Origin: Streptomyces deccanensis
GTDB lineage: Bacteria; Actinomycetota; Actinomycetes; Streptomycetales; Streptomycetaceae
DNA length: 64,000 nucleotides
Direction: 5' to 3'
Assembly (NCBI RefSeq): GCF_022385335.1
Contig: NZ_CP092431.1
Location: 7,006,001 to 7,070,000, forward strand
A model generated the notes under the pieces. It made no database searches, was not told where the DNA came from, and saw nothing but the letters and a program-made list of their open reading frames with translations. The stretch's first letter is position 1, and each line of letters opens with the position of its first letter. The position numbers and the translations under genes were made by a program. Positions 1-64,000 of the stretch are shown here, piece after piece.

Positions 1-463
1 CACCACCTTCGCCCACCTCGACGCGACGACGGTTCTCTCCCGTCCGATCTCGGAGAAGGGCATCTACCCGGCCGTGGACCCGCTGGACTCCACGTCCCGC
101 ATCCTGGACCCGCGCTACATCGCGGCGGACCACTACAACGCCGCGATGCGCGTGAAGTCGGTCCTGCAGAAGTACAAGGACCTCCAGGACATCATCGCGA
201 TCCTCGGTATCGACGAGCTCGGCGAGGAGGACAAGCTCGTCGTCCACCGTGCCCGTCGCGTGGAGCGCTTCCTGTCCCAGAACACCCACGTCGCCAAGCA
301 GTTCACCGGCGTCGACGGGTCGGACGTGCCGCTGGACGAGTCGATCGCCGCGTTCAACGCGATCATCGACGGTGAGTACGACCACTTCCCGGAGCAGGCG
401 TTCTTCATGTGCGGTGGTATCGAGGACCTGAAGAAGAACGCGAAGGAGCTCGGCGTCAGCTGA
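1..463 (+). CDS. atpD: F1 ATP synthase subunit beta, C-terminal part (5' end outside window)
   Basis: This is the C-terminal end of the catalytic beta subunit of the F1Fo ATP synthase, which makes ATP on the cytoplasmic face of the membrane. The open frame is already running at base 2 and ends with TGA at 461-463. The visible residues include the [18 protein letters not shown] stretch, the catch-loop-like [11 protein letters not shown] segment and the C-terminal helical bundle ending in [10 protein letters not shown], all typical of bacterial AtpD. The Walker A/B part lies upstream of the window. atpC follows after about 130 bases, as in the usual actinobacterial atp operon. Identification is secure; only the truncation by the window edge limits it. 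Confidence 0.97.
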
Positions 464-593
464 CGTCAGGCACATCGTGATCAGTGGGGGGCGAGGCCAC
501 ACCTCATGGGGTGCGTCCCGCCCCCCTCTGTACTCCCTCTAGAATTGACCCAACACCCGGCCGAGGCGCCGGGTGGTGACCCGAGGAGCCACC

Positions 594-968
594 TTGGCTG
601 CTGAGCTGCACGTCGCGCTGGTCGCGGCCGACCGAGAGGTCTGGTCGGGCCAGGCCACCCTGGTCGTCGCGCGGACCACGTCCGGCGACATCGGCGTCAT
701 GCCCGGTCACCAGCCGCTGCTCGGTGTGCTGGAGTCGGGCCCGGTGACCATCCGTACGAGTGAGGGCGGCACCGTCGTCGTCGCTGTGCACGGCGGTTTC
801 ATCTCGTTCGCGGACAACAAGCTGTCCCTGCTGGCCGAGGTCGCCGAGCTGGCCGACGAGATCGACGTCCAGGGCGCCCAGCAGGAGCTGGAGCGCGCGA
901 AGGCGGAGGGCGATGCCGCCGCCGAGCGCCGCGCGGATGTACGACTGCGTACGGCGGGTGCGCGCTGA
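594..968 (+). CDS. atpC: F1 ATP synthase subunit epsilon
   Basis: This is the epsilon subunit of the central stalk, which couples rotation and inhibits ATP hydrolysis. The 124-residue product has the N-terminal beta-sandwich signature (VALVAADREVWSGQA, then GDIGVMPGHQPLLGVLESG) and a short C-terminal helical region. I chose the TTG at 594 because a GAGGAG ribosome site at 583-588 sits at good spacing and the protein then begins LAAELHV, the usual actinobacterial start. A GTG/ATG-type start further upstream at 573 would add seven untypical residues and lacks a ribosome site. It is the last gene of the atp operon and is followed by a strong terminator. Confidence 0.95.
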   Translation: MAAELHVALVAADREVWSGQATLVVARTTSGDIGVMPGHQPLLGVLESGPVTIRTSEGGTVVVAVHGGFISFADNKLSLLAEVAELADEIDVQGAQQELERAKAEGDAAAERRADVRLRTAGAR

Positions 969-992
969 GCGCAGACGCCGTGTGATGCTGTA

Positions 993-1064
993 CCTCAGCC
1001 GCGGCTGGGTCTGGATGTCCTCATCCCGACCCAGCCGCGGCTGAGGCGAATATGGGTGTTTTTT
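993..1064 (+). terminator. Rho-independent terminator of the atp operon
   Basis: A perfect 19-bp stem is formed by 993-1011 and 1028-1046 around a 16-base loop. Each arm contains CAGCCGCGGCTG. The stem is followed by a run of six T at 1059-1064. It lies 25 bases after the atpC stop and is the strongest intrinsic terminator in the window. Confidence 0.93.
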
Positions 1065-1101
1065 ACGTTTCGTTACCTAGGAGACGAGGAGGTCGGTGTC
1101 G

Positions 1102-1554
1102 ATGGTCCTCGCTCTGACTGTGTGCGGTTCGGTGATCGCGCTCGTGGTGGTCGGGCTCTTCGTCTTCGGACTGCGCCGACGCCTCATCCAGCGCTCCGGG
1201 GGCACCTTCGACTGCAGCCTCCGCTGGGACGCGCCGGAGAAACCCGGCAGCGACGAGAGCGGCAAGGGCTGGGGGTACGGCGTCGCCCGCTACAACGGCG
1301 ACCGCATCGAGTGGTACCGCGTCTTCTCGTACTCGCCCCGCCCCCGCCGCGTCCTGGAGCGTGCCTCGATCGAGGTGGCCGGGCGTCGCACCCCCGAGGG
1401 CGAGGAGGAGCTGGCGCTCCTCTCCGACGCCGTGATCCTCGCGTGTCTGCACCGCGGGACCCGGCTGGAGCTGGCGATGAGCGAGGACGCGCTGACCGGT
1501 TTCCTCGCGTGGCTGGAGGCAGCCCCGCCCGGACAGCGAGTGAATGTGGCGTAG
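1102..1554 (+). CDS. DUF2550 family membrane protein
   Basis: A protein of about 150 residues with one N-terminal membrane helix (residues about 2-22, VLALTVCGSVIALVVVGLFVFG), a basic stop-transfer segment (LRRRLIQR) and a cytoplasmic domain beginning GGTFDCSLRW. This matches the actinobacterial DUF2550 family, whose gene regularly sits directly downstream of atpC. Its function is not known to me. The ATG at 1102 has GAGGAGGT eight bases upstream; an in-frame GTG at 1096 is a close alternative. The strong terminator before it suggests its own promoter. Its 3' end overlaps a hairpin that probably also ends the convergent chitinase transcript. Confidence 0.85.
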   Translation: MVLALTVCGSVIALVVVGLFVFGLRRRLIQRSGGTFDCSLRWDAPEKPGSDESGKGWGYGVARYNGDRIEWYRVFSYSPRPRRVLERASIEVAGRRTPEGEEELALLSDAVILACLHRGTRLELAMSEDALTGFLAWLEAAPPGQRVNVA

Positions 1555-1605
1555 CCACTTTCACTCGCTGGGTGGGGGTCCCCCCGGACGAAGTCTGGGG
1601 GAGCG
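1535..1605. terminator. Convergent terminator region with two hairpins
   Basis: The first hairpin pairs 1535-1550 with 1554-1569 (AGCGAGTGA..GTGGC with its complement, one internal mismatch pair). The second pairs 1581-1589 with 1593-1601 (CCCCCGGAC with GTCTGGGGG). It lies between the DUF2550 gene and the convergent chitinase gene and can serve both strands. The second hairpin belongs to a CCCCCGGAC-type intergenic hairpin that I recall as common in Streptomyces. Confidence 0.7.
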
Positions 1606-1631
1606 TCAATGTGGCCTAGTACTGCTCGGTA

Positions 1632-3455
<1,824 letters not shown>

Positions 3456-3511
3456 GTGCGCCTCCTTGTGGGGTGTCTTGATCATGAGCATGACGTGGCG
3501 CAGTGTGGCTG

Positions 3512-3553
3512 AGAATAGAAAGGTCTGGACCATAGGTCAATGGGTCTGGACCA
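3512..3553 (-). promoter_or_regulatory. Chitinase promoter with two DasR-like direct repeats
   Basis: On the coding strand a -35 TTGACC (+ strand 3535-3540) and a -10 TATTCT (3512-3517) are separated by exactly 17 bases. An 11-base direct repeat TGGTCCAGACC occurs at 3522-3532 (inside the spacer) and 3543-3553 (just upstream of -35). The repeat matches the core of the GntR regulator DasR's responsive element (GGTCTAGACC) at all but one base. The same arrangement is known for Streptomyces chitinase promoters. Confidence 0.85.
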
Positions 3554-3605
3554 GTGCGCTCACGCCTGGCACCCCGGCCGGGTCTCCTGGCGGGCCGTGT
3601 CGAGG

Positions 3606-4247
3606 TCAGACCCGCAACTCCTGTGCCAGCACGGCCGCTTGCACCCTGCTGCGCAGGTCGAGCTTCCCCAGCAGACGGCTGACGTGCGTCTTCACCGTCG
3701 CCTCCGCCATGTCCAGGCGACCGGCGATCTCCGCGTTCGACAGGCCCTCGCCCAGACAGGAGAGGACTTCCCGCTCCCGCCGGGTGAGGGAGTCGAGGAC
3801 GGACGGATCGACCGCGGGCTCCCGTACGGGCTTGGCGGCGAACTCCGCGATCAGCCGTCGGGTGACGGCCGGGGCGATCAGACCCTCGCCGCGCCCCACC
3901 GTCCGTACCGCCTCGATGAGGTCCCTCGCCTCCGTGTTCTTCAGCAGGAACCCGGAGGCGCCGGCCCGCAGTGCCCCGAACACGTACTCGTCGAGGTCGA
4001 AGGTGGTGAGGACGAGGACGTCGGCCAGCCCTTCGGCGACCACCTGCCGGGTCGCCGACACCCCGTCCAGGCGTGGCATCTGCACGTCCATCAGCACCAG
4101 GTCCGGCCGCAGCTCCCGCGCCAGCGCGACCGCCCGCTCGCCGTCCGCCGCCTCCCCGACCACCTCGATGTCCGGCGCGCTGCGCAGGATGAGCACCAGC
4201 CCGGCCCGTACGGCGGACTGGTCCTCGGCGACGAGCACACGGATCAT
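3606..4247 (-). CDS. NarL/LuxR-type response regulator
   Basis: A 213-residue DNA-binding response regulator. The receiver domain (1-120) has the acidic pair ED at 8-9, the phospho-acceptor D54 in VLMDVQMP, and the conserved lysine in LLKNTEA near 103. The C-terminal LuxR helix-turn-helix (about 150-205) reads LTRREREVLSCLGEGLSNAE and continues into the recognition helix ATVKTHVSRLLGKL. Its start codon overlaps the stop of the histidine kinase gene (ATGA, 4244-4247), so the two are translationally coupled. The signal and targets are not evident. The chitinase gene directly downstream is on the same strand but has its own promoter. Confidence 0.93.
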   Translation of the reverse strand: MIRVLVAEDQSAVRAGLVLILRSAPDIEVVGEAADGERAVALARELRPDLVLMDVQMPRLDGVSATRQVVAEGLADVLVLTTFDLDEYVFGALRAGASGFLLKNTEARDLIEAVRTVGRGEGLIAPAVTRRLIAEFAAKPVREPAVDPSVLDSLTRREREVLSCLGEGLSNAEIAGRLDMAEATVKTHVSRLLGKLDLRSRVQAAVLAQELRV

Positions 4248-5440
4248 GCGGGTTCTCCTTCGGTGACGGGGAGCGCGGCGCGTACGCTCCAGATCTTGCC
4301 GTGCCGCGCGCTCTCGGGACCCGCCTCGAAGGTGCCGCCCAGCAGGGCCACCCGCTCCCGCATCCCGACCAGACCGGCGCCGGAACCGGGGGCGCTCGGG
4401 CCGTCGCGATCGCCGTACGGGCTGGTCACGGCGATGTCGAGGGAGCCGTTCGCCCGGCGCAGCGCGACGGTGACCCGGCCGGGGGCGGCGTGCTTGAGCG
4501 CGTTGGTGAGCGACTCCTGGACGATGCGGTAGGCCGCCAGCTCGACGGGGGCGGGGAGGGTCTCGGCGTGGTCGGCGTCCAGGGTGACGTCGAGACCGTT
4601 GGTGCGGGCGCCCGCGACGAGGGATTCGAGGCCGTCGAGTGTGGGTGCGACGGACGGTTCGGTGTCGTCGCTCGAATCCCGCAGGATGCCGATCAGCCGG
4701 CGCATCTCCGCCAGCCCCGCCACGCTGTTCTCGCGGATGACCCCGAGGGCCTCCTTGGAGGTGTCCGGGTCGTCGAGGGACAGCGCGGCCGTGGAGTGGA
4801 TCGCGATCGCCGAGAGGTGGTTGGCGACCATGTCGTGCAACTCCCGCGCCATGCGCGCCCGTTCGGACACGACGGCCTGGGCCCGGTCCATCTCCGCCAG
4901 CAGGGCCGTCTGTTCCGCGCGCAGCCGGGCCGCCTCGGCGGCGTCACGGTGGTTGCGCACGATCCAGCCGGTGCCGGCGGGCATCAGGGAGACCAGGCCG
5001 ACCACCACGCCGATCAGCAGCGCCTCCGGATCCCGGAAGGCCGTCAGCGGGACCACGGTGAAGGCGACGGTCACCAGCCCGGCGATCCAGGGCACCCGGC
5101 GGGCCGTGGCGGGCGGGCCGTACAGGACGGCCGCGTAGACCAGGTCGGTGAACATCAGGACCGTGATCAGGCTGCCCTGGGTCATGGTGTCCAGGGTCAG
5201 CGCGGCCCATCCGACGATCAGGGCCGTGCGGGGCATGACGCGGCGCAGCGCCTCGCAGCCCGCCGTCACGACCAGGGGCGGCAGGACCCACCAGTGGCTC
5301 TCGAACACCACGATGCCGTCGCGGGGTGTGCGGGTGTCGAGGCCCAAGACCCACAGCAGCAGGCCGCCGAGGAGTCCGGCGGCGGCGATGCACAGGTCCA
5401 TCCGGTGCGGGCGGGGCGGTGTGACGGCCATGCCCTCCAT
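4244..5440 (-). CDS. DesK-type sensor histidine kinase
   Basis: The membrane-bound kinase partner of the neighbouring NarL-type regulator. It has several membrane helices in the N-terminal half (roughly residues 15-175), a HisKA_3 dimerisation box with the phosphorylated histidine in MARELHDMVANHLSAIAIHS, an N box (ESLTNALKHAAPG) and a G box (GSGAGLVGMRERV). That architecture is the NarL/DesK class. The frame is open up to 5521; I chose the ATG at 5440 (MEGMAVTPP) because the preceding residues are not membrane-like, but 5431 is equally possible. It overlaps the regulator by four bases. Ligand unknown. Confidence 0.88.
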   Translation of the reverse strand: MEGMAVTPPRPHRMDLCIAAAGLLGGLLLWVLGLDTRTPRDGIVVFESHWWVLPPLVVTAGCEALRRVMPRTALIVGWAALTLDTMTQGSLITVLMFTDLVYAAVLYGPPATARRVPWIAGLVTVAFTVVPLTAFRDPEALLIGVVVGLVSLMPAGTGWIVRNHRDAAEAARLRAEQTALLAEMDRAQAVVSERARMARELHDMVANHLSAIAIHSTAALSLDDPDTSKEALGVIRENSVAGLAEMRRLIGILRDSSDDTEPSVAPTLDGLESLVAGARTNGLDVTLDADHAETLPAPVELAAYRIVQESLTNALKHAAPGRVTVALRRANGSLDIAVTSPYGDRDGPSAPGSGAGLVGMRERVALLGGTFEAGPESARHGKIWSVRAALPVTEGEPA

Positions 5441-5584
5441 CCAACACGGGACGGGGGTCCGGCGCCTGGTGCCCGGGAACGGTCCTGGACTGCATCTTTC
5501 GATGTACCGGCACTTCGTCACCGCCGACGACGTATCGGGGGTCGCTCGCCGGGAGCCTGGAAGGGTGAACGAGAGGAGCGAGTC

Positions 5585-6175
5585 GTGATCGTCGCGTTGA
5601 TCATCGCCTGCGAAGTCGGTTTCTGGGTCCTGCTGGCACTGGCCCTGGCCGTCCGCTACCTACTGAACAAGCGCCGGGCCAGTGTCGTGCTGCTGCTCTG
5701 CGAGCCCGTGCTGGAGCTGGTGCTGTTCGTCGTGACCGCGATCGACCTGAAGAACGGCGCCGAGCCGAGCTGGGAGCACGGGGTGGCCGCGCTCTACATC
5801 GGCTTCACCGTCGGCTACGGCCACTACATGATCACGTGGCTGGACGGTCACGCGGCCCACCGCCTGGCCGGCGGGCCCAAGCCGCAGGGCCCGCCGAAGT
5901 ACGGCCTGGCCCGGGCCCGCCACGAGGGCAGGCTGTGGACGCGGACGCTGGTGGCGATGGGGATCGCCCTGGCCCTGCTCCAGCTGGCCGTCTGGTACGT
6001 CGGCGACGACGGGAACGTCGATTCGCTGAGGTCGTTCCAGTGGGTGGCCCTCCGGGCCGCCGGCATCCACGGTCTGGTCGCCCTCGCCTACACGATCTGG
6101 CCGAAGAAGGAGCCGGAGGCCCCGAAGGGCGGGGACCGGGACTCCGGGTACGCGAAGGAGAGGATCGGACGATGA
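5585..6175 (+). CDS. Membrane protein of unknown function, four to five helices
   Basis: A 196-residue integral membrane protein. Hydrophobic helices are seen near residues 2-22 (VALIIACEVGFWVLLALALA), 33-55, 65-85, 118-140 and 152-172, with a hydrophilic C-terminal tail. The GTG at 5585 follows GAGGAG at 5573-5578 with six-base spacing; the same frame is open far upstream, but that part is antisense to the kinase gene and not protein-like. Its stop overlaps the start of the next gene (ATGA). I do not recognise a characterised family. It runs divergently from the kinase gene. Confidence 0.8.
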   Translation: MIVALIIACEVGFWVLLALALAVRYLLNKRRASVVLLLCEPVLELVLFVVTAIDLKNGAEPSWEHGVAALYIGFTVGYGHYMITWLDGHAAHRLAGGPKPQGPPKYGLARARHEGRLWTRTLVAMGIALALLQLAVWYVGDDGNVDSLRSFQWVALRAAGIHGLVALAYTIWPKKEPEAPKGGDRDSGYAKERIGR

Positions 6176-6387
6176 GCGCCGCGATGGACGGGACGGTCGG
6201 CCGGGCGACACGGAACCTGGTGGAAGGGGCCGCCACCCTCGTGATCGGCCTGGTGCTGTGGCTCTTCACCGAGGGGGTGGAGGTCCCGGTCGTCACCTTG
6301 ACCAAGGTCGGCGTGGTGATGATGTGCGTGGGGGGCGTCCTCATCGCCACGGGCCTCTACCAGCGGGCTCGCGGGACGCGGTCCTAG
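6172..6387 (+). CDS. Small membrane protein, two helices
   Basis: A 71-residue protein with two hydrophobic helices, at about 19-36 (EGAATLVIGLVLWLFTEG) and 43-63 (LTKVGVVMMCVGGVLIATGL). Its ATG at 6172 overlaps the stop codon of the upstream membrane protein (ATGA), so the two genes are translationally coupled and probably act together. Small two-helix partner proteins of this kind are frequent in Streptomyces; no function can be assigned. Confidence 0.72.
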   Translation: MSAAMDGTVGRATRNLVEGAATLVIGLVLWLFTEGVEVPVVTLTKVGVVMMCVGGVLIATGLYQRARGTRS

Positions 6388-6403
6388 ACCGTGGAGGGGG
6401 CGG

Positions 6404-6976
6404 CTACCGCTCCCCGCCCGGCACCCACAGCACGTCTCCGACCTCCTTGTTCGCCGTCCTCGCGAGGATGAACAGGAGGTCGGAGAGGCGGTTGAGGTAG
6501 GTCGCGGTGAGGGGGTTCATCCCGTCGGCGTGGGTCTCCAGGGCGGCCCAGGTCGAGCGCTCGGCCCGCCGGACCACCGTGCAGGCCTGGTGCAGCAGGG
6601 CCGCGCCGGGGGTGCCGCCGGGCAGGATGAAGGAGCGCAGCTTCTCCAGCTCCCCGTTGAAGCGGTCGCAGTCGGCCTCCAGCTTGTCGATGTAGAACTG
6701 CTCGACCCGCAGGGGCGGGAACTCGGGGTTCTCGACGACGGGGGTGGAGAGGTCGGCGCCCACGTCGAACAGATCGTTCTGCACCCGCACGAGGACCTTG
6801 ACGATCTCCTCGTCCAGTCCGCCCAGCGCGATCGCCGTGCCGATCGCCGCGTTGGCCTCGTTGGCGTCCGCGTACGCCGAGATCCGCGGATCGGTCTTGG
6901 GCACCCGGCTCATGTCGCCGAGGTTGGTGGTGCCCTGGTCGCCGGTCCTGGTGTAGATGCGCGTCAGATTGACCAT
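6404..6976 (-). CDS. PduO-type cob(I)alamin adenosyltransferase
   Basis: This enzyme transfers the 5'-deoxyadenosyl group of ATP to cob(I)alamin, making adenosylcobalamin for B12-dependent mutases. The 190-residue length fits the PduO/MMAB family. Family motifs are present: the N-terminal ATP-binding IYTRTGDQGTTNL, DANEANAAIG, the VVRRAERS helix, and the C-terminal NRLSDLLFILART. Its start lies 13 bases after the stop of the ABC permease gene on the same strand, so read-through from the exporter operon is possible. The product logically serves IcmA, encoded at 43986 in this window. Confidence 0.94.
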   Translation of the reverse strand: MVNLTRIYTRTGDQGTTNLGDMSRVPKTDPRISAYADANEANAAIGTAIALGGLDEEIVKVLVRVQNDLFDVGADLSTPVVENPEFPPLRVEQFYIDKLEADCDRFNGELEKLRSFILPGGTPGAALLHQACTVVRRAERSTWAALETHADGMNPLTATYLNRLSDLLFILARTANKEVGDVLWVPGGER

Positions 6977-6989
6977 GCGACCAGCGTAG

Positions 6990-7739
6990 TTACGCCCCGG
7001 CCGTCCGGAAGACCCGTGTGCCCACCGTCACGGAGACGGCCGTGAGCCCGACGGCCACCAGAACGCCGTACAGCATGGCCGAGGTGGCGTACGCGCCGAC
7101 GTACGCGTCCCGCATCGCGTCCACCAGATAGCGGAACGGTACGAAGTGGGACAGGACGTCCAGCCAGCCGGGGGCCAGCGACATCGGGAGCATCAGACCC
7201 GACAGGAGCATCGACGGCATGGTCAGCGCGTTGACCGCCGGGCCGAACTCGTGCTGGGAACGCGCCTTCATGGCGAGCGCGTACGACAGCGAGGCGAGCG
7301 AGACGGTCAGCGCGGCCACGAAGGCGAAGCCGATCAGGACGCCGGCGAGGGGTGCCCGTAGTCCCATGACGAGAGCGACGAGGACCAGCAACACCGCCTG
7401 GAAGACGAAGACCGCCGCGTCGCGCAGCACCCGGCCCAGCAGCAGGGCGAGCCGGCTCACCGGGGTGACGCGCATGCGTTCGATCACCCCGGTCTGCTTC
7501 TCCAGGATGACCATGAAGCCCGCGAACGAGGCCCCGAACAGGCCCAGTTGCAGCAGCAGGCCGGGCACCAGCACCTGCCAGGAGCTGCCCCGTGAGCCGA
7601 GCGGCACCTCGGTGAGCAGCGGGCCGAAGAAGAGCAGATACAGCAGCGGCATCAGTACGCCGAACAGCATCGCGAAGCGGGAGCGCAGGGTCTGGCGGGC
7701 GTACCGCCCGAAGATCAGCGCGGTGTCGTGAAGAAGCAT
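6990..7739 (-). CDS. ABC-2 type exporter permease
   Basis: A 249-residue ABC-2 family membrane subunit with six predicted helices, a typical length for DrrB-type permeases. It has the ABC-2 signature region ending YALAMKARSQHEFGPAVNAL followed by the MPSMLLSGLMLPMSLAPGWL helix and the extracellular SHFVPFRYLVDAMRDAYVG segment. It follows the ATPase gene by 19 bases on the same strand. The pair probably exports a hydrophobic drug or lipid under control of the divergent TetR regulator. Confidence 0.92.
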   Translation of the reverse strand: MLLHDTALIFGRYARQTLRSRFAMLFGVLMPLLYLLFFGPLLTEVPLGSRGSSWQVLVPGLLLQLGLFGASFAGFMVILEKQTGVIERMRVTPVSRLALLLGRVLRDAAVFVFQAVLLVLVALVMGLRAPLAGVLIGFAFVAALTVSLASLSYALAMKARSQHEFGPAVNALTMPSMLLSGLMLPMSLAPGWLDVLSHFVPFRYLVDAMRDAYVGAYATSAMLYGVLVAVGLTAVSVTVGTRVFRTAGA

Positions 7740-7758
7740 GGGAGTCCTCGGACCGGTT

Positions 7759-8541
7759 CTAGACGGCTACGGGGGTGGTGTCGGCGGGGGAGGGGCCGCG
7801 CCCGGTGATGGCCAGGAAGGTGTCCTGGAGCGTGGCGTCGATCGAGCCGCCGTGCTTCAGCTTGAGCGCGCTCGGGGTGTCGTCCGCCACGACCCGGCCC
7901 TGGTCGACGACGACGATCCGGTCGGCGAGGGCGTCCGCCTCGTCGAGGTAGTGCGTCGTCAGGAAGACCGTGGTGCCGTGCTCGTCGCGGAGCCGGCGGA
8001 CCAACTCCCATAGGTCGGCGCGGCTCGCCGGGTCGAGTCCGGTCGTCGGCTCGTCCAGGAAGAGGACTCGGGGCCGGTGGGTGAGCGCCATCGCGATGTC
8101 GAGACGGCGCCGCTGACCGCCGGAGAGCGTGGCGCACTTGCGCTCCAGCAGCTCGGTGAGGTCCAGCTCTCGCGCCAACTCCTCGGCTCGCTCGGTGGCC
8201 TGGCTCTTCGTCAGGCGGTAGAGCCGTCCCTGGGTGACCAGTTCCTCCCGCACGGTGACCTGTGGGTCCACCCCGCCCGACTGCGCCACATAGCCGCAGG
8301 CCCGGCGCACTCCGGAGGGGTCGGTCGCCAGGTCGTGGCCCGCGACCGTGGCCGCGCCGCCGGTCGGGGGCAGCAGGGTGGTGAGCATGCGCAGGGTCGT
8401 CGTCTTGCCCGCGCCGTTCGGGCCGAGGAGGCCGAGGATCTCGCCGGGGCGCACGGTCAGGTCGATTCCGCGCACGGCTTCGACGGGGCCGCGTTTCGTC
8501 TGGAAGGTACGGCTCAGTCCGGCCGCACTGATGATGGGCAT
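7759..8541 (-). CDS. DrrA-type ABC exporter ATPase
   Basis: A 260-residue ATP-binding subunit. It has Walker A GLLGPNGAGKTTTLRML, Q-loop residues in CGYVAQSGGVDPQ, the signature LSGGQRRRLDIAMAL, Walker B VLFLDEPTTGLD, and the H-loop TTHYLDEADALAD. The form is that of DrrA-like daunorubicin/drug-resistance ATPases. The gene is transcribed away from the TetR gene at 8643, with an inverted repeat in the intergenic space, and is followed by its permease. Substrate unknown. Confidence 0.93.
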   Translation of the reverse strand: MPIISAAGLSRTFQTKRGPVEAVRGIDLTVRPGEILGLLGPNGAGKTTTLRMLTTLLPPTGGAATVAGHDLATDPSGVRRACGYVAQSGGVDPQVTVREELVTQGRLYRLTKSQATERAEELARELDLTELLERKCATLSGGQRRRLDIAMALTHRPRVLFLDEPTTGLDPASRADLWELVRRLRDEHGTTVFLTTHYLDEADALADRIVVVDQGRVVADDTPSALKLKHGGSIDATLQDTFLAITGRGPSPADTTPVAV

Positions 8542-8560
8542 GACCCCACAAAAACAGAGT

Positions 8561-8595
8561 CACTGAAAATTTGCAATGCCACCAAGTTTTCAGTG
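8561..8595. promoter_or_regulatory. Probable TetR operator between divergent ABC and TetR genes
   Basis: Nine-base inverted arms CACTGAAAA (8561-8569) and TTTTCAGTG (8587-8595) are separated by 17 bases in an AT-rich pocket. They lie between the starts of the ABC ATPase (8541) and the TetR regulator (8643). The position and symmetry fit a shared operator that controls both divergent promoters. Confidence 0.65.
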
Positions 8596-8642
8596 GCACC
8601 AGGGAAACGTCGTCGCCCGGCGGGGCGACCTACGATGTGCCC

Positions 8643-9284
8643 ATGGCAGAGGGGCTCAGGGAGCGCAAGAAGCGCGAGACGAGGCAGCGGATCTCGGACA
8701 TCGCCACCGGGCTGTTCCTGGAGCACGGCTTCGTGACCGTCACCATCGCGGAGGTGGCAGAGGCCGCCGACGTCTCCGTGAACACGGTCTACAACTACTT
8801 CCCCGCGAAGGAGGACCTCTTCTTCGACCGCAGCGCGGGCATCGTCGACCGGCTCGCCCGCTGGGTGCGTCGTCGCGATCGGGGTGAGTCGGCGGTCGCC
8901 GCGGTGCTGCGCGAGTTGCGTGCCGAGGTCGAGGCGGTCTCGCCGCGTGTCGGTCTGATGGAGGGCTACGACCGCTTCATGAAGGCCATCCACGAGGCGC
9001 CCGCGCTGCGGTCCCGGCTGTGGAGCATCCAGCAGGAGGTCCAGGACAACCTGGAGGCGGCCCTCCGGGAGGAGACCGGCGCGGCCCCCGACGACCCGCT
9101 GCCCACCCTGATCGCGGGTCAGATCAACTGGGTCCACCAGACGGTGATGGCCGTCATCGGGCGCGAGATGCTCGACGGGCGCAATCCGGGCGAAGTGTCA
9201 CGAGAGGTGCTTCTTCTTCTGGACGGCATGGAGGGGCTGTTGAGCGAGAAGGTGCTCAACTACGCCGTACGACCCTTCGAGTGA
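8643..9284 (+). CDS. TetR family transcriptional regulator
   Basis: A 213-residue regulator. The N-terminal helix-turn-helix reads RISDIATGLFLEHGFVTVTI followed by AEVAEAADVSVNTVYNYFPAKEDLFF, the standard TetR DNA-binding domain (residues about 10-60). The C-terminal ligand domain is not assigned to a ligand class. The ATG at 8643 fits the domain start. It is divergent from the DrrAB-like exporter genes and most likely represses them through the CACTGAAAA inverted repeat. Confidence 0.92.
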   Translation: MAEGLRERKKRETRQRISDIATGLFLEHGFVTVTIAEVAEAADVSVNTVYNYFPAKEDLFFDRSAGIVDRLARWVRRRDRGESAVAAVLRELRAEVEAVSPRVGLMEGYDRFMKAIHEAPALRSRLWSIQQEVQDNLEAALREETGAAPDDPLPTLIAGQINWVHQTVMAVIGREMLDGRNPGEVSREVLLLLDGMEGLLSEKVLNYAVRPFE

Positions 9285-9413
9285 GTGCTGCCGGTGTGAT
9301 GTCCGTCCTTTGAGACGTGACTCGCGTTACTAAGCGGTCACACAGCCCCTCACGAGCGCTAGTGTCCGGCCGAGAGGTCAGTCATCGACAGCGCGTACCA
9401 GGGGAGTCGCACA

Positions 9414-10262
9414 GTGGCACGGAAGCTCGCCGTGATCGGAGCCGGACTCATGGGGTCCGGGATCGCCCAGGTGTCCGCTCAGGCGGGCTGGGACGTCGTC
9501 CTGCGTGACGTCACCGACGAGGCGCTCGACCGTGGCATCGGCGGCATCAGGGCGTCGTACGACAAGTTCGTGAGCAAGGGCAAGCTGGCGGCCGAGGACG
9601 CCGAGGCGGCGCTGGGGCGGATCACCGCCACCACCGACCTCGACGCCGCCGCCGACGCGGACATCGTCGTCGAGGCCGTCTTCGAGAAGCTGGAGGTCAA
9701 GCACGAGATCTTCCGGGCGCTCGACAAGATCGTCCGCGAGGACGCCGTGCTCGCCTCCAACACCTCCGCCATCCCGATCACCAAGATCGCGGCGGCCACC
9801 GAGCGTCCCGAGCGGGTCGTAGGCGTCCACTTCTTCTCGCCGGTGCCGATGATGCAGCTCTGCGAACTGGTGCGCGGCTACAAGACGAGCGACGAGACGC
9901 TCGCCGCCGCACGGGAGTTCGCCGAGTCGGTCGGCAAGACCTGCATCGTCGTCAACCGGGACGTCGCCGGCTTCGTGACGACCCGTCTCATCTCCGCCCT
10001 CGTCGTCGAGGCGGCGAAGCTGTACGAGTCGGGCGTCGCCACCGCCGAGGACATCGACCTCGCCTGCAAGTTGGGCTTCGGCCACGCGATGGGGCCGCTG
10101 GCCACGGCCGATCTGACGGGCGTCGACATCCTGCTGCACGCCACGAGCAACATCTACACCGAGTCGCAGGACGAGAAGTTCGCCCCTCCGGAGCTGATGC
10201 GCCGGATGGTGGACGCCGGTGACATCGGCCGCAAGAGCGGGCAGGGCTTCTACACCTACTGA
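9414..10262 (+). CDS. 3-hydroxybutyryl-CoA dehydrogenase
   Basis: An NAD(P)-dependent short-chain 3-hydroxyacyl-CoA dehydrogenase that interconverts acetoacetyl-CoA and 3-hydroxybutyryl-CoA. The 282-residue length is typical. The N-terminal Rossmann motif is KLAVIGAGLMGSGIAQ, the catalytic histidine lies in VGVHFFSPVPMMQLCELV, and the C-terminal helical domain has the KLGFGHAMGPLATADLTGVD signature. The usual HFFNP is HFFSP here. The GTG at 9414 follows a GGGGAG site. It fits butyrate/acetoacetyl-CoA metabolism together with the thiolase at 29952. Confidence 0.94.
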   Translation: MARKLAVIGAGLMGSGIAQVSAQAGWDVVLRDVTDEALDRGIGGIRASYDKFVSKGKLAAEDAEAALGRITATTDLDAAADADIVVEAVFEKLEVKHEIFRALDKIVREDAVLASNTSAIPITKIAAATERPERVVGVHFFSPVPMMQLCELVRGYKTSDETLAAAREFAESVGKTCIVVNRDVAGFVTTRLISALVVEAAKLYESGVATAEDIDLACKLGFGHAMGPLATADLTGVDILLHATSNIYTESQDEKFAPPELMRRMVDAGDIGRKSGQGFYTY

Positions 10263-10460
10263 CGCGGACCCGGCTGACGCCGGCGCGCGTGTCACGGGCG
10301 GCCCCTCCCACGCATGTGAACGCATGAGCCTCTCCGGCCTCACCCCTTGAGGTGAATTCGGTATCGGTTCGCTCACAGACGGCAACCTGGCGGTGTCGAA
10401 CACCGTCAGACGTTGCATCACTCAGATCACGGAGTACGAGACGCACTCACGGGAGCGCTT

Positions 10461-10784
10461 ATGTACATCAGGGGCGACCACGCCGAGCTGGTCGTCGGGG
10501 GCCGCCTCGACGTACGCAGCGCGGCGGACGCCCGTACGGTCCTGCACTCGGCCGTCGACGACGGAGCCGGCGACCTGGTGCTCGACCTGTCAGAGCTGGA
10601 CTCCTGGGACGCCACCGGACTCGGGGTGATCATGGGAGCCCACCGGCGGGCGGGACGGTGCGGACGGCGGCTGGTGCTGCGCGAGGTGCCACCGCAGATG
10701 CAGCGGCTGCTCGTGGCCACCCGGCTGCACCGGATCCTCGCGATCGAGGGCGGAATCGGTCTGGAGTCATTGCCCAGAGTGTGA
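10461..10784 (+). CDS. STAS-domain protein (anti-sigma factor antagonist type)
   Basis: A 107-residue single STAS domain. It shows the typical beta strands and the conserved phospho-site region LVLDLSELDSWDATGLGVIMGAHRRA, read here in two parts: LVLDLSEL and DSWDATGLGVIMGAHR. In true SpoIIAA-like antagonists the residue before the TGLG-type loop is serine and is phosphorylated; here it is D-A-T-G, so phospho-control at that site would have to use the threonine or be absent. ATG at 10461 with GGGAG upstream. It precedes the large P-loop gene in the same direction after 275 bases. Confidence 0.83.
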   Translation: MYIRGDHAELVVGGRLDVRSAADARTVLHSAVDDGAGDLVLDLSELDSWDATGLGVIMGAHRRAGRCGRRLVLREVPPQMQRLLVATRLHRILAIEGGIGLESLPRV

Positions 10785-10790
10785 ACGCGT

Positions 10791-10804
10791 GTACGGGCCC
10801 GTAC
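10791..10804. repeat. Perfect 14-bp palindrome downstream of the STAS gene
   Basis: GTACGGGCCCGTAC is a perfect palindrome starting six bases after the STAS stop codon. It may be a short terminator stem or a protein site. The rest of the 275-base gap to the next gene (10805-11059) shows no clear promoter by eye. Confidence 0.4.
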
Positions 10805-11059
10805 GTATGGCTCTGTGTGTGCGGGGCACCCGTGGGGACCATGTGGGCGAAACGCACCACGTTCGCAATCCTCACGAGACTGTGATGTCTCGGACGGCGC
10901 GGGACCCCGGACTGTCGGAGATACTGTGCGAAGGTTTAGGGTTCGGCTGCCCGCTGCCAGCTACCCTCGAGCGGGTTCCGGACCAGAAGCGACAGCGCGG
11001 TGTGCGACACGGCCGGGAGGGGCTCCAGCACACGAGACGCTTTTGGGGGGCTAGGACCG

Positions 11060-13711
11060 ATGGACCCGAACAACCGGGGACCCGAAGAGTACGGCCATGA
11101 CGACGCACAGGCGCAGAGCAAGCGTCCGCCACGGGACGCGCTGACGCAGGACTTCGACCGGCACGCCCCGGCGCTCGCCCGCACCGTCCAGCTCGTCTCG
11201 GGCGACTTCCTGCTCACCGTCAACCCCGTCGACGGCAGCGAGATAGAGAACTGCCCACCGCACGAAGCGCCTGGTCAGCCCGTCAAGCACACACCCGCCG
11301 AGCGCGACGCCATCGACCGCGCCGCCCGGCCGCCGGTGCCCCCGGGCCCCTCGCTGCCCCGACTGCCGCTGCTCCAGCGCGACGAGGAGAGAGCACGCCT
11401 CGTACGGCTGCTCGCGCGCGGCCGCTCCGTGCGCCTCACCGGAGCACCCGGTTCCGGTCGCACCACCCTCCTCGACGCGGTCGCCGAGGACTGCGCGGAT
11501 CTCGCCCCCGACGGCGTCGTCCGGCTGAGCGGCTTCCGGCGCACGGTCGACGACCTGCTGTACGAACTGTTCGCAGCCGTGTACAGCACACCGCTGTTCC
11601 GGCCCGCCCGGCAGCAGATCCTCGACATCGTGCGGGACATCGGCGCGGTCGTCGTCCTGGACGACCTGGAGTTCGGCGGGATCGCGCTCGACGAACTGCT
11701 CGACGCCACCCCCGAGTGCGCCTTCCTGATCGGCGCCACCCACGACACCCCCCTGCCGTCCGCCGACGCACCCCTGGAGGAGATCGTCCTCGGCGGCTTC
11801 GACCGGGCCGGCAGCGAGGAGCTCCTGGAGCGTGTCGTCGGGCGGCCGCTCACCGAGGACGAGGCGAACTGGGCCGGTGACCTCTGGTTCGAGTCCGAGG
11901 GACTGCCGCTGCGCTTCACCCAGGCCGGTGCGCTGCTCAGGCAGCGGGACCGGCTGCGGGCGGGCGCGGAGGCCGTCGACGAGTTCGGGGTCTTCCAGGA
12001 GGCGCCGCCCGTCGACGCGCCCTTCGACGCCGTCCCGGACGGTCCCGACCTGCCCCTGCCGTCGCTCGCCGAGGGGGCCGCGCCCGCCGCGCTGCTCGCC
12101 TCCCGGCTGAGCGCCTCCGCCCGCGAGACCCTCAGGTTCGCCGTCGCGCTCGGCGGGGAGATCCCGCACCAGGCGCACCTGCCCGCCCTGGTGGGAGACA
12201 CCCACGCCGACGCCGCCCTCGGCGAGCTGGTCGGCTGCGCCCTGGTGACACCTGTCGGCTCCCGCTACCGGCTCGCCGCCGGGGTGCGGACCCAGCTGGA
12301 GGCCGCCGGGTACGCCGACGACACCGAGGCGCGCGCCCACACCGCCGCCCAGCACTACGCCTGGTGGGCCGGGCACCCCTCGGTCACCCCCGAGCGGGTC
12401 TCGGCCGAGGCGGACGCCGTCCTGGCCGCCCTCACCGCGCTCGTGCCCGCGACGACACCGCCCGGCGAGGACGAGGAGAGCGCCGCCGTGGTGCTGGCCC
12501 GGCAGGCGGCGCCCGCGTTCGCCGCCGGGCTGCGCTGGAACGCGTGGGAGCGTGCGCTGCGGGCCGGTGCCGAGGCGGCCGGTCTCGCCGGCGAGACCGG
12601 CGAACAGGCCTACTTCCACCATGAGCTGGGCGTCCTCGCGCTCTGCTCCGGGCAGTTGGAGCGGGCCCGGGCGGAGCTGGAGGCCTCCATCGGCCTGCGC
12701 AACGTCCTCGCCGACAAGCGCGGCACCGTCGCCGGACGCCGGGCCCTCGCCCTGGTCGCCGACCGCTCCGGGGCGACTCCGCCCGGCGGGCGCACGGCGG
12801 CGGGGGAGGAGGTGCCGGACGCCCGTCACGAGGAGTCGGCCTCGCCGCCCGGAGGCGTGCCGTCCGCGTACCCGTCGGCCACCTCGGCCGGCGTCGGCCT
12901 CGGGGCGACGGGCCTCGGCGGTGCCGGATCCGGGGCGACGGGTTCGAACGGGACCGGCTTCGGAGCGGTGACCGGCTCGGGGGCGTGGGGGGTGGCCGGA
13001 AGCGGCGGGGTCTCCCCGACGCCGGCGGCCAAGGAGACGACGCTCGTCACCCAGCGGGTCGGCTCCAGGTCGCCCGCGCACCGGCTGAGCAGCCTCAAGA
13101 GCCTGGTCGGCGGCGCCCGGCGCAACCTGGTCGCGGCGGGGGCGGGTGCGCTCCTCGCCGCCGTCCTGGGCACCGTCGTCACCCTCGGCGCCACCTCCGA
13201 CCGCAACGGCGACACCCCGGCCGAGCGGGTCGGCGTCAACCCCTCCGCCAGCGAGGGCGTCGACGACGGCGGCCTCGTCGCGGACCGCCCCAAGGCGGGC
13301 GACGAGAACGACACCCCGGGCACCCTGCCCGAACCGACCGACCCGGGCCCCGACGGCACCTACGGCACATCGGACGACCCGACGCCGACCGACACGGCGG
13401 AGCCGTCGGACGACCCCAGCGGTACGACGGGGGCGTCGGACAAGCCGTCGCCGTCGCCGTCGAAGACGTCCCCGAAGCCGACGCCGACGGACGACCCGAC
13501 CGGTGATCCGACGGACGACCCGACCGGCGATCCGACGGACGACCCGACCGGCGATCCGACGGACGACCCGACCGGCGATCCGACCGACGACCCGACCGGC
13601 GATCCGACCGACGACCCGCCGCCCCCCGGCACCACCGACACCGCCACCGCCCCGACGGCGACGACCGCCTCGGCGACCGAGCCCGAGCCTCCGGCCGACG
13701 CCGTGGCCTGA
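11060..13711 (+). CDS. Large P-loop ATPase-like protein with C-terminal membrane helix and DDPTGDPT repeats
   Basis: An 883-residue protein. Near residues 128-140 a P-loop reads LTGAPGSGRTTLLDAVA, followed by a Walker-B-like VVVLDDLEFGGIALDELL, so the first 300 residues look like a STAND/AAA-type NTPase. Alpha-helical repeats resembling TPRs follow (for example ARAELEASIGLRNVLADKRG near 535-555). Then comes a Gly/Ala/Ser-rich linker, one membrane helix near 690-712 (NLVAAGAGALLAAVLGTVV), and an acidic Pro/Thr tail that would be extracellular. The tail contains five copies of DDPTGDPT. ATG at 11060 was chosen because upstream codons are not protein-like. Function unknown; a membrane-tethered signalling NTPase is a guess. 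Confidence 0.82.
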   Translation: MDPNNRGPEEYGHDDAQAQSKRPPRDALTQDFDRHAPALARTVQLVSGDFLLTVNPVDGSEIENCPPHEAPGQPVKHTPAERDAIDRAARPPVPPGPSLPRLPLLQRDEERARLVRLLARGRSVRLTGAPGSGRTTLLDAVAEDCADLAPDGVVRLSGFRRTVDDLLYELFAAVYSTPLFRPARQQILDIVRDIGAVVVLDDLEFGGIALDELLDATPECAFLIGATHDTPLPSADAPLEEIVLGGFDRAGSEELLERVVGRPLTEDEANWAGDLWFESEGLPLRFTQAGALLRQRDRLRAGAEAVDEFGVFQEAPPVDAPFDAVPDGPDLPLPSLAEGAAPAALLASRLSASARETLRFAVALGGEIPHQAHLPALVGDTHADAALGELVGCALVTPVGSRYRLAAGVRTQLEAAGYADDTEARAHTAAQHYAWWAGHPSVTPERVSAEADAVLAALTALVPATTPPGEDEESAAVVLARQAAPAFAAGLRWNAWERALRAGAEAAGLAGETGEQAYFHHELGVLALCSGQLERARAELEASIGLRNVLADKRGTVAGRRALALVADRSGATPPGGRTAAGEEVPDARHEESASPPGGVPSAYPSATSAGVGLGATGLGGAGSGATGSNGTGFGAVTGSGAWGVAGSGGVSPTPAAKETTLVTQRVGSRSPAHRLSSLKSLVGGARRNLVAAGAGALLAAVLGTVVTLGATSDRNGDTPAERVGVNPSASEGVDDGGLVADRPKAGDENDTPGTLPEPTDPGPDGTYGTSDDPTPTDTAEPSDDPSGTTGASDKPSPSPSKTSPKPTPTDDPTGDPTDDPTGDPTDDPTGDPTDDPTGDPTDDPTGDPTDDPPPPGTTDTATAPTATTASATEPEPPADAVA
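13490..13609 (+). repeat. Five tandem 24-bp repeats encoding DDPTGDPT
   Basis: Five near-identical 24-base units (GACGACCCGACCGGCGATCC plus ACG or ACC) lie in the 3' part of the P-loop gene. They differ only by single silent changes, which implies recent expansion. The copy number is likely to vary between strains. Confidence 0.9.
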
Positions 13712-13738
13712 CGGCGGCGGGCCGCGGGTCCCGCGTAC

Positions 13739-13764
13739 GGTGGCCGCCCATGGAGGCGGCCACC
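13739..13764. terminator. Bidirectional terminator between convergent genes
   Basis: A perfect 10-bp stem, GGTGGCCGCC (13739-13748) with GGCGGCCACC (13755-13764), encloses a six-base loop. It lies between the convergent P-loop gene and the MFS gene. Confidence 0.75.
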
Positions 13765-13782
13765 GCGCCTCGCGGGGCCGGT

Positions 13783-15240
13783 TCAGTCGCCGTCGGGCGC
13801 GGTCGTCGTCGCCGGGCGCGGGTGGCGGGGAATGGCGAGCGCGCACAGGGCGCCGGCGAGCACCACCGCGACGCCGACCCACACCGCAGGCCGCAGACCG
13901 TCGACGAACTCCTGAGGGCTCCGCGTGCTGCCGTAGGCCACGAACACGGTGCTGAGCACGGCGATGCCGAGCGCGCCGCCGATCTCGCGGACGGTGGTGT
14001 TGGCGCCGGACGCCTTGCCCGCGTGCTCCTTGGCGACCGACCCCAGGACCACCGCGGCCGTGGGGGCGAAGACGAAGCCCATGCCGATGCCCGCCACGAT
14101 CATCGGGCCGACGAGGGCGGAGTAGGGCGTGTCGGTGCCGGCGACCAGGTTGATCCAGCCGAGCCCCACGCCCTGGAGGAACAGGCCGAGCGCCATCAGA
14201 CGGCCGCCGCCGACCTTGTCGGTGAGGAGCCCGGCGACGGGGGCGACGAACATCGGCATCAGGGTCCAGGCGAGGGTGCGGACGCCGGCCTCCAGCGGGG
14301 TGCGCGGCGGCACGAGCTGGAGGTATTGGGCCAGCAGGAACAGGGAGCCGAACACGCCGAAGTACATGGTCGCCGAGACGACGTTGGTGAGCGTGAAGGC
14401 GCGTACCCGGTAGAAGGACAGCGGCAGCATGGGTTCGGGGGACCGGGCCTCCCAGGCGACGAAGGCGACCAGCAGCACGGTGCCGCCGAGGAACGCGCCC
14501 AGGACCTTCGCCGAGGCCCAGCCGTCGGGTTCGCCGTGCACGATCGCCCACACCGCGGCGCACAGCCCGGCCGCCGCCAGCAGCATGCCGACCAGGTCGA
14601 GGCGCGCGCCGGGCAGGGAGCTCTCCCGCAGGGCCATCAGGACCAGGGGGACGGCGATCACGCACACCGGCACGTTGATCCAGAAGATCCACCGCCAGTC
14701 GAGGCCGTCGACCACCGCGCCGCCCACCACGGGGCCCATGGCCACGGCCAGGCCGCTCACCCCGGACCAGATGCCGAGCGCCATTCCGCGCAGGCGCTCG
14801 GGGACCGCCTGGGACAACAGGGTCAGCGACAGCGGCATGACGGCGGCCGCGCCGAAGCCCTGGAGCGTGCGGAAGGTGATCAGCTGGGCGCTGGTGTCGG
14901 ACAGGCCGCAGCCTATGGAGGCCAGCGTGAACACGACGACGCCGACGACGAAGACCATGCGGCGCCCGAAGCGGTCCCCGAGTGCCGCGCCGGTCATCAA
15001 CAGACAGGCGAAGCTGAGGACGTAGGCGTTGACGAACCACTGGAGCTGCTGGGTGTTCGCCTCCAGGTCGACGGCCAGGGTGTGCAGGGCCGTGGAGACG
15101 ACGAGGTTGTCGAGCGCGACCATGAACATGGGCAGGCTGCACGCGACGACGGCGAGCCACAGGGGGACGCGCCGCTCGCCGGGGGCGGCCGGCTCCGGGG
15201 CGGGACTGTCGAGAACGGCGTTCTCTCCGGACAACGTCAT
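13783..15240 (-). CDS. MFS drug efflux protein, DHA2 (EmrB/QacA) type
   Basis: A 485-residue transporter with about fourteen membrane helices, the count typical of DHA2 proteins. Family motifs are visible: motif A-like GAALGDRFGRRMVFVVGV between helices 2 and 3, the D1-like LDNLVVSTALHTLAVDL in helix 1, and the motif-C-like LGIWSGVSGLAVAMGPVVGG in helix 5. It follows the DUF3291 gene on the same strand by 56 bases and both are divergent from a MerR regulator. Proton-coupled export of a toxic compound is the likely role; the substrate is unknown. Confidence 0.93.
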   Translation of the reverse strand: MTLSGENAVLDSPAPEPAAPGERRVPLWLAVVACSLPMFMVALDNLVVSTALHTLAVDLEANTQQLQWFVNAYVLSFACLLMTGAALGDRFGRRMVFVVGVVVFTLASIGCGLSDTSAQLITFRTLQGFGAAAVMPLSLTLLSQAVPERLRGMALGIWSGVSGLAVAMGPVVGGAVVDGLDWRWIFWINVPVCVIAVPLVLMALRESSLPGARLDLVGMLLAAAGLCAAVWAIVHGEPDGWASAKVLGAFLGGTVLLVAFVAWEARSPEPMLPLSFYRVRAFTLTNVVSATMYFGVFGSLFLLAQYLQLVPPRTPLEAGVRTLAWTLMPMFVAPVAGLLTDKVGGGRLMALGLFLQGVGLGWINLVAGTDTPYSALVGPMIVAGIGMGFVFAPTAAVVLGSVAKEHAGKASGANTTVREIGGALGIAVLSTVFVAYGSTRSPQEFVDGLRPAVWVGVAVVLAGALCALAIPRHPRPATTTAPDGD

Positions 15241-15296
15241 GGTGGGGTCTCCTCTGGCGGAAGGCGGCGGAAGGCGCGGAAGGCGCGGCCGGGGGA

Positions 15297-15698
15297 TCAG
15301 GAGGTGCTCTGCGCCTGCTCGGCGAGGCGGCGCCGGGCGTCAGGCCAGGCGATGGGCAGATCGGCCGAGGGGACCTGCCAGAAGGTGAAGACCGAGTCCT
15401 TCATCGTGGGCCGCAGGCCGTTCATGATCGACCGGTGCGGTTCGGTCCTCGCGTACGTGTACAGCGCCTCCTTGTCCTCCCACGCCGACAGGGTCCAGAA
15501 GGTGCGCTTCAGGGGCTCGGCGATCAGTGAGGCGCCGTAGGCCCCGGGCGCGCCGGAGACCTGCTTCCACGCGGACAGGGACTGGAGGAAGAACCGCGGT
15601 ACGTCCTTGAGCGAGCGGACCTCCAAGCGCGAGGCCATGACGAACGCCTCGGTGTCCGGTGCGGGGGTGCTGACCGTGGTCCAGCGCAGGGTGGGCAT
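15297..15698 (-). CDS. DUF3291 / monooxygenase-like dimeric alpha-beta barrel protein
   Basis: A 133-residue protein with the ferredoxin-like alpha-beta barrel pattern of DUF3291 and antibiotic-biosynthesis-monooxygenase relatives. Features include MASRLEVRSLKDVPRFFLQS, the SGAPGAYGASLIAEP strand, and the FWTLSAWEDKEALYTYAR helix that is typical of this fold. ATG at 15698 follows GAGAGG; codons upstream run into the operator palindrome. It is first in a two-gene unit with the MFS transporter, under the MerR-linked palindrome. It may modify the molecule that the transporter exports, but that is inference. Confidence 0.8.
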   Translation of the reverse strand: MPTLRWTTVSTPAPDTEAFVMASRLEVRSLKDVPRFFLQSLSAWKQVSGAPGAYGASLIAEPLKRTFWTLSAWEDKEALYTYARTEPHRSIMNGLRPTMKDSVFTFWQVPSADLPIAWPDARRRLAEQAQSTS

Positions 15699-15722
15699 GA
15701 CTGTGGCCCTCTCCGAGGAGAT

Positions 15723-15767
15723 GTTGGATACCTTCACTATCTATGTTAGACAGTGAAGGTATCCAAC
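15723..15767. promoter_or_regulatory. 45-bp near-perfect palindromic operator with face-to-face promoters
   Basis: Perfect 16-bp arms, GTTGGATACCTTCACT (15723-15738) and its complement (15752-15767), surround a 13-base centre that itself holds TCTA..TAGA. On either strand a TTGGAT -35-like hexamer is followed after 17 bases by TAGACA (rightward, 15747-15752) or TAGATA (leftward). The site therefore overlaps both divergent promoters, of the DUF3291/MFS genes and of merR. Confidence 0.85.
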
Positions 15768-15788
15768 TTCTAGTGCTGGGGGCGACCG

Positions 15789-16412
15789 ATGCGCATCTCC
15801 GAGCTGAGCCGCCGCAGCGATGTCTCCGTCGCGACGATCAAGTACTACCTCCGCGAGGGGCTGCTCCCGGCCGGACGGCAGATCTCGGCGACGCAGGCCG
15901 AGTACGACGAGAGCCATGTGCGCAGGCTCCGGCTGATCCGTGCGCTGATCGGCGTCCGAGGGCTGTCCGTCAGCACCACCCGGGAGCTGCTGGGCGCGCT
16001 GGCGGAGCACGCCGGCGACACCCATCTGCAGCTGGGCCTCGCCCTGGGGGCCATCCGGCTCACCGAGGAGGCCGCCGAGGCGCCCTCGGAGACGGGGAAG
16101 GTGGACGCCCTGGTCGAGGAGCTGGGGTGGAACGTGCACGAGTCGGCACCCGCGCGCGTGGCGCTGGCCGAGACCCTGACCACGCTGCGGACCCTCGGCG
16201 CCCCGCTCGACTGGCAGGTGCTGCTGCCGTACGCCCGCCTCGCGGAGCGCACCGCGACCCTCGACCTCGACCAACTGGAGGGGATCGAGGACTCGTTGGA
16301 GGCCGCCGAGCGCGCCCTCCTGCTGACCGTCCTCCTGGAGCCCGCGCTGCTGGCGCTCAGGCGCATGGCCCAGGAGAACGAGTCGGCACGCCGGTACGCC
16401 GGGGACCAGTAG
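15789..16412 (+). CDS. MerR family transcriptional regulator
   Basis: A 207-residue regulator. The N-terminal winged helix has the MerR start MRISELSRRSDVSVATIKYY, then LREGLLPAGR and the wing/second helix segment SHVRRLRLIRALIGVRGLS. The C-terminal effector region is about 130 residues, longer than metal-sensing MerR proteins and without a cysteine pattern, so an organic ligand is more likely than a metal. ATG at 15789 follows a G-rich site and lies 21 bases after the palindrome, so it probably autoregulates and controls the divergent DUF3291-MFS pair. Confidence 0.9.
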   Translation: MRISELSRRSDVSVATIKYYLREGLLPAGRQISATQAEYDESHVRRLRLIRALIGVRGLSVSTTRELLGALAEHAGDTHLQLGLALGAIRLTEEAAEAPSETGKVDALVEELGWNVHESAPARVALAETLTTLRTLGAPLDWQVLLPYARLAERTATLDLDQLEGIEDSLEAAERALLLTVLLEPALLALRRMAQENESARRYAGDQ

Positions 16413-16607
16413 GACTCCGTTAGGCGGCGAGCAGAACCTGCGGCAGTTCGTGAACCGGTCGACCTGGGATCCGGTTCCGGTGCGGCGGCGGGGATCGCCC
16501 GGCGATCGGTGCCCCGTGGGACCCGGCGATTTCATCCGAGTGAGGCCATGCGGCAGGGGCCACTCCCGCGCCCGCGGGTCGATTCGCGGGCACGGGAGGG
16601 GGTGCGG

Positions 16608-17279
16608 CTAGAACAGGCGCAGCTTGTCGTCCTCGATGCCGCGCAGGGCGTCGTAGTCGAGGACCGCGCAGCCGATGCCGCGGTCGGTGGCGAGGACCCG
16701 GGCCTGGGGCTTGATCTCCTGGGCGGCGAAGATGCCGCGGACCGGCGCGAGATGCGGGTCGCGGTTCAACAGCTCCAGATAGCGCGTGAGTTGCTCGACG
16801 CCGTCGATCTCGCCCCGCCGCTTGATCTCCACCGCGACGGTCGCGCCGTCGGCGTCCCGGCACAGGATGTCGACGGGGCCGATCGCGGTCATGTACTCGC
16901 GGCGGATGAGGGTGTAGCCCTCGCCCAGGGTCTCGATGCGGTCGGCGAGCAGCTCCTGCAGGTGCGCCTCCACGCCGTCCTTGATCAGCCCCGGGTCGAC
17001 ACCCAGCTCGTGCGAGGAGTCGTGGAGGACCTCCTCCATCGTGATGATGAGCTTCTCGCCCGCCTTGTTGATGACGGTCCAGACGCCCTCCTCGTCCCCG
17101 GAACCCTCCTTCAGCGTGCAGGGCGGCGACATCCAGTTGAGGGGCTTGTAGGCCCGGTCGTCCGCGTGGATCGAGACGCTGCCGTCCGCCTTCACCAGGA
17201 TCAGGCGAGGGGCCGAGGGGAGATGGGCGGTGAGCCGGCCCGCGTAGTCGACGGAGCAGCGGGCAATGACGAGACGCAT
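16608..17279 (-). CDS. nucS: NucS/EndoMS mismatch-specific endonuclease
   Basis: This is the endonuclease of the non-canonical mismatch repair of actinobacteria, which lack MutS/MutL. It cuts both strands at mismatches. The 223-residue product begins [20 protein letters not shown], the N-terminal DNA-binding half. The C-terminal RecB-like nuclease has [20 protein letters not shown] followed by [20 protein letters not shown], giving the D..ExK active-site pattern. The ATG at 17279 was preferred over an ATG three codons upstream because NucS proteins usually start MRLVIA. It is divergent from the 130-residue gene at 17675. Confidence 0.94.
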
Positions 17280-17674
17280 GGTCGGCAACGCTACTCGACG
17301 CCGACGGGTGCGCGCGATTCGACCGCCGCGACAGCCTTCACCGGAGCCCGCTCCGCCGCCGTCGCTCCTCCCCGGGCACCGTTCGACGACACCGCCGAAC
17401 CCGCCCGCCGACTGTCGCCCTCCGTCACGCTCTCCCGCCCCTCACGTGGGCCTTCGTCGTCCCCCGGCATGTGCCGCTGTCAACTCCTGTTCGGCATTGG
17501 CTGATTGTGTGCGTCACAGGCCCTGTCGGTGCGCGCAATCTCCTGGTGCGGTCACCTTCGGTTGCTTACGGTAGAAACTGGAGGTCGCGAAGCGTGCACT
17601 CTGCGTGTTCGCCGACCCGATCTCCGCCCCTGTCCGTCAACCCCTGTTGTTGTGGGGGTGCGAGAGGAGAACCC
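17280..17674. other. Intergenic region between nucS and the divergent small gene
   Basis: These 395 bases must hold the promoters of the divergent nucS gene and the 130-residue protein gene. Both strands have short open frames that are Pro/Arg/Ser-rich and look non-coding. A good ribosome site, GAGAGGAG, is at 17662-17669. I see no strong inverted repeat or clear -10/-35 pair. Confidence 0.5.
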
Positions 17675-18067
17675 ATGTCGCTCGACGTCTCACCGGCCCT
17701 ACTCGAACAGGCCGAGCGAGGCGAGGTCGACGAAGCCGCCTTCGTCGACTGCGTCCGGACCTCCCTGCCTTACGCGTGGGAGATGATCAGCTCTCTGGTG
17801 GCCCAGCTGAAGGTCGACGGCGGAGAGTTCGCCGACAACCAGACGCCCCCGCCGGACGAGCAGGCGCGCGGGCAACTGCTCCGCGCGCTCGCCAGTGACG
17901 CGATTCGCGGCGCGCTTCAGCGGCACTTCGGTGTACGGCTGGCCTTCCAGAACTGCCACCGGGTGGCGGTGTTCCCACTGGACCCGTCCGTGGACGACAG
18001 GCTGGCCCGCTTCACCTCGATCCGCGGTCAACTCCTCAACCAGTCCCCGGAACTCCGGGACTGCTGA
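17675..18067 (+). CDS. SCO5389-like conserved actinobacterial protein
   Basis: A 130-residue soluble acidic protein that begins MSLDVSPALLEQAERGEVDE and contains FVDCVRTSLPYAWEMISSLV and a conserved core FQNCHRVAVFPL near residues 95-106. I recognise it as the widely conserved Streptomyces protein found next to nucS; no biochemical role is known to me. The ATG at 17675 has GAGAGGAG upstream. Two cysteines (FVDCV and QNCHR) are the only notable reactive residues. It is divergent from nucS, which is why a link to genome maintenance is worth considering. Confidence 0.85.
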   Translation: MSLDVSPALLEQAERGEVDEAAFVDCVRTSLPYAWEMISSLVAQLKVDGGEFADNQTPPPDEQARGQLLRALASDAIRGALQRHFGVRLAFQNCHRVAVFPLDPSVDDRLARFTSIRGQLLNQSPELRDC

Positions 18068-18083
18068 GGGCATGAAGCGCCAC

Positions 18084-18134
18084 AGCTTGCCGCTCCCATC
18101 GCGGGAGGTGCATCGGTAACCGGGGCGGCAAGCT
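18084..18134. terminator. Probable convergent terminator
   Basis: AGCTTGCCGC (18084-18093) pairs with GCGGCAAGCT (18125-18134), with further internal pairing in the 31-base loop. It lies between the convergent 130-residue gene and the flavin-type oxidoreductase gene. Confidence 0.55.
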
Positions 18135-18164
18135 CCCCGCAGTCGTAAGCGCAGTCGCAGTGGC

Positions 18165-19193
18165 TCAGCCGAGGTGAGGCAGCACCTCGGCACCGAGTCG
18201 CCGTACGTTCTCCTCCGTCGCCGCCAGATCGCCGGAGCCCTCGACGAGCAGGGCGAACCGGGAGATGCCCGTCCGTTCGCTGGTCGCCGCGAGCCGGTCG
18301 GCGCACAGCCGCGGCGTCCCCACCGGGTGCAGCCCGCAGAGCAGTTCGGTGTAGGCCAACGGGTCCCGCATGGCGCGGGCGCGGCCGTCGACGGTCACAT
18401 GCGCGTCGAGCCCCTGCTTCAGCCAGCCCGGCATCGCCTTGGTGAGCGCCTCCACGGCGTCGGTGCGCCGGTCCGCGATCTGGCAGACGCCGGCCGAGAC
18501 ATGGGCCGCGCCGGAGATCTCCTCCGGCGAACGGCCCGCCGCCCGGGCGCAGGTGCGCCACAGCGCGACCATCTCGGCCTTCTCCTCGTCGCCCACATGC
18601 ATGCCGAGGAGCATCGAGAGCCCGCGCTCGGCGGCCAGCTTCACACTCGTCGGCGAGGTGCAGGCGACGACGACCTCCGGACCCGGTGTCTCGTCCAGGT
18701 CCTCCGCGGGCCTCGGGACGACGGGCACCTCACGGAAGCTGAATCGTTCCCCCGACGCCGAGACCGTGGGCTCCCGCAGCCAGCGCATGAGCAGATCGAG
18801 TGATTCCGGGAAGCCCTTCTCGTACGCCTCCAGCCCGGAGCCGAAGACCTCCAGATCGACCCACGGCCCGCCGCGCCCGACGCCCAGGGAGAAGCGTCCG
18901 CCGGAGGTCACATGCAGCAGCGCGGCCTGTTCGCCCAGGGCCACGGGGTGGACGGTGGGCAGCACGCTGACCGCCGTGCCGACCCGGATACGCCGGGTGC
19001 GGCCCAGCAGTAACGCGGCGAGGGTGATCGCCGACGGGCAGGTGCCGTACGGCACGAAGTGGTGCTCGGCCAGCCAGACCGCGTCCAGCCCTGCCTCGTC
19101 CGCCACTTCGGCGGTCCGCACCGCCCGATGGAGCGCCTCCCCCTGGCCCTGGCCGGGGAACTGGGCGCCCAGTACAAATGTTCCTACGTGCAT
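18165..19193 (-). CDS. LLM-class (luciferase-like) flavin-dependent oxidoreductase
   Basis: A 342-residue bacterial-luciferase-like TIM-barrel protein that uses FMN or F420. Family features are MHVGTFVLGAQFPGQGQGEA at the start, AEVADEAGLDAVWLAEHHF, the strand-helix TRRIRVGTAVSVLPTVHPV, the phosphate-binding GGRFSLGVGRGGPWVDLEVF, and the C-terminal LCADRLAATSERTGISRFAL. ATG at 19193 begins exactly at the first barrel strand; an open frame upstream adds 49 basic residues that look like untranslated DNA. The substrate cannot be told from sequence. Confidence 0.88.
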   Translation of the reverse strand: MHVGTFVLGAQFPGQGQGEALHRAVRTAEVADEAGLDAVWLAEHHFVPYGTCPSAITLAALLLGRTRRIRVGTAVSVLPTVHPVALGEQAALLHVTSGGRFSLGVGRGGPWVDLEVFGSGLEAYEKGFPESLDLLMRWLREPTVSASGERFSFREVPVVPRPAEDLDETPGPEVVVACTSPTSVKLAAERGLSMLLGMHVGDEEKAEMVALWRTCARAAGRSPEEISGAAHVSAGVCQIADRRTDAVEALTKAMPGWLKQGLDAHVTVDGRARAMRDPLAYTELLCGLHPVGTPRLCADRLAATSERTGISRFALLVEGSGDLAATEENVRRLGAEVLPHLG

Positions 19194-19414
19194 CGCTCTT
19201 CCTGCTTCCTCGGCTCCGACTCGGGAGCTCCCCCACCGGCATAACCCCGTGACACGTGCCGAAGACACGGCCTGGCGACGAGATTTGCGGATTGTCTGCA
19301 GAATGGGCCGGGCGGAGGGCGTTCTGAGGGGATTGGTCACGTACGCATACCCCCACCGGGCCCGCGTAGGCTGGATGCCAACCCTGCTCCCTGTATAGCC
19401 CCGTGAGGTGTTCC

Positions 19415-19765
19415 GTGTCCCCGCGTCGCAACCGCCCCAAGGACTCTGGTGCGTCGGGCCCGTCGGGTCCGTCAGGCCGCAGCGCGGACGAGGACCGGTC
19501 GGACCGGTACGGCGGCTGGCAGACCAGCGAGCCCTGGCGGGGCGAGGAGTGGAGCGTGCGCCATGTGGCGGGCGCGAGCGCGGCCGGCAAGACCTACCGC
19601 TGCCCCGGCTGCGACCAGATGATCCCCTCCGGGGTGCCGCACGTCGTCGCCTGGCCCGAGCACTCGGGCGTCGACGAGCGCCGGCACTGGCACAAGGCCT
19701 GCTGGAACGCGAAGGACCGCCGCACCTCGCGGGTGCAGCGGTCCCGTAACGCGCCGAGGTTCTGA
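19415..19765 (+). CDS. Small Cys/His-containing conserved protein
   Basis: A 116-residue protein with a basic, Ser/Gly-rich N terminus (SPRRNRPKDSGASGPSGPSG) and a conserved core VRHVAGASAAGKTYRCPGCD. This is followed by HVVAWPEH and RRHWHKACWNAKDRR. The CPGC and H-W-H..C arrangement suggests a small zinc-binding fold. The ASAAGKTY stretch resembles a P-loop only superficially. GTG at 19415 follows a GTGAGGTG site. The gene ends 31 bases from the convergent ABC permease. Function unknown; nucleic-acid binding is a reasonable guess from the charge and zinc motif. Confidence 0.78.
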   Translation: MSPRRNRPKDSGASGPSGPSGRSADEDRSDRYGGWQTSEPWRGEEWSVRHVAGASAAGKTYRCPGCDQMIPSGVPHVVAWPEHSGVDERRHWHKACWNAKDRRTSRVQRSRNAPRF

Positions 19766-19796
19766 CACCTCGCGGACCCTCGGTCGTAGTCCCCGG

Positions 19797-20663
19797 TCAG
19801 ACGTCCCGCTTCTCCAGCAGGGCGTACGCGCCGACGAACGCGGCCGCCACCAGACCGAGCATGATCCACAGCGGGTCCCAGCCCGACGGGCCGGTCTGGC
19901 TGAGCTCCGCGCCGTAGAAGACGCTCAGCTGACTCGGGATCGAGTACTCCAGCAGGAACTCCTGCACGTCCTTCAGCGACTCCGAGAACATGAAGATCGC
20001 GATGACCAGCGGCGCGAGGAAGACGCCGAGCATGATGGTGATCGCACCGGCGGAGTGCCGGATCAGTGAGCCCATCAGCAGCGACAGCAGCCCGAAGAGC
20101 GCGAGGAAGAGGCTCACGCCGACGGTGGCCTTGAACCACTCCTCGCCGTCGGGGTTCAGCACGCCGTTGCCCTCCAGGATCGCCACCTGGGCGAAGCCGA
20201 CGAACGCGGTGGTGACCAGGGTGACCGTGAAGGTGAGGGCGAAGAACACGATGGCCTTCGCGAGCAGCACCCGGCCACGGCTCGGGCAGGCCGTCATCGT
20301 GGTCCGGATCATTCCCGTGCCGTACTCGGACGCGGTGGTCAGCACCCCGAGCGTGATGACGCAGACGCTGCCGATCATCAGTCCGAACAGGCCGAGACCG
20401 AGCGGGGACTCGCCCTCCAGGTTCATGTCCGTGGAGGAGGCGATCAGGGCGAAGAGCAGACCGAGGCCGATCACCAGGACGACGAAGACACCCAGCGTCC
20501 ACATCGTCGAACGGACCGACTTGATCTTCGTCCACTCGGACGAGAGCGCGTGCCCGAGGTGGGTGCGCACGACCGGGATCGGCGAGGTGTACGAAGTGCC
20601 CGGCGCGCCCTGCCAGTTGGGGGCGGGCGGCTGCTGCGTGACGGGCGGCTGGGGCGTGCTCAT
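19797..20663 (-). CDS. ABC-2 type transporter permease (pair 1)
   Basis: A 288-residue permease with a proline/glutamine-rich cytoplasmic N terminus (MSTPQPPVTQQPPAPNWQ), then SSEWTKIKSVRSTMWTLGVF leading into six membrane helices. The motif TTASEYGTGMIRTTMTACPS after helix 2 is typical of actinobacterial ABC-2 permeases of this group. Its start overlaps the stop of the ATPase gene (ATGA, 20660-20663). It is paralogous to the permease at 22118-22888, which has the corresponding VVSNEYSTGMIRTSLAAVPQ. Substrate unknown. Confidence 0.9.
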   Translation of the reverse strand: MSTPQPPVTQQPPAPNWQGAPGTSYTSPIPVVRTHLGHALSSEWTKIKSVRSTMWTLGVFVVLVIGLGLLFALIASSTDMNLEGESPLGLGLFGLMIGSVCVITLGVLTTASEYGTGMIRTTMTACPSRGRVLLAKAIVFFALTFTVTLVTTAFVGFAQVAILEGNGVLNPDGEEWFKATVGVSLFLALFGLLSLLMGSLIRHSAGAITIMLGVFLAPLVIAIFMFSESLKDVQEFLLEYSIPSQLSVFYGAELSQTGPSGWDPLWIMLGLVAAAFVGAYALLEKRDV

Positions 20664-21937
20664 CGGGCGTCCTCGGACTTCGTCAGGTCGGCGGCGGGCG
20701 CGGGGGCCGCGGGTGCGGGGGAGGGGGCCGGCGCGGCGGCGGGCTGCGCGGGCGCCGGGGGCGCGGACGGGGGCGCGGACTGGGCGTACGGGTTCGCCTG
20801 GGGCTGCGCGGGCGCCGGAGCGGGCGCCGTGGGAGCCGGAGCGCCGTACGGACCGGCCGACGGCTGGCCCTGCGGTGCCGGGTGGCCCTGCGGTGCGTAC
20901 GGCTGGCCGCCCTGCTGCGGTGCCGGCGGGGCGTACCAGCCCGGCTGCCCCTGTCCGGGCACCGGCATCGGCGGCTGCGCGCCGGGCGGCAGGGGCTGCT
21001 GGAGACCGGCCTTCTGGTCGGTCGTCGAGCGGTAGTCGACGGCGCCCTGCGTCATCCGCATGTACGCCTCCTCCAACGAGGCCTGGTGCGGCGACAGTTC
21101 CCACAGCCGTACGTCGGCGCCGTGCGCGAGGTCGCTGATCCGGGGGAGCGGCAGACCCATGACACGCAGTGCCCCGTCCTGCTCGGGCAGCACCTGGCCC
21201 CCCGCCTCGGTCAGCGCCGCCGACAGCTTCTCGCGCTGCTGCGGCTCGCTGTCCGGCGTCCGTACGCGCGCGAAGTCGGCGGAGTTCGCCGAGATGAAGT
21301 CCTTGATGCTCATGTCGGAGAGCAGCTGCCCGCGACCGATCACGATGAGGTGGTCGGCGGTCACCGCCATCTCGCTCATCAGGTGCGAGGAGACGAAGAC
21401 GGTACGGCCCTCGGCGGCCAGCGCCTTCATCAGGTTGCGGACCCAGAGGATGCCCTCGGGGTCGAGGCCGTTGACCGGCTCGTCGAAGAGCAGCACCTGG
21501 GGGTCGCCGAGCAGGGCGGCGGCGATGCCGAGCCGCTGGCCCATGCCGAGCGAGAAGCCCTTGGAGCGTTTCTTGGCGACGTCCTGGAGGCCGACGACCC
21601 CGAGCACCTCATCCACTCGGCGGGCTGGGATGCCCGACAGCTGGGCCAGGGACAGCAGGTGGTTGCGGGCGTGCCGGCCGCCGTGCACCGCCTTGGCGTC
21701 GAGCAGCGCACCGACCTGACGGGCCGCGTTCGGCAGCTTGCGGTACGGATAGCCGCCGATCGTCACCTGCCCGGAGGTGGGATTGTCCAGGCCCAGGATC
21801 ATGCGCATCGTCGTCGACTTGCCCGAGCCGTTGGGGCCCAGGAAGCCGGTGACGGCCCCCGGCCGCACCTGGAAGGAAAGGTTGTACACGGCCGTCTTGG
21901 CGCCATAGCGCTTCGTCAGGCCGACTGCCTCGATCAT
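20660..21937 (-). CDS. ABC transporter ATPase with long Pro/Gln/Ala-rich tail (pair 1)
   Basis: A 425-residue ATPase. The first 310 residues are a normal ABC domain with Walker A GFLGPNGSGKSTTMRMILGL, the signature FSLGMGQRLGIAAALLGDP, Walker B VLLFDEPVNGLDPEGILW and the H-loop VSSHLMSEMAVTADHL. Residues from about 313 to 425 form a low-complexity tail rich in Pro, Gln, Gly and Ala. Its partner permease also starts with a Pro/Gln-rich segment. ATG at 21937 (MIEAVGLTKRYG) matches the start of the paralogue; an in-frame GTG lies three codons upstream. Confidence 0.9.
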   Translation of the reverse strand: MIEAVGLTKRYGAKTAVYNLSFQVRPGAVTGFLGPNGSGKSTTMRMILGLDNPTSGQVTIGGYPYRKLPNAARQVGALLDAKAVHGGRHARNHLLSLAQLSGIPARRVDEVLGVVGLQDVAKKRSKGFSLGMGQRLGIAAALLGDPQVLLFDEPVNGLDPEGILWVRNLMKALAAEGRTVFVSSHLMSEMAVTADHLIVIGRGQLLSDMSIKDFISANSADFARVRTPDSEPQQREKLSAALTEAGGQVLPEQDGALRVMGLPLPRISDLAHGADVRLWELSPHQASLEEAYMRMTQGAVDYRSTTDQKAGLQQPLPPGAQPPMPVPGQGQPGWYAPPAPQQGGQPYAPQGHPAPQGQPSAGPYGAPAPTAPAPAPAQPQANPYAQSAPPSAPPAPAQPAAAPAPSPAPAAPAPAADLTKSEDAR

Positions 21938-22117
21938 GCTCCGCACCCATCGAACGGTTCGTGACGTCTCGGAATCGTCTCAGGACGTCGGGGCGCACGC
22001 CCCCGTAAGGATTAGGAGCTTATCGGGGCGCTGACGGTTCCGGCCAAGAGGAAGTAAAACCGCGCAGGTCACCGGCCGGTTGTTTTGGCATGTACGTAAC
22101 CGCTGGTCAGGACCTGC

Positions 22118-22888
22118 TCACGCGTCGCGCCTCTTGAGCGACACATAGCCGACGAGCAGGGCCGCCGCCACCCACAGCGCCATGATGCCGAGACCGCCCC
22201 AGGGCCCGTACGGCGTGTCGTCGTCGACCGGGGTGACCACCTGCATGATCTTGCTGCCGGCCTGGTCGGGGAGGTAGCGGCCGACCTTCTCGGTGGCGGC
22301 GACGTTGCCCAGGATGTTGGAGATCAGGAAGAAGAACGGCATCAGGATGCCCAGCGACAGCATCGGGCTGCGCAGCATCGCCGCGACGCCCATCGAGAAC
22401 ATCGCGATCAGGGTCATGTAGAGCCCGCCGCCGAAGACCGCCCGCAGCACACCCGGATCGCCGATCTCGGCCCGGTGCGAGCCGAGCATCGCCTGCCCCA
22501 GGAAGAACGTCACGAAGCTGGTCACGAGCCCCACCGCGAAGGAGAGGGCGGTGGCCACCGCGATCTTGCTGAAGAGGAACGTGCCGCGCTGCGGCACGGC
22601 GGCCAGCGAGGTCCGGATCATGCCGGTGCTGTACTCGTTCGACACCACCAGCACCCCGAACACGATCATCGCCAGCTGGCCGAGGGTCATCCCCGCGAAA
22701 CTGATGAACGTCGGGTCGAACGAGAGCCGGTCGTCGCGGCTCAGACTGTCGAACTCGTTCTTCGACAGCAGCGAGATCAGCACGCCGAGCGCGATCGTGA
22801 CGATCCCGGCCAGCGACAGCGTCCACACCGTGGACGCCACCGAACGGATCTTGGTCCACTCCGAGCGGACGACCTGGGCCGCGGTCAC
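22118..22888 (-). CDS. ABC-2 type transporter permease (pair 2)
   Basis: A 256-residue permease with six hydrophobic helices, starting MTAAQVVRSEWTKIRSVAST and carrying the VVSNEYSTGMIRTSLAAVPQ loop. It is the paralogue of the permease at 19797 but lacks the Pro/Gln-rich N-terminal extension. Its start overlaps the stop of the ATPase gene at 22885 (ATGA). The stretch from 21938 to 22117 separates the two pairs and probably contains the promoter of pair 1. Confidence 0.9.
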   Translation of the reverse strand: MTAAQVVRSEWTKIRSVASTVWTLSLAGIVTIALGVLISLLSKNEFDSLSRDDRLSFDPTFISFAGMTLGQLAMIVFGVLVVSNEYSTGMIRTSLAAVPQRGTFLFSKIAVATALSFAVGLVTSFVTFFLGQAMLGSHRAEIGDPGVLRAVFGGGLYMTLIAMFSMGVAAMLRSPMLSLGILMPFFFLISNILGNVAATEKVGRYLPDQAGSKIMQVVTPVDDDTPYGPWGGLGIMALWVAAALLVGYVSLKRRDA

Positions 22889-23859
22889 GGCCGGCCCTCC
22901 CGCTTCCAGCCGGCGCCCCAGGCGGGCGCCGGGGGCGGGCTCACCACCGGGGTGCCGTCGTGCGCGTGGTACTCCACCGACTCGGCGGTCAGCCGCATGA
23001 ACGCCTCCTCCAGCGACGCCTGTTGGGGACTCAGCTCGTGCAGCACGATCCGGTGCTCGGCGGCCAGCTCGCCGATCTGCTCCGGTTTCCCGCCGTCCAC
23101 CTCCAGCGCCCCGTCACCCGCCTCCTCGACCAGCACCCCGACGGCGTGCAGCGCGTCGAGCAGCTGTTCCCGCTGGGGGGTGCGGATCCGTACGTACGAC
23201 CGTGAGTTCCGCTGGATGAACTGTGCCATCGAGGTGTCGGCGAGGAGCCGTCCCTGTCCGATCACCACGAGGTGGTCGGCGGTCAGCGCCATCTCGCTCA
23301 TCAGGTGCGACGACACGAACACGGTCCTGCCCTGGGCGGCGAGGGACTTCATCAGGTTCCGGATCCAGTGGATGCCCTCGGGGTCGAGGCCGTTGACGGG
23401 CTCGTCGAACATCAGGATCCGCGGATCGCCGAGCAGCGCGCCGGCGATGCCGAGCCGCTGACCCATGCCGAGCGAGAACCCCTTCGCCTTCTTCCGCGCG
23501 ACCGACGTCAGTCCGACCGTGTCCAGCACCTCGTGCACCCGGGCCCGGGGGATGCCGTTGCTCTGCGCGAGGCACAGCAGGTGATTGAAGGCGCTGCGGC
23601 CGCCGTGCATCGCCTTGGCGTCCAGCAGCGCGCCGATGTACGTCAGCGGGTCCCTCAGGCGGTCGTAGTGCGTGCCGTCGATCCGGACGTCCCCCGCCGT
23701 CGGGCGGTCCAGCCCCAGGATCATGCGCATCGTCGTCGATTTCCCGGCTCCGTTGGGTCCGAGAAAACCGGTCACGATCCCGGGCCGCACGGCGAAAGTC
23801 AGATTGTTCACCGCGACCTTCTCGCCATACCGCTTGGTCAGCCCGTCGAGCTCGATCAT
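22885..23859 (-). CDS. ABC transporter ATPase (pair 2)
   Basis: A 324-residue ATPase with Walker A GFLGPNGAGKSTTMRMILGL, the signature FSLGMGQRLGIAGALLGDP, Walker B ILMFDEPVNGLDPEGIHW and the H-loop VSSHLMSEMALTADHL. It is closely similar to the ATPase at 20660 but its C-terminal tail after the ABC domain is only about 25 residues. The two ATPase-permease pairs therefore look like a tandem duplication in which one copy gained, or the other lost, the Pro-rich extensions. Substrate unknown. Confidence 0.92.
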   Translation of the reverse strand: MIELDGLTKRYGEKVAVNNLTFAVRPGIVTGFLGPNGAGKSTTMRMILGLDRPTAGDVRIDGTHYDRLRDPLTYIGALLDAKAMHGGRSAFNHLLCLAQSNGIPRARVHEVLDTVGLTSVARKKAKGFSLGMGQRLGIAGALLGDPRILMFDEPVNGLDPEGIHWIRNLMKSLAAQGRTVFVSSHLMSEMALTADHLVVIGQGRLLADTSMAQFIQRNSRSYVRIRTPQREQLLDALHAVGVLVEEAGDGALEVDGGKPEQIGELAAEHRIVLHELSPQQASLEEAFMRLTAESVEYHAHDGTPVVSPPPAPAWGAGWKREGRP

Positions 23860-23926
23860 GCGGCCACGCTAAAACGGTGCCGGGGGCCCTGCCACCGGAG
23901 CACTGGTGACCGCCGCCCCGCTTTTC

Positions 23927-23948
23927 AGGGGCGCGGGAACTGCGCGAC
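23927..23948. repeat. Dispersed intergenic repeat, GCGCAGTTCCCGCGCCCCT copy
   Basis: AGGGGCGCGGGAACTGCGCG is one copy of a short intergenic element found five times in this window (also 32254-32298, 36962-36985, 42894-42938 and, diverged, 45744-45769). It sits between the ABC pair and the filP terminator. Confidence 0.7.
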
Positions 23949-23971
23949 CGCAGCTACACCGGAACGCCGAA

Positions 23972-24001
23972 GCCCGCGCCCCCCGGAGGGGAGACGCGGG
24001 C
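23972..24001 (-). terminator. Probable filP terminator
   Basis: GCCCGCG (23972-23978) pairs with CGCGGGC (23995-24001), with a second inner stem CCCC/GGGG. It is just downstream of the filP stop codon on the minus strand. Confidence 0.6.
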
Positions 24002-24039
24002 CCGTGGTGCCTCGGCCGGTGGGACGGCAGGTGACCGTG

Positions 24040-24978
24040 TTACCGGGACTGCTGCGCCGGAACCCCGCGGGAGATCGGCTCGTCGTCGGTGACCGGCGTG
24101 CCCGCGGCGGCGACCGCCGCACCCGTGAGGGTCGCCAGCATCTCGCGCACGTTCGTCAGCTGGGCGTTGATCGAGTCGCGACGGTTGGTGAGCGCCGCCA
24201 GCTCGCGCTCGGATTCCGAACGGATCCGGTCCGCCTTGGCGTTCGCGTCCGCGACGATGTCCTCGGCCTGACGCTGCGCGGTCTCCACCGTCTGGCGGGC
24301 GCGGCGCTCGGCGTCGGTGCGCAGCTTCTCGGCCTCCAGGCGGAGCTGCTCCGCGCGGTGCTCGATCTCCGCGAGACGCTTCTCCGCCTTCTGCTGACGC
24401 GAGGCCAGGTCGCGCTCGGACTGCTCGCGACGCTTGGCGAGGTTCGTCTCGAAGTCGGCGGCGGCCTGCGCGGCCTTCGCACGGGTCTCCTCGAAGAGGG
24501 CGTCCGCCTCCTCGCGCTTGGACTGCGCGTCCTTCTGCGCCTCGGCACGCAGCTGCGACGCGTCGCTCTTGGCCTTCTCGACGATCCGGACGCCCTCGTC
24601 CTCGGCCTTGGCCTTGCGCTCCGCGGAGAAGGACTCCGCGTCGTTGCGCACCTGCTGGGCCGCCGACTCGGCGAGCTCACGGTGCTGCTCGGCGGCGCGG
24701 CGGGCCTCCTCGCGCAGGTCCTTCGCCTCCTCCTCGGCGAGGCGGAGGATCTTCTCGACGCGCGCGCCGAGACCGGCGTAGGACGGCTCGGCGTCGGTCA
24801 CCGCGGCCTGGGCGTTCTGCGTCTCGAGGTGGAGCTCCTCGATGCGCTTCTCCAGGGCGGTGATGCGGGCGAGAGCGGAGTCACGGTCGGAGACGAGCTT
24901 GGAGATACGTTCGTCCACCTGAGCGCGGTCGTATCCACGCCGCACAAGCTCGAAGCCGTAGGGGGAAGTGTCGCTCAT
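24040..24978 (-). CDS. filP: FilP, intermediate-filament-like coiled-coil protein
   Basis: FilP forms a cytoskeletal network behind the hyphal tip of Streptomyces and gives hyphae stiffness; it interacts with DivIVA. This 312-residue protein begins MSDTSPYGFELVRRGYDRAQ followed by VDERI, a DivIVA-like N-terminal motif. A long Glu/Ala/Arg-rich coiled coil (about residues 30-280) follows, with repeating A-E-x-L-R-x-E-A units, and a short Ala/Pro tail. Residues 257-285 hold RELAALTNRRDSINAQLTNV, which is shared with the C-terminal end of Scy. The gene lies directly downstream of scy on the same strand, the order I know from S. coelicolor. ATG at 24978 follows the site AGGAACCCC, which is only moderate. 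Confidence 0.94.
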   Translation of the reverse strand: MSDTSPYGFELVRRGYDRAQVDERISKLVSDRDSALARITALEKRIEELHLETQNAQAAVTDAEPSYAGLGARVEKILRLAEEEAKDLREEARRAAEQHRELAESAAQQVRNDAESFSAERKAKAEDEGVRIVEKAKSDASQLRAEAQKDAQSKREEADALFEETRAKAAQAAADFETNLAKRREQSERDLASRQQKAEKRLAEIEHRAEQLRLEAEKLRTDAERRARQTVETAQRQAEDIVADANAKADRIRSESERELAALTNRRDSINAQLTNVREMLATLTGAAVAAAGTPVTDDEPISRGVPAQQSR

Positions 24979-25235
24979 GGGGTTCCTGTCGAATGAGACC
25001 GGTGAGGTGATAGGTGGAATCCTAGGGGGCGAAGCGGCGTGTCATCGAGCAGATGCACGTTTGATCTGGAGAATGACACCCCTTTTGAGTGGCCGACCAT
25101 CGGAATACTTGCCAGAAACTTTGCGTAAAGGCCCTGAAAGCACAGACGGCACAGATGGCAAGCACAGAACGAGCACAAATTGATGTCCGTAGAGCCAGGG
25201 CGGGGCGGGAAGATACCCGCAACACCCCGGCACCG
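24979..25235 (-). promoter_or_regulatory. scy-filP intergenic region, probable filP promoter
   Basis: This 257-base gap is lower in GC than its surroundings, especially 25070-25185, which fits a promoter region for filP separate from scy. On the minus strand TTTACG and TATTCC are spaced by 16 bases near 25110-25135 but match the consensus poorly. No open frame here looks coding. Confidence 0.45.
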
Positions 25236-28200
25236 CTAGCCGTCTGACGACTTGCCACCCGAACGGGTCGCACCCGCCGCGGCGCCCGTCTTGACTCCAC
25301 CGTCCTTGCCGCTCGACGGGGCCTCAAAAGACTCCAACGCGACCAGGACGTCCTGGACACGGGAGATCTCCGCATTGATGTCCTCGCGGCGGCGGACCAG
25401 CACCTCCAGCTCGCGCTTGCCCTCCTCGACCGTGCGGCGGGCCTCACGGATCGCCTCGGCCTTCAGCTCCTCGGCCTCGCGGACGAGCGTGGACTTCTTC
25501 TGCTCGGCCTCCTTCAGCAGACCCTCGGCCTTCTTCACCGCGGCGATACGCACCTTGCCGGCCTCGGAGTTCGCCTCGGAAACGATCTCCTTGGCCTTCG
25601 CCGTCGCCTTCTCCAACTGCTCCTCGGCGGCCTTGATGAGCGCGTCGCAGCGGTCACCGGTGGATTTCATCGTCTCGGCGGCCTCGCGGCGGGCCCGCGT
25701 GTGCAGCGCCTCGATCTCGGCCGTGATCCGGTCACGCAGCTCCTCGGCCCGCTCCCTTATGGCGGTCGCGTCGCGGCGCGCGCCGATGAGCAGCTCGTCG
25801 GCGTCCGTACGGGCCTTCTCCACCGTGGAGTTGCCCTCGACGGTCGCCTCGGCGACCAGCCGCTCGGCCTCCTTGCGGGCCGCGCCGACCATGGAGTCGG
25901 CCTGCCCCTCGGCGTCCGCGGTGGTCTGCAGGGCCTGCGTCTGCGCCTCGGTGAGCAGCTTGTCGGCCTCGGCCGCCGTCTCCGAGATGAGCTTGTCGAC
26001 CTGCTCGGCGGCCTCGGAACGCCGCTTGTTGGCGTCCTTGCGGGCCTGGTCGAGGGTGTTGTCGGCCTCCTCGCGGGCGTGCGCCATGAGCCGGTCGGCC
26101 TCGGCCTCCGCCTCGGCCCGCGCGCGCTCGGCGTCGGCCCGGACCCGCTCGGCGTGCTGTTGTGCGGAGCCCACCGTCTCGGCGGCCTCGGCCCGCAGCC
26201 GCTCGGCCTCGTCGGTGGCCTCGCCGATCAGCCGGTCGGCCTTGGCGACGGACTCTGCCCGGACCCGCTCGGCCTCCTCGTTGGTCTCCCGGGTCAGCCG
26301 CTCCGCCTCGGCCGTCACCTCGGTGATCAGGGTGTCGGCCTGGGTCGCCGCGTCCGAACGGATGCGGTTGGCGTCCTCACGGGCCTCGGCACGGGTGCGC
26401 GAGGCGTCCTGGTCGGCCCGCGCGACGGTGTCGGAGGCCTCCGTACGGACCCGCTGGGCGTGCTCGGAGGCATCCGAACGCACCCGCTCGGCCTCGGCGA
26501 TGGCCTCCGCGACCGTGCGCTCGGCGAGCGACTTGGCGGCCTCCGACTCCTCCCGAGCCTCGCGGCGCACCCGGTTGGCGTCCTCGGTGGCCCGCTCCCG
26601 CTCCGCGTAGGCGTCGGCGCGGACCCGGTCCGACTCCTCCTCGGCCTCGCGGCGCATCCGGTCCGCCACGTGCTCGGCCGTGTTGCGCAGCCCGGCGATC
26701 TCCTCCTGGGCCTGCTCGTGCAGCCCGGCGACGGAGTCCCGCACCTGCTGGGCGTGCTGTTCGGCGGCAGACACCATCTCCATGGCGCGCCGCTCGGCCT
26801 CCTCGACCAGCCGTACGGCCTCGGCCTGGGCCTCCTCGACGCGTTTGCGCGCCGAGGCCAGCAGTTCCTCGCTCTGCTCGCGGGCCCGCAGCCGCTCCTG
26901 GTCGGCCTCCTGCCGGGCCGCGCCGAGCAGTTCCTCGGCCTCGCGGCGGCGCCGGGCGGCTTCCTCCTGCGCGGCGGCCAGCGTCTCCGAGGCCTCCGTG
27001 GCGAGCCGCTCGGCCGCGGCCTGCGCCTCCGCCCGTACCCGGTCGGCGGTGTCCTGCGCCTCGGACTTCAGCCGCTCGGCCTCGGACGCGGCCTCCGACC
27101 GCAGCCGTACGGCGACGGCCTCGCCCTCGGCGCGGGACGCGGACGCGTCGGACGCGGCCTCGTCGCGCAGCCGCTCGATCTCGGCCTCGGCCTGCGCCTG
27201 GAGCGTACGGATGCGCTCGGCGGCCTCGGAGCGCAGCCGGTCGCTCTCCTCGCCGGCCTCGCGGCGGATCCGCTCGGCATCGGCGCGGGCGTCGGTGAGC
27301 GCCTCCTCGGCGGAGGCCAGCCGCGCCTCGGCCTCGCCCTGCAGCCGGGTCAGCTCCTCGGCCGCCTCCGCCTTGCGGGTCTCGACGCCGCGCTCGGTCT
27401 CCTCGCGCAGCTCACGGGCGGCCCGCTCGGCCTCGGCCTTCAGCTCCTCGGACTGCTCCTCGGCCTCGGCGCGCAGCCGCTCGGCCTCCTTGCGGGTCCG
27501 CTCCAGCGTCTCCTCGGCCTGACGGCGCAGCGTCGAAGCACGTTCGATGGCCTCGGTACGGACCTTCTCGCTGTCCGCGGTGGCCGTCTGCCGCAGCTCG
27601 TCGGCGTCCGTGCGGGCCTTGGCGAGCAGCTCCTCGGCGGTCTTGGCCGCCTCCTCGATCTGCTGGACGGCCTCACGCCGGGCCTCGGAGCGGATCCGCT
27701 CGCCCTCGGCGACCGCGTCGGAGCGCAGCTGCTCGGCCTCGCCGCGCAGCCGGCGCGCCTCCTCCTGCAGCTCGACGGTCTTGGCGCGGTACTCCTTGGT
27801 GTCGTCCTTCGCCGAACCCTTGAGCTGTTCGGCGAGGTCGTGGGCCTCGGCGCGCAGCCGGTCCGCCTCCGCCTCGGCCTCGGCGCGGATGCGCTCGGCC
27901 TCCTCGGCGGCGGCCTTGGTGGTGTTGCGGGCCTCCTCGGACGCCTTGTTCAGCACGTCCTCGGCGGTCTTGGCCGTCTTGGCGAGCTGGGAGGCGGACT
28001 CCTCCGCGGTGATCGAGCGGGCCTTCTCGGCGGCCTCGGCGAGCAGCTTCTCCGCCTCGGCCCTGGCGTCCGCGACGACCTCTTCGGCGGATGCCTTGGT
28101 GGCCTCGGCCTCCTTGGTGGCCTCCTCGACCAGCCGGGCGACCTGCTCCTTGGCCGTACGGGTGCGCTGCTCGTTGGTCGTCTCGGCGGCGGTGACGACC

Positions 28201-29087
28201 TTGGCCGCGTTCTCCTTGGCCTCCGTGACCAGTTTCTCGGCCTCGGCGCGCGCCTCGCGCAGCGCCGCCTCCGCCTCCGCCATGCGCTGCTCGGCGGTCC
28301 GGCTCAGCTCGGCGGCCTGGCGGCGCGCGGAGTCCGACTCGGTGGCGGTGGAGGTGCGCAGCTGCTCGGCGTGCTCGGTGGCCTCCTGGGCCTGCGTGGA
28401 CGCCGCGTTCAGCAGCCGCTCGGCCTCGGCGCGGGCCCGGCGCAGGATCTGGTCGGCCTCGCTGCGAGCGGCCTCCGAGTCGCTCTGGAGCCGCTGGCGG
28501 GCCTCGGTGGCGAGCCGCTCGGCCTCGGCGCGGGCGGCGGCCAGCGCCTGCTCGGCCTCCGCGCGCGACTCGTCGACGAGTCGGCGGGCCTGGGACTCGC
28601 TGCGGGCGCGCAGCTGCTCGGCCCACGCCACGTTCTCGTTGACGTGCGACTCGACCGTCTGGCGGCGCTCGGAGAGTTCCTGGTCGAGCTGCTGGCGGCG
28701 GGTGACCGCCTCCTGGTGCAGCTCCGCCTGGAGCCGCGCGGCCTGCTCGGCGTGCTCCTGGAGGATCCGCTGTGTCTGCGCCCGGGCCTGGCTCAGCTCC
28801 CGCTCGGCGTCCGCGCGCAGCTGGTCGGCCTGCATCTGTGCCTGGCGGAGCATCTGCTCGGCCTGGTACCCGAGGTCGCCGCCGCTGTCGTAGGCGGGCC
28901 GGGACATGAGGGTGCGGCGCGCCTCGTGCAGCTTGGCGCGCAGCACCTCGACCTGGTAGCCGAGGTCCTCGGCGTGCTGGATCGCCTTTTCCCGCTCGGT
29001 CTTCAGCCGCTCCATCTCGGCCTCGAACCGAGAGAGGTGGTCGACGTCAGCCGCCGGCTCTCGCTCCTGGCGTTCGTAGCCCCGCAC
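25236..29087 (-). CDS. scy: Scy, polar-growth scaffold coiled-coil protein
   Basis: Scy is the large coiled-coil scaffold that assembles DivIVA and FilP into the Streptomyces tip-organising centre. This 1283-residue protein starts RGYERQEREPAADVDHLSRF, has a DivIVA-like N-terminal coil (EKAIQHAEDLGYQVEVLRAK), then about 1100 residues of Ala/Glu/Arg-rich repeats such as AEAERLRAEAEE in hendecad-like spacing. The C terminus has RELEVLVRRREDINAEISRV before a Gly/Ser tail. GTG at 29087 gives the usual start and has GGGA seven bases upstream; a TTG at 29117 would add ten residues. The strongly repetitive coding strand produces long antisense open frames, which are not genes. Confidence 0.95.
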   Translation of the reverse strand: MRGYERQEREPAADVDHLSRFEAEMERLKTEREKAIQHAEDLGYQVEVLRAKLHEARRTLMSRPAYDSGGDLGYQAEQMLRQAQMQADQLRADAERELSQARAQTQRILQEHAEQAARLQAELHQEAVTRRQQLDQELSERRQTVESHVNENVAWAEQLRARSESQARRLVDESRAEAEQALAAARAEAERLATEARQRLQSDSEAARSEADQILRRARAEAERLLNAASTQAQEATEHAEQLRTSTATESDSARRQAAELSRTAEQRMAEAEAALREARAEAEKLVTEAKENAAKVVTAAETTNEQRTRTAKEQVARLVEEATKEAEATKASAEEVVADARAEAEKLLAEAAEKARSITAEESASQLAKTAKTAEDVLNKASEEARNTTKAAAEEAERIRAEAEAEADRLRAEAHDLAEQLKGSAKDDTKEYRAKTVELQEEARRLRGEAEQLRSDAVAEGERIRSEARREAVQQIEEAAKTAEELLAKARTDADELRQTATADSEKVRTEAIERASTLRRQAEETLERTRKEAERLRAEAEEQSEELKAEAERAARELREETERGVETRKAEAAEELTRLQGEAEARLASAEEALTDARADAERIRREAGEESDRLRSEAAERIRTLQAQAEAEIERLRDEAASDASASRAEGEAVAVRLRSEAASEAERLKSEAQDTADRVRAEAQAAAERLATEASETLAAAQEEAARRRREAEELLGAARQEADQERLRAREQSEELLASARKRVEEAQAEAVRLVEEAERRAMEMVSAAEQHAQQVRDSVAGLHEQAQEEIAGLRNTAEHVADRMRREAEEESDRVRADAYAERERATEDANRVRREAREESEAAKSLAERTVAEAIAEAERVRSDASEHAQRVRTEASDTVARADQDASRTRAEAREDANRIRSDAATQADTLITEVTAEAERLTRETNEEAERVRAESVAKADRLIGEATDEAERLRAEAAETVGSAQQHAERVRADAERARAEAEAEADRLMAHAREEADNTLDQARKDANKRRSEAAEQVDKLISETAAEADKLLTEAQTQALQTTADAEGQADSMVGAARKEAERLVAEATVEGNSTVEKARTDADELLIGARRDATAIRERAEELRDRITAEIEALHTRARREAAETMKSTGDRCDALIKAAEEQLEKATAKAKEIVSEANSEAGKVRIAAVKKAEGLLKEAEQKKSTLVREAEELKAEAIREARRTVEEGKRELEVLVRRREDINAEISRVQDVLVALESFEAPSSGKDGGVKTGAAAGATRSGGKSSDG

Positions 29088-29362
29088 TGCGCGGTCCCAT
29101 CCGTCCCCTGGTCGCAACCTCTGGCAAACGAGCTCCGTCCAACCGCCGAACGGTGCCCCCGGGGAATGGTGTCAGATCAACGGCGGAGCACGGGCTGCCG
29201 CCCTCACCCTCGTCCCCCGAAACCTGGACCCCGGCCCTCGGGCGGCCGCTGATGGATCTCCGCGGCGCCCTTGGATCCCGCTCCTCGGAAGGCGGCAGGA
29301 CCCGGGCCGTCCCCGCGAAGGCGACGGCCGACCCCAACCCTACCGGCCCATATGTACGGGGG

Positions 29363-29803
29363 TCAGTGCTCAGGTGACTCAACTGGCGCCGAAGTGACCA
29401 GTTCTGTCAGTACGCCATGACAATCCTTGGGGTGCAGGAACGTGATCCGTGACCCCATGGAACCGACTCGCGGCTCCTCGTACAGGACGCGTACGCCCTT
29501 GTCCTTGATCGCGGCCGCCTCGCCGTCGACGTCCGCCGTACCGAAGGCGATGTGGTGGACCCCCTCGCCGTTCTTGGCCAGCCACTTCGCGACGGTGGAG
29601 TCCTCCCGGGTCGGCTCCAGAAGCTGCAGGTAGGAGGCGCCGCCGTCGTCCGTGCTGTTGATCTTGAGCATGGCCTCACGCACGCCCTGCTCCTCGTTGA
29701 CCTCGGAGTGGAACACCTCGAAGCCGTACGTGGCCCGGTAGAACTCGACGGTGGCGTCGAGATCGAAACAGGCGATTCCGATGTGGTCGATTCGCGTCAG
29801 CAT
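29363..29803 (-). CDS. mce: Methylmalonyl-CoA epimerase
   Basis: It interconverts (S)- and (R)-methylmalonyl-CoA in the propionate pathway. The 146-residue VOC-fold protein has two glyoxalase-like modules. Likely metal ligands appear in LTRIDHIGIACFDLD, SYLQLLEPTREDS, GVHHIAFGTAD and CHGVLTELV. Length and motifs match actinobacterial Mce. It is divergent from the thiolase gene at 29952, an association known from other Streptomyces chromosomes. Confidence 0.95.
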   Translation of the reverse strand: MLTRIDHIGIACFDLDATVEFYRATYGFEVFHSEVNEEQGVREAMLKINSTDDGGASYLQLLEPTREDSTVAKWLAKNGEGVHHIAFGTADVDGEAAAIKDKGVRVLYEEPRVGSMGSRITFLHPKDCHGVLTELVTSAPVESPEH

Positions 29804-29870
29804 GGTGTCAGTGCAGCGCTCCCGCGACGGTTACGCAACGTGCGCGCGATCACACCGACAGCCCGATGAC

Positions 29871-29883
29871 GGCACGGAGTGCC
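29871..29883. repeat. Small inverted repeat between mce and thiolase genes
   Basis: GGCAC-GGA-GTGCC forms a short dyad in the 148-base divergent promoter region. It could be an operator half or chance; the region also contains AT-rich TACATT and GAAGTAAAC just downstream. Confidence 0.35.
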
Positions 29884-29951
29884 ACTCAGTACATTCGAAG
29901 TAAACCCTCGTTCACTCCTCGGCTTGCAAAGCTGGAAGGGGATCGCACCTC

Positions 29952-31154
29952 ATGTCTGGTTCGAACGGCAATACATCGGTGATCGTCGCGGGCGCCCGGA
30001 CGCCCATGGGACGGTTGCTCGGTTCGCTCAAGTCCTTCTCCGGAGCCGACCTCGGCGGCTTCGCGATCAAGGCCGCCCTCGACCGTGCGGGGATCGGTGG
30101 CGACCAGGTCCAGTACGTGATCATGGGTCAGGTGCTCCAGGCCGGGGCGGGGCAGATCCCGGCACGCCAGGCCGCGGTGAAGGCCGGCATCCCCATGAAC
30201 GTGCCCGCGCTCACGATCAACAAGGTGTGTCTGTCCGGCCTCGACGCCATCGCGCTCGCCGACCAGCTGATCCGCGCCGGCGAGTTCGACGTGATCGTGG
30301 CGGGCGGCCAGGAGTCCATGACCAACGCCCCCCACCTGCTCCCGAAGTCCCGCGAGGGCTACAAGTACGGGGCGATCCAGATGCTCGACGCGATGGCGCA
30401 CGACGGGCTCACGGACTCCTTCGAGAACATCGCCATGGGCGAGTCGACGGAGAAGCACAACACCCGCCTCGGCATCCTCCGCCCCGAGCAGGACGAGATC
30501 GCCGCGCTGTCCCACCAGCGCGCCGCCGCCGCGCAGAAGAACGGCCTCTTCGACGCCGAGATCACCCCGGTGGAGATCCCGCAGCGCAAGGGCGAGCCGG
30601 TCGTCTTCAGCCAGGACGAGGGCATCCGGGGCGAGACGACCGCCGAGTCGCTGGGCAAGCTGCGCCCGGCCTTCGCCAAGGACGGCACCATCACGGCCGG
30701 GTCCGCCTCGCAGATCTCCGACGGCGCCGCGGCCGTGGTCGTCATGAGCAAGGCCAAGGCGCAGGAGCTGGGCCTCACCTGGCTCGCCGAGATCGGCGCC
30801 CACGGGAACGTGGCCGGGCCGGACAACTCGCTCCAGTCCCAGCCGTCGAACGCGATCCAGCACGCCCTGAAGAAGGACGGGCTGGAGGTGGCGGACCTGG
30901 ACCTCATCGAGATCAACGAGGCCTTCGCCGCGGTCGCCGTGCAGTCAATGAAGGACCTCGGCGTGTCCCCGGAAAAGGTGAACGTCAACGGTGGTGCGAT
31001 CGCTCTCGGGCACCCCATCGGCATGTCCGGCGCCCGGCTCGTCCTCCACCTCGCCCTGGAACTGAAGCGGCGCGGCGGCGGTGTCGGCGCGGCCGCGCTG
31101 TGCGGTGGCGGTGGTCAGGGTGACGCGCTGATCGTGCGGGTACCCAAGGCCTGA
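29952..31154 (+). CDS. Acetyl-CoA C-acetyltransferase (thiolase)
   Basis: A 400-residue thiolase that condenses two acetyl-CoA to acetoacetyl-CoA or cleaves the reverse. Catalytic features are the nucleophile C93 in [25 protein letters not shown], the [12 protein letters not shown] histidine motif, and the second cysteine in [18 protein letters not shown] at 29952 follows GGAAGGGG. It is followed by meaB after 59 bases and probably cotranscribed. Alongside the 3-hydroxybutyryl-CoA dehydrogenase it can feed the ethylmalonyl-CoA or butyryl-CoA route. Confidence 0.95.
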
Positions 31155-31216
31155 GGCCCGTCGGTGTCCTCGCGTACGAGGTCACCCGTCTTCCCGGCAT
31201 TCGGATCGGAGCTGTG

Positions 31217-32173
31217 ATGCAGGACGTCCCCACGCTGGTGGCACAGGCCAGGGAAGGGCGGCCCCGGGCCGTCGCCCGGCTGATCTCCCTGGTGGAGGGG
31301 GCGTCCCCGCAGCTGCGCGAGGTCATGGCCGCGCTGGCATCGCTCACGGGCGGGGCGTACGTCGTGGGTCTCACCGGCTCGCCCGGCGTGGGCAAGTCCA
31401 CGTCCACGTCGGCGCTGGTGACCGCGTACCGCAGAGCCGGGAAGCGGGTCGGGGTGCTGGCGGTCGACCCGTCCTCGCCCTTCAGCGGTGGCGCGCTGCT
31501 CGGCGACCGGGTGCGGATGTCGGACCACGCCTCCGACCCCGGCGTGTACATCCGTTCGATGGCGACCCGTGGTCATCTGGGCGGCCTCGCCTGGGCCGCC
31601 CCACAGGCGATCCGGGTCCTGGACGCGGCGGGCTGCGACGTGATCCTCGTCGAGACGGTCGGGGTCGGCCAGTCCGAGGTGGAGATCGCCTCCCAGGCCG
31701 ACACGTCCGTGGTGCTCCTCGCCCCCGGCATGGGGGACGGCATCCAGGCGGCCAAGGCCGGGATCCTGGAGATCGGCGACGTCTACGTCGTCAACAAGGC
31801 CGACCGGGACGGCGCGGACGCGACCGCGCGCGAGCTGAACCACATGCTCGGGCTGGGCGAGTCCCGGGGACCCGGCGACTGGCGCCCGCCGATCGTCAAG
31901 ACGGTCGCGGCGCGGGCCGAGGGGGTCGACGAGGTCGTGGAGGCGCTGGAGAAGCACCGGGCGTGGATGGAGGAGCGGGGGGTTCTCGCGGAGCGACGCC
32001 GGTCGCGTGCGGCGCGTGAGGTGGAAGCGATCGCGATGACCGCGCTGCGGGAGCGGATCGGGGACCTGCACGGTGACCGTCGGCTGGATGCCCTGGCCGA
32101 GCGCATCGTGACGGGCGAGCTGGATCCGTATCGGGCGGCGGATGAACTGGTGGCCGGCCTGACGGAGGGCTGA
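31217..32173 (+). CDS. meaB: MeaB, GTPase chaperone of B12-dependent acyl-CoA mutase
   Basis: A SIMIBI-class G protein of about 318 residues that protects and reloads methylmalonyl-CoA-type mutases with adenosylcobalamin. Motifs are the P-loop VVGLTGSPGVGKSTSTSAL, LAVDPSSPFSGGALLGDRVR, the switch/Walker-B DVILVETVGVGQSEVEI, and the base-specific NKADRDGA. A GTG three bases upstream (31214) is an alternative start. The gene follows the thiolase gene. Its natural client, IcmA, is encoded 12 kb downstream. Confidence 0.95.
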   Translation: MQDVPTLVAQAREGRPRAVARLISLVEGASPQLREVMAALASLTGGAYVVGLTGSPGVGKSTSTSALVTAYRRAGKRVGVLAVDPSSPFSGGALLGDRVRMSDHASDPGVYIRSMATRGHLGGLAWAAPQAIRVLDAAGCDVILVETVGVGQSEVEIASQADTSVVLLAPGMGDGIQAAKAGILEIGDVYVVNKADRDGADATARELNHMLGLGESRGPGDWRPPIVKTVAARAEGVDEVVEALEKHRAWMEERGVLAERRRSRAAREVEAIAMTALRERIGDLHGDRRLDALAERIVTGELDPYRAADELVAGLTEG

Positions 32174-32253
32174 CCAAGGGTTTTTCGCCCCCGCCGCCCC
32201 TACCCGTCCCATCCCAGGGGCTGCGCGCCCCTACGACCCCCGCGTCAAAGACT

Positions 32254-32298
32254 CGGGGCTCCGCCCCGGACCCCGTTCGCTCAGTTCCCCGCGCCCCT
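32254..32298. repeat. Dispersed intergenic repeat, long copy
   Basis: The element CGGGGCTCCGCCCCGGACCC continues through CGTTCGCTCAGTTCCCCGCG and CCCCT. A nearly identical copy occurs at 42894-42938. The GGGGCTCCGCCCC part can form a hairpin. It lies after meaB, where it may act as a terminator. Confidence 0.72.
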
Positions 32299-32460
32299 AT
32301 GGAATGGCCGCAGGCCTTCCAGGGGCGCCCCCACACCCCCGAGCTGCTAGCTTGGCCGCGTGTTCACTCACCTTGCGTAGAGACGCCCCCCGCAGGCGAC
32401 GTGCCGTCGTCGTGCGGGCATCGGTGTCCCTTTCACGCCTCCCGGTGAGGAACCTTTCGC

Positions 32461-33738
32461 ATGTCCGCGACCTCCCCGCGGCCGTCGTACACGGCGGTGC
32501 TCCGCCTCCCGTACGCCCGCCGCACCTTCGCCGCCGCACTCGTCGGCCGGCTCTCCTACGGCATGGTGCCGGTCGCCGTGCTGCTCGCCGTGACCCGGGC
32601 GACGGGCTCGTACGCCGTCGCCGGCACGGTCATGGCCCTGTTCGGGGCCACCAGTGTCCTCCTGTCGCCCGCGAGGGCGGCGCTCGTCGACCGGTACGGC
32701 CCCCGCCGGGCGCTGCCACCGATGGCCTCGCTCTACGCCGTGCTGCTCGGGCTGTTGGCGGTGTCGACCTGGCGGCCGGGCGCCCCGCCCCTCCTGCTGG
32801 GCGCGGTCGCGGTGGCGGCCGGTGCCTGTACGCCTCCGCTCGGGCCGACGATGCGCACGGTGTGGAGCGACCTCGCCGCGGACCGGGGGCTGCTGCCGCG
32901 CGCGTACAGCCTCGACGGGGTCGCGGAGGAACTGCTGTTCGTGTCGGGGCCGTTGCTGGTGGGCGGGGTCGTGCAGATCGCCGCTCCGGCCGCCGCCGTG
33001 GCCCTGGGTGCCGTGCTGGTGGTGGCCGGGACCTTCGGGTTCGTCGCCTCCCCGGCCGTGGCGCGCGTGCCGGGGCGGAGCACGGTCCAGAAGGAGCCCG
33101 GGGGCCGACGGGGTTCGTGGGGCGTCGCCGGGATCGTGCCGCCGGTCGTCGCGGCCGGTGGCGTCGGGCTGTCGCTCGGCGCGCTCGACCTGCTGGTGCT
33201 GGCCTTCGCCGAACAGCGGGGCCACGGGGACGACGTGGTGGCCTGGATCTTCGCCGCGCTGTCCGCCGGGAGCGCGGTGGGCGGGCTGCTGTACGGCGCG
33301 GTCGGCTGGCGCTCCGGCGCCCGCGTCCGGCTGGCGCTGCTGACGGCGGGGCTGGGCCTCGCCCTCGCCGGTGCCGGGCTCGCCCCGGACCTCGCCGTCC
33401 TCACCGGCGTGGTGGTCTGCGCCGGTGCCTTCGTCGCCCCGGCCCTCACCACCGCGTACCTCGTCGCCGACGCCTCCGCCCCGCCCACCGCCCGCACCCG
33501 GTCCGGCGCCTGGGTCAACACGGCCGTCAACGCGGGGATCTCGACGGGAGCGGCCGCCTCGGGGCTGTTGGTCACCAGGTTCTCCCCCGCCCTCGGTTTC
33601 GCCCTGGCGGGGGGCGCGGCGCTGCTCGCGGCGGTCGTCGTGGGGCTGGGGAGCCGACGGGGCCGTGCGGCGGCCCCGGAGGCAGCAGCCGGAGGGGAGG
33701 CAGGCCGTGAGGTGAGCCGACCGCGCGAACGGCGGTAG
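32461..33738 (+). CDS. MFS transporter
   Basis: A 425-residue major facilitator with about twelve membrane helices. It starts SATSPRPSYTAVLRLPYARR and continues AALVGRLSYGMVPVAVLLAV. The loop PARAALVDRYGPRRALPPMA is a recognisable motif A between helices 2 and 3. The C-terminal tail is basic. ATG at 32461 follows GGTGAGGAACC. No linked regulator is visible, and the substrate is unknown. Confidence 0.86.
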   Translation: MSATSPRPSYTAVLRLPYARRTFAAALVGRLSYGMVPVAVLLAVTRATGSYAVAGTVMALFGATSVLLSPARAALVDRYGPRRALPPMASLYAVLLGLLAVSTWRPGAPPLLLGAVAVAAGACTPPLGPTMRTVWSDLAADRGLLPRAYSLDGVAEELLFVSGPLLVGGVVQIAAPAAAVALGAVLVVAGTFGFVASPAVARVPGRSTVQKEPGGRRGSWGVAGIVPPVVAAGGVGLSLGALDLLVLAFAEQRGHGDDVVAWIFAALSAGSAVGGLLYGAVGWRSGARVRLALLTAGLGLALAGAGLAPDLAVLTGVVVCAGAFVAPALTTAYLVADASAPPTARTRSGAWVNTAVNAGISTGAAASGLLVTRFSPALGFALAGGAALLAAVVVGLGSRRGRAAAPEAAAGGEAGREVSRPRERR

Positions 33739-33944
33739 GGGCACCCGGTGCCGGGTGCCCCTACCTGGGGGTGAGGAAGGCCGCGTGCCTCTGGGGGGAG
33801 CGAGGTGGCGGGCTTCCCGGTGTGGAAGGAGGGGGTCGGGCTCCCGTGGTGTGGGGGGAGAGCGCCGGTCCTCCTGGAGGTGGCTGCCGGCCGAGGGGGT
33901 CGGCCGGGTCCGTCCTCCCGGTGGTTCGCGGAGACCGCGGGAGG

Positions 33945-34661
33945 TCAGTCCTCCGTGCGGTCGGCGGTCAGCTTGCCGGAGTCGGGGTTCACCCTCCAGT
34001 CGCTGCCGGTGCCGTCGGCAGCGGTGGTGTCGACCTCCCAGGCCTGGTCGGCGCTCTCCTCGTCGAGGTCCACGGAGGTCACGGTGCCCTTGCCGGCGGC
34101 GGCCTCGGCGGCCTCGGCGGCGGTCACGGAGCTGCCCTTCAGCGCGGCCCGGATCTGCGCGGTCTCGGCGGCGTCGTCACCGTCGTCGTCGCGGTCGGCG
34201 TGCGTGCCGAGGACCTTGCCGGTGCTCGGGTCGACCTGGACGCTGAACCACTTGTCACCGGCGGTCAGGACGTCGACGTCCCACACCAGGTTCGTGCCCT
34301 CGTCGTCGAGGTCGGCGGAGACGGCCGTACCGGCCTTGGCCTTCAGCGCGGTGGCGATCGCGTCGGCGGCCGTGACCTGACCGGCCTTCGCCTCGGCCGC
34401 GTTCTCGGCCTTGTCGTCGGCGTCCTGGTCCGTGTCGCGGGCGGCCTGGTCCTCGGCCTTGTCGTCCGCCTTGTCCTGGGCGGTGTCGTCGGAGTCGTCG
34501 TTCACGTCGTTGGCGTCGTCGCGGTCGTTGTCGTCGTTCGACACCGACACGGTCTTCTTCGCCGGCGCCTCGTCGTCACCCGAGACCGCGATGGCGGTCG
34601 CGGTGCCGCCGCCGATCAGGGCGACGGCCGTGATGGTGGCGATGACGATGTTGCGCTTCAT
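33945..34661 (-). CDS. Secreted or membrane-anchored PepSY-domain protein
   Basis: A 238-residue protein with an N-terminal signal/anchor (KRNIVIATITAVALIGGGTA), an Asp/Lys-rich acidic linker (about 28-85, many D and A), and two PepSY modules. The modules are seen as AADAIATALKAKAG..DVDVLTAGDKWFSVQVD and AAEAAEAAAGKGTV..WEVDTTAADGTGSDW, each with a conserved Trp. PepSY proteins are often inhibitors or sensors that work outside the membrane. It is divergent from an OmpR-type two-component system whose operator-like repeats lie between them, which suggests shared control. ATG at 34661 with AGGAACCTC upstream. Confidence 0.87.
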   Translation of the reverse strand: MKRNIVIATITAVALIGGGTATAIAVSGDDEAPAKKTVSVSNDDNDRDDANDVNDDSDDTAQDKADDKAEDQAARDTDQDADDKAENAAEAKAGQVTAADAIATALKAKAGTAVSADLDDEGTNLVWDVDVLTAGDKWFSVQVDPSTGKVLGTHADRDDDGDDAAETAQIRAALKGSSVTAAEAAEAAAGKGTVTSVDLDEESADQAWEVDTTAADGTGSDWRVNPDSGKLTADRTED

Positions 34662-34783
34662 GAGGTTCCTCCAGAATGCGACTGGCTGCGACCAGTAACG
34701 GATGTTGTCGCCGGTCGCAGCGGGGCTTGTCCGGCTTATCCGCCTCGTCTGCTTTCGACGTGGACCAATCTGGCCGACCGACG

Positions 34784-34821
34784 CTGAAGCGGACCTGAAG
34801 CCCCCTGAAGACCGCTTCAGG
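34784..34821. promoter_or_regulatory. CTGAAG repeat array, probable response-regulator operator
   Basis: CTGAAG occurs at 34784-34789, 34795-34800 and 34805-34810, with the reverse complement CTTCAG at 34815-34820. Spacing of 10-11 bases puts all on one face of the helix. The array lies 23 bases upstream of the response-regulator start at 34844 and in the region shared with the divergent PepSY gene. Confidence 0.7.
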
Positions 34822-34843
34822 TTCGGTTTGCCAAGCTGAACGC

Positions 34844-35512
34844 ATGCGCCTGTTGATCGTGGAAGATGAGAAGCGGCTCGCGGTGTCGCTGGCCAAGGGC
34901 CTGACGGCCGAGGGGTACGCCGTGGACGTCGTCCACGACGGGATCGACGGACTGCACCGGGCGAGCGAGGGGTCGTACGACCTCGTGATCCTCGACATCA
35001 TGCTGCCCGGCATGAACGGCTACCGCGTCTGCGCCGCCCTGCGGGCCGCCGGCCACGACGTGCCGATCCTGATGCTCACGGCCAAGGACGGCGAGTACGA
35101 CGAGGCCGAGGGCCTCGACACGGGCGCCGACGACTATCTGACCAAGCCGTTCTCGTACGTCGTCCTCGTCGCCCGGGTGAAGGCGCTGCTGCGGCGGCGC
35201 GGCCCCTCGGGCGGCGCCTCGCCCGTGCACGAGGTCGGCGAGCTGAAGGTCGACACGGCCGCCCGGCGCGTGTTCCTCGCCGACGACGAGATCACTCTCA
35301 CCACCAAGGAGTTCTCCGTCCTGGAGCAACTCGTCCTGAGAGCCGGTGAGGTCGTCTCCAAGGCCGACATCCTGGAGCACGTCTGGGACTTCGCCTACGA
35401 CGGCGACCCGAACATCGTCGAGGTCTACATCAGCGCGCTGCGCCGCAAGCTCGGCTCCCCGCTCATCAAGACCGTCCGCGGGGCCGGCTACAGACTGGAG
35501 GGCCGCTCATGA
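34844..35512 (+). CDS. OmpR/CutR-type response regulator
   Basis: A 222-residue response regulator. The receiver has MRLLIVEDEKRLAVSLAKGL, phospho-acceptor D51 in LVILDIMLPGMNG, and K in DDYLTKPFSYVVL. The C-terminal winged helix (about 130-222) includes FSVLEQLVLRAGEVVSKADI and VYISALRRKLGSPLIKTVRG. The gene overlaps the kinase gene by four bases (ATGA, 35509-35512). The CTGAAG array upstream is a natural autoregulatory site. Confidence 0.95.
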   Translation: MRLLIVEDEKRLAVSLAKGLTAEGYAVDVVHDGIDGLHRASEGSYDLVILDIMLPGMNGYRVCAALRAAGHDVPILMLTAKDGEYDEAEGLDTGADDYLTKPFSYVVLVARVKALLRRRGPSGGASPVHEVGELKVDTAARRVFLADDEITLTTKEFSVLEQLVLRAGEVVSKADILEHVWDFAYDGDPNIVEVYISALRRKLGSPLIKTVRGAGYRLEGRS

Positions 35513-36936
35513 AGCGCCGTCTCGGCTCGGTACGGGCCCGGGCGACCCTCGCCGCGACCGTCGTCGTCGCCGTGGCGCTGGTCGCCGCCGGGGCCGCCGT
35601 GCTGCTGTCACTGCGGTTCACCCTCACCGACAAGGCGGACGCGGAGGCCGACTCCGTGGCCCGCAACGCGGCCTCCGCGCTGGCGAACGGGTTCGCCTAC
35701 GCCGAGTTGAGGCTGCCGGACGGCGACGAGAACCCGGTCGAGGTCCTGGACCGGAACGAGAAGCCCGTCGCGGTCGGCGAGGACGTCGAGGGCATGGACG
35801 TGACCGCCATCGACTCGGACCGGCTGAACTCCGAGACCAACGACGACGCCGACGACCGGGCGGAAGGCGACCAGGACGCCGAGGACGGGGGCAGCCTCAA
35901 GGCGGGCGAGGTCGCCGACGAGACCTGGTACGGCGAGGGTTCCGCGACCGTCGAAGGGGTCACGGCGGACTACCGGTTCGCCGGGGTCGACGTGGTCACG
36001 CCGGCGGGCGTGCCCCTCACCGTCTACGCGGGTGCCCCGCTCTCCACCGAGGAGGATGCCGTCGGCACCGCGCTGACGACGATGCTCATCGGGCTGCCGT
36101 TGCTGCTGCTGACGGTGAGTGGGGTGACGTACGTCGTCACCCGCCGAGCACTGCGCCCCGTCGAGGGCATCCGTTCGGAGATGGCGGCGATCACCGCGTC
36201 CGAGGACCTCTCCCGACGCGTCCCCGAGCCGGACACGCACGACGAGGTCGCCCGGCTCGCGCGCACCACCAACGAGACGCTGGCCGCGCTGGAGGCCTCG
36301 GTGGAGCGGCAGCGCGCGTTCGTCGCGGACGCCTCGCACGAACTGCGCAGCCCCATCGCCTCGCTGCGCACCCAGCTGGAAGTGGGCGCCGCGCACCCGG
36401 AGTTGCTGGACCTGGACGGGGCGGTCGAGGACACCGTGCGGCTGCAGAGCCTCGCCGCCGACCTGCTGCTGCTCGCCCGGCTGGACGCGGGGGAGCGGCC
36501 GCCGCCGGACGCGCGCTTCGACCTGGCGAGGGTGGTACGGGAGGAGGTGGCGTCCCGGGAGGGCGTGACGCTGGACGGCGTGGACTCCGTGGAGCTGCGC
36601 GGCTCGCGCAACCAGATCTGCCGCGTCCTCGGCAACCTCCTGGACAACGCCGCCCGCCACGCCCGGGACCGTGTCGCCGTCACGCTGCGCACCACGCCCG
36701 ACTGGGCGGTCCTCCAGGTCGTGGACGACGGCGCGGGCGTCCCGCCGGCCGATCGCGAACGCGTCTTCGAACGCTTCGTCCGCCTGGACGAGTCCCGCGC
36801 GAGGGACGACGGCGGCGCCGGCCTGGGCCTCGCGATCGCCAGAGACATCGCGACCCGCCACGGCGGCACCCTGACAGTGGCAGACGCCCCGGGCGGCGGA
36901 GCCCTTTTCGAACTCCGGCTGCCCCGGGAGAGCTAG
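35509..36936 (+). CDS. Sensor histidine kinase, HAMP-HisKA type
   Basis: A 475-residue kinase. Membrane helix 1 is at about 11-35, followed by an acidic extracytoplasmic domain of about 150 residues (rich in Asp/Glu near 105-125), helix 2 (about 187-208, LIGLPLLLLTVSGVTYVV) and HAMP. HisKA has the phosphorylated histidine in FVADASHELRSPIASLRTQL. The ATPase domain has NLLDNAARHA, VDDGAGVPPADRERVFERF and GGAGLGLAIARDIATRHGG. It is coupled to the upstream regulator. The acidic sensor domain could sense cations or envelope state, but that is inference. Confidence 0.94.
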   Translation: MKRRLGSVRARATLAATVVVAVALVAAGAAVLLSLRFTLTDKADAEADSVARNAASALANGFAYAELRLPDGDENPVEVLDRNEKPVAVGEDVEGMDVTAIDSDRLNSETNDDADDRAEGDQDAEDGGSLKAGEVADETWYGEGSATVEGVTADYRFAGVDVVTPAGVPLTVYAGAPLSTEEDAVGTALTTMLIGLPLLLLTVSGVTYVVTRRALRPVEGIRSEMAAITASEDLSRRVPEPDTHDEVARLARTTNETLAALEASVERQRAFVADASHELRSPIASLRTQLEVGAAHPELLDLDGAVEDTVRLQSLAADLLLLARLDAGERPPPDARFDLARVVREEVASREGVTLDGVDSVELRGSRNQICRVLGNLLDNAARHARDRVAVTLRTTPDWAVLQVVDDGAGVPPADRERVFERFVRLDESRARDDGGAGLGLAIARDIATRHGGTLTVADAPGGGALFELRLPRES

Positions 36937-36961
36937 GGCGCCTCGGGGCCGCCGGTCACCC

Positions 36962-36985
36962 AGGGGCGCGGGGAACTGCGCGACC
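36962..36985. repeat. Dispersed intergenic repeat copy
   Basis: AGGGGCGCGGGGAACTGCGC continues GACC. It lies between the convergent kinase and MarR genes and is the reverse orientation of the copies at 32254 and 42894. Confidence 0.7.
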
Positions 36986-37056
36986 AGCCACGACGAACCC
37001 GCGGCCGACACTCGACCCGCAGCCCCCCGGCGCTCAACGGGCCCCCGAGCGGAGCG

Positions 37057-37533
37057 CTACGGCTTACCCCGGTGGCTCCGGAGGTGCTCCGCGATCGGCA
37101 CCAGCGACTTGTGCAGCTCCTCCATCGCCTCCTCCGACAGCAGATCGATGAAGTGCCGCCGCACGGACGCGACATGATGCGGCGCCACCCGCTGCATCGT
37201 CGCCATGCCGTGCTCCGTGAGCACGGCGAACAGCCCGCGCCGGTCGGACTCGCAGTTCTCCCGGCGCACCAGGTCGGCGTTCTCCATCCGGGTGATCTGG
37301 TGCGAGAGACGGCTCTTGGACTGGAGCGTGGCGGCGGCGAGGTCGCTCATCCGCATCCGCCGCCCCTCCGACTCGGAGAGGTTCACCAGGATCTCGTAGT
37401 CGTTCATTGTCAGGCCGAACGGCTGCAGATCCCTTTCGAGCTGGTGCGTCAGCAGCCTGTTGACGTCCAGATGGGTGCGCCAGGCGCACTGCTCCGCATC
37501 GGTCAGCCAGCGCGTGGCCGTTTCGGTCTCCAT
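37057..37533 (-). CDS. MarR family transcriptional regulator
   Basis: A 158-residue winged-helix regulator. The DNA-binding part includes FGLTMNDYEILVNLSESEGR, MRMSDLAAATLQSKSRLSHQ and ITRMENADLVRRENCESDRR, followed by the wing GLFAVLTEHGM. Length and pattern are typical of MarR proteins. It follows the three AIM24 genes on the same strand after 136 bases. The AT-rich stretch at 37533-37570 just upstream of its start contains its promoter, but I see no clean palindrome there. Confidence 0.92.
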   Translation of the reverse strand: METETATRWLTDAEQCAWRTHLDVNRLLTHQLERDLQPFGLTMNDYEILVNLSESEGRRMRMSDLAAATLQSKSRLSHQITRMENADLVRRENCESDRRGLFAVLTEHGMATMQRVAPHHVASVRRHFIDLLSEEAMEELHKSLVPIAEHLRSHRGKP

Positions 37534-37669
37534 GAATGAAGTCTACCTAAAATGTTGAAAGGCGAACTAGTGAGGGTTCGGTGGTGTCACTCGTACGGAC
37601 AGGTCGGGTCTTACGGGTTGGAGCATGACAACGCGCACACGTTCGATGTCACACTCCGCAGACTACCGC

Positions 37670-38473
37670 TCACAGCCCGAAGCGACGCTGGAGGTCCCCC
37701 AGCTGTCCGGGAAGGCGCGGTGCCCCCGCCGGCTGTCCGTGATGCCCGGGTACCCCACCGCCGCCGGGTACGCCCGGCTCGTGCGGGACCATCCCCGTGG
37801 CCTGCTCGGCCATCAGCGTCTCGGAGGACTGGAGCAGCACCGTGCCCGCCCCGACGAACTCGAACTGGTGCTCCTCGCCGGAGGCCCCGCCGAGCCCCGT
37901 CATCGCACGTAGACCGCCCATGAGACCGGTCATGTAGCCGTGGTCGTAGTGGTGGCACGGCGAGGGGCAGTCGGCCCACCCGACCAGGGCCTGCGGGTCG
38001 ACCCGGATGGGGGGCTCCATGAACACCACCGGGCCGTTGGAGGCCGCCACGAACTTGCCCGTGCCGATGAGGGTCAGGAAGCCCGGGACGATCGACTGCT
38101 TCAGCGCGAGACTTGGCTGAAAAGCGAGGAGGTTGCCCGAGCGAATGGTGAGGTTGCCGTCCTCCAAGTCATACGAATTGACGTCGAAGGCCCGGTCGGC
38201 GAGGAGCATCTTGCCCGAGCCCTGGGCCACCACCCAGTCGCTCGCGTGCAGAGGCGAATGGAACGAGGAGCGGACGAGACGGTCGAGTCCGCCGTGCCCG
38301 ATGCCGTTGAACTCCATCTGCCCGTAGTAGGCGATCATCTTGCCCTTCTGCAGGAACCACTGGCTCCCCTTGAGCTCCACGCAGAAGGTGTAGTTGTTGA
38401 CGTTGTCGTCGGACGGCAGCGTCATCGGGTCGTGGACGGTCGGACCGGCGACCGGGGCCCCGTACATGCTCAC
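37670..38473 (-). CDS. AIM24 family protein (third of three)
   Basis: A 267-residue beta-rich protein of the AIM24 family (named after a yeast mitochondrial protein; bacterial role unclear). Typical segments are FCVELKGSQWFLQKGKMIAY, FHSPLHASDWVVAQGSGKML and MTGLMGGLRAMTGLGGASGE. It has a Gly/Pro-rich C-terminal tail of about 50 residues that the two upstream paralogues lack. GTG at 38473 overlaps the stop of the upstream gene (GTGA) and has GGAGGAG five bases away; an ATG two codons downstream is the alternative. Confidence 0.85.
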   Translation of the reverse strand: MSMYGAPVAGPTVHDPMTLPSDDNVNNYTFCVELKGSQWFLQKGKMIAYYGQMEFNGIGHGGLDRLVRSSFHSPLHASDWVVAQGSGKMLLADRAFDVNSYDLEDGNLTIRSGNLLAFQPSLALKQSIVPGFLTLIGTGKFVAASNGPVVFMEPPIRVDPQALVGWADCPSPCHHYDHGYMTGLMGGLRAMTGLGGASGEEHQFEFVGAGTVLLQSSETLMAEQATGMVPHEPGVPGGGGVPGHHGQPAGAPRLPGQLGDLQRRFGL

Positions 38474-39129
38474 AGCTTCTCCTCCGAGGCCTGGACGTAC
38501 ACCGCACCACTGCCGCTCAGCTCCAGCTGGAACGCCTCGCCGGAGCCCCGGCCCACCATGTCGCGCCAGCCGAGCGCGGTGGAGAGCTTGTTGCGTACGT
38601 CGCCGTGGTGCGCCACGTACGCCTGCGGGTCGACATGGACCGGGCGCTGGGGGGTGATCGGGACCTCGATCACTCCGCCGTGCGCCATGACGGCGACGGC
38701 GCCGTGGCCCTTGAGGGTGGTGGTGAACAGGCCCTGGCCCGTCACCTGGCCCCGGACCATGCCCATGACGCCGCCCTGCGAGCCCATGAACATCGTGCCC
38801 TGCTGGAGGGTGCCGTCGAAGGCCAGCAGCCGGTCGGCCTCGACGTAGAGCGTCTCGCCGGTCAGGTTGATCACCTGGATGTGGTGACCGCCGTGCCCGA
38901 ACAGGACGGTGCCGCTGCCCTCGACGGTCATCAGCGGCGTCGCCTCGCCCGCCACCCGACGGCCGATCATCGAGGCGATACCGCCCTGACCGCCCTGCAT
39001 GTTGGGGGTGAACGACACCTCGCCCTTGTAGGCGAGCATCGCGCCGCGCTGGCTGAACAGCCGCTGGCCCGGCATCACCGTCGCCTCGATCATCTTCGAG
39101 TTGATCTCACGGAAGGCCATGTCAGACAT
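38470..39129 (-). CDS. AIM24 family protein (second of three)
   Basis: A 219-residue AIM24 paralogue. It shares the pattern [60 protein letters not shown] and the terminal [21 protein letters not shown] with its neighbours. Its start overlaps the stop of the first copy by eight bases, and its stop overlaps the start of the third copy. The three genes are a tight translational unit. Confidence 0.86.
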
Positions 39130-39760
39130 CCCCCGCCACCGTGTTGCGCTCGCTGGGCTGGACGTAGACCAGTCCGTCGCCCTCGAAGCGGATCTGGAAG
39201 GCCTCGCCGCCGCCCTCGCCCATGAACGTGCGGAACGTCACACCGGACTGGAAGGACTGCTGGAGGTTGCCCTGGTGCGCGATGTACGCCCCCGGGTCCA
39301 CCGTCAGCGGGTACTGGTGGCTCACCCGCAGCACCACCGCCGGACCGTCGGACATGATCGCCGCCTGACCGTGGCCCTCGATCGTCGTGGTGAACAGGCC
39401 GTTGCCCTGCGAGGCGCCGCGCAGCCCCGTGAAGCTCGTGCCCGTCCGCAGCCCGGAGTCCGTCGCGAGCAGATTGCTCGACTCCACGAACAGCTTGTCC
39501 CCCTGAAGATTCACGAGGTTGATCTCGGAGGCCCGGTCCGCGAACCAGCAGGTCCCTTGCCCGGTCACCTCCATCAACGTCATCTGCTCACCCGTGAGCC
39601 GCCGCGTCACCATCCCCCGCAGGCCCTCACCACCGCCGCTCAGTTTCTTGAACGACATCTGACCGTCGTAGGCGACCATCGAGCCGTTCTTCGCCTTCAC
39701 GGCGTCCCCGGTCATGTCGACGGCCAGCACTTTGCTGCCTTGAAGTCGGAACATTGCCAC
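39122..39760 (-). CDS. AIM24 family protein (first of three)
   Basis: A 212-residue AIM24 paralogue with [60 protein letters not shown] and the end [20 protein letters not shown]. It is the first gene of the triplet and starts with GTG at 39760 (or ATG two codons later). The upstream space to the divergent DUF3817 gene carries a CCGGCC-GAT-GGCCGG dyad at 39774-39788. No function is established for the bacterial family; membrane or envelope association has been suggested. Confidence 0.86.
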
Positions 39761-39773
39761 GGGGTGACGTTAA

Positions 39774-39788
39774 CCGGCCGATGGCCGG
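39774..39788. promoter_or_regulatory. CCGGCC-GAT-GGCCGG dyad upstream of the AIM24 operon
   Basis: A perfect six-base dyad with a three-base centre lies 14 bases upstream of the first AIM24 start on the minus strand. It could be an operator or a leader hairpin. Confidence 0.4.
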
Positions 39789-39890
39789 ACAGGACAGGGC
39801 CCAGAGGGGGATCTCGACCCGAAGGGACCCTAGGGGACGTCCCGGGAGCGACGGATGTCAGAATGGGACCGCGCTTGTGCATCTGTTCAC

Positions 39891-39924
39891 AAACAGACCC
39901 CACCGAAAAACAGACCCCACCGAA
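39891..39924. repeat. Perfect 17-bp tandem duplication
   Basis: AAACAGACCCCACCGAA occurs twice head to tail, at 39891-39907 and 39908-39924. The second copy runs straight into the ribosome site of the DUF3817 gene (start 39933). Confidence 0.9.
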
Positions 39925-39932
39925 GGTGACCC

Positions 39933-40277
39933 GTGGACATAAAGACCGTCTCCGCCCTCCGCCGCCTGCGCCTCGTCTCCGCCCCCGAGGCCGTCTCCTT
40001 CCTGCTGCTGCTCGTCTGCTCGGTGCTGAAGCGGACCACGGAGTTCAACGCGGTGCCCGTCATGGGCTGGGTCCACGCCATCCTCTTCATCCTGTACCTG
40101 ATCTTCTGGGCCGACGCCTGGAACCGTACGAAGTGGTCGCTGAAGACCGCCGCGCTCTACTTCGCCCTGGCCGTCCTGCCCGCCGGCGGCTTCTTCGCCG
40201 AGCGCAAGCTGCGCCGCGAGGCCGAGGACGCGGTCATCGCCGGCCGCGCCCGCAAGGAAGGGGTCGTGAACGCGTGA
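39933..40277 (+). CDS. DUF3817 membrane protein
   Basis: A 114-residue protein with three hydrophobic helices (about 18-36, 45-62 and 68-87). It shows the DUF3817 pattern [38 protein letters not shown] and [19 protein letters not shown] at 39933 with AAGGTG upstream. Its stop overlaps the GTG of the next gene. A second DUF3817 gene occurs at 43575 with the corresponding FVERKVSRELE ending. Confidence 0.86.
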
Positions 40278-40567
40278 TCGTCGCCTTCTCCGTGACCCCC
40301 CTCGGCGTCGGCGAGGACGTGGGGGAGTACGTCGCCGACGCCGTACGGGTCGTCCGTGAATCGGGGCTGCCGAACCGGACCGACGCCATGTTCACCTCGA
40401 TCGAGGGGGAGTGGGCCGAGGTCATGGAGGTCGTACGCCGCGCCGTCGCCGCCGTCGAGGAGCGCGCGCCCCGTGTCTCCCTCGTCCTCAAGGCCGACAT
40501 CCGCCCCGGCGTCACGGACGGTCTCACGTCCAAGGTGGAGACGGTGGAGCGTCACCTGTCCGAGTAG
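40274..40567 (+). CDS. MTH1187-family (thiamine-binding-type) protein
   Basis: A 97-residue single ferredoxin-like domain protein of the MTH1187/YkoF-like group. It starts [20 protein letters not shown], then [20 protein letters not shown] and [20 protein letters not shown], ending [15 protein letters not shown]. Some relatives bind thiamine or its derivatives; here no thiamine genes are adjacent. GTG at 40274 overlaps the stop of the DUF3817 gene (GTGA). It is closed by a terminator. Confidence 0.87.
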
Positions 40568-40591
40568 TCGTCGGTCGTACGGTCGACGACG

Positions 40592-40626
40592 GAGAACCCC
40601 GGTCCTTTGTGGGCCGGGGTTTTCTC
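40592..40626 (+). terminator. Rho-independent terminator
   Basis: AACCCCGG(TCC) pairs with (GGG)CCGGGGTT around a short TTTGT loop and continues into TTTCTC; the outer GAGAA/TTCTC bases also pair. It lies 24 bases after the MTH1187-family stop codon. Confidence 0.85.
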
Positions 40627-40637
40627 ATGCCGAGCTG

Positions 40638-40655
40638 TTTGAGCGATCGCTCAAA
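40638..40655. promoter_or_regulatory. Palindromic operator 1 of the SRPBCC/DUF4166/TetR operon
   Basis: TTTGAGCGATCGCTCAAA is a perfect 18-bp palindrome upstream of the operon at 40734. A close copy lies at 40681-40696 with centres 42 bp apart, about four helical turns. Confidence 0.82.
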
Positions 40656-40680
40656 TCGGAGTACGGTCGTGCCCAGCGCA

Positions 40681-40696
40681 TTGAGCAGTCGCTCAA
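40681..40696. promoter_or_regulatory. Palindromic operator 2 of the SRPBCC/DUF4166/TetR operon
   Basis: TTGAGC-AGTC-GCTCAA repeats the half sites of operator 1. It lies 38 bases upstream of the first gene start and is likely bound by the TetR protein encoded as third gene of the operon. Confidence 0.8.
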
Positions 40697-40733
40697 AAAT
40701 TGCTGACGGACCGCATGACCTGGGGGAACGAGG

Positions 40734-41489
40734 ATGGGGCTCTACATCGAGACACGCGTACGGGCGGATCTGGAGGAGGTGTGGGCCCGCACCCAGGACC
40801 CCGCCCTCCATCAGCGCTGGGACCTGCGCTTCACCGAGATCGACTACCTCCCGCACGCGGAGGGCGAGCCGCAGCGCTTCCGGTACGCCACCCGCGTGCT
40901 CCCGGGCCTGACGGTCGCCGGGACCGGCGTCTCGGCAGGGGAGAAGGAGCGCCCGGACGGCACCCGCACCTCGGCGCTGCGGTTCGCCTCGCCGCACCCG
41001 CTCTCCCTGATCGCCGAGGGCAGCGGCTACTGGCGCTACGTCCCGGACGGCGAGGGCGTCCGCTTCCTCACCGGCTACGACTACCGCCCCCGCTGGGGCC
41101 GCCCGGGCACCCTCGCCGACCGGGCGCTGTTCCGCCCGCTCATGGGCTGGGCCACCGCCTGGTCCTTCGACCGCCTCCGCCTGTGGTTGGAGCGGGACAT
41201 CACTCCCGAACGGGCCCTGCGGCGCTGGCTCGCCGAGGCGGGCGTGCGCGGGCTGACGATCGTGGCCGCCTGCGCCGGGCTCGTGTGCGGGGCGCTCGCG
41301 GACCCGGCGGGCGTGCCGGCGCAGCTCGCGCCGCTCGCGCTGTTCGCGACGCCGGTCCTGGCCGTGTCGGCGGTCCTGGCCGCCCTGCTCGTACCGCCCC
41401 TGCCCGGCACCCCGTCCGCCCGCCGCTGCCTGCGGACCGCGCCCGCACGCGCGCGTGCGCCCCGGCTGCTCGCGACCCTGAAGGGATGA
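40734..41489 (+). CDS. SRPBCC-fold protein with C-terminal membrane helices
   Basis: A 251-residue protein. The N-terminal 160 residues resemble the SRPBCC/polyketide-cyclase fold (MGLYIETRVRADLEEVWART, LHQRWDLRFTEIDYLP, SGYWRYVPDGEGVRFLTGYD). Two hydrophobic helices follow (GLTIVAACAGLVCGALA and LALFATPVLAVSAVLAALLV), then a basic tail. The fold binds hydrophobic ligands. It is first in an operon with a DUF4166 gene (overlap ATGA) and a TetR gene. Function unknown. Confidence 0.8.
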   Translation: MGLYIETRVRADLEEVWARTQDPALHQRWDLRFTEIDYLPHAEGEPQRFRYATRVLPGLTVAGTGVSAGEKERPDGTRTSALRFASPHPLSLIAEGSGYWRYVPDGEGVRFLTGYDYRPRWGRPGTLADRALFRPLMGWATAWSFDRLRLWLERDITPERALRRWLAEAGVRGLTIVAACAGLVCGALADPAGVPAQLAPLALFATPVLAVSAVLAALLVPPLPGTPSARRCLRTAPARARAPRLLATLKG

Positions 41490-42244
41490 CCGGCATGGAT
41501 GCCACGACTCCGGGGCCCGGCCCGTCCCCTTCCGCGCCGTCCCCCTCTCCCGCGCCGCCCTCCCCGGCCTCGATCTTCCGTACGGTCATGGGCGCGGACT
41601 TCGACCGGCTCCATCCCGAGCTGCGCCGGCGCTTCTCGGTCGGACTGGCGAGTGGGCAGGCGTGCACGGGCCGGGGTGTGATGGACCGCGTCTGGCACGG
41701 GCGGGGCCTGGTGAAACCGTTCCTCGCGCTCGGGGGCACCCGGAACATCCTCGTCCCGCGTGAGGGGCGCGATGTCCCCTTCACCATCGAGAACGTGCCG
41801 TACGCCGACGGTTTCGGCCGTGAGACGGTGACGTTCGTGCGTACCTTCGACCTGCCCGGCCGGTCCCGCCGGTTCGACGCCCAGATGGTGCTGAGCCCCA
41901 AGGGCGACCGCGTCCTCGACTACCTCGGCACCCACCAGCACCTCGCCAGCGACCTGCACTTCCGTGCGGAGCCCGACGGGTCGCTGCTGATCCGCTCCGG
42001 CGAGCACCGCTTCCGTGAGGGGCCGGTCGACGTCCGTGTCCCCGGGCTCATCGGCGGTGACGCGGAGGTGCGGGAGCGGTTCGACGAGCGGACCGGGCGT
42101 TTCCGGATCCAGGTGCGGGTGGTGAACCGGTACGTCGGGCCGCTCTTCGGTTACGAGGGCTCCTTCACCGCGACCTACCAGGACGTCCGGGTGTGCGGGG
42201 TGCGGCCCGGGCTGCGGCCGGTCCGTGAGGAGGCGCGGGCGTGA
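41486..42244 (+). CDS. DUF4166 domain protein
   Basis: A 252-residue protein with a low-complexity Pro/Ser N terminus (about 5-28) and a DUF4166 domain that covers the rest, for example FRTVMGADFDRLHPELRRRF, GRGVMDRVWHGRGLVKPF and VVNRYVGPLFGYEGSF near the C terminus. Its ATG overlaps the stop of the SRPBCC gene, and its stop overlaps the start of the TetR gene (GTGA). DUF4166 is often found with saccharopine-dehydrogenase-like proteins; none is present here. Role unknown. Confidence 0.83.
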   Translation: MTGMDATTPGPGPSPSAPSPSPAPPSPASIFRTVMGADFDRLHPELRRRFSVGLASGQACTGRGVMDRVWHGRGLVKPFLALGGTRNILVPREGRDVPFTIENVPYADGFGRETVTFVRTFDLPGRSRRFDAQMVLSPKGDRVLDYLGTHQHLASDLHFRAEPDGSLLIRSGEHRFREGPVDVRVPGLIGGDAEVRERFDERTGRFRIQVRVVNRYVGPLFGYEGSFTATYQDVRVCGVRPGLRPVREEARA

Positions 42245-42873
42245 GCGCGGAGACCCGGACGAAGCTGCTGGAGGGCGCGCTGCGGACGCTCGTCGAGCAG
42301 GGGATCGCCAAGACGTCCGCCCGTTCGATCGCCGCGACCGCCGGGGTGAACCAGGCGCTCGTCTTCTACCACTTCGGGTCCGTGGACGAACTCCTCGCGG
42401 CCGCCTGCCGGTACGGGGCGGAGCAGCGGGTCGCCCGCCATCGGGAGCGGATGGCGGCGATCGGGTCGCTCTCCGAACTGCTGGCCTTCGGGCGGGAGAT
42501 GCATGTGGAGGAGCGGGCGGCGGGGCATGTGGCCGTGCTGGGCCAGTTGCTGGCGGGGGCGCAGACCCAGGCGCGGCTGGCGCCGGCGACGGCGGCGGGG
42601 CTGGACCTGTGGATCGCGGAGGTGGAGGGGGTGTTGCGGCGGGTCCTCGCGGGCTCGCCGCTCGGGGAGTTCGTCGACGCGGGGGGGCTGGCTCGGGCCG
42701 TGGCGGCTTCGTTCGTGGGGCTGGAGCTGTACGAGGGGGTGGATCCGGAGGGGGCGGGGGAGGCGCTCGGGGCGCTGGAGCAGTTGGCGGGGCTTGTCGC
42801 CGCGTTGGACGGGCTCGGGGCTGTGGCACAGCGGGCGGTGCGGCATCAGTTGCGGAAGGCGGCGGGGCGGTGA
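42241..42873 (+). CDS. TetR family regulator
   Basis: A 210-residue regulator with the DNA-binding segment TKLLEGALRTLVEQGIAKTS, ARSIAATAGVNQALVFYHFG and SVDELLAAACRYGAEQR. It is the third gene of the overlapping SRPBCC-DUF4166 operon. The two GAGCGATCGCTC-type palindromes before the operon are its likely operators, which would make this an autoregulated module. GTG at 42241. Confidence 0.9.
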   Translation: MSAETRTKLLEGALRTLVEQGIAKTSARSIAATAGVNQALVFYHFGSVDELLAAACRYGAEQRVARHRERMAAIGSLSELLAFGREMHVEERAAGHVAVLGQLLAGAQTQARLAPATAAGLDLWIAEVEGVLRRVLAGSPLGEFVDAGGLARAVAASFVGLELYEGVDPEGAGEALGALEQLAGLVAALDGLGAVAQRAVRHQLRKAAGR

Positions 42874-42893
42874 GGTCGGGTTCGGGTGCGGGG

Positions 42894-42938
42894 CGGGGCT
42901 CCGCCCCGAACCCCGTTCGCGCAGTTCCCCGCGCCCCT
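42894..42938. repeat. Dispersed intergenic repeat, long copy
   Basis: CGGGGCTCCGCCCCGAACCC continues through CGTTCGCGCAGTTCCCCGCG and CCCCT. It matches the copy at 32254-32298 over nearly its whole length and lies just after the TetR stop codon. Confidence 0.72.
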
Positions 42939-43009
42939 GTGGTGGTGGACGGCGACCGAAAGGCGAGACGGGGCTGACCGGCATGTGACCGGCCGGTAAG
43001 GTCTGGGGC

Positions 43010-43519
43010 GTGCCGAAGCCGCTCAGCCTCTCCTTCGATCCCATCTCGCGCGCCGACGAGCACTGGAAGCAGCGCTGGGGGAACGTGCCGTCCATGGCCG
43101 CGATCACGTCGATCATGCGTGCCCAGCAGATCCTGCTGGCGGAGGTCGACGCGGTGGTCAAACCGTACGGGCTGACGTTCGCGCGCTACGAGGCCCTCGT
43201 GCTGCTCACCTTCTCGCAGAAGGGCGAGCTGCCGATGTCCAAGATCGGTGAGCGGCTCATGGTGCACCCCACCTCCGTGACGAACACCGTCGACCGTCTG
43301 GTGAAGTCCGGTCTGGTCGACAAGCGCCCCAACCCCAACGACGGCCGCGGCACCCTCGCCTCCATCACCGACAAGGGCCGCGAGGTCTGCGACGCCGCCA
43401 CCCGTGACCTCATGGCCATGGACTTCGGCCTCGGCGCCTACGACGCCGAGGAGTGCGCGGAGATCTTCGCGATGCTCAGGCCGCTGCGGGTGGCGGCGGG
43501 GGACTTCGAGGAGAGCTGA
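43010..43519 (+). CDS. MarR family transcriptional regulator
   Basis: A 169-residue winged-helix regulator with the segments AAITSIMRAQQILLAEVDAV, YGLTFARYEALVLLTFSQKG, ELPMSKIGERLMVHPTSVTN and TVDRLVKSGLVDKRPNPNDG. This is a typical MarR DNA-binding domain with a long dimerisation region. GTG at 43010. The DUF3817 gene and icmA follow in the same direction; any link to the palindrome at 43955 is only a possibility. Confidence 0.9.
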   Translation: MPKPLSLSFDPISRADEHWKQRWGNVPSMAAITSIMRAQQILLAEVDAVVKPYGLTFARYEALVLLTFSQKGELPMSKIGERLMVHPTSVTNTVDRLVKSGLVDKRPNPNDGRGTLASITDKGREVCDAATRDLMAMDFGLGAYDAEECAEIFAMLRPLRVAAGDFEES

Positions 43520-43574
43520 GCCGGCGGCCGGGGGTGCTCGAAGATCGTGCCCGACCTGTGGCTACGCTCGTGCT

Positions 43575-43913
43575 ATGAAAAAGAGCGTGCTGACCCGCTA
43601 CCGCGTCCTGGCCTATGTCACCGGTGTGCTGCTGGTACTGCTGACCCTGGGCATGATCGGCAAGTACGTGCTCGAACTGGACGGGGCCGCGGACTTCACG
43701 TACGTCGTCAGCCTCGCGCACGGCTGGCTGTACGTCCTGTACCTGGTCTTCGCCTTCGATCTCGGCTCCAAGGCGAAGTGGCCGGTCAAGAAGCAGATCT
43801 GGGTGCTGCTGGCGGGCACGATCCCGACGGCCGCCTTCTTCGTGGAGCGCAAGGTCAGCCGCGAGCTGGAAGCGAAGATCGAGGACAGCTCGGTCGCGAC
43901 CGCCAAGGCGTAA
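43575..43913 (+). CDS. DUF3817 membrane protein (second copy)
   Basis: A 112-residue protein with three membrane helices and the DUF3817 pattern RVLAYVTGVLLVLLTLGMIG, SLAHGWLYVLYLVFAFDLGS and TIPTAAFFVERKVSREL. It is paralogous to the protein at 39933. ATG at 43575. It lies 55 bases after the MarR gene. Function unknown. Confidence 0.87.
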   Translation: MKKSVLTRYRVLAYVTGVLLVLLTLGMIGKYVLELDGAADFTYVVSLAHGWLYVLYLVFAFDLGSKAKWPVKKQIWVLLAGTIPTAAFFVERKVSRELEAKIEDSSVATAKA

Positions 43914-43954
43914 TTTCACCGCCGTGCGGACGCCTACGGCGGTCTGTCGTCGAC

Positions 43955-43978
43955 ATTTACTAGGACGTCCTAGTAAAT
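43955..43978. promoter_or_regulatory. Perfect 24-bp palindrome just upstream of icmA
   Basis: ATTTACTAGGAC-GTCCTAGTAAAT is a perfect palindrome centred on an AatII-like GACGTC. It ends only seven bases before the icmA ATG at 43986, so a bound protein would cover the promoter or leader. No strong ribosome site is seen other than GGTGG next to it. Confidence 0.85.
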
Positions 43979-43985
43979 TGGTGGT

Positions 43986-45686
43986 ATGGACGCTGACGCC
44001 ATCGAAGAGGGCCGCCGCCGCTGGCAGGACCGTTACGACTCCGCGCGGAAGCGGGAGGCCGACTTCACGACGCTCTCCGGGGATCCGGTGGAGCCCGTGT
44101 ACGGGCCCCGGCCGGGCGACGTGTACGAGGGCTTCGAGCGGATCGGCTGGCCGGGGGAGTACCCCTTCACCCGCGGGCTGTATCCGACCGGCTACCGGGG
44201 GCGGACATGGACGATCCGCCAGTTCGCGGGCTTCGGGAACGCCGAGCAGACGAACGAGCGCTACAAGACGATCCTCGCCAACGGGGGCGGAGGACTGTCC
44301 GTCGCGTTCGACATGCCGACCCTGATGGGGCGGGACTCCGACGACCCGCGCTCGCTCGGTGAGGTGGGGCACTGCGGGGTCGCGATCGACTCCGCCGCCG
44401 ACATGGAGGTGTTGTTCCAGGACATCCCGCTGGGCGACGTCACCACGTCCATGACGATCAGCGGGCCCGCCGTCCCCGTCTTCTGTATGTACCTCGTCGC
44501 CGCCGAGCGGCAGGGCGTCGACCCGGGGGTGCTCAACGGCACGCTCCAGACCGACATCTTCAAGGAGTACATCGCGCAGAAGGAGTGGCTCTTCCAGCCC
44601 GAGCCGCATCTGCGGCTCATCGGGGACCTGATGGAGCACTGCGCCGCCGAGATCCCGGCGTACAAGCCGCTGTCCGTCTCCGGCTACCACATCCGTGAGG
44701 CCGGGGCCACGGCCGCGCAGGAGCTGGCGTACACGCTCGCGGACGGGTTCGGGTACGTGGAGCTGGGGCTCAGCCGGGGGCTGGACGTCGACGTGTTCGC
44801 GCCCGGGCTGTCCTTCTTCTTCGACGCGCACGTCGACTTCTTCGAGGAGATCGCCAAGTTCCGCGCGGCGCGCCGGATCTGGGCGCGGTGGATGCGCGAC
44901 GTGTACGGGGCGCGGACGGAGAAGGCCCAGTGGCTGCGGTTCCACACCCAGACCGCCGGGGTCTCGCTGACCGCGCAGCAGCCGTACAACAACGTGGTGC
45001 GTACGGCGGTGGAGGCGCTGTCGGCGGTGCTCGGCGGGACCAACTCGCTGCACACCAACGCGTTGGACGAGACGCTGGCGCTGCCGTCCGAGCAGGCGGC
45101 GGAGATCGCGCTGCGGACGCAGCAGGTGCTGATGGAGGAGACCGGGGTCGCCAACGTCGCCGATCCGCTGGGCGGTTCGTGGTACGTCGAGCAGCTGACG
45201 GACCGTATCGAGGCCGACGCCGAGAAGATCTTCGACCAGATCAAGGAGCGGGGGCTGCGGGCGCATCCGGACGGGGTGCATCCGATCGGGCCGATCACGT
45301 CCGGGATCCTGCGGGGGATCGAGGACGGGTGGTTCACCGGGGAGATCGCGGAGTCCGCCTTCCGGTACCAACAGGCCCTGGAGAAGGGGGAGAAGCGAGT
45401 CGTCGGGGTCAACGTCCACCATGGGTCGGTGACCGGGGACCTGGAGATCCTGCGGGTCAGCCACGAGGTGGAGCGGGAGCAGGTGCGGGTGCTCGCGGGG
45501 CGGAAGGGGGCGCGGGACGACGCGGCGGTGCGGACCGCGCTCGACGCGATGCTCGCGGCGGCGCGGGGTGGGGCCAACATGATCGGGCCGATGCTCGACG
45601 CGGTGCGGGCCGAGGCGACGCTCGGGGAGATCTGCGGGGTGCTGCGGGAGGAGTGGGGGGTGTATACGGAGCCGGCGGGGTTCTAG
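43986..45686 (+). CDS. icmA: Isobutyryl-CoA mutase large subunit
   Basis: It isomerises isobutyryl-CoA and n-butyryl-CoA with adenosylcobalamin, linking valine and fatty-acid metabolism to polyketide precursors. The 566-residue length equals known IcmA. Residue 80 is Phe in TWTIRQF and residue 198 is Gln in FKEYIAQKEW, the two positions that distinguish IcmA from methylmalonyl-CoA mutase (Tyr and Arg). The TIM-barrel core (GGLSVAFDMPTLMGRDSDDP, NVADPLGGSWYVEQLTDRIE) is present, but there is no B12-binding domain (no DxHxxG). It therefore needs a separate small subunit IcmB, which is not in this window. MeaB and the adenosyltransferase encoded here would support it. Confidence 0.95.
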   Translation: MDADAIEEGRRRWQDRYDSARKREADFTTLSGDPVEPVYGPRPGDVYEGFERIGWPGEYPFTRGLYPTGYRGRTWTIRQFAGFGNAEQTNERYKTILANGGGGLSVAFDMPTLMGRDSDDPRSLGEVGHCGVAIDSAADMEVLFQDIPLGDVTTSMTISGPAVPVFCMYLVAAERQGVDPGVLNGTLQTDIFKEYIAQKEWLFQPEPHLRLIGDLMEHCAAEIPAYKPLSVSGYHIREAGATAAQELAYTLADGFGYVELGLSRGLDVDVFAPGLSFFFDAHVDFFEEIAKFRAARRIWARWMRDVYGARTEKAQWLRFHTQTAGVSLTAQQPYNNVVRTAVEALSAVLGGTNSLHTNALDETLALPSEQAAEIALRTQQVLMEETGVANVADPLGGSWYVEQLTDRIEADAEKIFDQIKERGLRAHPDGVHPIGPITSGILRGIEDGWFTGEIAESAFRYQQALEKGEKRVVGVNVHHGSVTGDLEILRVSHEVEREQVRVLAGRKGARDDAAVRTALDAMLAAARGGANMIGPMLDAVRAEATLGEICGVLREEWGVYTEPAGF

Positions 45687-45743
45687 GCGCGGTTGCCTCC
45701 GGCGGGGCGGGGGAGGCCGTCGTCGAGTGCGGGTGGGCGGGGG

Positions 45744-45769
45744 CTTCTCGCGCGGTTCCCCGCGTCCCT
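45744..45769. repeat. Diverged copy of the dispersed intergenic repeat
   Basis: TTCTCGCGCGGTTCCCCGCG plus TCCCT resembles the CGCAGTTCCCCGCGCCCCT element but has several changes. It lies between the convergent icmA and TetR genes. Confidence 0.5.
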
Positions 45770-45782
45770 TACGGGGCGCGGT

Positions 45783-46406
45783 TCATGAAACGCCCCTCAG
45801 GCCGTGCAGCAAGAGGGTCGTGAAGGCCTTGGCCCAGGTTTCGTCCGCCGGTTCCGCGCTGACCAGGGTGCGGTGGACCACCGCGCCCGCGACCACGTCG
45901 AAGATGAGGTCGACGGTGCGGGTCGCCGTGGTGGGGTCGGGTTCCGGGGGGAGTTCGCCGCGGGCCTGGGCGCGGGCGCGGCCCTCCAGGACCAGGCGTT
46001 TCTGGCGGTCGACGATGGAGTCGCGGATGCGTTCGCGCAGGGCGTCGTCGTGGGTCGACTCGGCGACGACGGCCATGAGGCCGCTCTTGGCCTCCGGGCG
46101 GGCCAGGATCGCCGCGAACTGGAGCACCACGCCCTCGATGTCGGCCGCCAGGCTGCCCCGGTCCGGGAGGCGGAGCTCGTCGAAGAGTTCCGCCACCGCG
46201 TCCACGACGAGTTCGTTCTTGCCCGCCCAGCGGCGGTACAGGGTCGTCTTCGCGACACCGGCCCGGCCGGCCACGTCGCCCAGGGTCAGCTTCGACCAGC
46301 CCAGCTCGACCAGCGCCGCACGGGTCGCGGCCAGGATCGCGGCGTCCGCGGCGGCGCTGCGCGGACGGCCGCCCGTGGCGCGGGCGGCGGGGCTGCGGCT
46401 CTGCAT
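45783..46406 (-). CDS. TetR family regulator
   Basis: A 207-residue regulator. The DNA-binding domain has ARATGGRPRSAAADAAILAA, LVELGWSKLTLGDVAGRAGV and AKTTLYRRWAGKNELVVDAV. ATG at 46406 (MQSRSPAARATGGRPR) is used because the upstream codons overlap the promoter area. It is divergent from the thioredoxin-like gene at 46595, and a perfect 10-bp inverted repeat lies between them at 46507-46529. Confidence 0.9.
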   Translation of the reverse strand: MQSRSPAARATGGRPRSAAADAAILAATRAALVELGWSKLTLGDVAGRAGVAKTTLYRRWAGKNELVVDAVAELFDELRLPDRGSLAADIEGVVLQFAAILARPEAKSGLMAVVAESTHDDALRERIRDSIVDRQKRLVLEGRARAQARGELPPEPDPTTATRTVDLIFDVVAGAVVHRTLVSAEPADETWAKAFTTLLLHGLRGVS

Positions 46407-46506
46407 CCGCCGACCATATCCGGCCGTTGTCGAAGTACTCCCCGCCGTCGTGAGGCAGATCACTGCGGAGTGGGTAATGAGGGGTGCAGGAGAGTCGCCG
46501 GGGCCG

Positions 46507-46529
46507 TTACGCTACGAGTCGTAGCGTAA
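46507..46529. promoter_or_regulatory. Perfect TetR-type palindrome TTACGCTACG-AGT-CGTAGCGTAA
   Basis: Perfect 10-bp arms with a three-base centre lie 100 bases upstream of the TetR start and 65 bases upstream of the thioredoxin-like start. The CTACG..CGTAG core is a common form of TetR operator. Confidence 0.78.
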
Positions 46530-46594
46530 GCCGGGGCGGACGCCGGCCTCGGGACGCTTTTCACCTGCGTGCTCGGAAGGGGGAGGATGTACTC

Positions 46595-47572
46595 ATGCAG
46601 CCACGGAACATGTCCATGAGCGGAGTCGTCGACCTCGCCGCGGTGAAGGCGGCCCAGGAGGCCAAGGCGAAGGCGGAGCAGGCGCGCGCCGAAGCGGCCC
46701 GGCAGGGCGGCGGAGGGGCGGTCTCCCCGGCCGACCTGGTCATCGACGTCGATGAGGCCGGGTTCGAGAGTGAGGTCCTGCAGCGGTCCACCGAAGTCCC
46801 CGTCGTCATCGACTTCTGGGCCGAGTGGTGCCAGCCCTGCAAGCAGCTCAGCCCGGTGCTGGAGCGCCTCGCCGTCGAGTACAACGGCAAGTTCGTCCTC
46901 GCGAAGATCGATGTCGACGCCAACCAGATGTTGATGCAGCAGTTCGGGATCCAGGGGATCCCGGCCGTGTTCGCCGTCGTCGCCGGTCAGGCCCTGCCCC
47001 TCTTCCAGGGCGCCGCCCCCGAGCAGCAGATCCGCGCGACCCTCGACCAGCTCGTCCAGGTCGCCGAGGAGCGCTTCGGGCTCACCGGCCTGGTGGTGGA
47101 CCCGGACGCCGCACCCGGCGCCCCCGTCGAGGCGGCCCCGCAGATCCCGGCCGGCCCCTACGACCACCTGCTCGAAGCCGCCGTACGGGCCCTGGACGCG
47201 GGCGACTTCGGCGGCGCGGTGCAGGCCTACAAGAACGTGCTGAGCGACGACCCGGGCAACACCGAGGCCAAACTGGGCCTCGCCCAGGCCGAGTTGCTCC
47301 AGCGGGTGCAGGGCGTCGACCCGCAGGACGTGCGCAAGGCGGCCGCCGAGAACCCGGGCGACGCGCAGGCGCAGATCGCGGCGGCGGACCTCGACCTCGT
47401 CGGCGGACATGTGGAGGACGCGTTCGGGCGACTCATCGACACGGTGCGGCGCACGGCCGGTGACGACCGGGACGCCGTACGGCTGCGGCTGCTGGAGCTC
47501 TTCGAGGTGGTCGGCGGCGACGACCCGCGGGTGGCCGCGGCGCGTCGTTCGCTGGCGCGGGCCCTGTTCTGA
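46595..47572 (+). CDS. Thioredoxin-like (YbbN/CnoX-type) protein with C-terminal TPR region
   Basis: A 325-residue cytoplasmic protein. Residues about 15-40 are a charged Ala/Lys/Glu helix, about 48-155 are a thioredoxin fold with PVVIDFWAEWCQPCKQLSPV (WCQPC instead of WCGPC), FGIQGIPAVFAVVAGQALPL with the cis-proline, and about 180-325 are TPR-like helices (DAGDFGGAVQAYKNVLSDDP, GNTEAKLGLAQAELL). That architecture matches YbbN/CnoX co-chaperones, which hold oxidised clients. ATG at 46595 follows GGGGGAGG. It is divergent from the TetR gene. Confidence 0.9.
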   Translation: MQPRNMSMSGVVDLAAVKAAQEAKAKAEQARAEAARQGGGGAVSPADLVIDVDEAGFESEVLQRSTEVPVVIDFWAEWCQPCKQLSPVLERLAVEYNGKFVLAKIDVDANQMLMQQFGIQGIPAVFAVVAGQALPLFQGAAPEQQIRATLDQLVQVAEERFGLTGLVVDPDAAPGAPVEAAPQIPAGPYDHLLEAAVRALDAGDFGGAVQAYKNVLSDDPGNTEAKLGLAQAELLQRVQGVDPQDVRKAAAENPGDAQAQIAAADLDLVGGHVEDAFGRLIDTVRRTAGDDRDAVRLRLLELFEVVGGDDPRVAAARRSLARALF

Positions 47573-47587
47573 CGGGTTCGTGAGCGC

Positions 47588-47613
47588 ACCCGTCCCGGAG
47601 TGCCGGGACGGGT
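47588..47613 (+). terminator. Terminator of the thioredoxin-like gene
   Basis: A perfect 11-bp stem, ACCCGTCCCGG (47588-47598) and CCGGGACGGGT (47603-47613), with AGTG loop, lies 16 bases after the stop codon. Confidence 0.85.
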
Positions 47614-47650
47614 GGTGCGCGAGTGAGAGATTTGGCGACACAGCGACACC

Positions 47651-47703
47651 GCGGCCGCGTTTTACCAAATCTTGGTAATCGCGGCCGCTGTTACTGGCAG
47701 TAA
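47651..47703. promoter_or_regulatory. Palindrome cluster upstream of the DUF6230 operon
   Basis: TTACCAA-ATC-TTGGTAA (47662-47678) is flanked by GCGGCCGCG and CGCGGCCGC, giving an imperfect dyad of about 38 bp. TTACTG-G-CAGTAA (47691-47703) follows with centres about 27 bp apart. Both share TTAC..GTAA ends. Confidence 0.7.
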
Positions 47704-47818
47704 GAGAAAGTCGTCGTTCTGTCGGACTCTGTCCGACTGTTCCCCCATGTGTCGCCTCACTGGGCGCCACCCAGGGTCGCTGGCCGATGCCGATGGGTCG
47801 TTGTTCGGTTATCCGTCC

Positions 47819-47834
47819 GTTACTAGCCAGTAAC
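47819..47834. promoter_or_regulatory. Third TTAC..GTAA palindrome
   Basis: GTTACT-AGCC-AGTAAC lies 130 bases downstream of the first two palindromes and about 375 bases upstream of the DUF6230 start. It repeats the same TTACT/AGTAA half sites. Confidence 0.68.
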
Positions 47835-48209
47835 GACCCCCCTTGCGGGGGCGGCGAGAATGCACCACGATCGGCGACGCTCGGTCCTGTCCCCTACCCC
47901 GCCAGCCAGTCGGGTCATCGGGTTTTCTGGGTCCCCACCGAGTAGAGCGGGCGACAGTGGCGCCGGCTCTTGGGCAGGGGGGTCTCCGCCAACCGCGGAG
48001 CCTGTCCAGCAGGTTGTGCGTGATGCGTGTCAGGCGCGACCAGTGGTTGTCGCTCGGGGGTGATCGCCGGTGATTCGGGCGCTTTTCGCGCCACCGAGCG
48101 CGGGCGCTCTCCTTCCCGAGGACGTAGCACTTCTCCCATCCCTGTCCGGCCGAGCCGCCGCCAAGGGGCGAGCCGGTGTCAGGAGATGTACGTCCGAGAA
48201 GGAGGAAAT

Positions 48210-48845
48210 ATGGAGTCCCAGGTGCGTGGCGGGACCAGATGGAAGCGGTTCGCTGTGGTCATGGTGCCCAGCGTCGCCGCCACGGCAGCGATAGGTGTCG
48301 CCCTCGCGCAGGGTGCTCTCGCCGCGTCGTTCAGTGTGTCGGGTCAGTCGTTCAAGGTGACGGCGGGCCAGCTCGACGGCACGGGCTTCTCGCAGTACGG
48401 AGCGCTCGACGAGGGTTACACCCTCAAGGGCGAGAAGACGGTTCACCCCGTCGCCGTTTCGGCGTTCAAGTCCGCGACCATCACCAACATGTGCCAGTCG
48501 GTCGTCACCCCCGGTGTCCCGATTCTCGGTAGCGTCAGCCTCAAGCTGACCGCCGGCACCGGTGGCAAGAAGGTCGAGGCCGAGAACCTCTACATCGACG
48601 TCGAAGAACTCGAGGGTGACGCCACCTTCCGTGGCATCGACATCGGTGTGGCCGCCAAGGACGCCACCAAGGGTCCGGGCATGAAGGGCGGCAAGGAGCA
48701 GGCCAACCCCTACGGGTTCGCCCAGCAGGCCGACTCGGCCTCGCTGAGCGACGTGAAGCAGACGGCGTGGGCGACCACTGCCGGAACCTTCAAGCTGAGC
48801 AACCTCAAGATGTCCCTCCACAAGGGCGTCGTGGAGTGCTACTAG
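48210..48845 (+). CDS. DUF6230 family exported protein
   Basis: A 211-residue protein with an N-terminal signal/anchor (WKRFAVVMVPSVAATAAIGV then ALAQGALAASF). A beta-rich extracytoplasmic domain follows, with FSVSGQSFKVTAGQLDGTGF, a conserved pair of cysteines (NMCQS and the C-terminal VVECY), and QQADSASLSDVKQTAWATTA. It matches the Streptomyces DUF6230 family. AAGGAGG precedes the ATG at 48210 with ideal spacing. It is the first of three genes in one direction with a DUF6114 membrane protein and an acidic exported protein. Function unknown. Confidence 0.88.
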   Translation: MESQVRGGTRWKRFAVVMVPSVAATAAIGVALAQGALAASFSVSGQSFKVTAGQLDGTGFSQYGALDEGYTLKGEKTVHPVAVSAFKSATITNMCQSVVTPGVPILGSVSLKLTAGTGGKKVEAENLYIDVEELEGDATFRGIDIGVAAKDATKGPGMKGGKEQANPYGFAQQADSASLSDVKQTAWATTAGTFKLSNLKMSLHKGVVECY

Positions 48846-49011
48846 GCACTCCCTGGGCGGGTGAGGGGGCGTCCGCTTCTTCGCCCGCCCGTCCCTCCCG
48901 TCGTGCGCTCCACCGCGCACGCGACCTCCGTACCTGAATTTCCGTACGGCCGCTTCGTACGTGTCGTACGTGAACTTCTCACAGCAACACCGTTCCAGGG
49001 AGCTGTTGTCC

Positions 49012-49635
49012 ATGAGCGCCGAGTCAACGGGGCAGAACGAAGACTATCTCCGCGCCTTTCGGCGGCGCTTTAGCGACTGGAGGGGCTCTCGTCCCTTCTG
49101 GGCGGGCCTGTTGGTCCTGCTCGGCGGTTTCCCGATCATGTACCTGCCGTACGCGAACCTCCAGATCGGTCACCTCACGCTCGCCATGTCGACGACGGGC
49201 GGCGCGGGTTCCCTCATCATCGGCGTGCTGCTGGTGGTGCTGGGGGTCAGCCTCTGGTTCCAGCGGCACGTACGCACCTTCGCCGGTACGGCGGCGATCC
49301 TCCTGGCGCTCGTGTCCATCCCGGTCTCCAACCTCGGTGGCTTCGGTGTCGGCTTCCTGCTCTCCCTGATCGGCGGTGCGCTGGCCATCGCCTGGGCCCC
49401 CGGTCACGAGGAGGCGGCGGTGCCGTCCACCTACAAGACCCCGTCGCGGACGCCGGTGCCGCAGGACACGGCCCCCGAGAACACGGCACAGCAAGGTGCG
49501 GTCCCCCTGCACAAGGGCGACGCCCCGGAGCCCGCGGGTGCGGGTTCGGTGAGCGGGGCGCCGAACGGCGAGGGCGACGACCTGACAGGTACCACCCCCA
49601 CGAACGGGACGAACGGGAGGCACAGTGCCGGCTGA
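49012..49635 (+). CDS. DUF6114 membrane protein
   Basis: A 207-residue protein with four hydrophobic helices in the first 130 residues (about 26-46, 55-80, 86-104 and 108-128; for example WAGLLVLLGGFPIMYLPYAN and TLAMSTTGGAGSLIIGVLLV). A hydrophilic Pro/Gly/Thr-rich tail of about 75 residues follows. It is the characteristic partner of DUF6230 proteins. It overlaps the following gene by 11 bases. ATG at 49012. Confidence 0.88.
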   Translation: MSAESTGQNEDYLRAFRRRFSDWRGSRPFWAGLLVLLGGFPIMYLPYANLQIGHLTLAMSTTGGAGSLIIGVLLVVLGVSLWFQRHVRTFAGTAAILLALVSIPVSNLGGFGVGFLLSLIGGALAIAWAPGHEEAAVPSTYKTPSRTPVPQDTAPENTAQQGAVPLHKGDAPEPAGAGSVSGAPNGEGDDLTGTTPTNGTNGRHSAG

Positions 49636-51049
49636 CGAGGTGACCCACGGGACTTCGGTGGGAGAGTCCCGTGCGAGATCCGGACCGCGGCACGCGGCGC
49701 CCAAGAAGCCCCTTCTCACCCGGCTGAACGTGCCGGCGGGCAAGGCGATAGCCCTGGCGGCGATGCCGACGGCGGTCCTCATGGGCATGGGCTTCACGCC
49801 CACGCTGACGCTCGCCCGCGCCGACGACCCGACGAAGCTGTCTCTGACGGCCGACGAGTACAAGGACTGCGTGGAGGCCCTGGAGGCCGCCGAGGAAGGC
49901 ACCGACGCCTCCGCCACGCCGACCCCGACGCCGACGCCGTCCGCCGAGGAGAGCACCGACTCCACGGACGAGGGCACGTCGACGGACGAGGGCGACGACA
50001 CGTCCGCGGGCGACGACTCCGCCGACGACAGCAACTCCTCCGGCGACTCGGCCGCCGACGACACGACCACGGACGACTCCGCGTCGTCGGATTCAGGTTC
50101 CGACGACAAGGACGGCTCCGCTTCGGACGAGTCGTCGACGGACGACAGCGACAAGTCCGCGACCGACACGGCCGGTTCCGGCGAGGCTCCCTCGGCCGAC
50201 ACCTCCGAGACCGACAGCGGCGGCAACGTGCTGGAGGACATCGGCACCGCGATCGAGGACCTGTTCACGCCGGACGACAAGGAGACGGAGACCACCACTC
50301 CGTCCACGTCCACCAGCCCGTCCCCCTCGCCCTCCCCCTCGGACGACGCCTCCGGCTCCGACGAGGGCGAGAAGGACGACACGGGCTCGGACGCCGGCAA
50401 GGACGCCCAGGACACCGCCGACAACGCCTCCGACAAGGTCGAGGACGCGGCGAAGGACGTCACGGACAGCGCGGACGACGCCGACAAGAAGGCCGAGGAC
50501 GCCACCGACGACGCCACGGACGACGCGACCGCCACGCCGAGCCCCTCGCCGAGCGAGAGCACGGACGCGGAGGGCTGCCCGGTCGCCACGGACGACGAGA
50601 GCGGCGTCGAGAAGGGCATCCCGCCGCTGCCGAACGACCCCTGGTACCTGAACGCCAGCTCGCTGCTGCTGAAGGGCGCCGACTACAAGGGCATCGTCAA
50701 GGTGAAGACCGCCGACGGCTCGGTCAAGGAGGTGCTGAAGTACGTCATCTCCGACGGCACCGACATCGGCGACCTCCACCAGACGGTCGAGGACAAGCAG
50801 GCAGGCGTGACCTACCACGTGCAGGCCGGCAAGGGCACGACGTCCACGATCCGCGAGGGCAAGACGATCATGTACACCGAGAGCATCTCCGGCAACCTGC
50901 TCGGTCTGATCCCGGTGACCTTCGACCCCAAGCACCCGCCGCCGCTGAACATCCCGCTGATCTACTTCACCAAGGTGAAGGTCGTCCAGGCGGGCCAGTT
51001 CGGCGGAACGCTCACCGTGCCCGGCATGCACCAGTTCACGACCGACTGA
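49625..51049 (+). CDS. Large Asp/Ser-rich exported protein of the DUF6230/DUF6114 operon
   Basis: A 474-residue protein. A hydrophobic segment near residues 40-62 (AIALAAMPTAVLMGMGFTPT) acts as a signal or anchor. Residues about 90-315 are strongly acidic low-complexity sequence rich in Asp, Ser, Thr and Pro. The C-terminal 160 residues are a beta-rich domain with PPLPNDPWYLNASSLLLKGA, DLHQTVEDKQAGVTYHVQAG and FGGTLTVPGMHQF. GTG at 49625 overlaps the upstream gene. The acidic stretch looks like a cell-wall spacer, so the C-terminal domain is probably displayed outside. I do not recognise a characterised family. Confidence 0.84.
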   Translation: MPADEVTHGTSVGESRARSGPRHAAPKKPLLTRLNVPAGKAIALAAMPTAVLMGMGFTPTLTLARADDPTKLSLTADEYKDCVEALEAAEEGTDASATPTPTPTPSAEESTDSTDEGTSTDEGDDTSAGDDSADDSNSSGDSAADDTTTDDSASSDSGSDDKDGSASDESSTDDSDKSATDTAGSGEAPSADTSETDSGGNVLEDIGTAIEDLFTPDDKETETTTPSTSTSPSPSPSPSDDASGSDEGEKDDTGSDAGKDAQDTADNASDKVEDAAKDVTDSADDADKKAEDATDDATDDATATPSPSPSESTDAEGCPVATDDESGVEKGIPPLPNDPWYLNASSLLLKGADYKGIVKVKTADGSVKEVLKYVISDGTDIGDLHQTVEDKQAGVTYHVQAGKGTTSTIREGKTIMYTESISGNLLGLIPVTFDPKHPPPLNIPLIYFTKVKVVQAGQFGGTLTVPGMHQFTTD

Positions 51050-51066
51050 GCAGCCGGTCACTTCGT

Positions 51067-51150
51067 GGCCCGGGAAACCGGGCCCCCAGGACCCGTCCGG
51101 GAGCCGCACAGCACTGAGGGCGCCCCCTGTTCCCAGGAGGCGCCCTCAGT
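51067..51150. terminator. Double hairpin terminator between convergent genes
   Basis: A small stem GGCCCGG-GAAA-CCGGGCC (51067-51084) is followed by a perfect 12-bp stem, ACTGAGGGCGCC (51113-51124) with GGCGCCCTCAGT (51139-51150). It separates the acidic exported protein gene from the convergent pyk gene and can act on both strands. Confidence 0.85.
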
Positions 51151-51176
51151 GATGTCGTACGACGGTGACGGCCGCG

Positions 51177-52607
51177 TCAGTCGCGGGCGCCGCCGCCCAG
51201 GTGGTGGACCCGGACCATGTTGGTGGTGCCCGGGACACCGGGGGGAGAGCCGGCGGTGATGACCGCGATGTCACCCTCGTTGAAACGGTTGAGCTTGACC
51301 ATCTCGTGGTCGACCAGGTCGACCATCTCGTCGGTGCTGTTCACGAACGGCACGACGTGCGACTCGACACCCCAGCTGAGCGCCAGCTGGTTACGGGTGG
51401 ACTCGTCGGTGGTGTACGCGATGATCGGCTGCGAGGCGCGATAGCGCGAGAGCCGGCGGGCGGTGTCACCCGACTGCGTGAACGCCACCAGGGCCCGGCC
51501 GCCGAGGAAGTCGGCGATCTCGCAGGCGGCACGGGCGATCGAACCACCCTGCGTGCGCGGCTTCTTGCCCGGCACCAGCGGCTGGAGGCCCTTGGAGAGC
51601 AGCTCCTCCTCGGCCGCCGTGACGATCTTCGACATCGTCCGGACCGTCTCCAGCGGGTACGCGCCCACGCTGGACTCCGCCGACAGCATGACCGCGTCCG
51701 CGCCGTCCAGGATCGCGTTGGCCACGTCGGAGGCCTCGGCGCGCGTGGGGCGGGAGTTGGTGATCATCGACTCCATCATCTGGGTCGCCACGATCACCGG
51801 CTTGGCGTTGCGGCGGCACAGCTCGATGAGCCGCTTCTGCACCATGGGGACCTTCTCGAGCGGGTACTCGACGGCCAGGTCGCCACGGGCGACCATCACG
51901 CCGTCGAACGCCATCACGACGTCCTCCATGTTCTCCACCGCCTGCGGCTTCTCCACCTTGGCGATGACGGGGACCCGGCGGCCCACCTCGTCCATCACCT
52001 TGTGGACGTCCCGCACGTCGCTCGCGTCCCGCACGAACGACAGCGCCACCAGGTCGCAGCCCATCCGCAGCGCGAACCGCAGGTCCTCGACGTCCTTCTC
52101 GGACAGCGCGGGCACGTTGACGGCCGCGCCGGGCAGGTTGATGCCCTTGTGGTCGGAGATGACACCGCCCTCGACGACCTCGGTCCGCACGCGCGGGCCG
52201 TCGACCTCGATGACCTTCAGCTCGACGTTGCCGTCGTTGATGAGGACCTGGTCGCCGGGGGAGACGTCCCCGGGCAGCCCCTTGTACGTCGTACCGCAGA
52301 TCTGCTTGTCGCCCGGCACGTCCTCGGCGGTGATGGTGAACTCGTCACCGCGCACCAGCTCCACCGGACCCTCGGCGAAGGTCTCCAGACGGATCTTCGG
52401 GCCCTGGAGGTCGGCGAGCACACCGATGGCCACACCGGTCTCGGCGGCGGCGGCCCGGACCCGGTCGTAGCGGCCCTGGTGCTCGGCGTGACTGCCGTGG
52501 CTGAAATTGAAACGGGCCACGTTCATGCCGGCCTCGATGAGGGCGACCAGTTGCTCGTGGGAGTCGACCGCGGGGCCGAGAGTACAGACGATTTTCGAAC
52601 GGCGCAT
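51177..52607 (-). CDS. pyk: Pyruvate kinase
   Basis: It converts phosphoenolpyruvate and ADP to pyruvate and ATP at the end of glycolysis. The 476-residue length is standard. Motifs are MRRSKIVCTLGPAVDSHEQL, NVARFNFSHGSHAEHQGRYD, the DKQICGTTYKGLPGDVSPGD B domain and the catalytic MVARGDLAVEYPLEKVPMVQ with the substrate/K+ region TQMMESMITNSRPTRAEASD. The C domain ends the protein, with no extra PEP-synthase domain. It is the downstream member of a pta-ackA-pyk stretch on the same strand. Confidence 0.97.
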   Translation of the reverse strand: MRRSKIVCTLGPAVDSHEQLVALIEAGMNVARFNFSHGSHAEHQGRYDRVRAAAAETGVAIGVLADLQGPKIRLETFAEGPVELVRGDEFTITAEDVPGDKQICGTTYKGLPGDVSPGDQVLINDGNVELKVIEVDGPRVRTEVVEGGVISDHKGINLPGAAVNVPALSEKDVEDLRFALRMGCDLVALSFVRDASDVRDVHKVMDEVGRRVPVIAKVEKPQAVENMEDVVMAFDGVMVARGDLAVEYPLEKVPMVQKRLIELCRRNAKPVIVATQMMESMITNSRPTRAEASDVANAILDGADAVMLSAESSVGAYPLETVRTMSKIVTAAEEELLSKGLQPLVPGKKPRTQGGSIARAACEIADFLGGRALVAFTQSGDTARRLSRYRASQPIIAYTTDESTRNQLALSWGVESHVVPFVNSTDEMVDLVDHEMVKLNRFNEGDIAVITAGSPPGVPGTTNMVRVHHLGGGARD

Positions 52608-52742
52608 GGGACGATCCTATCGGTTTGTTTCGCTCCGGAATATTCCGTCTGGCGGAATGCTGCAATTCATGTGGGCGGCTATGCGCTCAGTCGTGTTACC
52701 GGCGTGTATTGCTCGGTGGCGCTCAGTTGTTCTTTTCGAAGC

Positions 52743-53954
52743 TCAGATGTTCTTTCCGACCAGGGCGTACGTCTGTGCCGCGATCTCCAGTTCCTCGTCC
52801 GTCGGGACCACCGCGACCGCGACCCGCGTACCGGCCGGCGAGATCAGCCGCGGCGCGTCGCCCCGTACGGCGTTGAGGTCGCCGTCCACGGCCAGGCCCA
52901 GCCCCTCCAGGCCCGCCACGGCGGCCTCCCGCACCGGCGCCGCGTTCTCGCCGACACCCGCGGTGAACGCGACCGCGTCCACCCGGCCGAGCACCGCGTA
53001 GTAAGCGCCGATGTACTTCTTCAACCGGTGAATGTAGATGTCGAAGGCCAGCTTCGCCCGTTCGTCGCCCTCGTCGATTCGCCGGCGGATTTCCCGCATG
53101 TCGTTGTCGCCGCACAGCCCGATCAGACCGCTCTTCTTGTTGAGGAGAGTGTCGATCTCGTCCGTGGACATTCCGCCAACGCGCATCAAATGAAAGATGA
53201 CAGCCGGGTCCAGGTCTCCGGACCGCGTACCCATCACGAGCCCCTCCAAAGGCGTCAGCCCCATGGAGGTGTCCACGCACCGGCCGCCCTCGACCGCCGA
53301 GGCCGACGCCCCGTTGCCGAGGTGCAGCACGATGACGTTCACCTCGGACGGGTCCTTGCCCAGCAGTTCGGCCGTCGCCCGGGACACGTACGCGTGCGAG
53401 GTGCCGTGGAAGCCGTAGCGGCGGACGCGGTGCGCGTCGGCCGTCTCGACGTCGATGGCGTAGCGGGCGGCCGACTCCGGCATGGTGGTGTGGAACGCCG
53501 TGTCGAACACCGCCACCTGCGGCAGATCGGGGCGCAGCGCCTGGGCGGTCCGGATCCCGGTCAGGTTGGCCGGGTTGTGCAGCGGTGCCACGGGGATCAG
53601 GCGCTCGATCTCCGCGAGCACGGCGCTGTCGATCACGGTGGGCTCGGTGAAGCTCTGCCCGCCGTGCACCACGCGGTGCCCGATGGCGGCCAGTTCGGGG
53701 GAGTCGAGGCCGAGGCCGTCCTCGGCCAGCTCCTCGGCGACGGCCTTCAGGGCGGCCTCGTGGTCGGCGATCGGCTCGGTGCGCTCGCGGGCGGCTCCCC
53801 CTGCGACGAGCGGGCTGTGCTTCAGCCGGGAGGTCTCCTCACCGATGCGCTCCACCAGGCCCATGGCGAGACGGCTGCTGTCGCGCATGTCGAGCAGTTG
53901 GTACTTCACCGAGGAGGAGCCGGAGTTGAGGACGAGGACGCGGGTGGCGGTCAC
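52743..53954 (-). CDS. ackA: Acetate kinase
   Basis: It interconverts acetyl phosphate and ADP with acetate and ATP in the overflow pathway. The 403-residue protein starts TATRVLVLNSGSSSVKYQLL, contains FDTAFHTTMPESAARYAIDV, the RRYGFHGTSHAYVSRATAEL catalytic region and VIVLHLGNGASASAVEGGR. GTG at 53954 gives the family start; an in-frame GTG at 53987, which overlaps the pta stop (GTGA), would add 11 residues and keeps translational coupling possible. It lies immediately downstream of pta. Confidence 0.95.
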   Translation of the reverse strand: MTATRVLVLNSGSSSVKYQLLDMRDSSRLAMGLVERIGEETSRLKHSPLVAGGAARERTEPIADHEAALKAVAEELAEDGLGLDSPELAAIGHRVVHGGQSFTEPTVIDSAVLAEIERLIPVAPLHNPANLTGIRTAQALRPDLPQVAVFDTAFHTTMPESAARYAIDVETADAHRVRRYGFHGTSHAYVSRATAELLGKDPSEVNVIVLHLGNGASASAVEGGRCVDTSMGLTPLEGLVMGTRSGDLDPAVIFHLMRVGGMSTDEIDTLLNKKSGLIGLCGDNDMREIRRRIDEGDERAKLAFDIYIHRLKKYIGAYYAVLGRVDAVAFTAGVGENAAPVREAAVAGLEGLGLAVDGDLNAVRGDAPRLISPAGTRVAVAVVPTDEELEIAAQTYALVGKNI

Positions 53955-53983
53955 GGGGCTGCGCTTTCTGTCGTCGGTGAGGG

Positions 53984-56077
53984 TCACTGGGCCGGAGTCG
54001 CGGGGGTCTGGGCCTGGATCGCCGTGATGGCGACCGTGGTGACGATGTCCTGGACCAGCGCGCCCCGGGACAGGTCGTTGACCGGCTTGCGCAGCCCCTG
54101 GAGGACCGGCCCGACCGCGAGCGCGCCCGCCGACCGCTGCACGGCCTTGTAGGTGTTGTTGCCGGTGTTGAGGTCAGGGAAGATCAACACCGTTGCCTGG
54201 CCCGCGACTTCGGAGTCCGGCAGCTTGGTCGCCGCGACACTCGGCTCCACCGCCGCGTCGTACTGGATCGGGCCCTCGATCAGCAGATCGGGCCGCCGCG
54301 AGCGCACGATCTCCGTCGCCTCCCGCACCTTGTCGACGTCGGCGCCCGACCCGGACGTCCCCGTCGAGTACGACAGCATCGCGATCCGCGGCTCCACCCC
54401 GAACCGCTGCGCGGTGGCGGCGGACTGGATCGCGATGTCGGCGAGCTGCTCGGCGTTCGGGTCGGGGTTGACCGCGCAGTCGCCGTACACCAGCACCTTG
54501 TCGGCGAGGCACATGAAGAAGACGGACGAGACGATGTCGGCGTCCGGCTTGGTCTTGATGATCTCGAAGGCGGGGCGGATGGTGGCGGCGGTGGAGTGCA
54601 CCGACCCCGAGACCATCCCGTCCGCCAGCCCCTCCTGGACCATGAGGGTGCCGAAGTAGTTCACGTCGGACACCACGTCGTACGCCAGCTCCATGCTGAC
54701 GTTCTTGTGGGCGCGGAACTGGGCGTACTTCTCCGCGAAGGAGTCCCGCCACGTGGAGGTCGCCGGGTCCACCAGCATGCTGTCGCCGAGGTCGATGCCC
54801 AGGTCGGCGGCCTTCTTGCGGATCTGCTCGACGGGGCCGAGGAGGGTGAGGTCGCAGACGTTGCGGCGGAGGATCACCTCGGCCGCGTGCAGGACGCGCT
54901 CCTCCGTGCCCTCGGGGAGCACGACCCGGCGCCGCTCGGAGCGGGCCTGTTCGAGGAGGGTGTGCTCGAACATCATCGGCGTGACCCGGTCGCTGCTCGG
55001 CGCCGAGACCCGGCTCCGCAGCTCGGCGGTGTCGACGTGCCGCTCGAACAGCCCGAGCGCGGTCTCCGCCTTGCGCGGGGTCACCGCGCTCAACTTGCCC
55101 TCCATGGAGAACAGTTCGGAGGCGGTGAGGAAGGAGCCGGACTCCACGGCGACGACCGGAGTGCCGGGGGCGAGCCGGGCCGCGAGGGTGAGGATCTCGT
55201 CGCTGGGCCGCTCGTCGAGGGTGAGCAGCAGGCCCGCGATCGGCGGGGTGCCGGCGCTGTGCGCGGCGAGGGAGCCGATGACGAGGTCCGCGCGGTCGCC
55301 GGGGGTGACGACCAGACAGCCCGGCGTCAGGGCGTTGAGGAAGTTCGGCAGCATGGCCCCGCCGAAGACGAAGTTCAGCGCGTCGCGCGCGAGACCCGAG
55401 TCGTCGCCGAGGAGGACCTTGCCGCCGAGCGCGTGGGTGATCTGGGCGACTGTCGGCGCGGAGAGCGCGGGCTCGTCGGGCAGGACGTAGCAGGGCACGG
55501 GCAGCGGCAGCCGGGAGTCGCCGAGCCGTTCGGCTATCTCCGTACGGTCGGCGGGCGCGACCCGGTTGACGACCATGGCGAGCACGTCACAGCCGAGGCC
55601 CTCGTACGCGCGGTAGGCGTTGTGCGTCTCGGCGGCGACCGACTCGGCGGTCTGCTTCCGCCCGCCGACCACCGGGATGACGGACGCGCCGAACTCGTTG
55701 GCGAGCCGGGCGTTGAGCGACAGCTCGTCCGGGAACTGGGTGTCGGCGAAGTCGGTCCCCAGGACGAGGACGACGTCGTACTCCCGGGCGACCGTGTGGA
55801 ACCGGTCGACGAGCGCGGAGACCAGCTCGTCCGTGCCGTGCTCGGCCTGGAGGGTGGACGCCTCGTGGTAGTCCATGCCGTACACGGTCGCCGGGTCCTG
55901 GGTGAGCCGGTAGCGGGCGCGCAGCAGGTCGAACAGCCGGTCCGGTCCGTGGTGCAGCAGCGGCCGGAACACCCCCACCCGGTCGACCTGGCGGGTCAGG
56001 AGCTCCATCACCCCCAGCTCCACGACCTGGCGGCCGTCGCCGCGATCGATCCCGGTCACGTACACGCTGCGCGTCAC
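53984..56077 (-). CDS. pta: Phosphate acetyltransferase, long DRTGG-type
   Basis: It makes acetyl phosphate and CoA from acetyl-CoA, paired with AckA. The 697-residue form has an N-terminal P-loop-like/BioD-type region (TRSVYVTGIDRGDGRQVVEL), a DRTGG middle domain, and the C-terminal catalytic PTA domain (RVLHAAEVILRRNVCDLTLL, ADGMVSGSVHSTAATIRPAF and VFFMCLADKVLVYGDCAVNP). GTG at 56077 has GGAG seven bases upstream. The frame stays open 72 codons upstream without family similarity. It is divergent from pfkA. Confidence 0.95.
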   Translation of the reverse strand: MTRSVYVTGIDRGDGRQVVELGVMELLTRQVDRVGVFRPLLHHGPDRLFDLLRARYRLTQDPATVYGMDYHEASTLQAEHGTDELVSALVDRFHTVAREYDVVLVLGTDFADTQFPDELSLNARLANEFGASVIPVVGGRKQTAESVAAETHNAYRAYEGLGCDVLAMVVNRVAPADRTEIAERLGDSRLPLPVPCYVLPDEPALSAPTVAQITHALGGKVLLGDDSGLARDALNFVFGGAMLPNFLNALTPGCLVVTPGDRADLVIGSLAAHSAGTPPIAGLLLTLDERPSDEILTLAARLAPGTPVVAVESGSFLTASELFSMEGKLSAVTPRKAETALGLFERHVDTAELRSRVSAPSSDRVTPMMFEHTLLEQARSERRRVVLPEGTEERVLHAAEVILRRNVCDLTLLGPVEQIRKKAADLGIDLGDSMLVDPATSTWRDSFAEKYAQFRAHKNVSMELAYDVVSDVNYFGTLMVQEGLADGMVSGSVHSTAATIRPAFEIIKTKPDADIVSSVFFMCLADKVLVYGDCAVNPDPNAEQLADIAIQSAATAQRFGVEPRIAMLSYSTGTSGSGADVDKVREATEIVRSRRPDLLIEGPIQYDAAVEPSVAATKLPDSEVAGQATVLIFPDLNTGNNTYKAVQRSAGALAVGPVLQGLRKPVNDLSRGALVQDIVTTVAITAIQAQTPATPAQ

Positions 56078-56350
56078 GTGTGCACTCCGTTTCTGGTTCG
56101 ACTTCATGTGGTTCGACTGATTCGGCAGGGGAGGGGCGGAATCACCGTCACGGCGGACGGAAACCCTCTTGACAATACCCCTGACCATGGATAAGGCGCC
56201 CATCAGCGGGGAGGGGTGCCGGGTGGGGCCGGACGGGCGCGGCGACCCCCGGTCGGCCGTGAAACAATCGGACTGGCTCACAAGTACCAGCAATCACCCA
56301 TAATCACCGGCACGAGCAGGACGATCAGGACGATCAGGAGACACAGCACG

Positions 56351-57376
56351 ATGCGTATCGGAGTTCTCACCGCAGGCGGCGACTGTCCGGGCCTGAACGC
56401 AGTGATCCGGTCGGTCGTGCACCGAGCGGTCGCCCAGTACGGCGACGAGGTCATCGGCTTCGAGGACGGCTACGCGGGCCTCCTGGACGGCCGCTACCGC
56501 ACCCTCGACCTGGAGTCCGTCAGCGGCATCCTGGCCCGTGGCGGCACCATTCTCGGCTCCTCCCGCCTCCAGCGCGACCGCCTCCGCGAGGCCTGCGAGA
56601 ACGCGCAGGACATGGCTCACCAGTTCGGAATCGACGTACTGATCCCGATCGGCGGCGAGGGCACGCTGACGGCGGCCCGGATGCTGTCGGACGCGGGTCT
56701 GCCGGTGGTCGGCGTCCCGAAGACCATCGACAACGACATCTCCTCGACCGACCGCACCTTCGGCTTCGACACGGCCGTCGGGGTCGCCACGGAGGCGATG
56801 GACCGCCTCAAGACGACCGCCGAGTCCCATCAGCGGGTGATGGTCGTCGAGGTCATGGGCCGGCACGCGGGCTGGATCGCGCTGGAGTCCGGCATGGCGG
56901 CGGGCGCGCACGGCATCTGTCTGCCGGAGCGGGCCTTCGACCCCGCCGACCTGGTGAAGATGGTGGAGGAGCGCTTCTCGCGCGGCAAGAAGTTCGCCGT
57001 CATCTGCGTCGCCGAGGGCGCGCACCCGGCCGAGGGCTCCATGGACTACGGCCACGGCGAGATCGACCAGTTCGGCCACGAGCGCTTCCAGGGCATCGGC
57101 ACGGCCCTGGCGTACGAGCTGGAGCGCCGCCTCGGCAAGGAGGCCAAGCCGGTCATTCTCGGCCATGTCCAGCGCGGCGGCACCCCGACCGCGTACGACA
57201 GGGTGCTCGCCACGCGCTTCGGCTGGCACGCGGTGGAGGCCGCGCACCGGGCCGACTACGGCCGGATGACCGCCCTGCGCGGCACCGAGGTGGTGATGGT
57301 GCCGCTGGCGGAGGCGGTGACCGAGCTCAAGACGGTGCCGAAGGACCGGATGGACGAGGCGGAGTCGGTGTTCTAG
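56351..57376 (+). CDS. pfkA: 6-phosphofructokinase
   Basis: It phosphorylates fructose 6-phosphate to fructose 1,6-bisphosphate. The 341-residue group III enzyme starts MRIGVLTAGGDCPGLNAVIR, contains PIGGEGTLTAARMLSDAGLP, VVGVPKTIDNDISSTDRTFG and the MVVEVMGRHAGWIALESGMA helix. The Gly in GGEGT, in the place where PPi-dependent enzymes have Asp, points to ATP as donor. ATG at 56351 follows AGGAG at 56336-56340. It is divergent from pta, which ties glycolysis to acetate overflow and pyk in one locus. Confidence 0.95.
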   Translation: MRIGVLTAGGDCPGLNAVIRSVVHRAVAQYGDEVIGFEDGYAGLLDGRYRTLDLESVSGILARGGTILGSSRLQRDRLREACENAQDMAHQFGIDVLIPIGGEGTLTAARMLSDAGLPVVGVPKTIDNDISSTDRTFGFDTAVGVATEAMDRLKTTAESHQRVMVVEVMGRHAGWIALESGMAAGAHGICLPERAFDPADLVKMVEERFSRGKKFAVICVAEGAHPAEGSMDYGHGEIDQFGHERFQGIGTALAYELERRLGKEAKPVILGHVQRGGTPTAYDRVLATRFGWHAVEAAHRADYGRMTALRGTEVVMVPLAEAVTELKTVPKDRMDEAESVF

Positions 57377-57399
57377 GGCTCCTGTCGGTCGGGGGTGGG

Positions 57400-58182
57400 T
57401 CAGTAGGGGGCCGTTCGCCCGACCAGTGACCAGAAGTGGTCGACGATCCCGTCCAGGAAGTCACGGCCGGCGTCGCCCGAGTCGGTCGCGGCTGTGCCGT
57501 TGGCCCAGGTGAGGGTGGCGGTCATCAGACCCCGGTAGTCGGTGTGCAGCTCCTGGAGGACGTCCTCCAGAAGCTGCCGATCGAGGGCGAGCAGTTTCGC
57601 GACCGGTCGTACGTGGGCCTGCCAGCGGGTGGTGACCGCGCCCCGGAGCAGTTCCCCGAGCTTGGTCTCGCGCCCGGTCACGGTGGTGAGTTCGGGCAGC
57701 GTCAGATCGAGCAGGGTGGCGAGGGCGGCCGCCTGACGGTCGGTGCCGCGCCACTCCCCGGTCTCCTCCATCCGCAGGTACGAGGAGAGTTCGAGGCCGA
57801 CCGCGCGGGCGACGTCCTCGGGAGCGACGCCCCGGGCCATGCGGTGCTCACGCAAGGTCCTGGGGGAGCTGATGAGTTCACCGGCCGAGCACCACAACAC
57901 CCCCGCGAGCGCGGTGAGTTCGGGGCCGGTGGGGGAGACGGCGCCGCGCTCCCAGGCGGCGACCAGGTCCGGGGTGACGTACGGGAGGCCGTACGAGGAG
58001 CGCAGCCCGTGGGCGACGTGGACGGGCTCCATGCCCAGCGCCGCGCGGAGTCTCCGGGCTGCGGGGGCGTTGAAGGGCGGGGCGGGGGCGGTGGCCTGGG
58101 GGGCCGGGCGCGCCTGTGCGTGCGGCTGTGGGTACGGGTGCTGGGGCTGCCGTTCATGGGCTGAGCGTCGGTGCACGCGCAC
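57400..58182 (-). CDS. Helix-turn-helix DNA-binding protein
   Basis: A protein of about 260 residues. After a Pro/Ala/Gln-rich N terminus come two XRE-like helix-turn-helix regions: RLRAALGMEPVHVAHGLRSS with VTPDLVAAWERGAVSPTGPE, and TLREHRMARGVAPEDVARAV with GLELSSYLRMEETGEWRGTD. The C-terminal half has helical segments of unknown role. GTG at 58182 starts a plausible N terminus just downstream of an AT-rich -10-like TACAAT (58236-58241); the start is uncertain because the frame is open to 58428. It is divergent from the PPOX-type gene. Confidence 0.78.
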   Translation of the reverse strand: MRVHRRSAHERQPQHPYPQPHAQARPAPQATAPAPPFNAPAARRLRAALGMEPVHVAHGLRSSYGLPYVTPDLVAAWERGAVSPTGPELTALAGVLWCSAGELISSPRTLREHRMARGVAPEDVARAVGLELSSYLRMEETGEWRGTDRQAAALATLLDLTLPELTTVTGRETKLGELLRGAVTTRWQAHVRPVAKLLALDRQLLEDVLQELHTDYRGLMTATLTWANGTAATDSGDAGRDFLDGIVDHFWSLVGRTAPY

Positions 58183-58331
58183 AACGTAGGGGCCTCGGGC
58201 TGCGGTGACTACGGGCTGTTCGGCCACAAACACGGATTGTAGGAAACTACGGTTGGTGAGAGGCCTGTGACTCCTGGGATCAGAGGGGCGTGCGGGCGGA
58301 TGTCCGGACGGGCGTGGGTAGGGATGACGCC

Positions 58332-58781
58332 ATGACGAAGCTGGACGGGCACATACGCGAGCGCCTACTGGCGCCGAACTTCTGGCACTTGGCGACGGTG
58401 GGACCGGACGGCGCGCCTCAGGTGTCACCCATGTGGGTGGACATCGAGGAGGACGGCGGGGTCGAGTACGTCATGGTCAACACCTCGGTGGGCCGGGTGA
58501 AGGAGGAGAACCTGCGCCGCAACCCGGGCGTTTCCCTGTCCCACATCGACCCGGAGAACCCCTACGACCGCGCCGAGATCCGCGGCCGCGTCGTCCGCTT
58601 CGTGGAGGGCGAGGAGGCGGAGCGCGCGATGGACCGCCTGACGCGGAAGTACATCGGGGAGGACCGCTATCCGTGGCTCCTGCCCGGGGAGCGCCGCCTG
58701 ATGATCCTGATCGAGCCGGTGCGGGTACGGCGGGTGGTGGGGGTGGAGCCGTTCCGGGCCGGGGTGTTGCCCGAGGGGTGA
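58332..58781 (+). CDS. PPOX-class flavin/F420-dependent protein
   Basis: A 149-residue split-barrel protein of the PNPOx/F420-dependent group. It has FWHLATVGPDGAPQVSPMWV, VMVNTSVGRVKEENLRRNPG, VSLSHIDPENPYDRAEIRGR and the C-terminal LIEPVRVRRVVG. Such proteins reduce small cofactors or bind F420/FMN. ATG at 58332. It is divergent from the helix-turn-helix gene. Substrate unknown. Confidence 0.88.
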   Translation: MTKLDGHIRERLLAPNFWHLATVGPDGAPQVSPMWVDIEEDGGVEYVMVNTSVGRVKEENLRRNPGVSLSHIDPENPYDRAEIRGRVVRFVEGEEAERAMDRLTRKYIGEDRYPWLLPGERRLMILIEPVRVRRVVGVEPFRAGVLPEG

Positions 58782-58926
58782 GACCCGCCGCGTGCGCGCG
58801 AACTCTGCACGCGGAGAACACTTTCATGTCGCTCCCGGACCAGCGCCGTCCCTGTGGACCCGTAACTTCTGCGTGCAAGGGGCCTGTCCACGACCGACGG
58901 GCTCGCACTGTCGCAAGGAGTGAGTC

Positions 58927-59343
58927 ATGGGTTCGCAGGCGAAGGCATACGGCTTCGGTGTGCCGTGGGAGTCGATCTACGGGTACAGCCAGGCCGTCCA
59001 GGTCGGTGACACGGTTCATGTGTCAGGACAGCTCTCGCATGACCGTGACGGCACCTTCGTGGGCGCGGGCGACTTCGAACTGCAGGTCCGCACCACACTG
59101 GAGAACCTGGACCTGGTGCTGAAGGAGTTCGGGGCCGAGCGCGGCCAGATCGTGGAGACCACGGTCCTGGTGAGGAACCTGCGGGAGAACTTCGACACGA
59201 CGGCACGCCTCCACGCCGAGTACTTCGGGGAGCACCGGCCCACCAGCACGGTCATGGGTGTCTCGGACCTGGCCCTGCCCGACCAACTCGTGGAGATAGG
59301 CGCGCTCGTACGTCTCGACGTGCGGCCCGGCCTCACCCCTTGA
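58927..59343 (+). CDS. RidA family protein
   Basis: A 138-residue RidA/YjgF-type protein with VPWESIYGYSQAVQVGDTVH, VSGQLSHDRDGTFVGAGDFE, FELQVRTTLENLDLVLKEFG and TVLVRNLRENFDTTARLHAE, plus HRPTSTVMGV with the usual Pro-Thr. RidA proteins deaminate reactive enamine/imine intermediates; the arginine that marks the strict RidA subgroup is not obvious here, so the exact reaction is open. AAGGAG precedes the ATG. Its 3' end overlaps the convergent permease gene by 11 bases. Confidence 0.88.
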   Translation: MGSQAKAYGFGVPWESIYGYSQAVQVGDTVHVSGQLSHDRDGTFVGAGDFELQVRTTLENLDLVLKEFGAERGQIVETTVLVRNLRENFDTTARLHAEYFGEHRPTSTVMGVSDLALPDQLVEIGALVRLDVRPGLTP

Positions 59344-60166
59344 CCGCCCCACCCAGAGCGAACCCCCCGCCCAACCGCCTGGCCACCCCCACATACAACA
59401 AGATCACCGGCGTGGAATAGATCACCGAGAACGCCGCCAGTTGCCCGTAGACGACCGTCCCCCGGTTCCCGAAGAACTCGTTGATGCTCACCGCGGCCGG
59501 CATCTGCTCCGGGGTGAGCAGCAGCATGAACGGGACGAAGAAGTTGCCCCACATCATCACGAACGAGAAGACGGTCACCACCGCGACGCCCGGTCCCATG
59601 AGCGGCAGTACGACCCGCAGCAGGGACTGGAGCGACGACGCGCCGTCCGTCCACGCCGCCTCCTCCAGCTCCTTCGGTACGCCGTCCATGAAGTTCTTCA
59701 TCAGCCAGATGGCGAAGGGGAGTTGGGAGGCCGCGAAGAAGAAGATCGTGCCCTGCACGGTGTCGATCAGATTCACCTGCACGAAGAGTGCGTAGACGGG
59801 GACCATGATCGCCGTGATCGGGAGGCTCGTCGCGAACAGGATCGTCAGGAGGAACGGGCGGTTCAGGCGGGAGCGGAAGCGGGAGAGCGGGTACGCCGCC
59901 AGGGCCGCGCACACCACGGTGAGCGCTGTCCCTCCGCCGCACAGCAGCAGGCTGTTCAGCAGAGGGGTGAACGTGATCTCCGGGGTCAGGACCGCGTCGA
60001 AGTTATCCAGCGTCACCCCGTCCGGGACCTTCACCGTCAGGTCCGCCTTCGGGTCCACCGAGGAGAGGATCACCCACGCCAGCGGGAGGACGAAGGCCGC
60101 CGCGATGACGAGCAGTCCCGCGTCGGCCGCCAGTCGTCGGGTGTTCACAGCGGGCACGGCACTCAC
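59333..60166 (-). CDS. Carbohydrate ABC importer permease (MalG type)
   Basis: A 277-residue permease with six helices. The EAA loop reads ELEEAAWTDGASSLQSLLRV, the coupling motif of CUT1 importers. It starts SAVPAVNTRRLAADAGLLVI and has DNFDAVLTPEITFTPLLNSL between helices 1 and 2, as MalG-type proteins do. GTG at 60166 overlaps the stop of the upstream permease gene (GTGA). It is the last gene of the binding-protein/permease operon; the ATPase is not in this window and is probably shared (MsiK type). Confidence 0.93.
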   Translation of the reverse strand: MSAVPAVNTRRLAADAGLLVIAAAFVLPLAWVILSSVDPKADLTVKVPDGVTLDNFDAVLTPEITFTPLLNSLLLCGGGTALTVVCAALAAYPLSRFRSRLNRPFLLTILFATSLPITAIMVPVYALFVQVNLIDTVQGTIFFFAASQLPFAIWLMKNFMDGVPKELEEAAWTDGASSLQSLLRVVLPLMGPGVAVVTVFSFVMMWGNFFVPFMLLLTPEQMPAAVSINEFFGNRGTVVYGQLAAFSVIYSTPVILLYVGVARRLGGGFALGGAVKG

Positions 60167-61104
60167 ACCTCCGTCCGCAGCAGCCGCAGATAGATCACCG
60201 AGAACAGCGAACCCACCACCAGCAACAACAGCGCCACCGCCGTGCCGTAGCCGATCATGCTCTTCTGGAACGCCTCCTCGTACATGAAGAGGGGGAGCGT
60301 CTGGCTCTTGCCGCCCGGGCCGCCTCGCGTCATCACCCAGATCAGGCCGAAGACCGACAGGGTCTGGAGGGTGATCAGCATCAGGTTCGTGCCGATCGAG
60401 CGGCGGATCATCGGGAGCGTGATGTGCCACATACGGCGCCAGCCACCCGCGCCGTCCATCTCCGCCGCCTCCGTGATCTCCTTCGGGATCTCGTTCAGGG
60501 CCGCCGAGTACACCAGCATGGAGAACGCCGTCCCCCGCCAGACGTTCGCGAACGACACCGCCAGGATCGGGAGCGTGTACAGCCAGTTCTGGGTGGGGAG
60601 ATGGAGCCAGTCCAGGACGGCGTTCAGCGTGCCTTCGCGGCGGAAGAAGGCGTAGAGGAGGAACCCGGCCACGACCTCCGGGAGGACCCACGCCGTGACG
60701 ACGATTCCCCCGACCAGCGTGCGGACGGGTTTCGACGCACGCCGCATCAGCGCCGCCAGCGCGAGGCCCAGCGTGTTCTGGCCCAGCAGCGCCGAGACGA
60801 CCGTGAAGACCAGGGTCAGCCAGACCGCGTTGAGGAACGCCTCGTCCCCGAACGCCGTACGGAAGTTCTCGAAGCCGATGAAGGAGTCCTCGGCCTGGCC
60901 GGTGAGTTGGAGGTCGGTGAAGGCGATGTAGGCGCAGTAGGCGATCGGGCCGGCGAGGAAGAGGAGCAGGAGGACGGTGGCGGGGGTGAGGGGGAGGGCT
61001 CGGGTGAGGGCGCGGACGGTGGGGTGGGGCGGTCCGGGCGCCGCCTTCGCTGCCGCCGGCTTCGGGGCCGTAGCCGTCGCCCTCGTACCTGCCGGCCCCG
61101 TCAT
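60163..61104 (-). CDS. Carbohydrate ABC importer permease (MalF type)
   Basis: A 313-residue permease with an Ala/Pro/Thr-rich N terminus and six helices. The EAA loop reads EITEAAEMDGAGGWRRMWHI. It has FIGFENFRTAFGDEAFLNAV before helix 2, the usual MalF-type pattern. ATG at 61104. It lies between the solute-binding lipoprotein gene (10-base gap) and the MalG-type gene (overlapping). Confidence 0.93.
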   Translation of the reverse strand: MTGPAGTRATATAPKPAAAKAAPGPPHPTVRALTRALPLTPATVLLLLFLAGPIAYCAYIAFTDLQLTGQAEDSFIGFENFRTAFGDEAFLNAVWLTLVFTVVSALLGQNTLGLALAALMRRASKPVRTLVGGIVVTAWVLPEVVAGFLLYAFFRREGTLNAVLDWLHLPTQNWLYTLPILAVSFANVWRGTAFSMLVYSAALNEIPKEITEAAEMDGAGGWRRMWHITLPMIRRSIGTNLMLITLQTLSVFGLIWVMTRGGPGGKSQTLPLFMYEEAFQKSMIGYGTAVALLLLVVGSLFSVIYLRLLRTEV

Positions 61105-61114
61105 GCGAGGCCGC

Positions 61115-62524
61115 TCACTCTTCGATCACCTGATCGTCCGTCGCCGTCCTCAGCTCCTCGTCGTAGTTCTTCGCCGCCTCCGCCACCGACGCGTCGCCCG
61201 TCGTCACCGACTCCATCGCCTCCTGGATGGCCGTGGAGACCTTCGGATACGCCGGGTACGCCGGGCGGTAGTGCGTGCTGGACACCAGGTCGGTGAAGAA
61301 CTTGATGCCGGGCTGCGCCTCCGCGTAGGCGGGGTCGGCGGCCACGTCCTCGCGGACGGCGATGCCGGAATTGGCGATGTACCACTTCTGCGCGTTCGCC
61401 TTCGACTGCATCGTCTTGATGAACTCGAAAGCGAGATCGGGGTTGCCGGCCTTGTCGGGAATGGCCCACGTCCAGCCGCCGGACATGCTCACCTTTCCGG
61501 GGGCCTGGCCGTTCTGGGTGGGCATGTGGGCGAGGCCGAGTTTCTCCGACCATTCCGGCCAAGCGTGTCCGCTGCCGGGCAGCCAGTCCTGGGGGAGCCA
61601 GGAGCCGTCCAGGTTGATGCCCAGTCTGCCTTCGGGGAGGAGTTCGCCGCGTACGCGGGTCGAGATGTTGGGGTCGAGGGCGTCGGAGACCTCCGGGCCG
61701 AGTTTCTCCTTGTAGACGGTCTCCACGAAGGCGAGGGCGTCCTTGAAACCCTGCGTTCCCGCCTTCCATTTCTTCGACTTCTCGTCGTACAGCGGGTCGG
61801 CGCCCCCACGCGTGGCGCCCTCCGTGCCGTAGAGCAGCATTTCGAAGCCCTGCATGGTCGCGGCCTCGCCGGCCGGTTTGCCCGTGTAGACGTTCAGCGG
61901 AATGACGTCCGGGACCTTCCGCTTGATGGTGCGGGCCGCGTCGAGCACGTCGGCCCACGTCTTCGGCTGCCAGTCCGCCGGCAGACCCGCCTTCTCGAAG
62001 ATCGCCTTGTCGAACCACAGGCCCCGCGTGTCGGTGCCGTCCGGAACGCCGTACGTCTTCCCGTCCTCGGCCTTCGCCGCCGTCTTGGCCGTGTCGATGA
62101 ACTGGTCCCAGTCCTTCCAGCCGGCCAGGTAGTCGTCCAGGGGCTTCAGATAGCCGCTGGTGATGTCCGAGTTGATGAGGAAGGTGTCCTCGTAGACCAG
62201 ATCCGGTGCCGTCTTCGGCGAGCGCAGCATCTGCTGCACCTTGGTGTAGTACTCCGAATCCGGGGCCTTGATCGGGACGAGCTTCACCTTCTTGCCCGGA
62301 TGCGCCTTCTCGAACTGCTTCTTGACGTCGGCGAGGAAGGTGTCCATCACCCGGACCTGGTTGTCCGTGGACTGTTTGTAGGAGACCTCCACCGTGTCCG
62401 GGTCGCTGCCGGAGCCGCTGCCGCAGGCGGCGAGGGCGCCCGGCGCGGTGACCGCCAGGGCGGCGGTGAGGAGGAGGCGGAGGGGGGATCGGCGGGAACT
62501 GGGTGCGGTGGGGCGCACGGGCAC
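61115..62524 (-). CDS. Carbohydrate ABC importer solute-binding lipoprotein
   Basis: A 469-residue extracellular binding protein. The lipoprotein signal has a lipobox LAAC (GALAACGSGSGS near residue 33), so the mature protein is lipid-anchored. The rest has the family I CUT1 binding fold, for example VMDTFLADVKKQFEKAHPGK, TAPDLVYEDTFLINSDITSG and MSGGWTWAIPDKAGNPDLAF. It is first in the importer operon; a DasR-like half site and a TTGACC -35 precede it. The sugar cannot be named from sequence, though amino-sugar uptake would fit that site. Confidence 0.93.
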   Translation of the reverse strand: MPVRPTAPSSRRSPLRLLLTAALAVTAPGALAACGSGSGSDPDTVEVSYKQSTDNQVRVMDTFLADVKKQFEKAHPGKKVKLVPIKAPDSEYYTKVQQMLRSPKTAPDLVYEDTFLINSDITSGYLKPLDDYLAGWKDWDQFIDTAKTAAKAEDGKTYGVPDGTDTRGLWFDKAIFEKAGLPADWQPKTWADVLDAARTIKRKVPDVIPLNVYTGKPAGEAATMQGFEMLLYGTEGATRGGADPLYDEKSKKWKAGTQGFKDALAFVETVYKEKLGPEVSDALDPNISTRVRGELLPEGRLGINLDGSWLPQDWLPGSGHAWPEWSEKLGLAHMPTQNGQAPGKVSMSGGWTWAIPDKAGNPDLAFEFIKTMQSKANAQKWYIANSGIAVREDVAADPAYAEAQPGIKFFTDLVSSTHYRPAYPAYPKVSTAIQEAMESVTTGDASVAEAAKNYDEELRTATDDQVIEE

Positions 62525-62581
62525 GACCTCCTGCTGGCTACGTCGCTGTGGCCTTGGGTGGTGCCCGGTGACGGTAAGGGG

Positions 62582-62600
62582 AGTGGTCTAGTCAGGTCAA
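62582..62600 (-). promoter_or_regulatory. DasR-like site and -35 before the importer operon
   Basis: On the coding strand TTGACCTGACTAGACCACT contains CTAGACCACT, the right half of the DasR element (AGTGGTCTAGACCACT), with 12 of 16 positions matching overall. The TTGACC (+ strand 62595-62600) can serve as -35, as in the chitinase promoter. The -10 is weak. Confidence 0.5.
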
Positions 62601-62635
62601 TGCGTCTGCACCGGTTCGCCGCAAGGCATCCGCGG

Positions 62636-63325
62636 CTACCCCTTCACCCACCGGTACTGCAGCTCCGGCCGCCCCACCTGACCGTACTGCGGGCTTCGTG
62701 CTGCCCGGCCCGCGTCCACGAGGTGCTCCAGGTATCGCCGGGCCGTGATGCGTGAGATGCCGACCGCCTCCGCCACCCCGGCCGCCGTCAGGCCCTCGCC
62801 CGCGTCCCGCAGGGCCACCGTCACCCGCTCCAGGGTCGGGGCGCTCAGCCCCTTCGGGAGCGCCGCCGGGCCCGGGGCCCGCAGGGTCGCGAGCGCCCGG
62901 TCCACCTCGTCCTGGCCGCTCGCCTCGCCCGCCGCCGCGTGGAACTCGGCGTAGCGGACGAGACGGTCCCGGAGGGTCGCGAACGTGAAGGGTTTCAGGA
63001 CGTACTGGACCACGCCCAGCGAGACGCCCTCCCTGACCACCGTCAGGTCCCTCGCCGACGTCACCGCTATCACGTCCGCGTGATAGCCGGCCGCACGGAG
63101 CGAACGGGCCAGCTGCAGACCGTGCACGTCCGGCAGGTGGAGGTCCAGCAGCAGCAGGTCCACCGGCGTACGGTCCAGCGCGCGCCGCGCCTCCGCGCCC
63201 GTGTGGGCCTTGCCGACCGCCGTGAAGCCGGGCACGCGGCCGACGTACATCATGTGCGCGTCGGCCGCCACGGGGTCGTCCTCGACGACCAGGACTCTGA
63301 TGGGGTCGGACCCGGCCTTCGTCAT
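62636..63325 (-). CDS. CitB/DcuR-type response regulator
   Basis: A 229-residue response regulator. The receiver has IRVLVVEDDPVAADAHMMYV, phospho-acceptor D61 in LLLLDLHLPDVHGL and K in QYVLKPFTFATLRDRL. The C-terminal helix-turn-helix contains EGLTAAGVAEAVGISRITAR with RYLEHLVDAGRAARSPQYGQ, the CitB/DcuR family form. It overlaps the kinase gene by four bases (63322-63325). It lies 111 bases upstream of the importer operon on the same strand and may regulate it. Confidence 0.93.
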   Translation of the reverse strand: MTKAGSDPIRVLVVEDDPVAADAHMMYVGRVPGFTAVGKAHTGAEARRALDRTPVDLLLLDLHLPDVHGLQLARSLRAAGYHADVIAVTSARDLTVVREGVSLGVVQYVLKPFTFATLRDRLVRYAEFHAAAGEASGQDEVDRALATLRAPGPAALPKGLSAPTLERVTVALRDAGEGLTAAGVAEAVGISRITARRYLEHLVDAGRAARSPQYGQVGRPELQYRWVKG

Positions 63326-64000
63326 ACGTCGTCGCCTCCAGCCACAGTGGCCCGAGGGGCCCGGACAGCCTGTGCGGTCGGTGCGGCCTGCGCGGCTCGC
63401 CCCGGCCTGTGGGTACCGCTCGTGCCCAGCGGCAGCCGTACCTCGAACTGGGCCCCGCCGCCGGCCGCCTCCGACACCGTCAGCGTGCCCTCGTGACGAC
63501 GCGCGGTCTGCCGTACGAGGGCCAGACCGAGGCCGCGGCCGCCGGGGCCGGAGGGTTTCGTGGAGAAGCCGCGCTCGAAGACGGCCTCCGCGAGGGCGGG
63601 GTCGACGCCGGCACCGGTGTCCGACACCCTCAGCACCAGCACGGACCCGTCCGTCGGCCCTTCCGCGTCGGCCTCGTCGTCCGTGTACGCCGTCACCGTC
63701 ACCCTGGCCCCCACCGACCCCTGTGCCGCGTCCACCGCGTTGTCGATGAGGTTGCCCAGGACCGTGACCAGGTCACGCGCGGGGAGCGACTCCGGGAGGA
63801 GACCGTCGTCGATGCGGCTGTCCTCGGAGACCACCAGCTCCACGCCCCGTTCGTTCGCCTGGGCCGCCTTGCCCAGCAGCAGGGCGGCGAGCACCGGTTC
63901 GCTGACCGCCGCCACCACCTGGTCCGTCAGCGCCTGCGCCAGCTCCAGTTCCGCCGTCGCGAAGTCGATCGCCTCGTCCGAGCGGCCCAGCTCGATGAGC
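63322..64000 (-). CDS. CitA/DcuS-type sensor histidine kinase, C-terminal part (5' end outside window)
   Basis: The C-terminal part of a CitA-like kinase that runs off the right edge. The visible frame continues past the last in-frame GTG, with LIELGRSDEAIDFATAELEL upstream, so 63918 is not a start. It has the dimerisation region, the N box TVLGNLIDNAVDAAQGSVGA, and the G boxes VSDTGAGVDPALAEAVFERG and GPGGRGLGLALVRQTARRHE. Sensor and histidine are beyond 64000. It is the partner of the CitB-like regulator. Confidence 0.9.
   Translation of the reverse strand, partial: LIELGRSDEAIDFATAELELAQALTDQVVAAVSEPVLAALLLGKAAQANERGVELVVSEDSRIDDGLLPESLPARDLVTVLGNLIDNAVDAAQGSVGARVTVTAYTDDEADAEGPTDGSVLVLRVSDTGAGVDPALAEAVFERGFSTKPSGPGGRGLGLALVRQTARRHEGTLTVSEAAGGGAQFEVRLPLGTSGTHRPGRAAQAAPTAQAVRAPRATVAGGDDV

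Follow-up and report, generated by a model that had tools for sequence, protein, structure and literature searches.

A putative double operator beside a SCO5550-type merR gene in Streptomyces deccanensis

What would a MerR-type regulator do with a palindrome 45 bp long? MerR proteins are the textbook case of activators that distort an over-long promoter, and the mostly paired operator of the branch described here sits uneasily with that case. The question arises in a window of Streptomyces deccanensis DNA, by which we mean the whole stretch of 64,000 nucleotides analyzed, where a 45-bp near-palindrome (15723-15767) lies between a merR gene (15789-16412, + strand, 207 aa) and a divergent gene for a 133-aa DUF3291-like protein (15297-15698, - strand, ATG start). 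An MFS gene (13783-15240, - strand, 485 aa) lies 56 bp downstream of the DUF3291-like gene; it encodes a DHA2-family efflux transporter that matches NCBIfam TIGR00711 at 291.3 bits against a cut-off of 230.2. Open reading frames and profiles bear out the initial annotation in its placement of all three genes. The perfect 16-mer arms that it described, at 15723-15738 (GTTGGATACCTTCACT) and 15752-15767, are likewise present, as are the inner TCTA (15740-15743) and TAGA (15747-15750). ATG 15698 is the most likely start of the DUF3291-like gene, because relatives align from the residues MPTL; GTG 15737, within the palindrome, is the less likely start on the same ground.

The palindrome and its regulator

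When the window was searched for inverted repeats with perfect arms of at least 12 bp and a short loop, eight were found, among which this palindrome ranks second in length; ten mononucleotide shuffles of the window gave no arm longer than 13. Across the 10.1-Mb genome, the full pattern (with a gap of 8-18 bp between the arms) occurs once. The left unit of the operator, allowing up to 3 mismatches, had no genomic match outside the two sides of 15723-15767, with 0 matches for a reversed control, which speaks against a larger regulon. The longest repeat in the window scan (993-1046) is GC-rich with 19-bp perfect arms. A further perfect 24-bp palindrome (ATTTACTAGGACGTCCTAGTAAAT, 43955-43978), likely an operator, stands directly upstream of a 566-aa ORF (43986-45686, + strand) resembling a methylmalonyl-CoA mutase family protein and is preceded by a MarR-like ORF (43010-43519, + strand), both as judged from translation.

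The merR product carries an N-terminal winged-helix MerR DNA-binding domain, matching PF13411 at 66.6 bits (cut-off 21.6) and PF00376 at 34.8 bits (cut-off 28.2). All of its Pfam matches are of MerR/HTH type, with no B12-binding domain among them. It is 98% identical to a protein of S. caniscabiei, a potato-scab organism, and its closest solved relative by both sequence and fold is SCO5550 of S. coelicolor (PDB 2dg6). The predicted structure, modeled as a monomer, aligned with 2dg6 over 196 residues, and the other 49 matches listed extended over at most 117. Its C-terminal half is helical as in 2dg6 and is matched as part of the whole chain, placing the protein in the SCO5550-type subfamily. 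According to the accessible part of PMC5045206, SCO5550, GlnR and TnrA are exceptions to the common MerR conformation and differ in their dimerization domain. The SCO5550 dimer is reported to have a novel shape. Of 296 genomes sampled across the class, 65 encode regulators of the SCO5550 type (E up to 1e-20), and these represent 32 of 114 genera.

Paired dyads and partner genes across 171 loci

We compared the window with 171 loci, assembled from 106 distinct loci and then 66 usable ones from a class-wide sample plus two extra paralogues, with no exact duplicates among those counted. Four duplicate loci were removed from the counts, together with L112 (the window itself), L113 (the same locus as L006) and L178 (at a contig end). 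Scoring used a 21-bp dyad consensus, TTGGATAGTG-N-CACTATCCAA, built on the SCO5550-like members of the first set, with thresholds of at least 13 of 20 matches for a first dyad and at least 12 for a second. A first dyad was found in 165 of the 171 loci and a second in 145 of them; counting L025 (MerR 50% identical, best dyad 10/20), which was left out, gives 165/172 and 145/172. Shuffled upstream regions reached the first-dyad score in 12 of 855 cases and the second-dyad score in 2 of 855. Centre spacings of the second dyad (n=145) were 22 bp (63 loci), 23 (46), 24 (4), 31 (9), 32 (13) and other values (10), with 131 of the 145 at 22, 23, 31 or 32 bp. The 66 loci added afterwards had no part in that consensus and so test it more fairly; among them a first dyad was present in 60 and a second in 49, spaced by 22-24 bp in 40 of the 49 and by 32 bp in three.

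Close relatives carry the same palindrome slightly upstream of merR (it is present, for example, in S. griseoruber and S. longwoodensis, neither of which is known to be a plant pathogen), and SCO5550-like loci mostly carry the TTGGATAGTG-N-CACTATCCAA dyad twice, 23 or 31-32 bp apart. Alignment with these relatives divides the window site into dyad 1 on the DUF3291 side (15724-15744, half-sites TTGGATACCT and CACTATCTAT, centre 15734) and dyad 2 on the merR side (15746-15766, half-sites TTAGACAGTG and AGGTATCCAA, centre 15756), with 22 bp between centres. Because paired dyads recur across the 171-locus comparison, the 45-bp near-palindrome is best read as two adjacent 21-bp dyads forming a putative double operator, and not as the one dyad spanning both promoters that had been proposed. 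As far as sequence comparison can tell, the same arrangement of two dyads accompanies homologous merR genes in many actinobacterial genera, and this supports the palindrome as a conserved site tied to SCO5550-type merR.

Long perfect palindromes are common operators of families other than MerR, and another regulator, for example of TetR type, could bind this one, its proximity to merR being incidental. We consider this very unlikely: the dyads accompany SCO5550-type merR in nearly all loci (165/171) despite varied divergent neighbours, and the left unit finds no match at up to 3 mismatches elsewhere in its own genome. Dyad spacing also tracks the MerR tree, built after removal of 1 short protein: it needs 29 changes, where 100 label shuffles never gave fewer than 82. 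One clade has the 31-32 bp spacing in 16 of its 17 members, and two are single-dyad clades (6/6 and 6/7 members). Two dyads are dispensable, since 20 of the 170 loci in the tree keep one only and 6 have none at threshold. At five loci with an SCO5550-type merR (L128, L130, L131, L132 and L149) the lone dyad has its centre 12-13 bp upstream of the start codon and would overlie the merR start itself.

The divergent genes fall mainly into two types. Against PF11695 (DUF3291) the window protein scores 22.1 bits, under the gathering cut-off of 23.5; at E up to 0.1, PF11695 was found in 32 of 33 aligned members of this group, with a best E of 1.6e-6. The window protein also gives weak matches to PF13826 and ABM. 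A monomer model (pLDDT 91.7) has a ferredoxin-like ABM fold, and its fold matches in the PDB are SnoaB, LsrG and other ABM proteins (best E 3.8e-6), so the model points to an ABM-superfamily fold of the dimeric alpha/beta barrel type. In a profile scan of the 171 loci, the partner on the divergent strand was DUF3291-like in 54 and DUF4188-like in 72, with neither within the DNA covered in 45. The DUF4188-like gene in three SCO5550-like loci is PF13826, 'Monooxygenase af470-like', a family that we take to be synonymous with DUF4188. DUF3291-like and PF13826-like partners share weak profile similarity (31 columns, probability 61%); the weak Pfam hits, taken with the modeled fold of the DUF3291-like protein, suggest that they may belong to one superfamily.

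The initial annotation had joined the palindrome, merR, DUF3291 and the MFS gene into one module, and of this the association of palindrome and merR holds in relatives, whereas the MFS gene is variable. Among 36 loci with a MerR identity of at least 51% and at least 2 kb of upstream DNA, 15 have both DUF3291 and MFS genes (in one of these, L070, the MFS relative is a 67-residue piece only), 18 have DUF3291 without a detected upstream MFS gene and 3 have MFS without DUF3291. We rejected an obligate DUF3291-MFS pair on these counts. The MFS gene lies beside the palindrome without DUF3291 in five loci (L044, L045 and L048, and the shorter L007 and L012), and in L004 DUF3291 is reduced to a 29-residue piece followed by the MFS gene. 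The ABM-type gene thus appears to be the more constant partner of the regulator and the MFS gene a variable addition. In L055 and L064, with no MFS gene detected nearby, the divergent strand instead holds an open frame of some 710 codons and high GC3 beyond the DUF3291-like gene.

Symmetry, promoter frames and possible modes of control

We examined symmetry in an alignment (A2) of 46 of the 53 distinct 45-mers, from which seven B-clade rows are absent (L056, L069, L018, L057, L066, L020 and L064). In these 46 rows, from the window's clades, pairing across the whole palindrome held in 80.8% of cells, a value reached by 0 of 500 shuffles, and pairing within two separate dyads held in 65.0%, reached by 28 of 500. 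Taken one at a time, the dyads show no symmetry beyond what column composition gives, and they account for less of the pairing than the palindrome as a whole. Strict pairing over all 53 45-mers gave 73.4% and 56.6%, respectively. Two-sided changes in the whole palindrome numbered 58 cells against a shuffled mean of 29.5 (46 rows), and covariation within the separate dyads of the window's clades stayed at shuffle level (reached by 370/500). The outer arms pair with each other better than with their inner partners, a mutual match that fits a fused palindrome and counts against two independent dyads in the window's clades.

Outer half-sites are mostly AGTG/CACT in the neighbouring clade; in the window's clade most rows have ACCT/AGGT in both outer arms, with L053 and L054 half-changed. 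It is this joint difference between clades that gives whole-palindrome symmetry its statistical weight. The symmetry evidence is mainly one between-clade change, because the window's own clade, taken by itself, gave no significant covariation (35/60 paired, reached by 196/2000 shuffles). The two sides of the palindrome are also unequal, since columns 17 and 29 (window 15739 and 15751), as a rule A opposite C, are unpaired in 44 of the 46 rows. That same column pair bears on a reading in which the inverted repeat lies in a 5' leader and controls elongation or translation as an RNA hairpin. The arms would fold, and pairs are kept beyond shuffles in the 46 rows. We nevertheless judge a hairpin extremely improbable, given the unpaired columns and the relatives in which the same dyads stand 31-32 bp apart or singly; moreover, because the candidate transcription starts would fall inside the palindrome, neither transcript would carry both arms.

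Those candidate starts depend on how the promoters are drawn. TTGGAT-N17-TAGA(C/T)A can be read on each strand as the initial annotation had it, ending in TAGACA on the + strand (15724-15752) and in TAGATA on the - strand; as drawn, these promoters are overlapping and divergent and their inferred starts point apart, which is not the face-to-face arrangement that had been described. The TTGGAT at 15724-15729 (+) is a candidate merR -35 element, for which the -10 would be TAGACA at 17 bp or GACAGT at 19 bp. For the DUF3291-MFS promoter, a candidate -10 is TAACAT (15743-15748, - strand), which fits TANNNT, and a candidate -35 lies 18 bp away at TAGAAG (15767-15772, - strand), weak in the window and replaced by TGGNNA or TTGAAA in many relatives. 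In the accessible part of PMC4895711, TANNNT -10 elements are reported at 80.4% of 3,570 mapped starts of S. coelicolor, spacers of 15-20 nt in 62.1% of 1,667 two-box promoters, and leaderless transcripts for 21.0% of primary starts.

On the - strand, TANNNT is kept in 30 of 33 close relatives and in 23 of 23 members of the next clade; a TGGNNA that is conserved in part lies 18 bp from it, immediately right of the palindrome, or, in six loci, a TTGAAA at 19 bp. The 19-bp frame TTGGAT-N19-GATAGT keeps GATAGT in 28 of the 33, and the 17-bp frame TTGGAT-N17-TRGATA has A at the second -10 base in only 14, making it the least kept of the three; we rejected it. From its 17-bp spacer, the initial annotation had argued for repression or an unusual mechanism, and the latter remains plausible because the regulator is of the SCO5550 type, even as the frame itself proves the least conserved on the - strand. 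Conservation of a frame is not proof of a promoter, because the same bases form the half-sites.

A different frame appears in SCO5550-like loci: 42 of 44 have CAAG or CAAC at a constant position to the right of the proximal dyad, and in 31 of 44 the sequence there is GCGCAAG. Read on the - strand, GCGCAAG is CTTGCGC, 17 bp from a CACTAT inside the dyad; in single-dyad loci (e.g. L080) transcription from this frame would begin on the divergent gene's ATG or directly beside it. A strict scan of all clades for a -35-like element starting with TTG had hits to the right of the operator in 42 of 165 loci, offset from the dyad by 0-2, 5-8 or 12-15 bp, and left of it in 15 of 165; right of the dyad it found none in 123 of 165. 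The right-side excess is suggestive. Frames of 17, 18 and 19 bp are all possible readings, so that the -10 hexamer is ambiguous, and among the 42 of 165 loci with a visible -35-like element its distance from the operator is not uniform. Wherever a clade allows a divergent promoter to be drawn, the operator seems to overlap it, at differing distances from the -35-like element.

On balance, the palindrome is probably a double operator of the neighbouring SCO5550-type MerR, at which two dimers would repress the divergent promoters. One MerR dimer would occupy each dyad, and the two would bind cooperatively from roughly the same side of the helix. The bound dimers would cover both the DUF3291-MFS promoter and the merR promoter, keeping both low by occlusion and, for merR, autorepression. 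A small molecule entering the all-helical C-terminal domain may then free or reshape the complex and thereby allow production of the ABM-type protein and the efflux pump. Phasing is a point against this picture, as the 22-23 and 31-32 bp spacings are about 9 bp apart and the helical fit is only rough.

A classical MerR switch would have the regulator sit between over-spaced -35 and -10 elements, repressing DUF3291-MFS without ligand and activating it through ligand-driven distortion of the DNA, with the second dyad serving merR autoregulation. Spacers of 19-20 bp are a hallmark of MerR in the accessible part of PMC5045206, and TTGGAT-N19-GAYAGT can be read on both strands, the - strand version being the well-kept one. 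Another reading in the window's clade sets dyad 2 inside the 18-bp spacer between TGGNNA and TANNNT, much like classical MerR geometry. SCO5550 is moreover called a transcriptional activator of sco5551 in the title of Hayashi et al. 2013; that title and the classical-looking 18-19 bp frames of the window's clade are the main counter-evidence to repression. We still regard the classical switch as doubtful. Distortion needs a fixed distance between operator and -35-like element, and the apparently differing distances between clades favour occlusion over it. The best -10 for the conserved TTGCGC of the SCO5550-like group would be 17 bp off, inside the dyad, and metal-responsive sites are described in PMC5045206, again in its accessible part, as single 21-22 bp dyads.

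Extending the repression reading to the SCO5550-type branch as a whole, we tentatively propose that two cooperating dimers on a phased double operator shut off divergent genes for ABM proteins, sometimes with efflux genes, in place of acting as a textbook single-dyad activator. In the window's clade, the two operators would have fused into one palindrome whose outer half-sites changed specificity together. This suggests a route by which a new long palindrome could originate from two tandem sites. The spacing rule also gives a pattern that genomes can be searched for, namely a pair of TTGGATAGTG-N-CACTATCCAA dyads spaced by 22-24 or 31-32 bp.

Comparison with known systems

The MerR family, its SCO5550 subfamily and a two-dimer MerR-type repressor (CarA) are already known. 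In the accessible literature on SCO5550/SCO5551, on DUF3291/DUF4188 with MerR and on double MerR operators, a scope outside which most subscription journals fall, we found no description of the double operator or of the ABM partner rule; the 2013 SCO5550 paper may describe part of them. Among the 50 fold matches listed for the DUF3291-like model, identity was 7-19%; for those to LsrG and the cofactor-independent oxygenase SnoaB, the TM-score to the target was 0.66-0.81. Catalysis by this protein is putative.

The window regulator has its N-terminal winged-helix domain in common with MerR, CueR, SoxR, BmrR and TipAL, and is set apart from classical MerR proteins by its whole-chain match to 2dg6. 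The metal regulators use one dyad within a 19-20 bp spacer (PMC5045206, accessible part), whereas the window has two dyads. SCO5550 with sco5551 in S. coelicolor is the nearest system, of the same subfamily by sequence and fold. L081, a close SCO5550 relative (E 5.6e-96 to 2dg6), has dyads like those of the window and a divergent PF13826 gene; loci of its type have the dyads 31-32 bp apart, in contrast to the 22-bp spacing, fused palindrome and DUF3291-like and MFS genes of the window. The two also differ in their reported or predicted sign, activation for SCO5550 by the title of Hayashi et al. 2013 and repression, as we infer it, for the window regulator.

CarA and CarH of Myxococcus and Thermus share the MerR-type DNA-binding domain. 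The accessible part of PMC8156234 describes CarA as a repressor, two dimers of which bind cooperatively to a large operator that spans about 55 bp and overlaps the promoter. Two side-by-side dimers, as with CarA on its operator, are the simplest picture for the window as well; the shared DNA face would be our addition. The likeness has limits in both protein and site: CarA and CarH carry a C-terminal domain of B12-binding type, where the window protein has MerR/HTH matches only, and CarH sites are 11-bp direct repeats (same source, same part), where the window presents alternating inverted half-sites.
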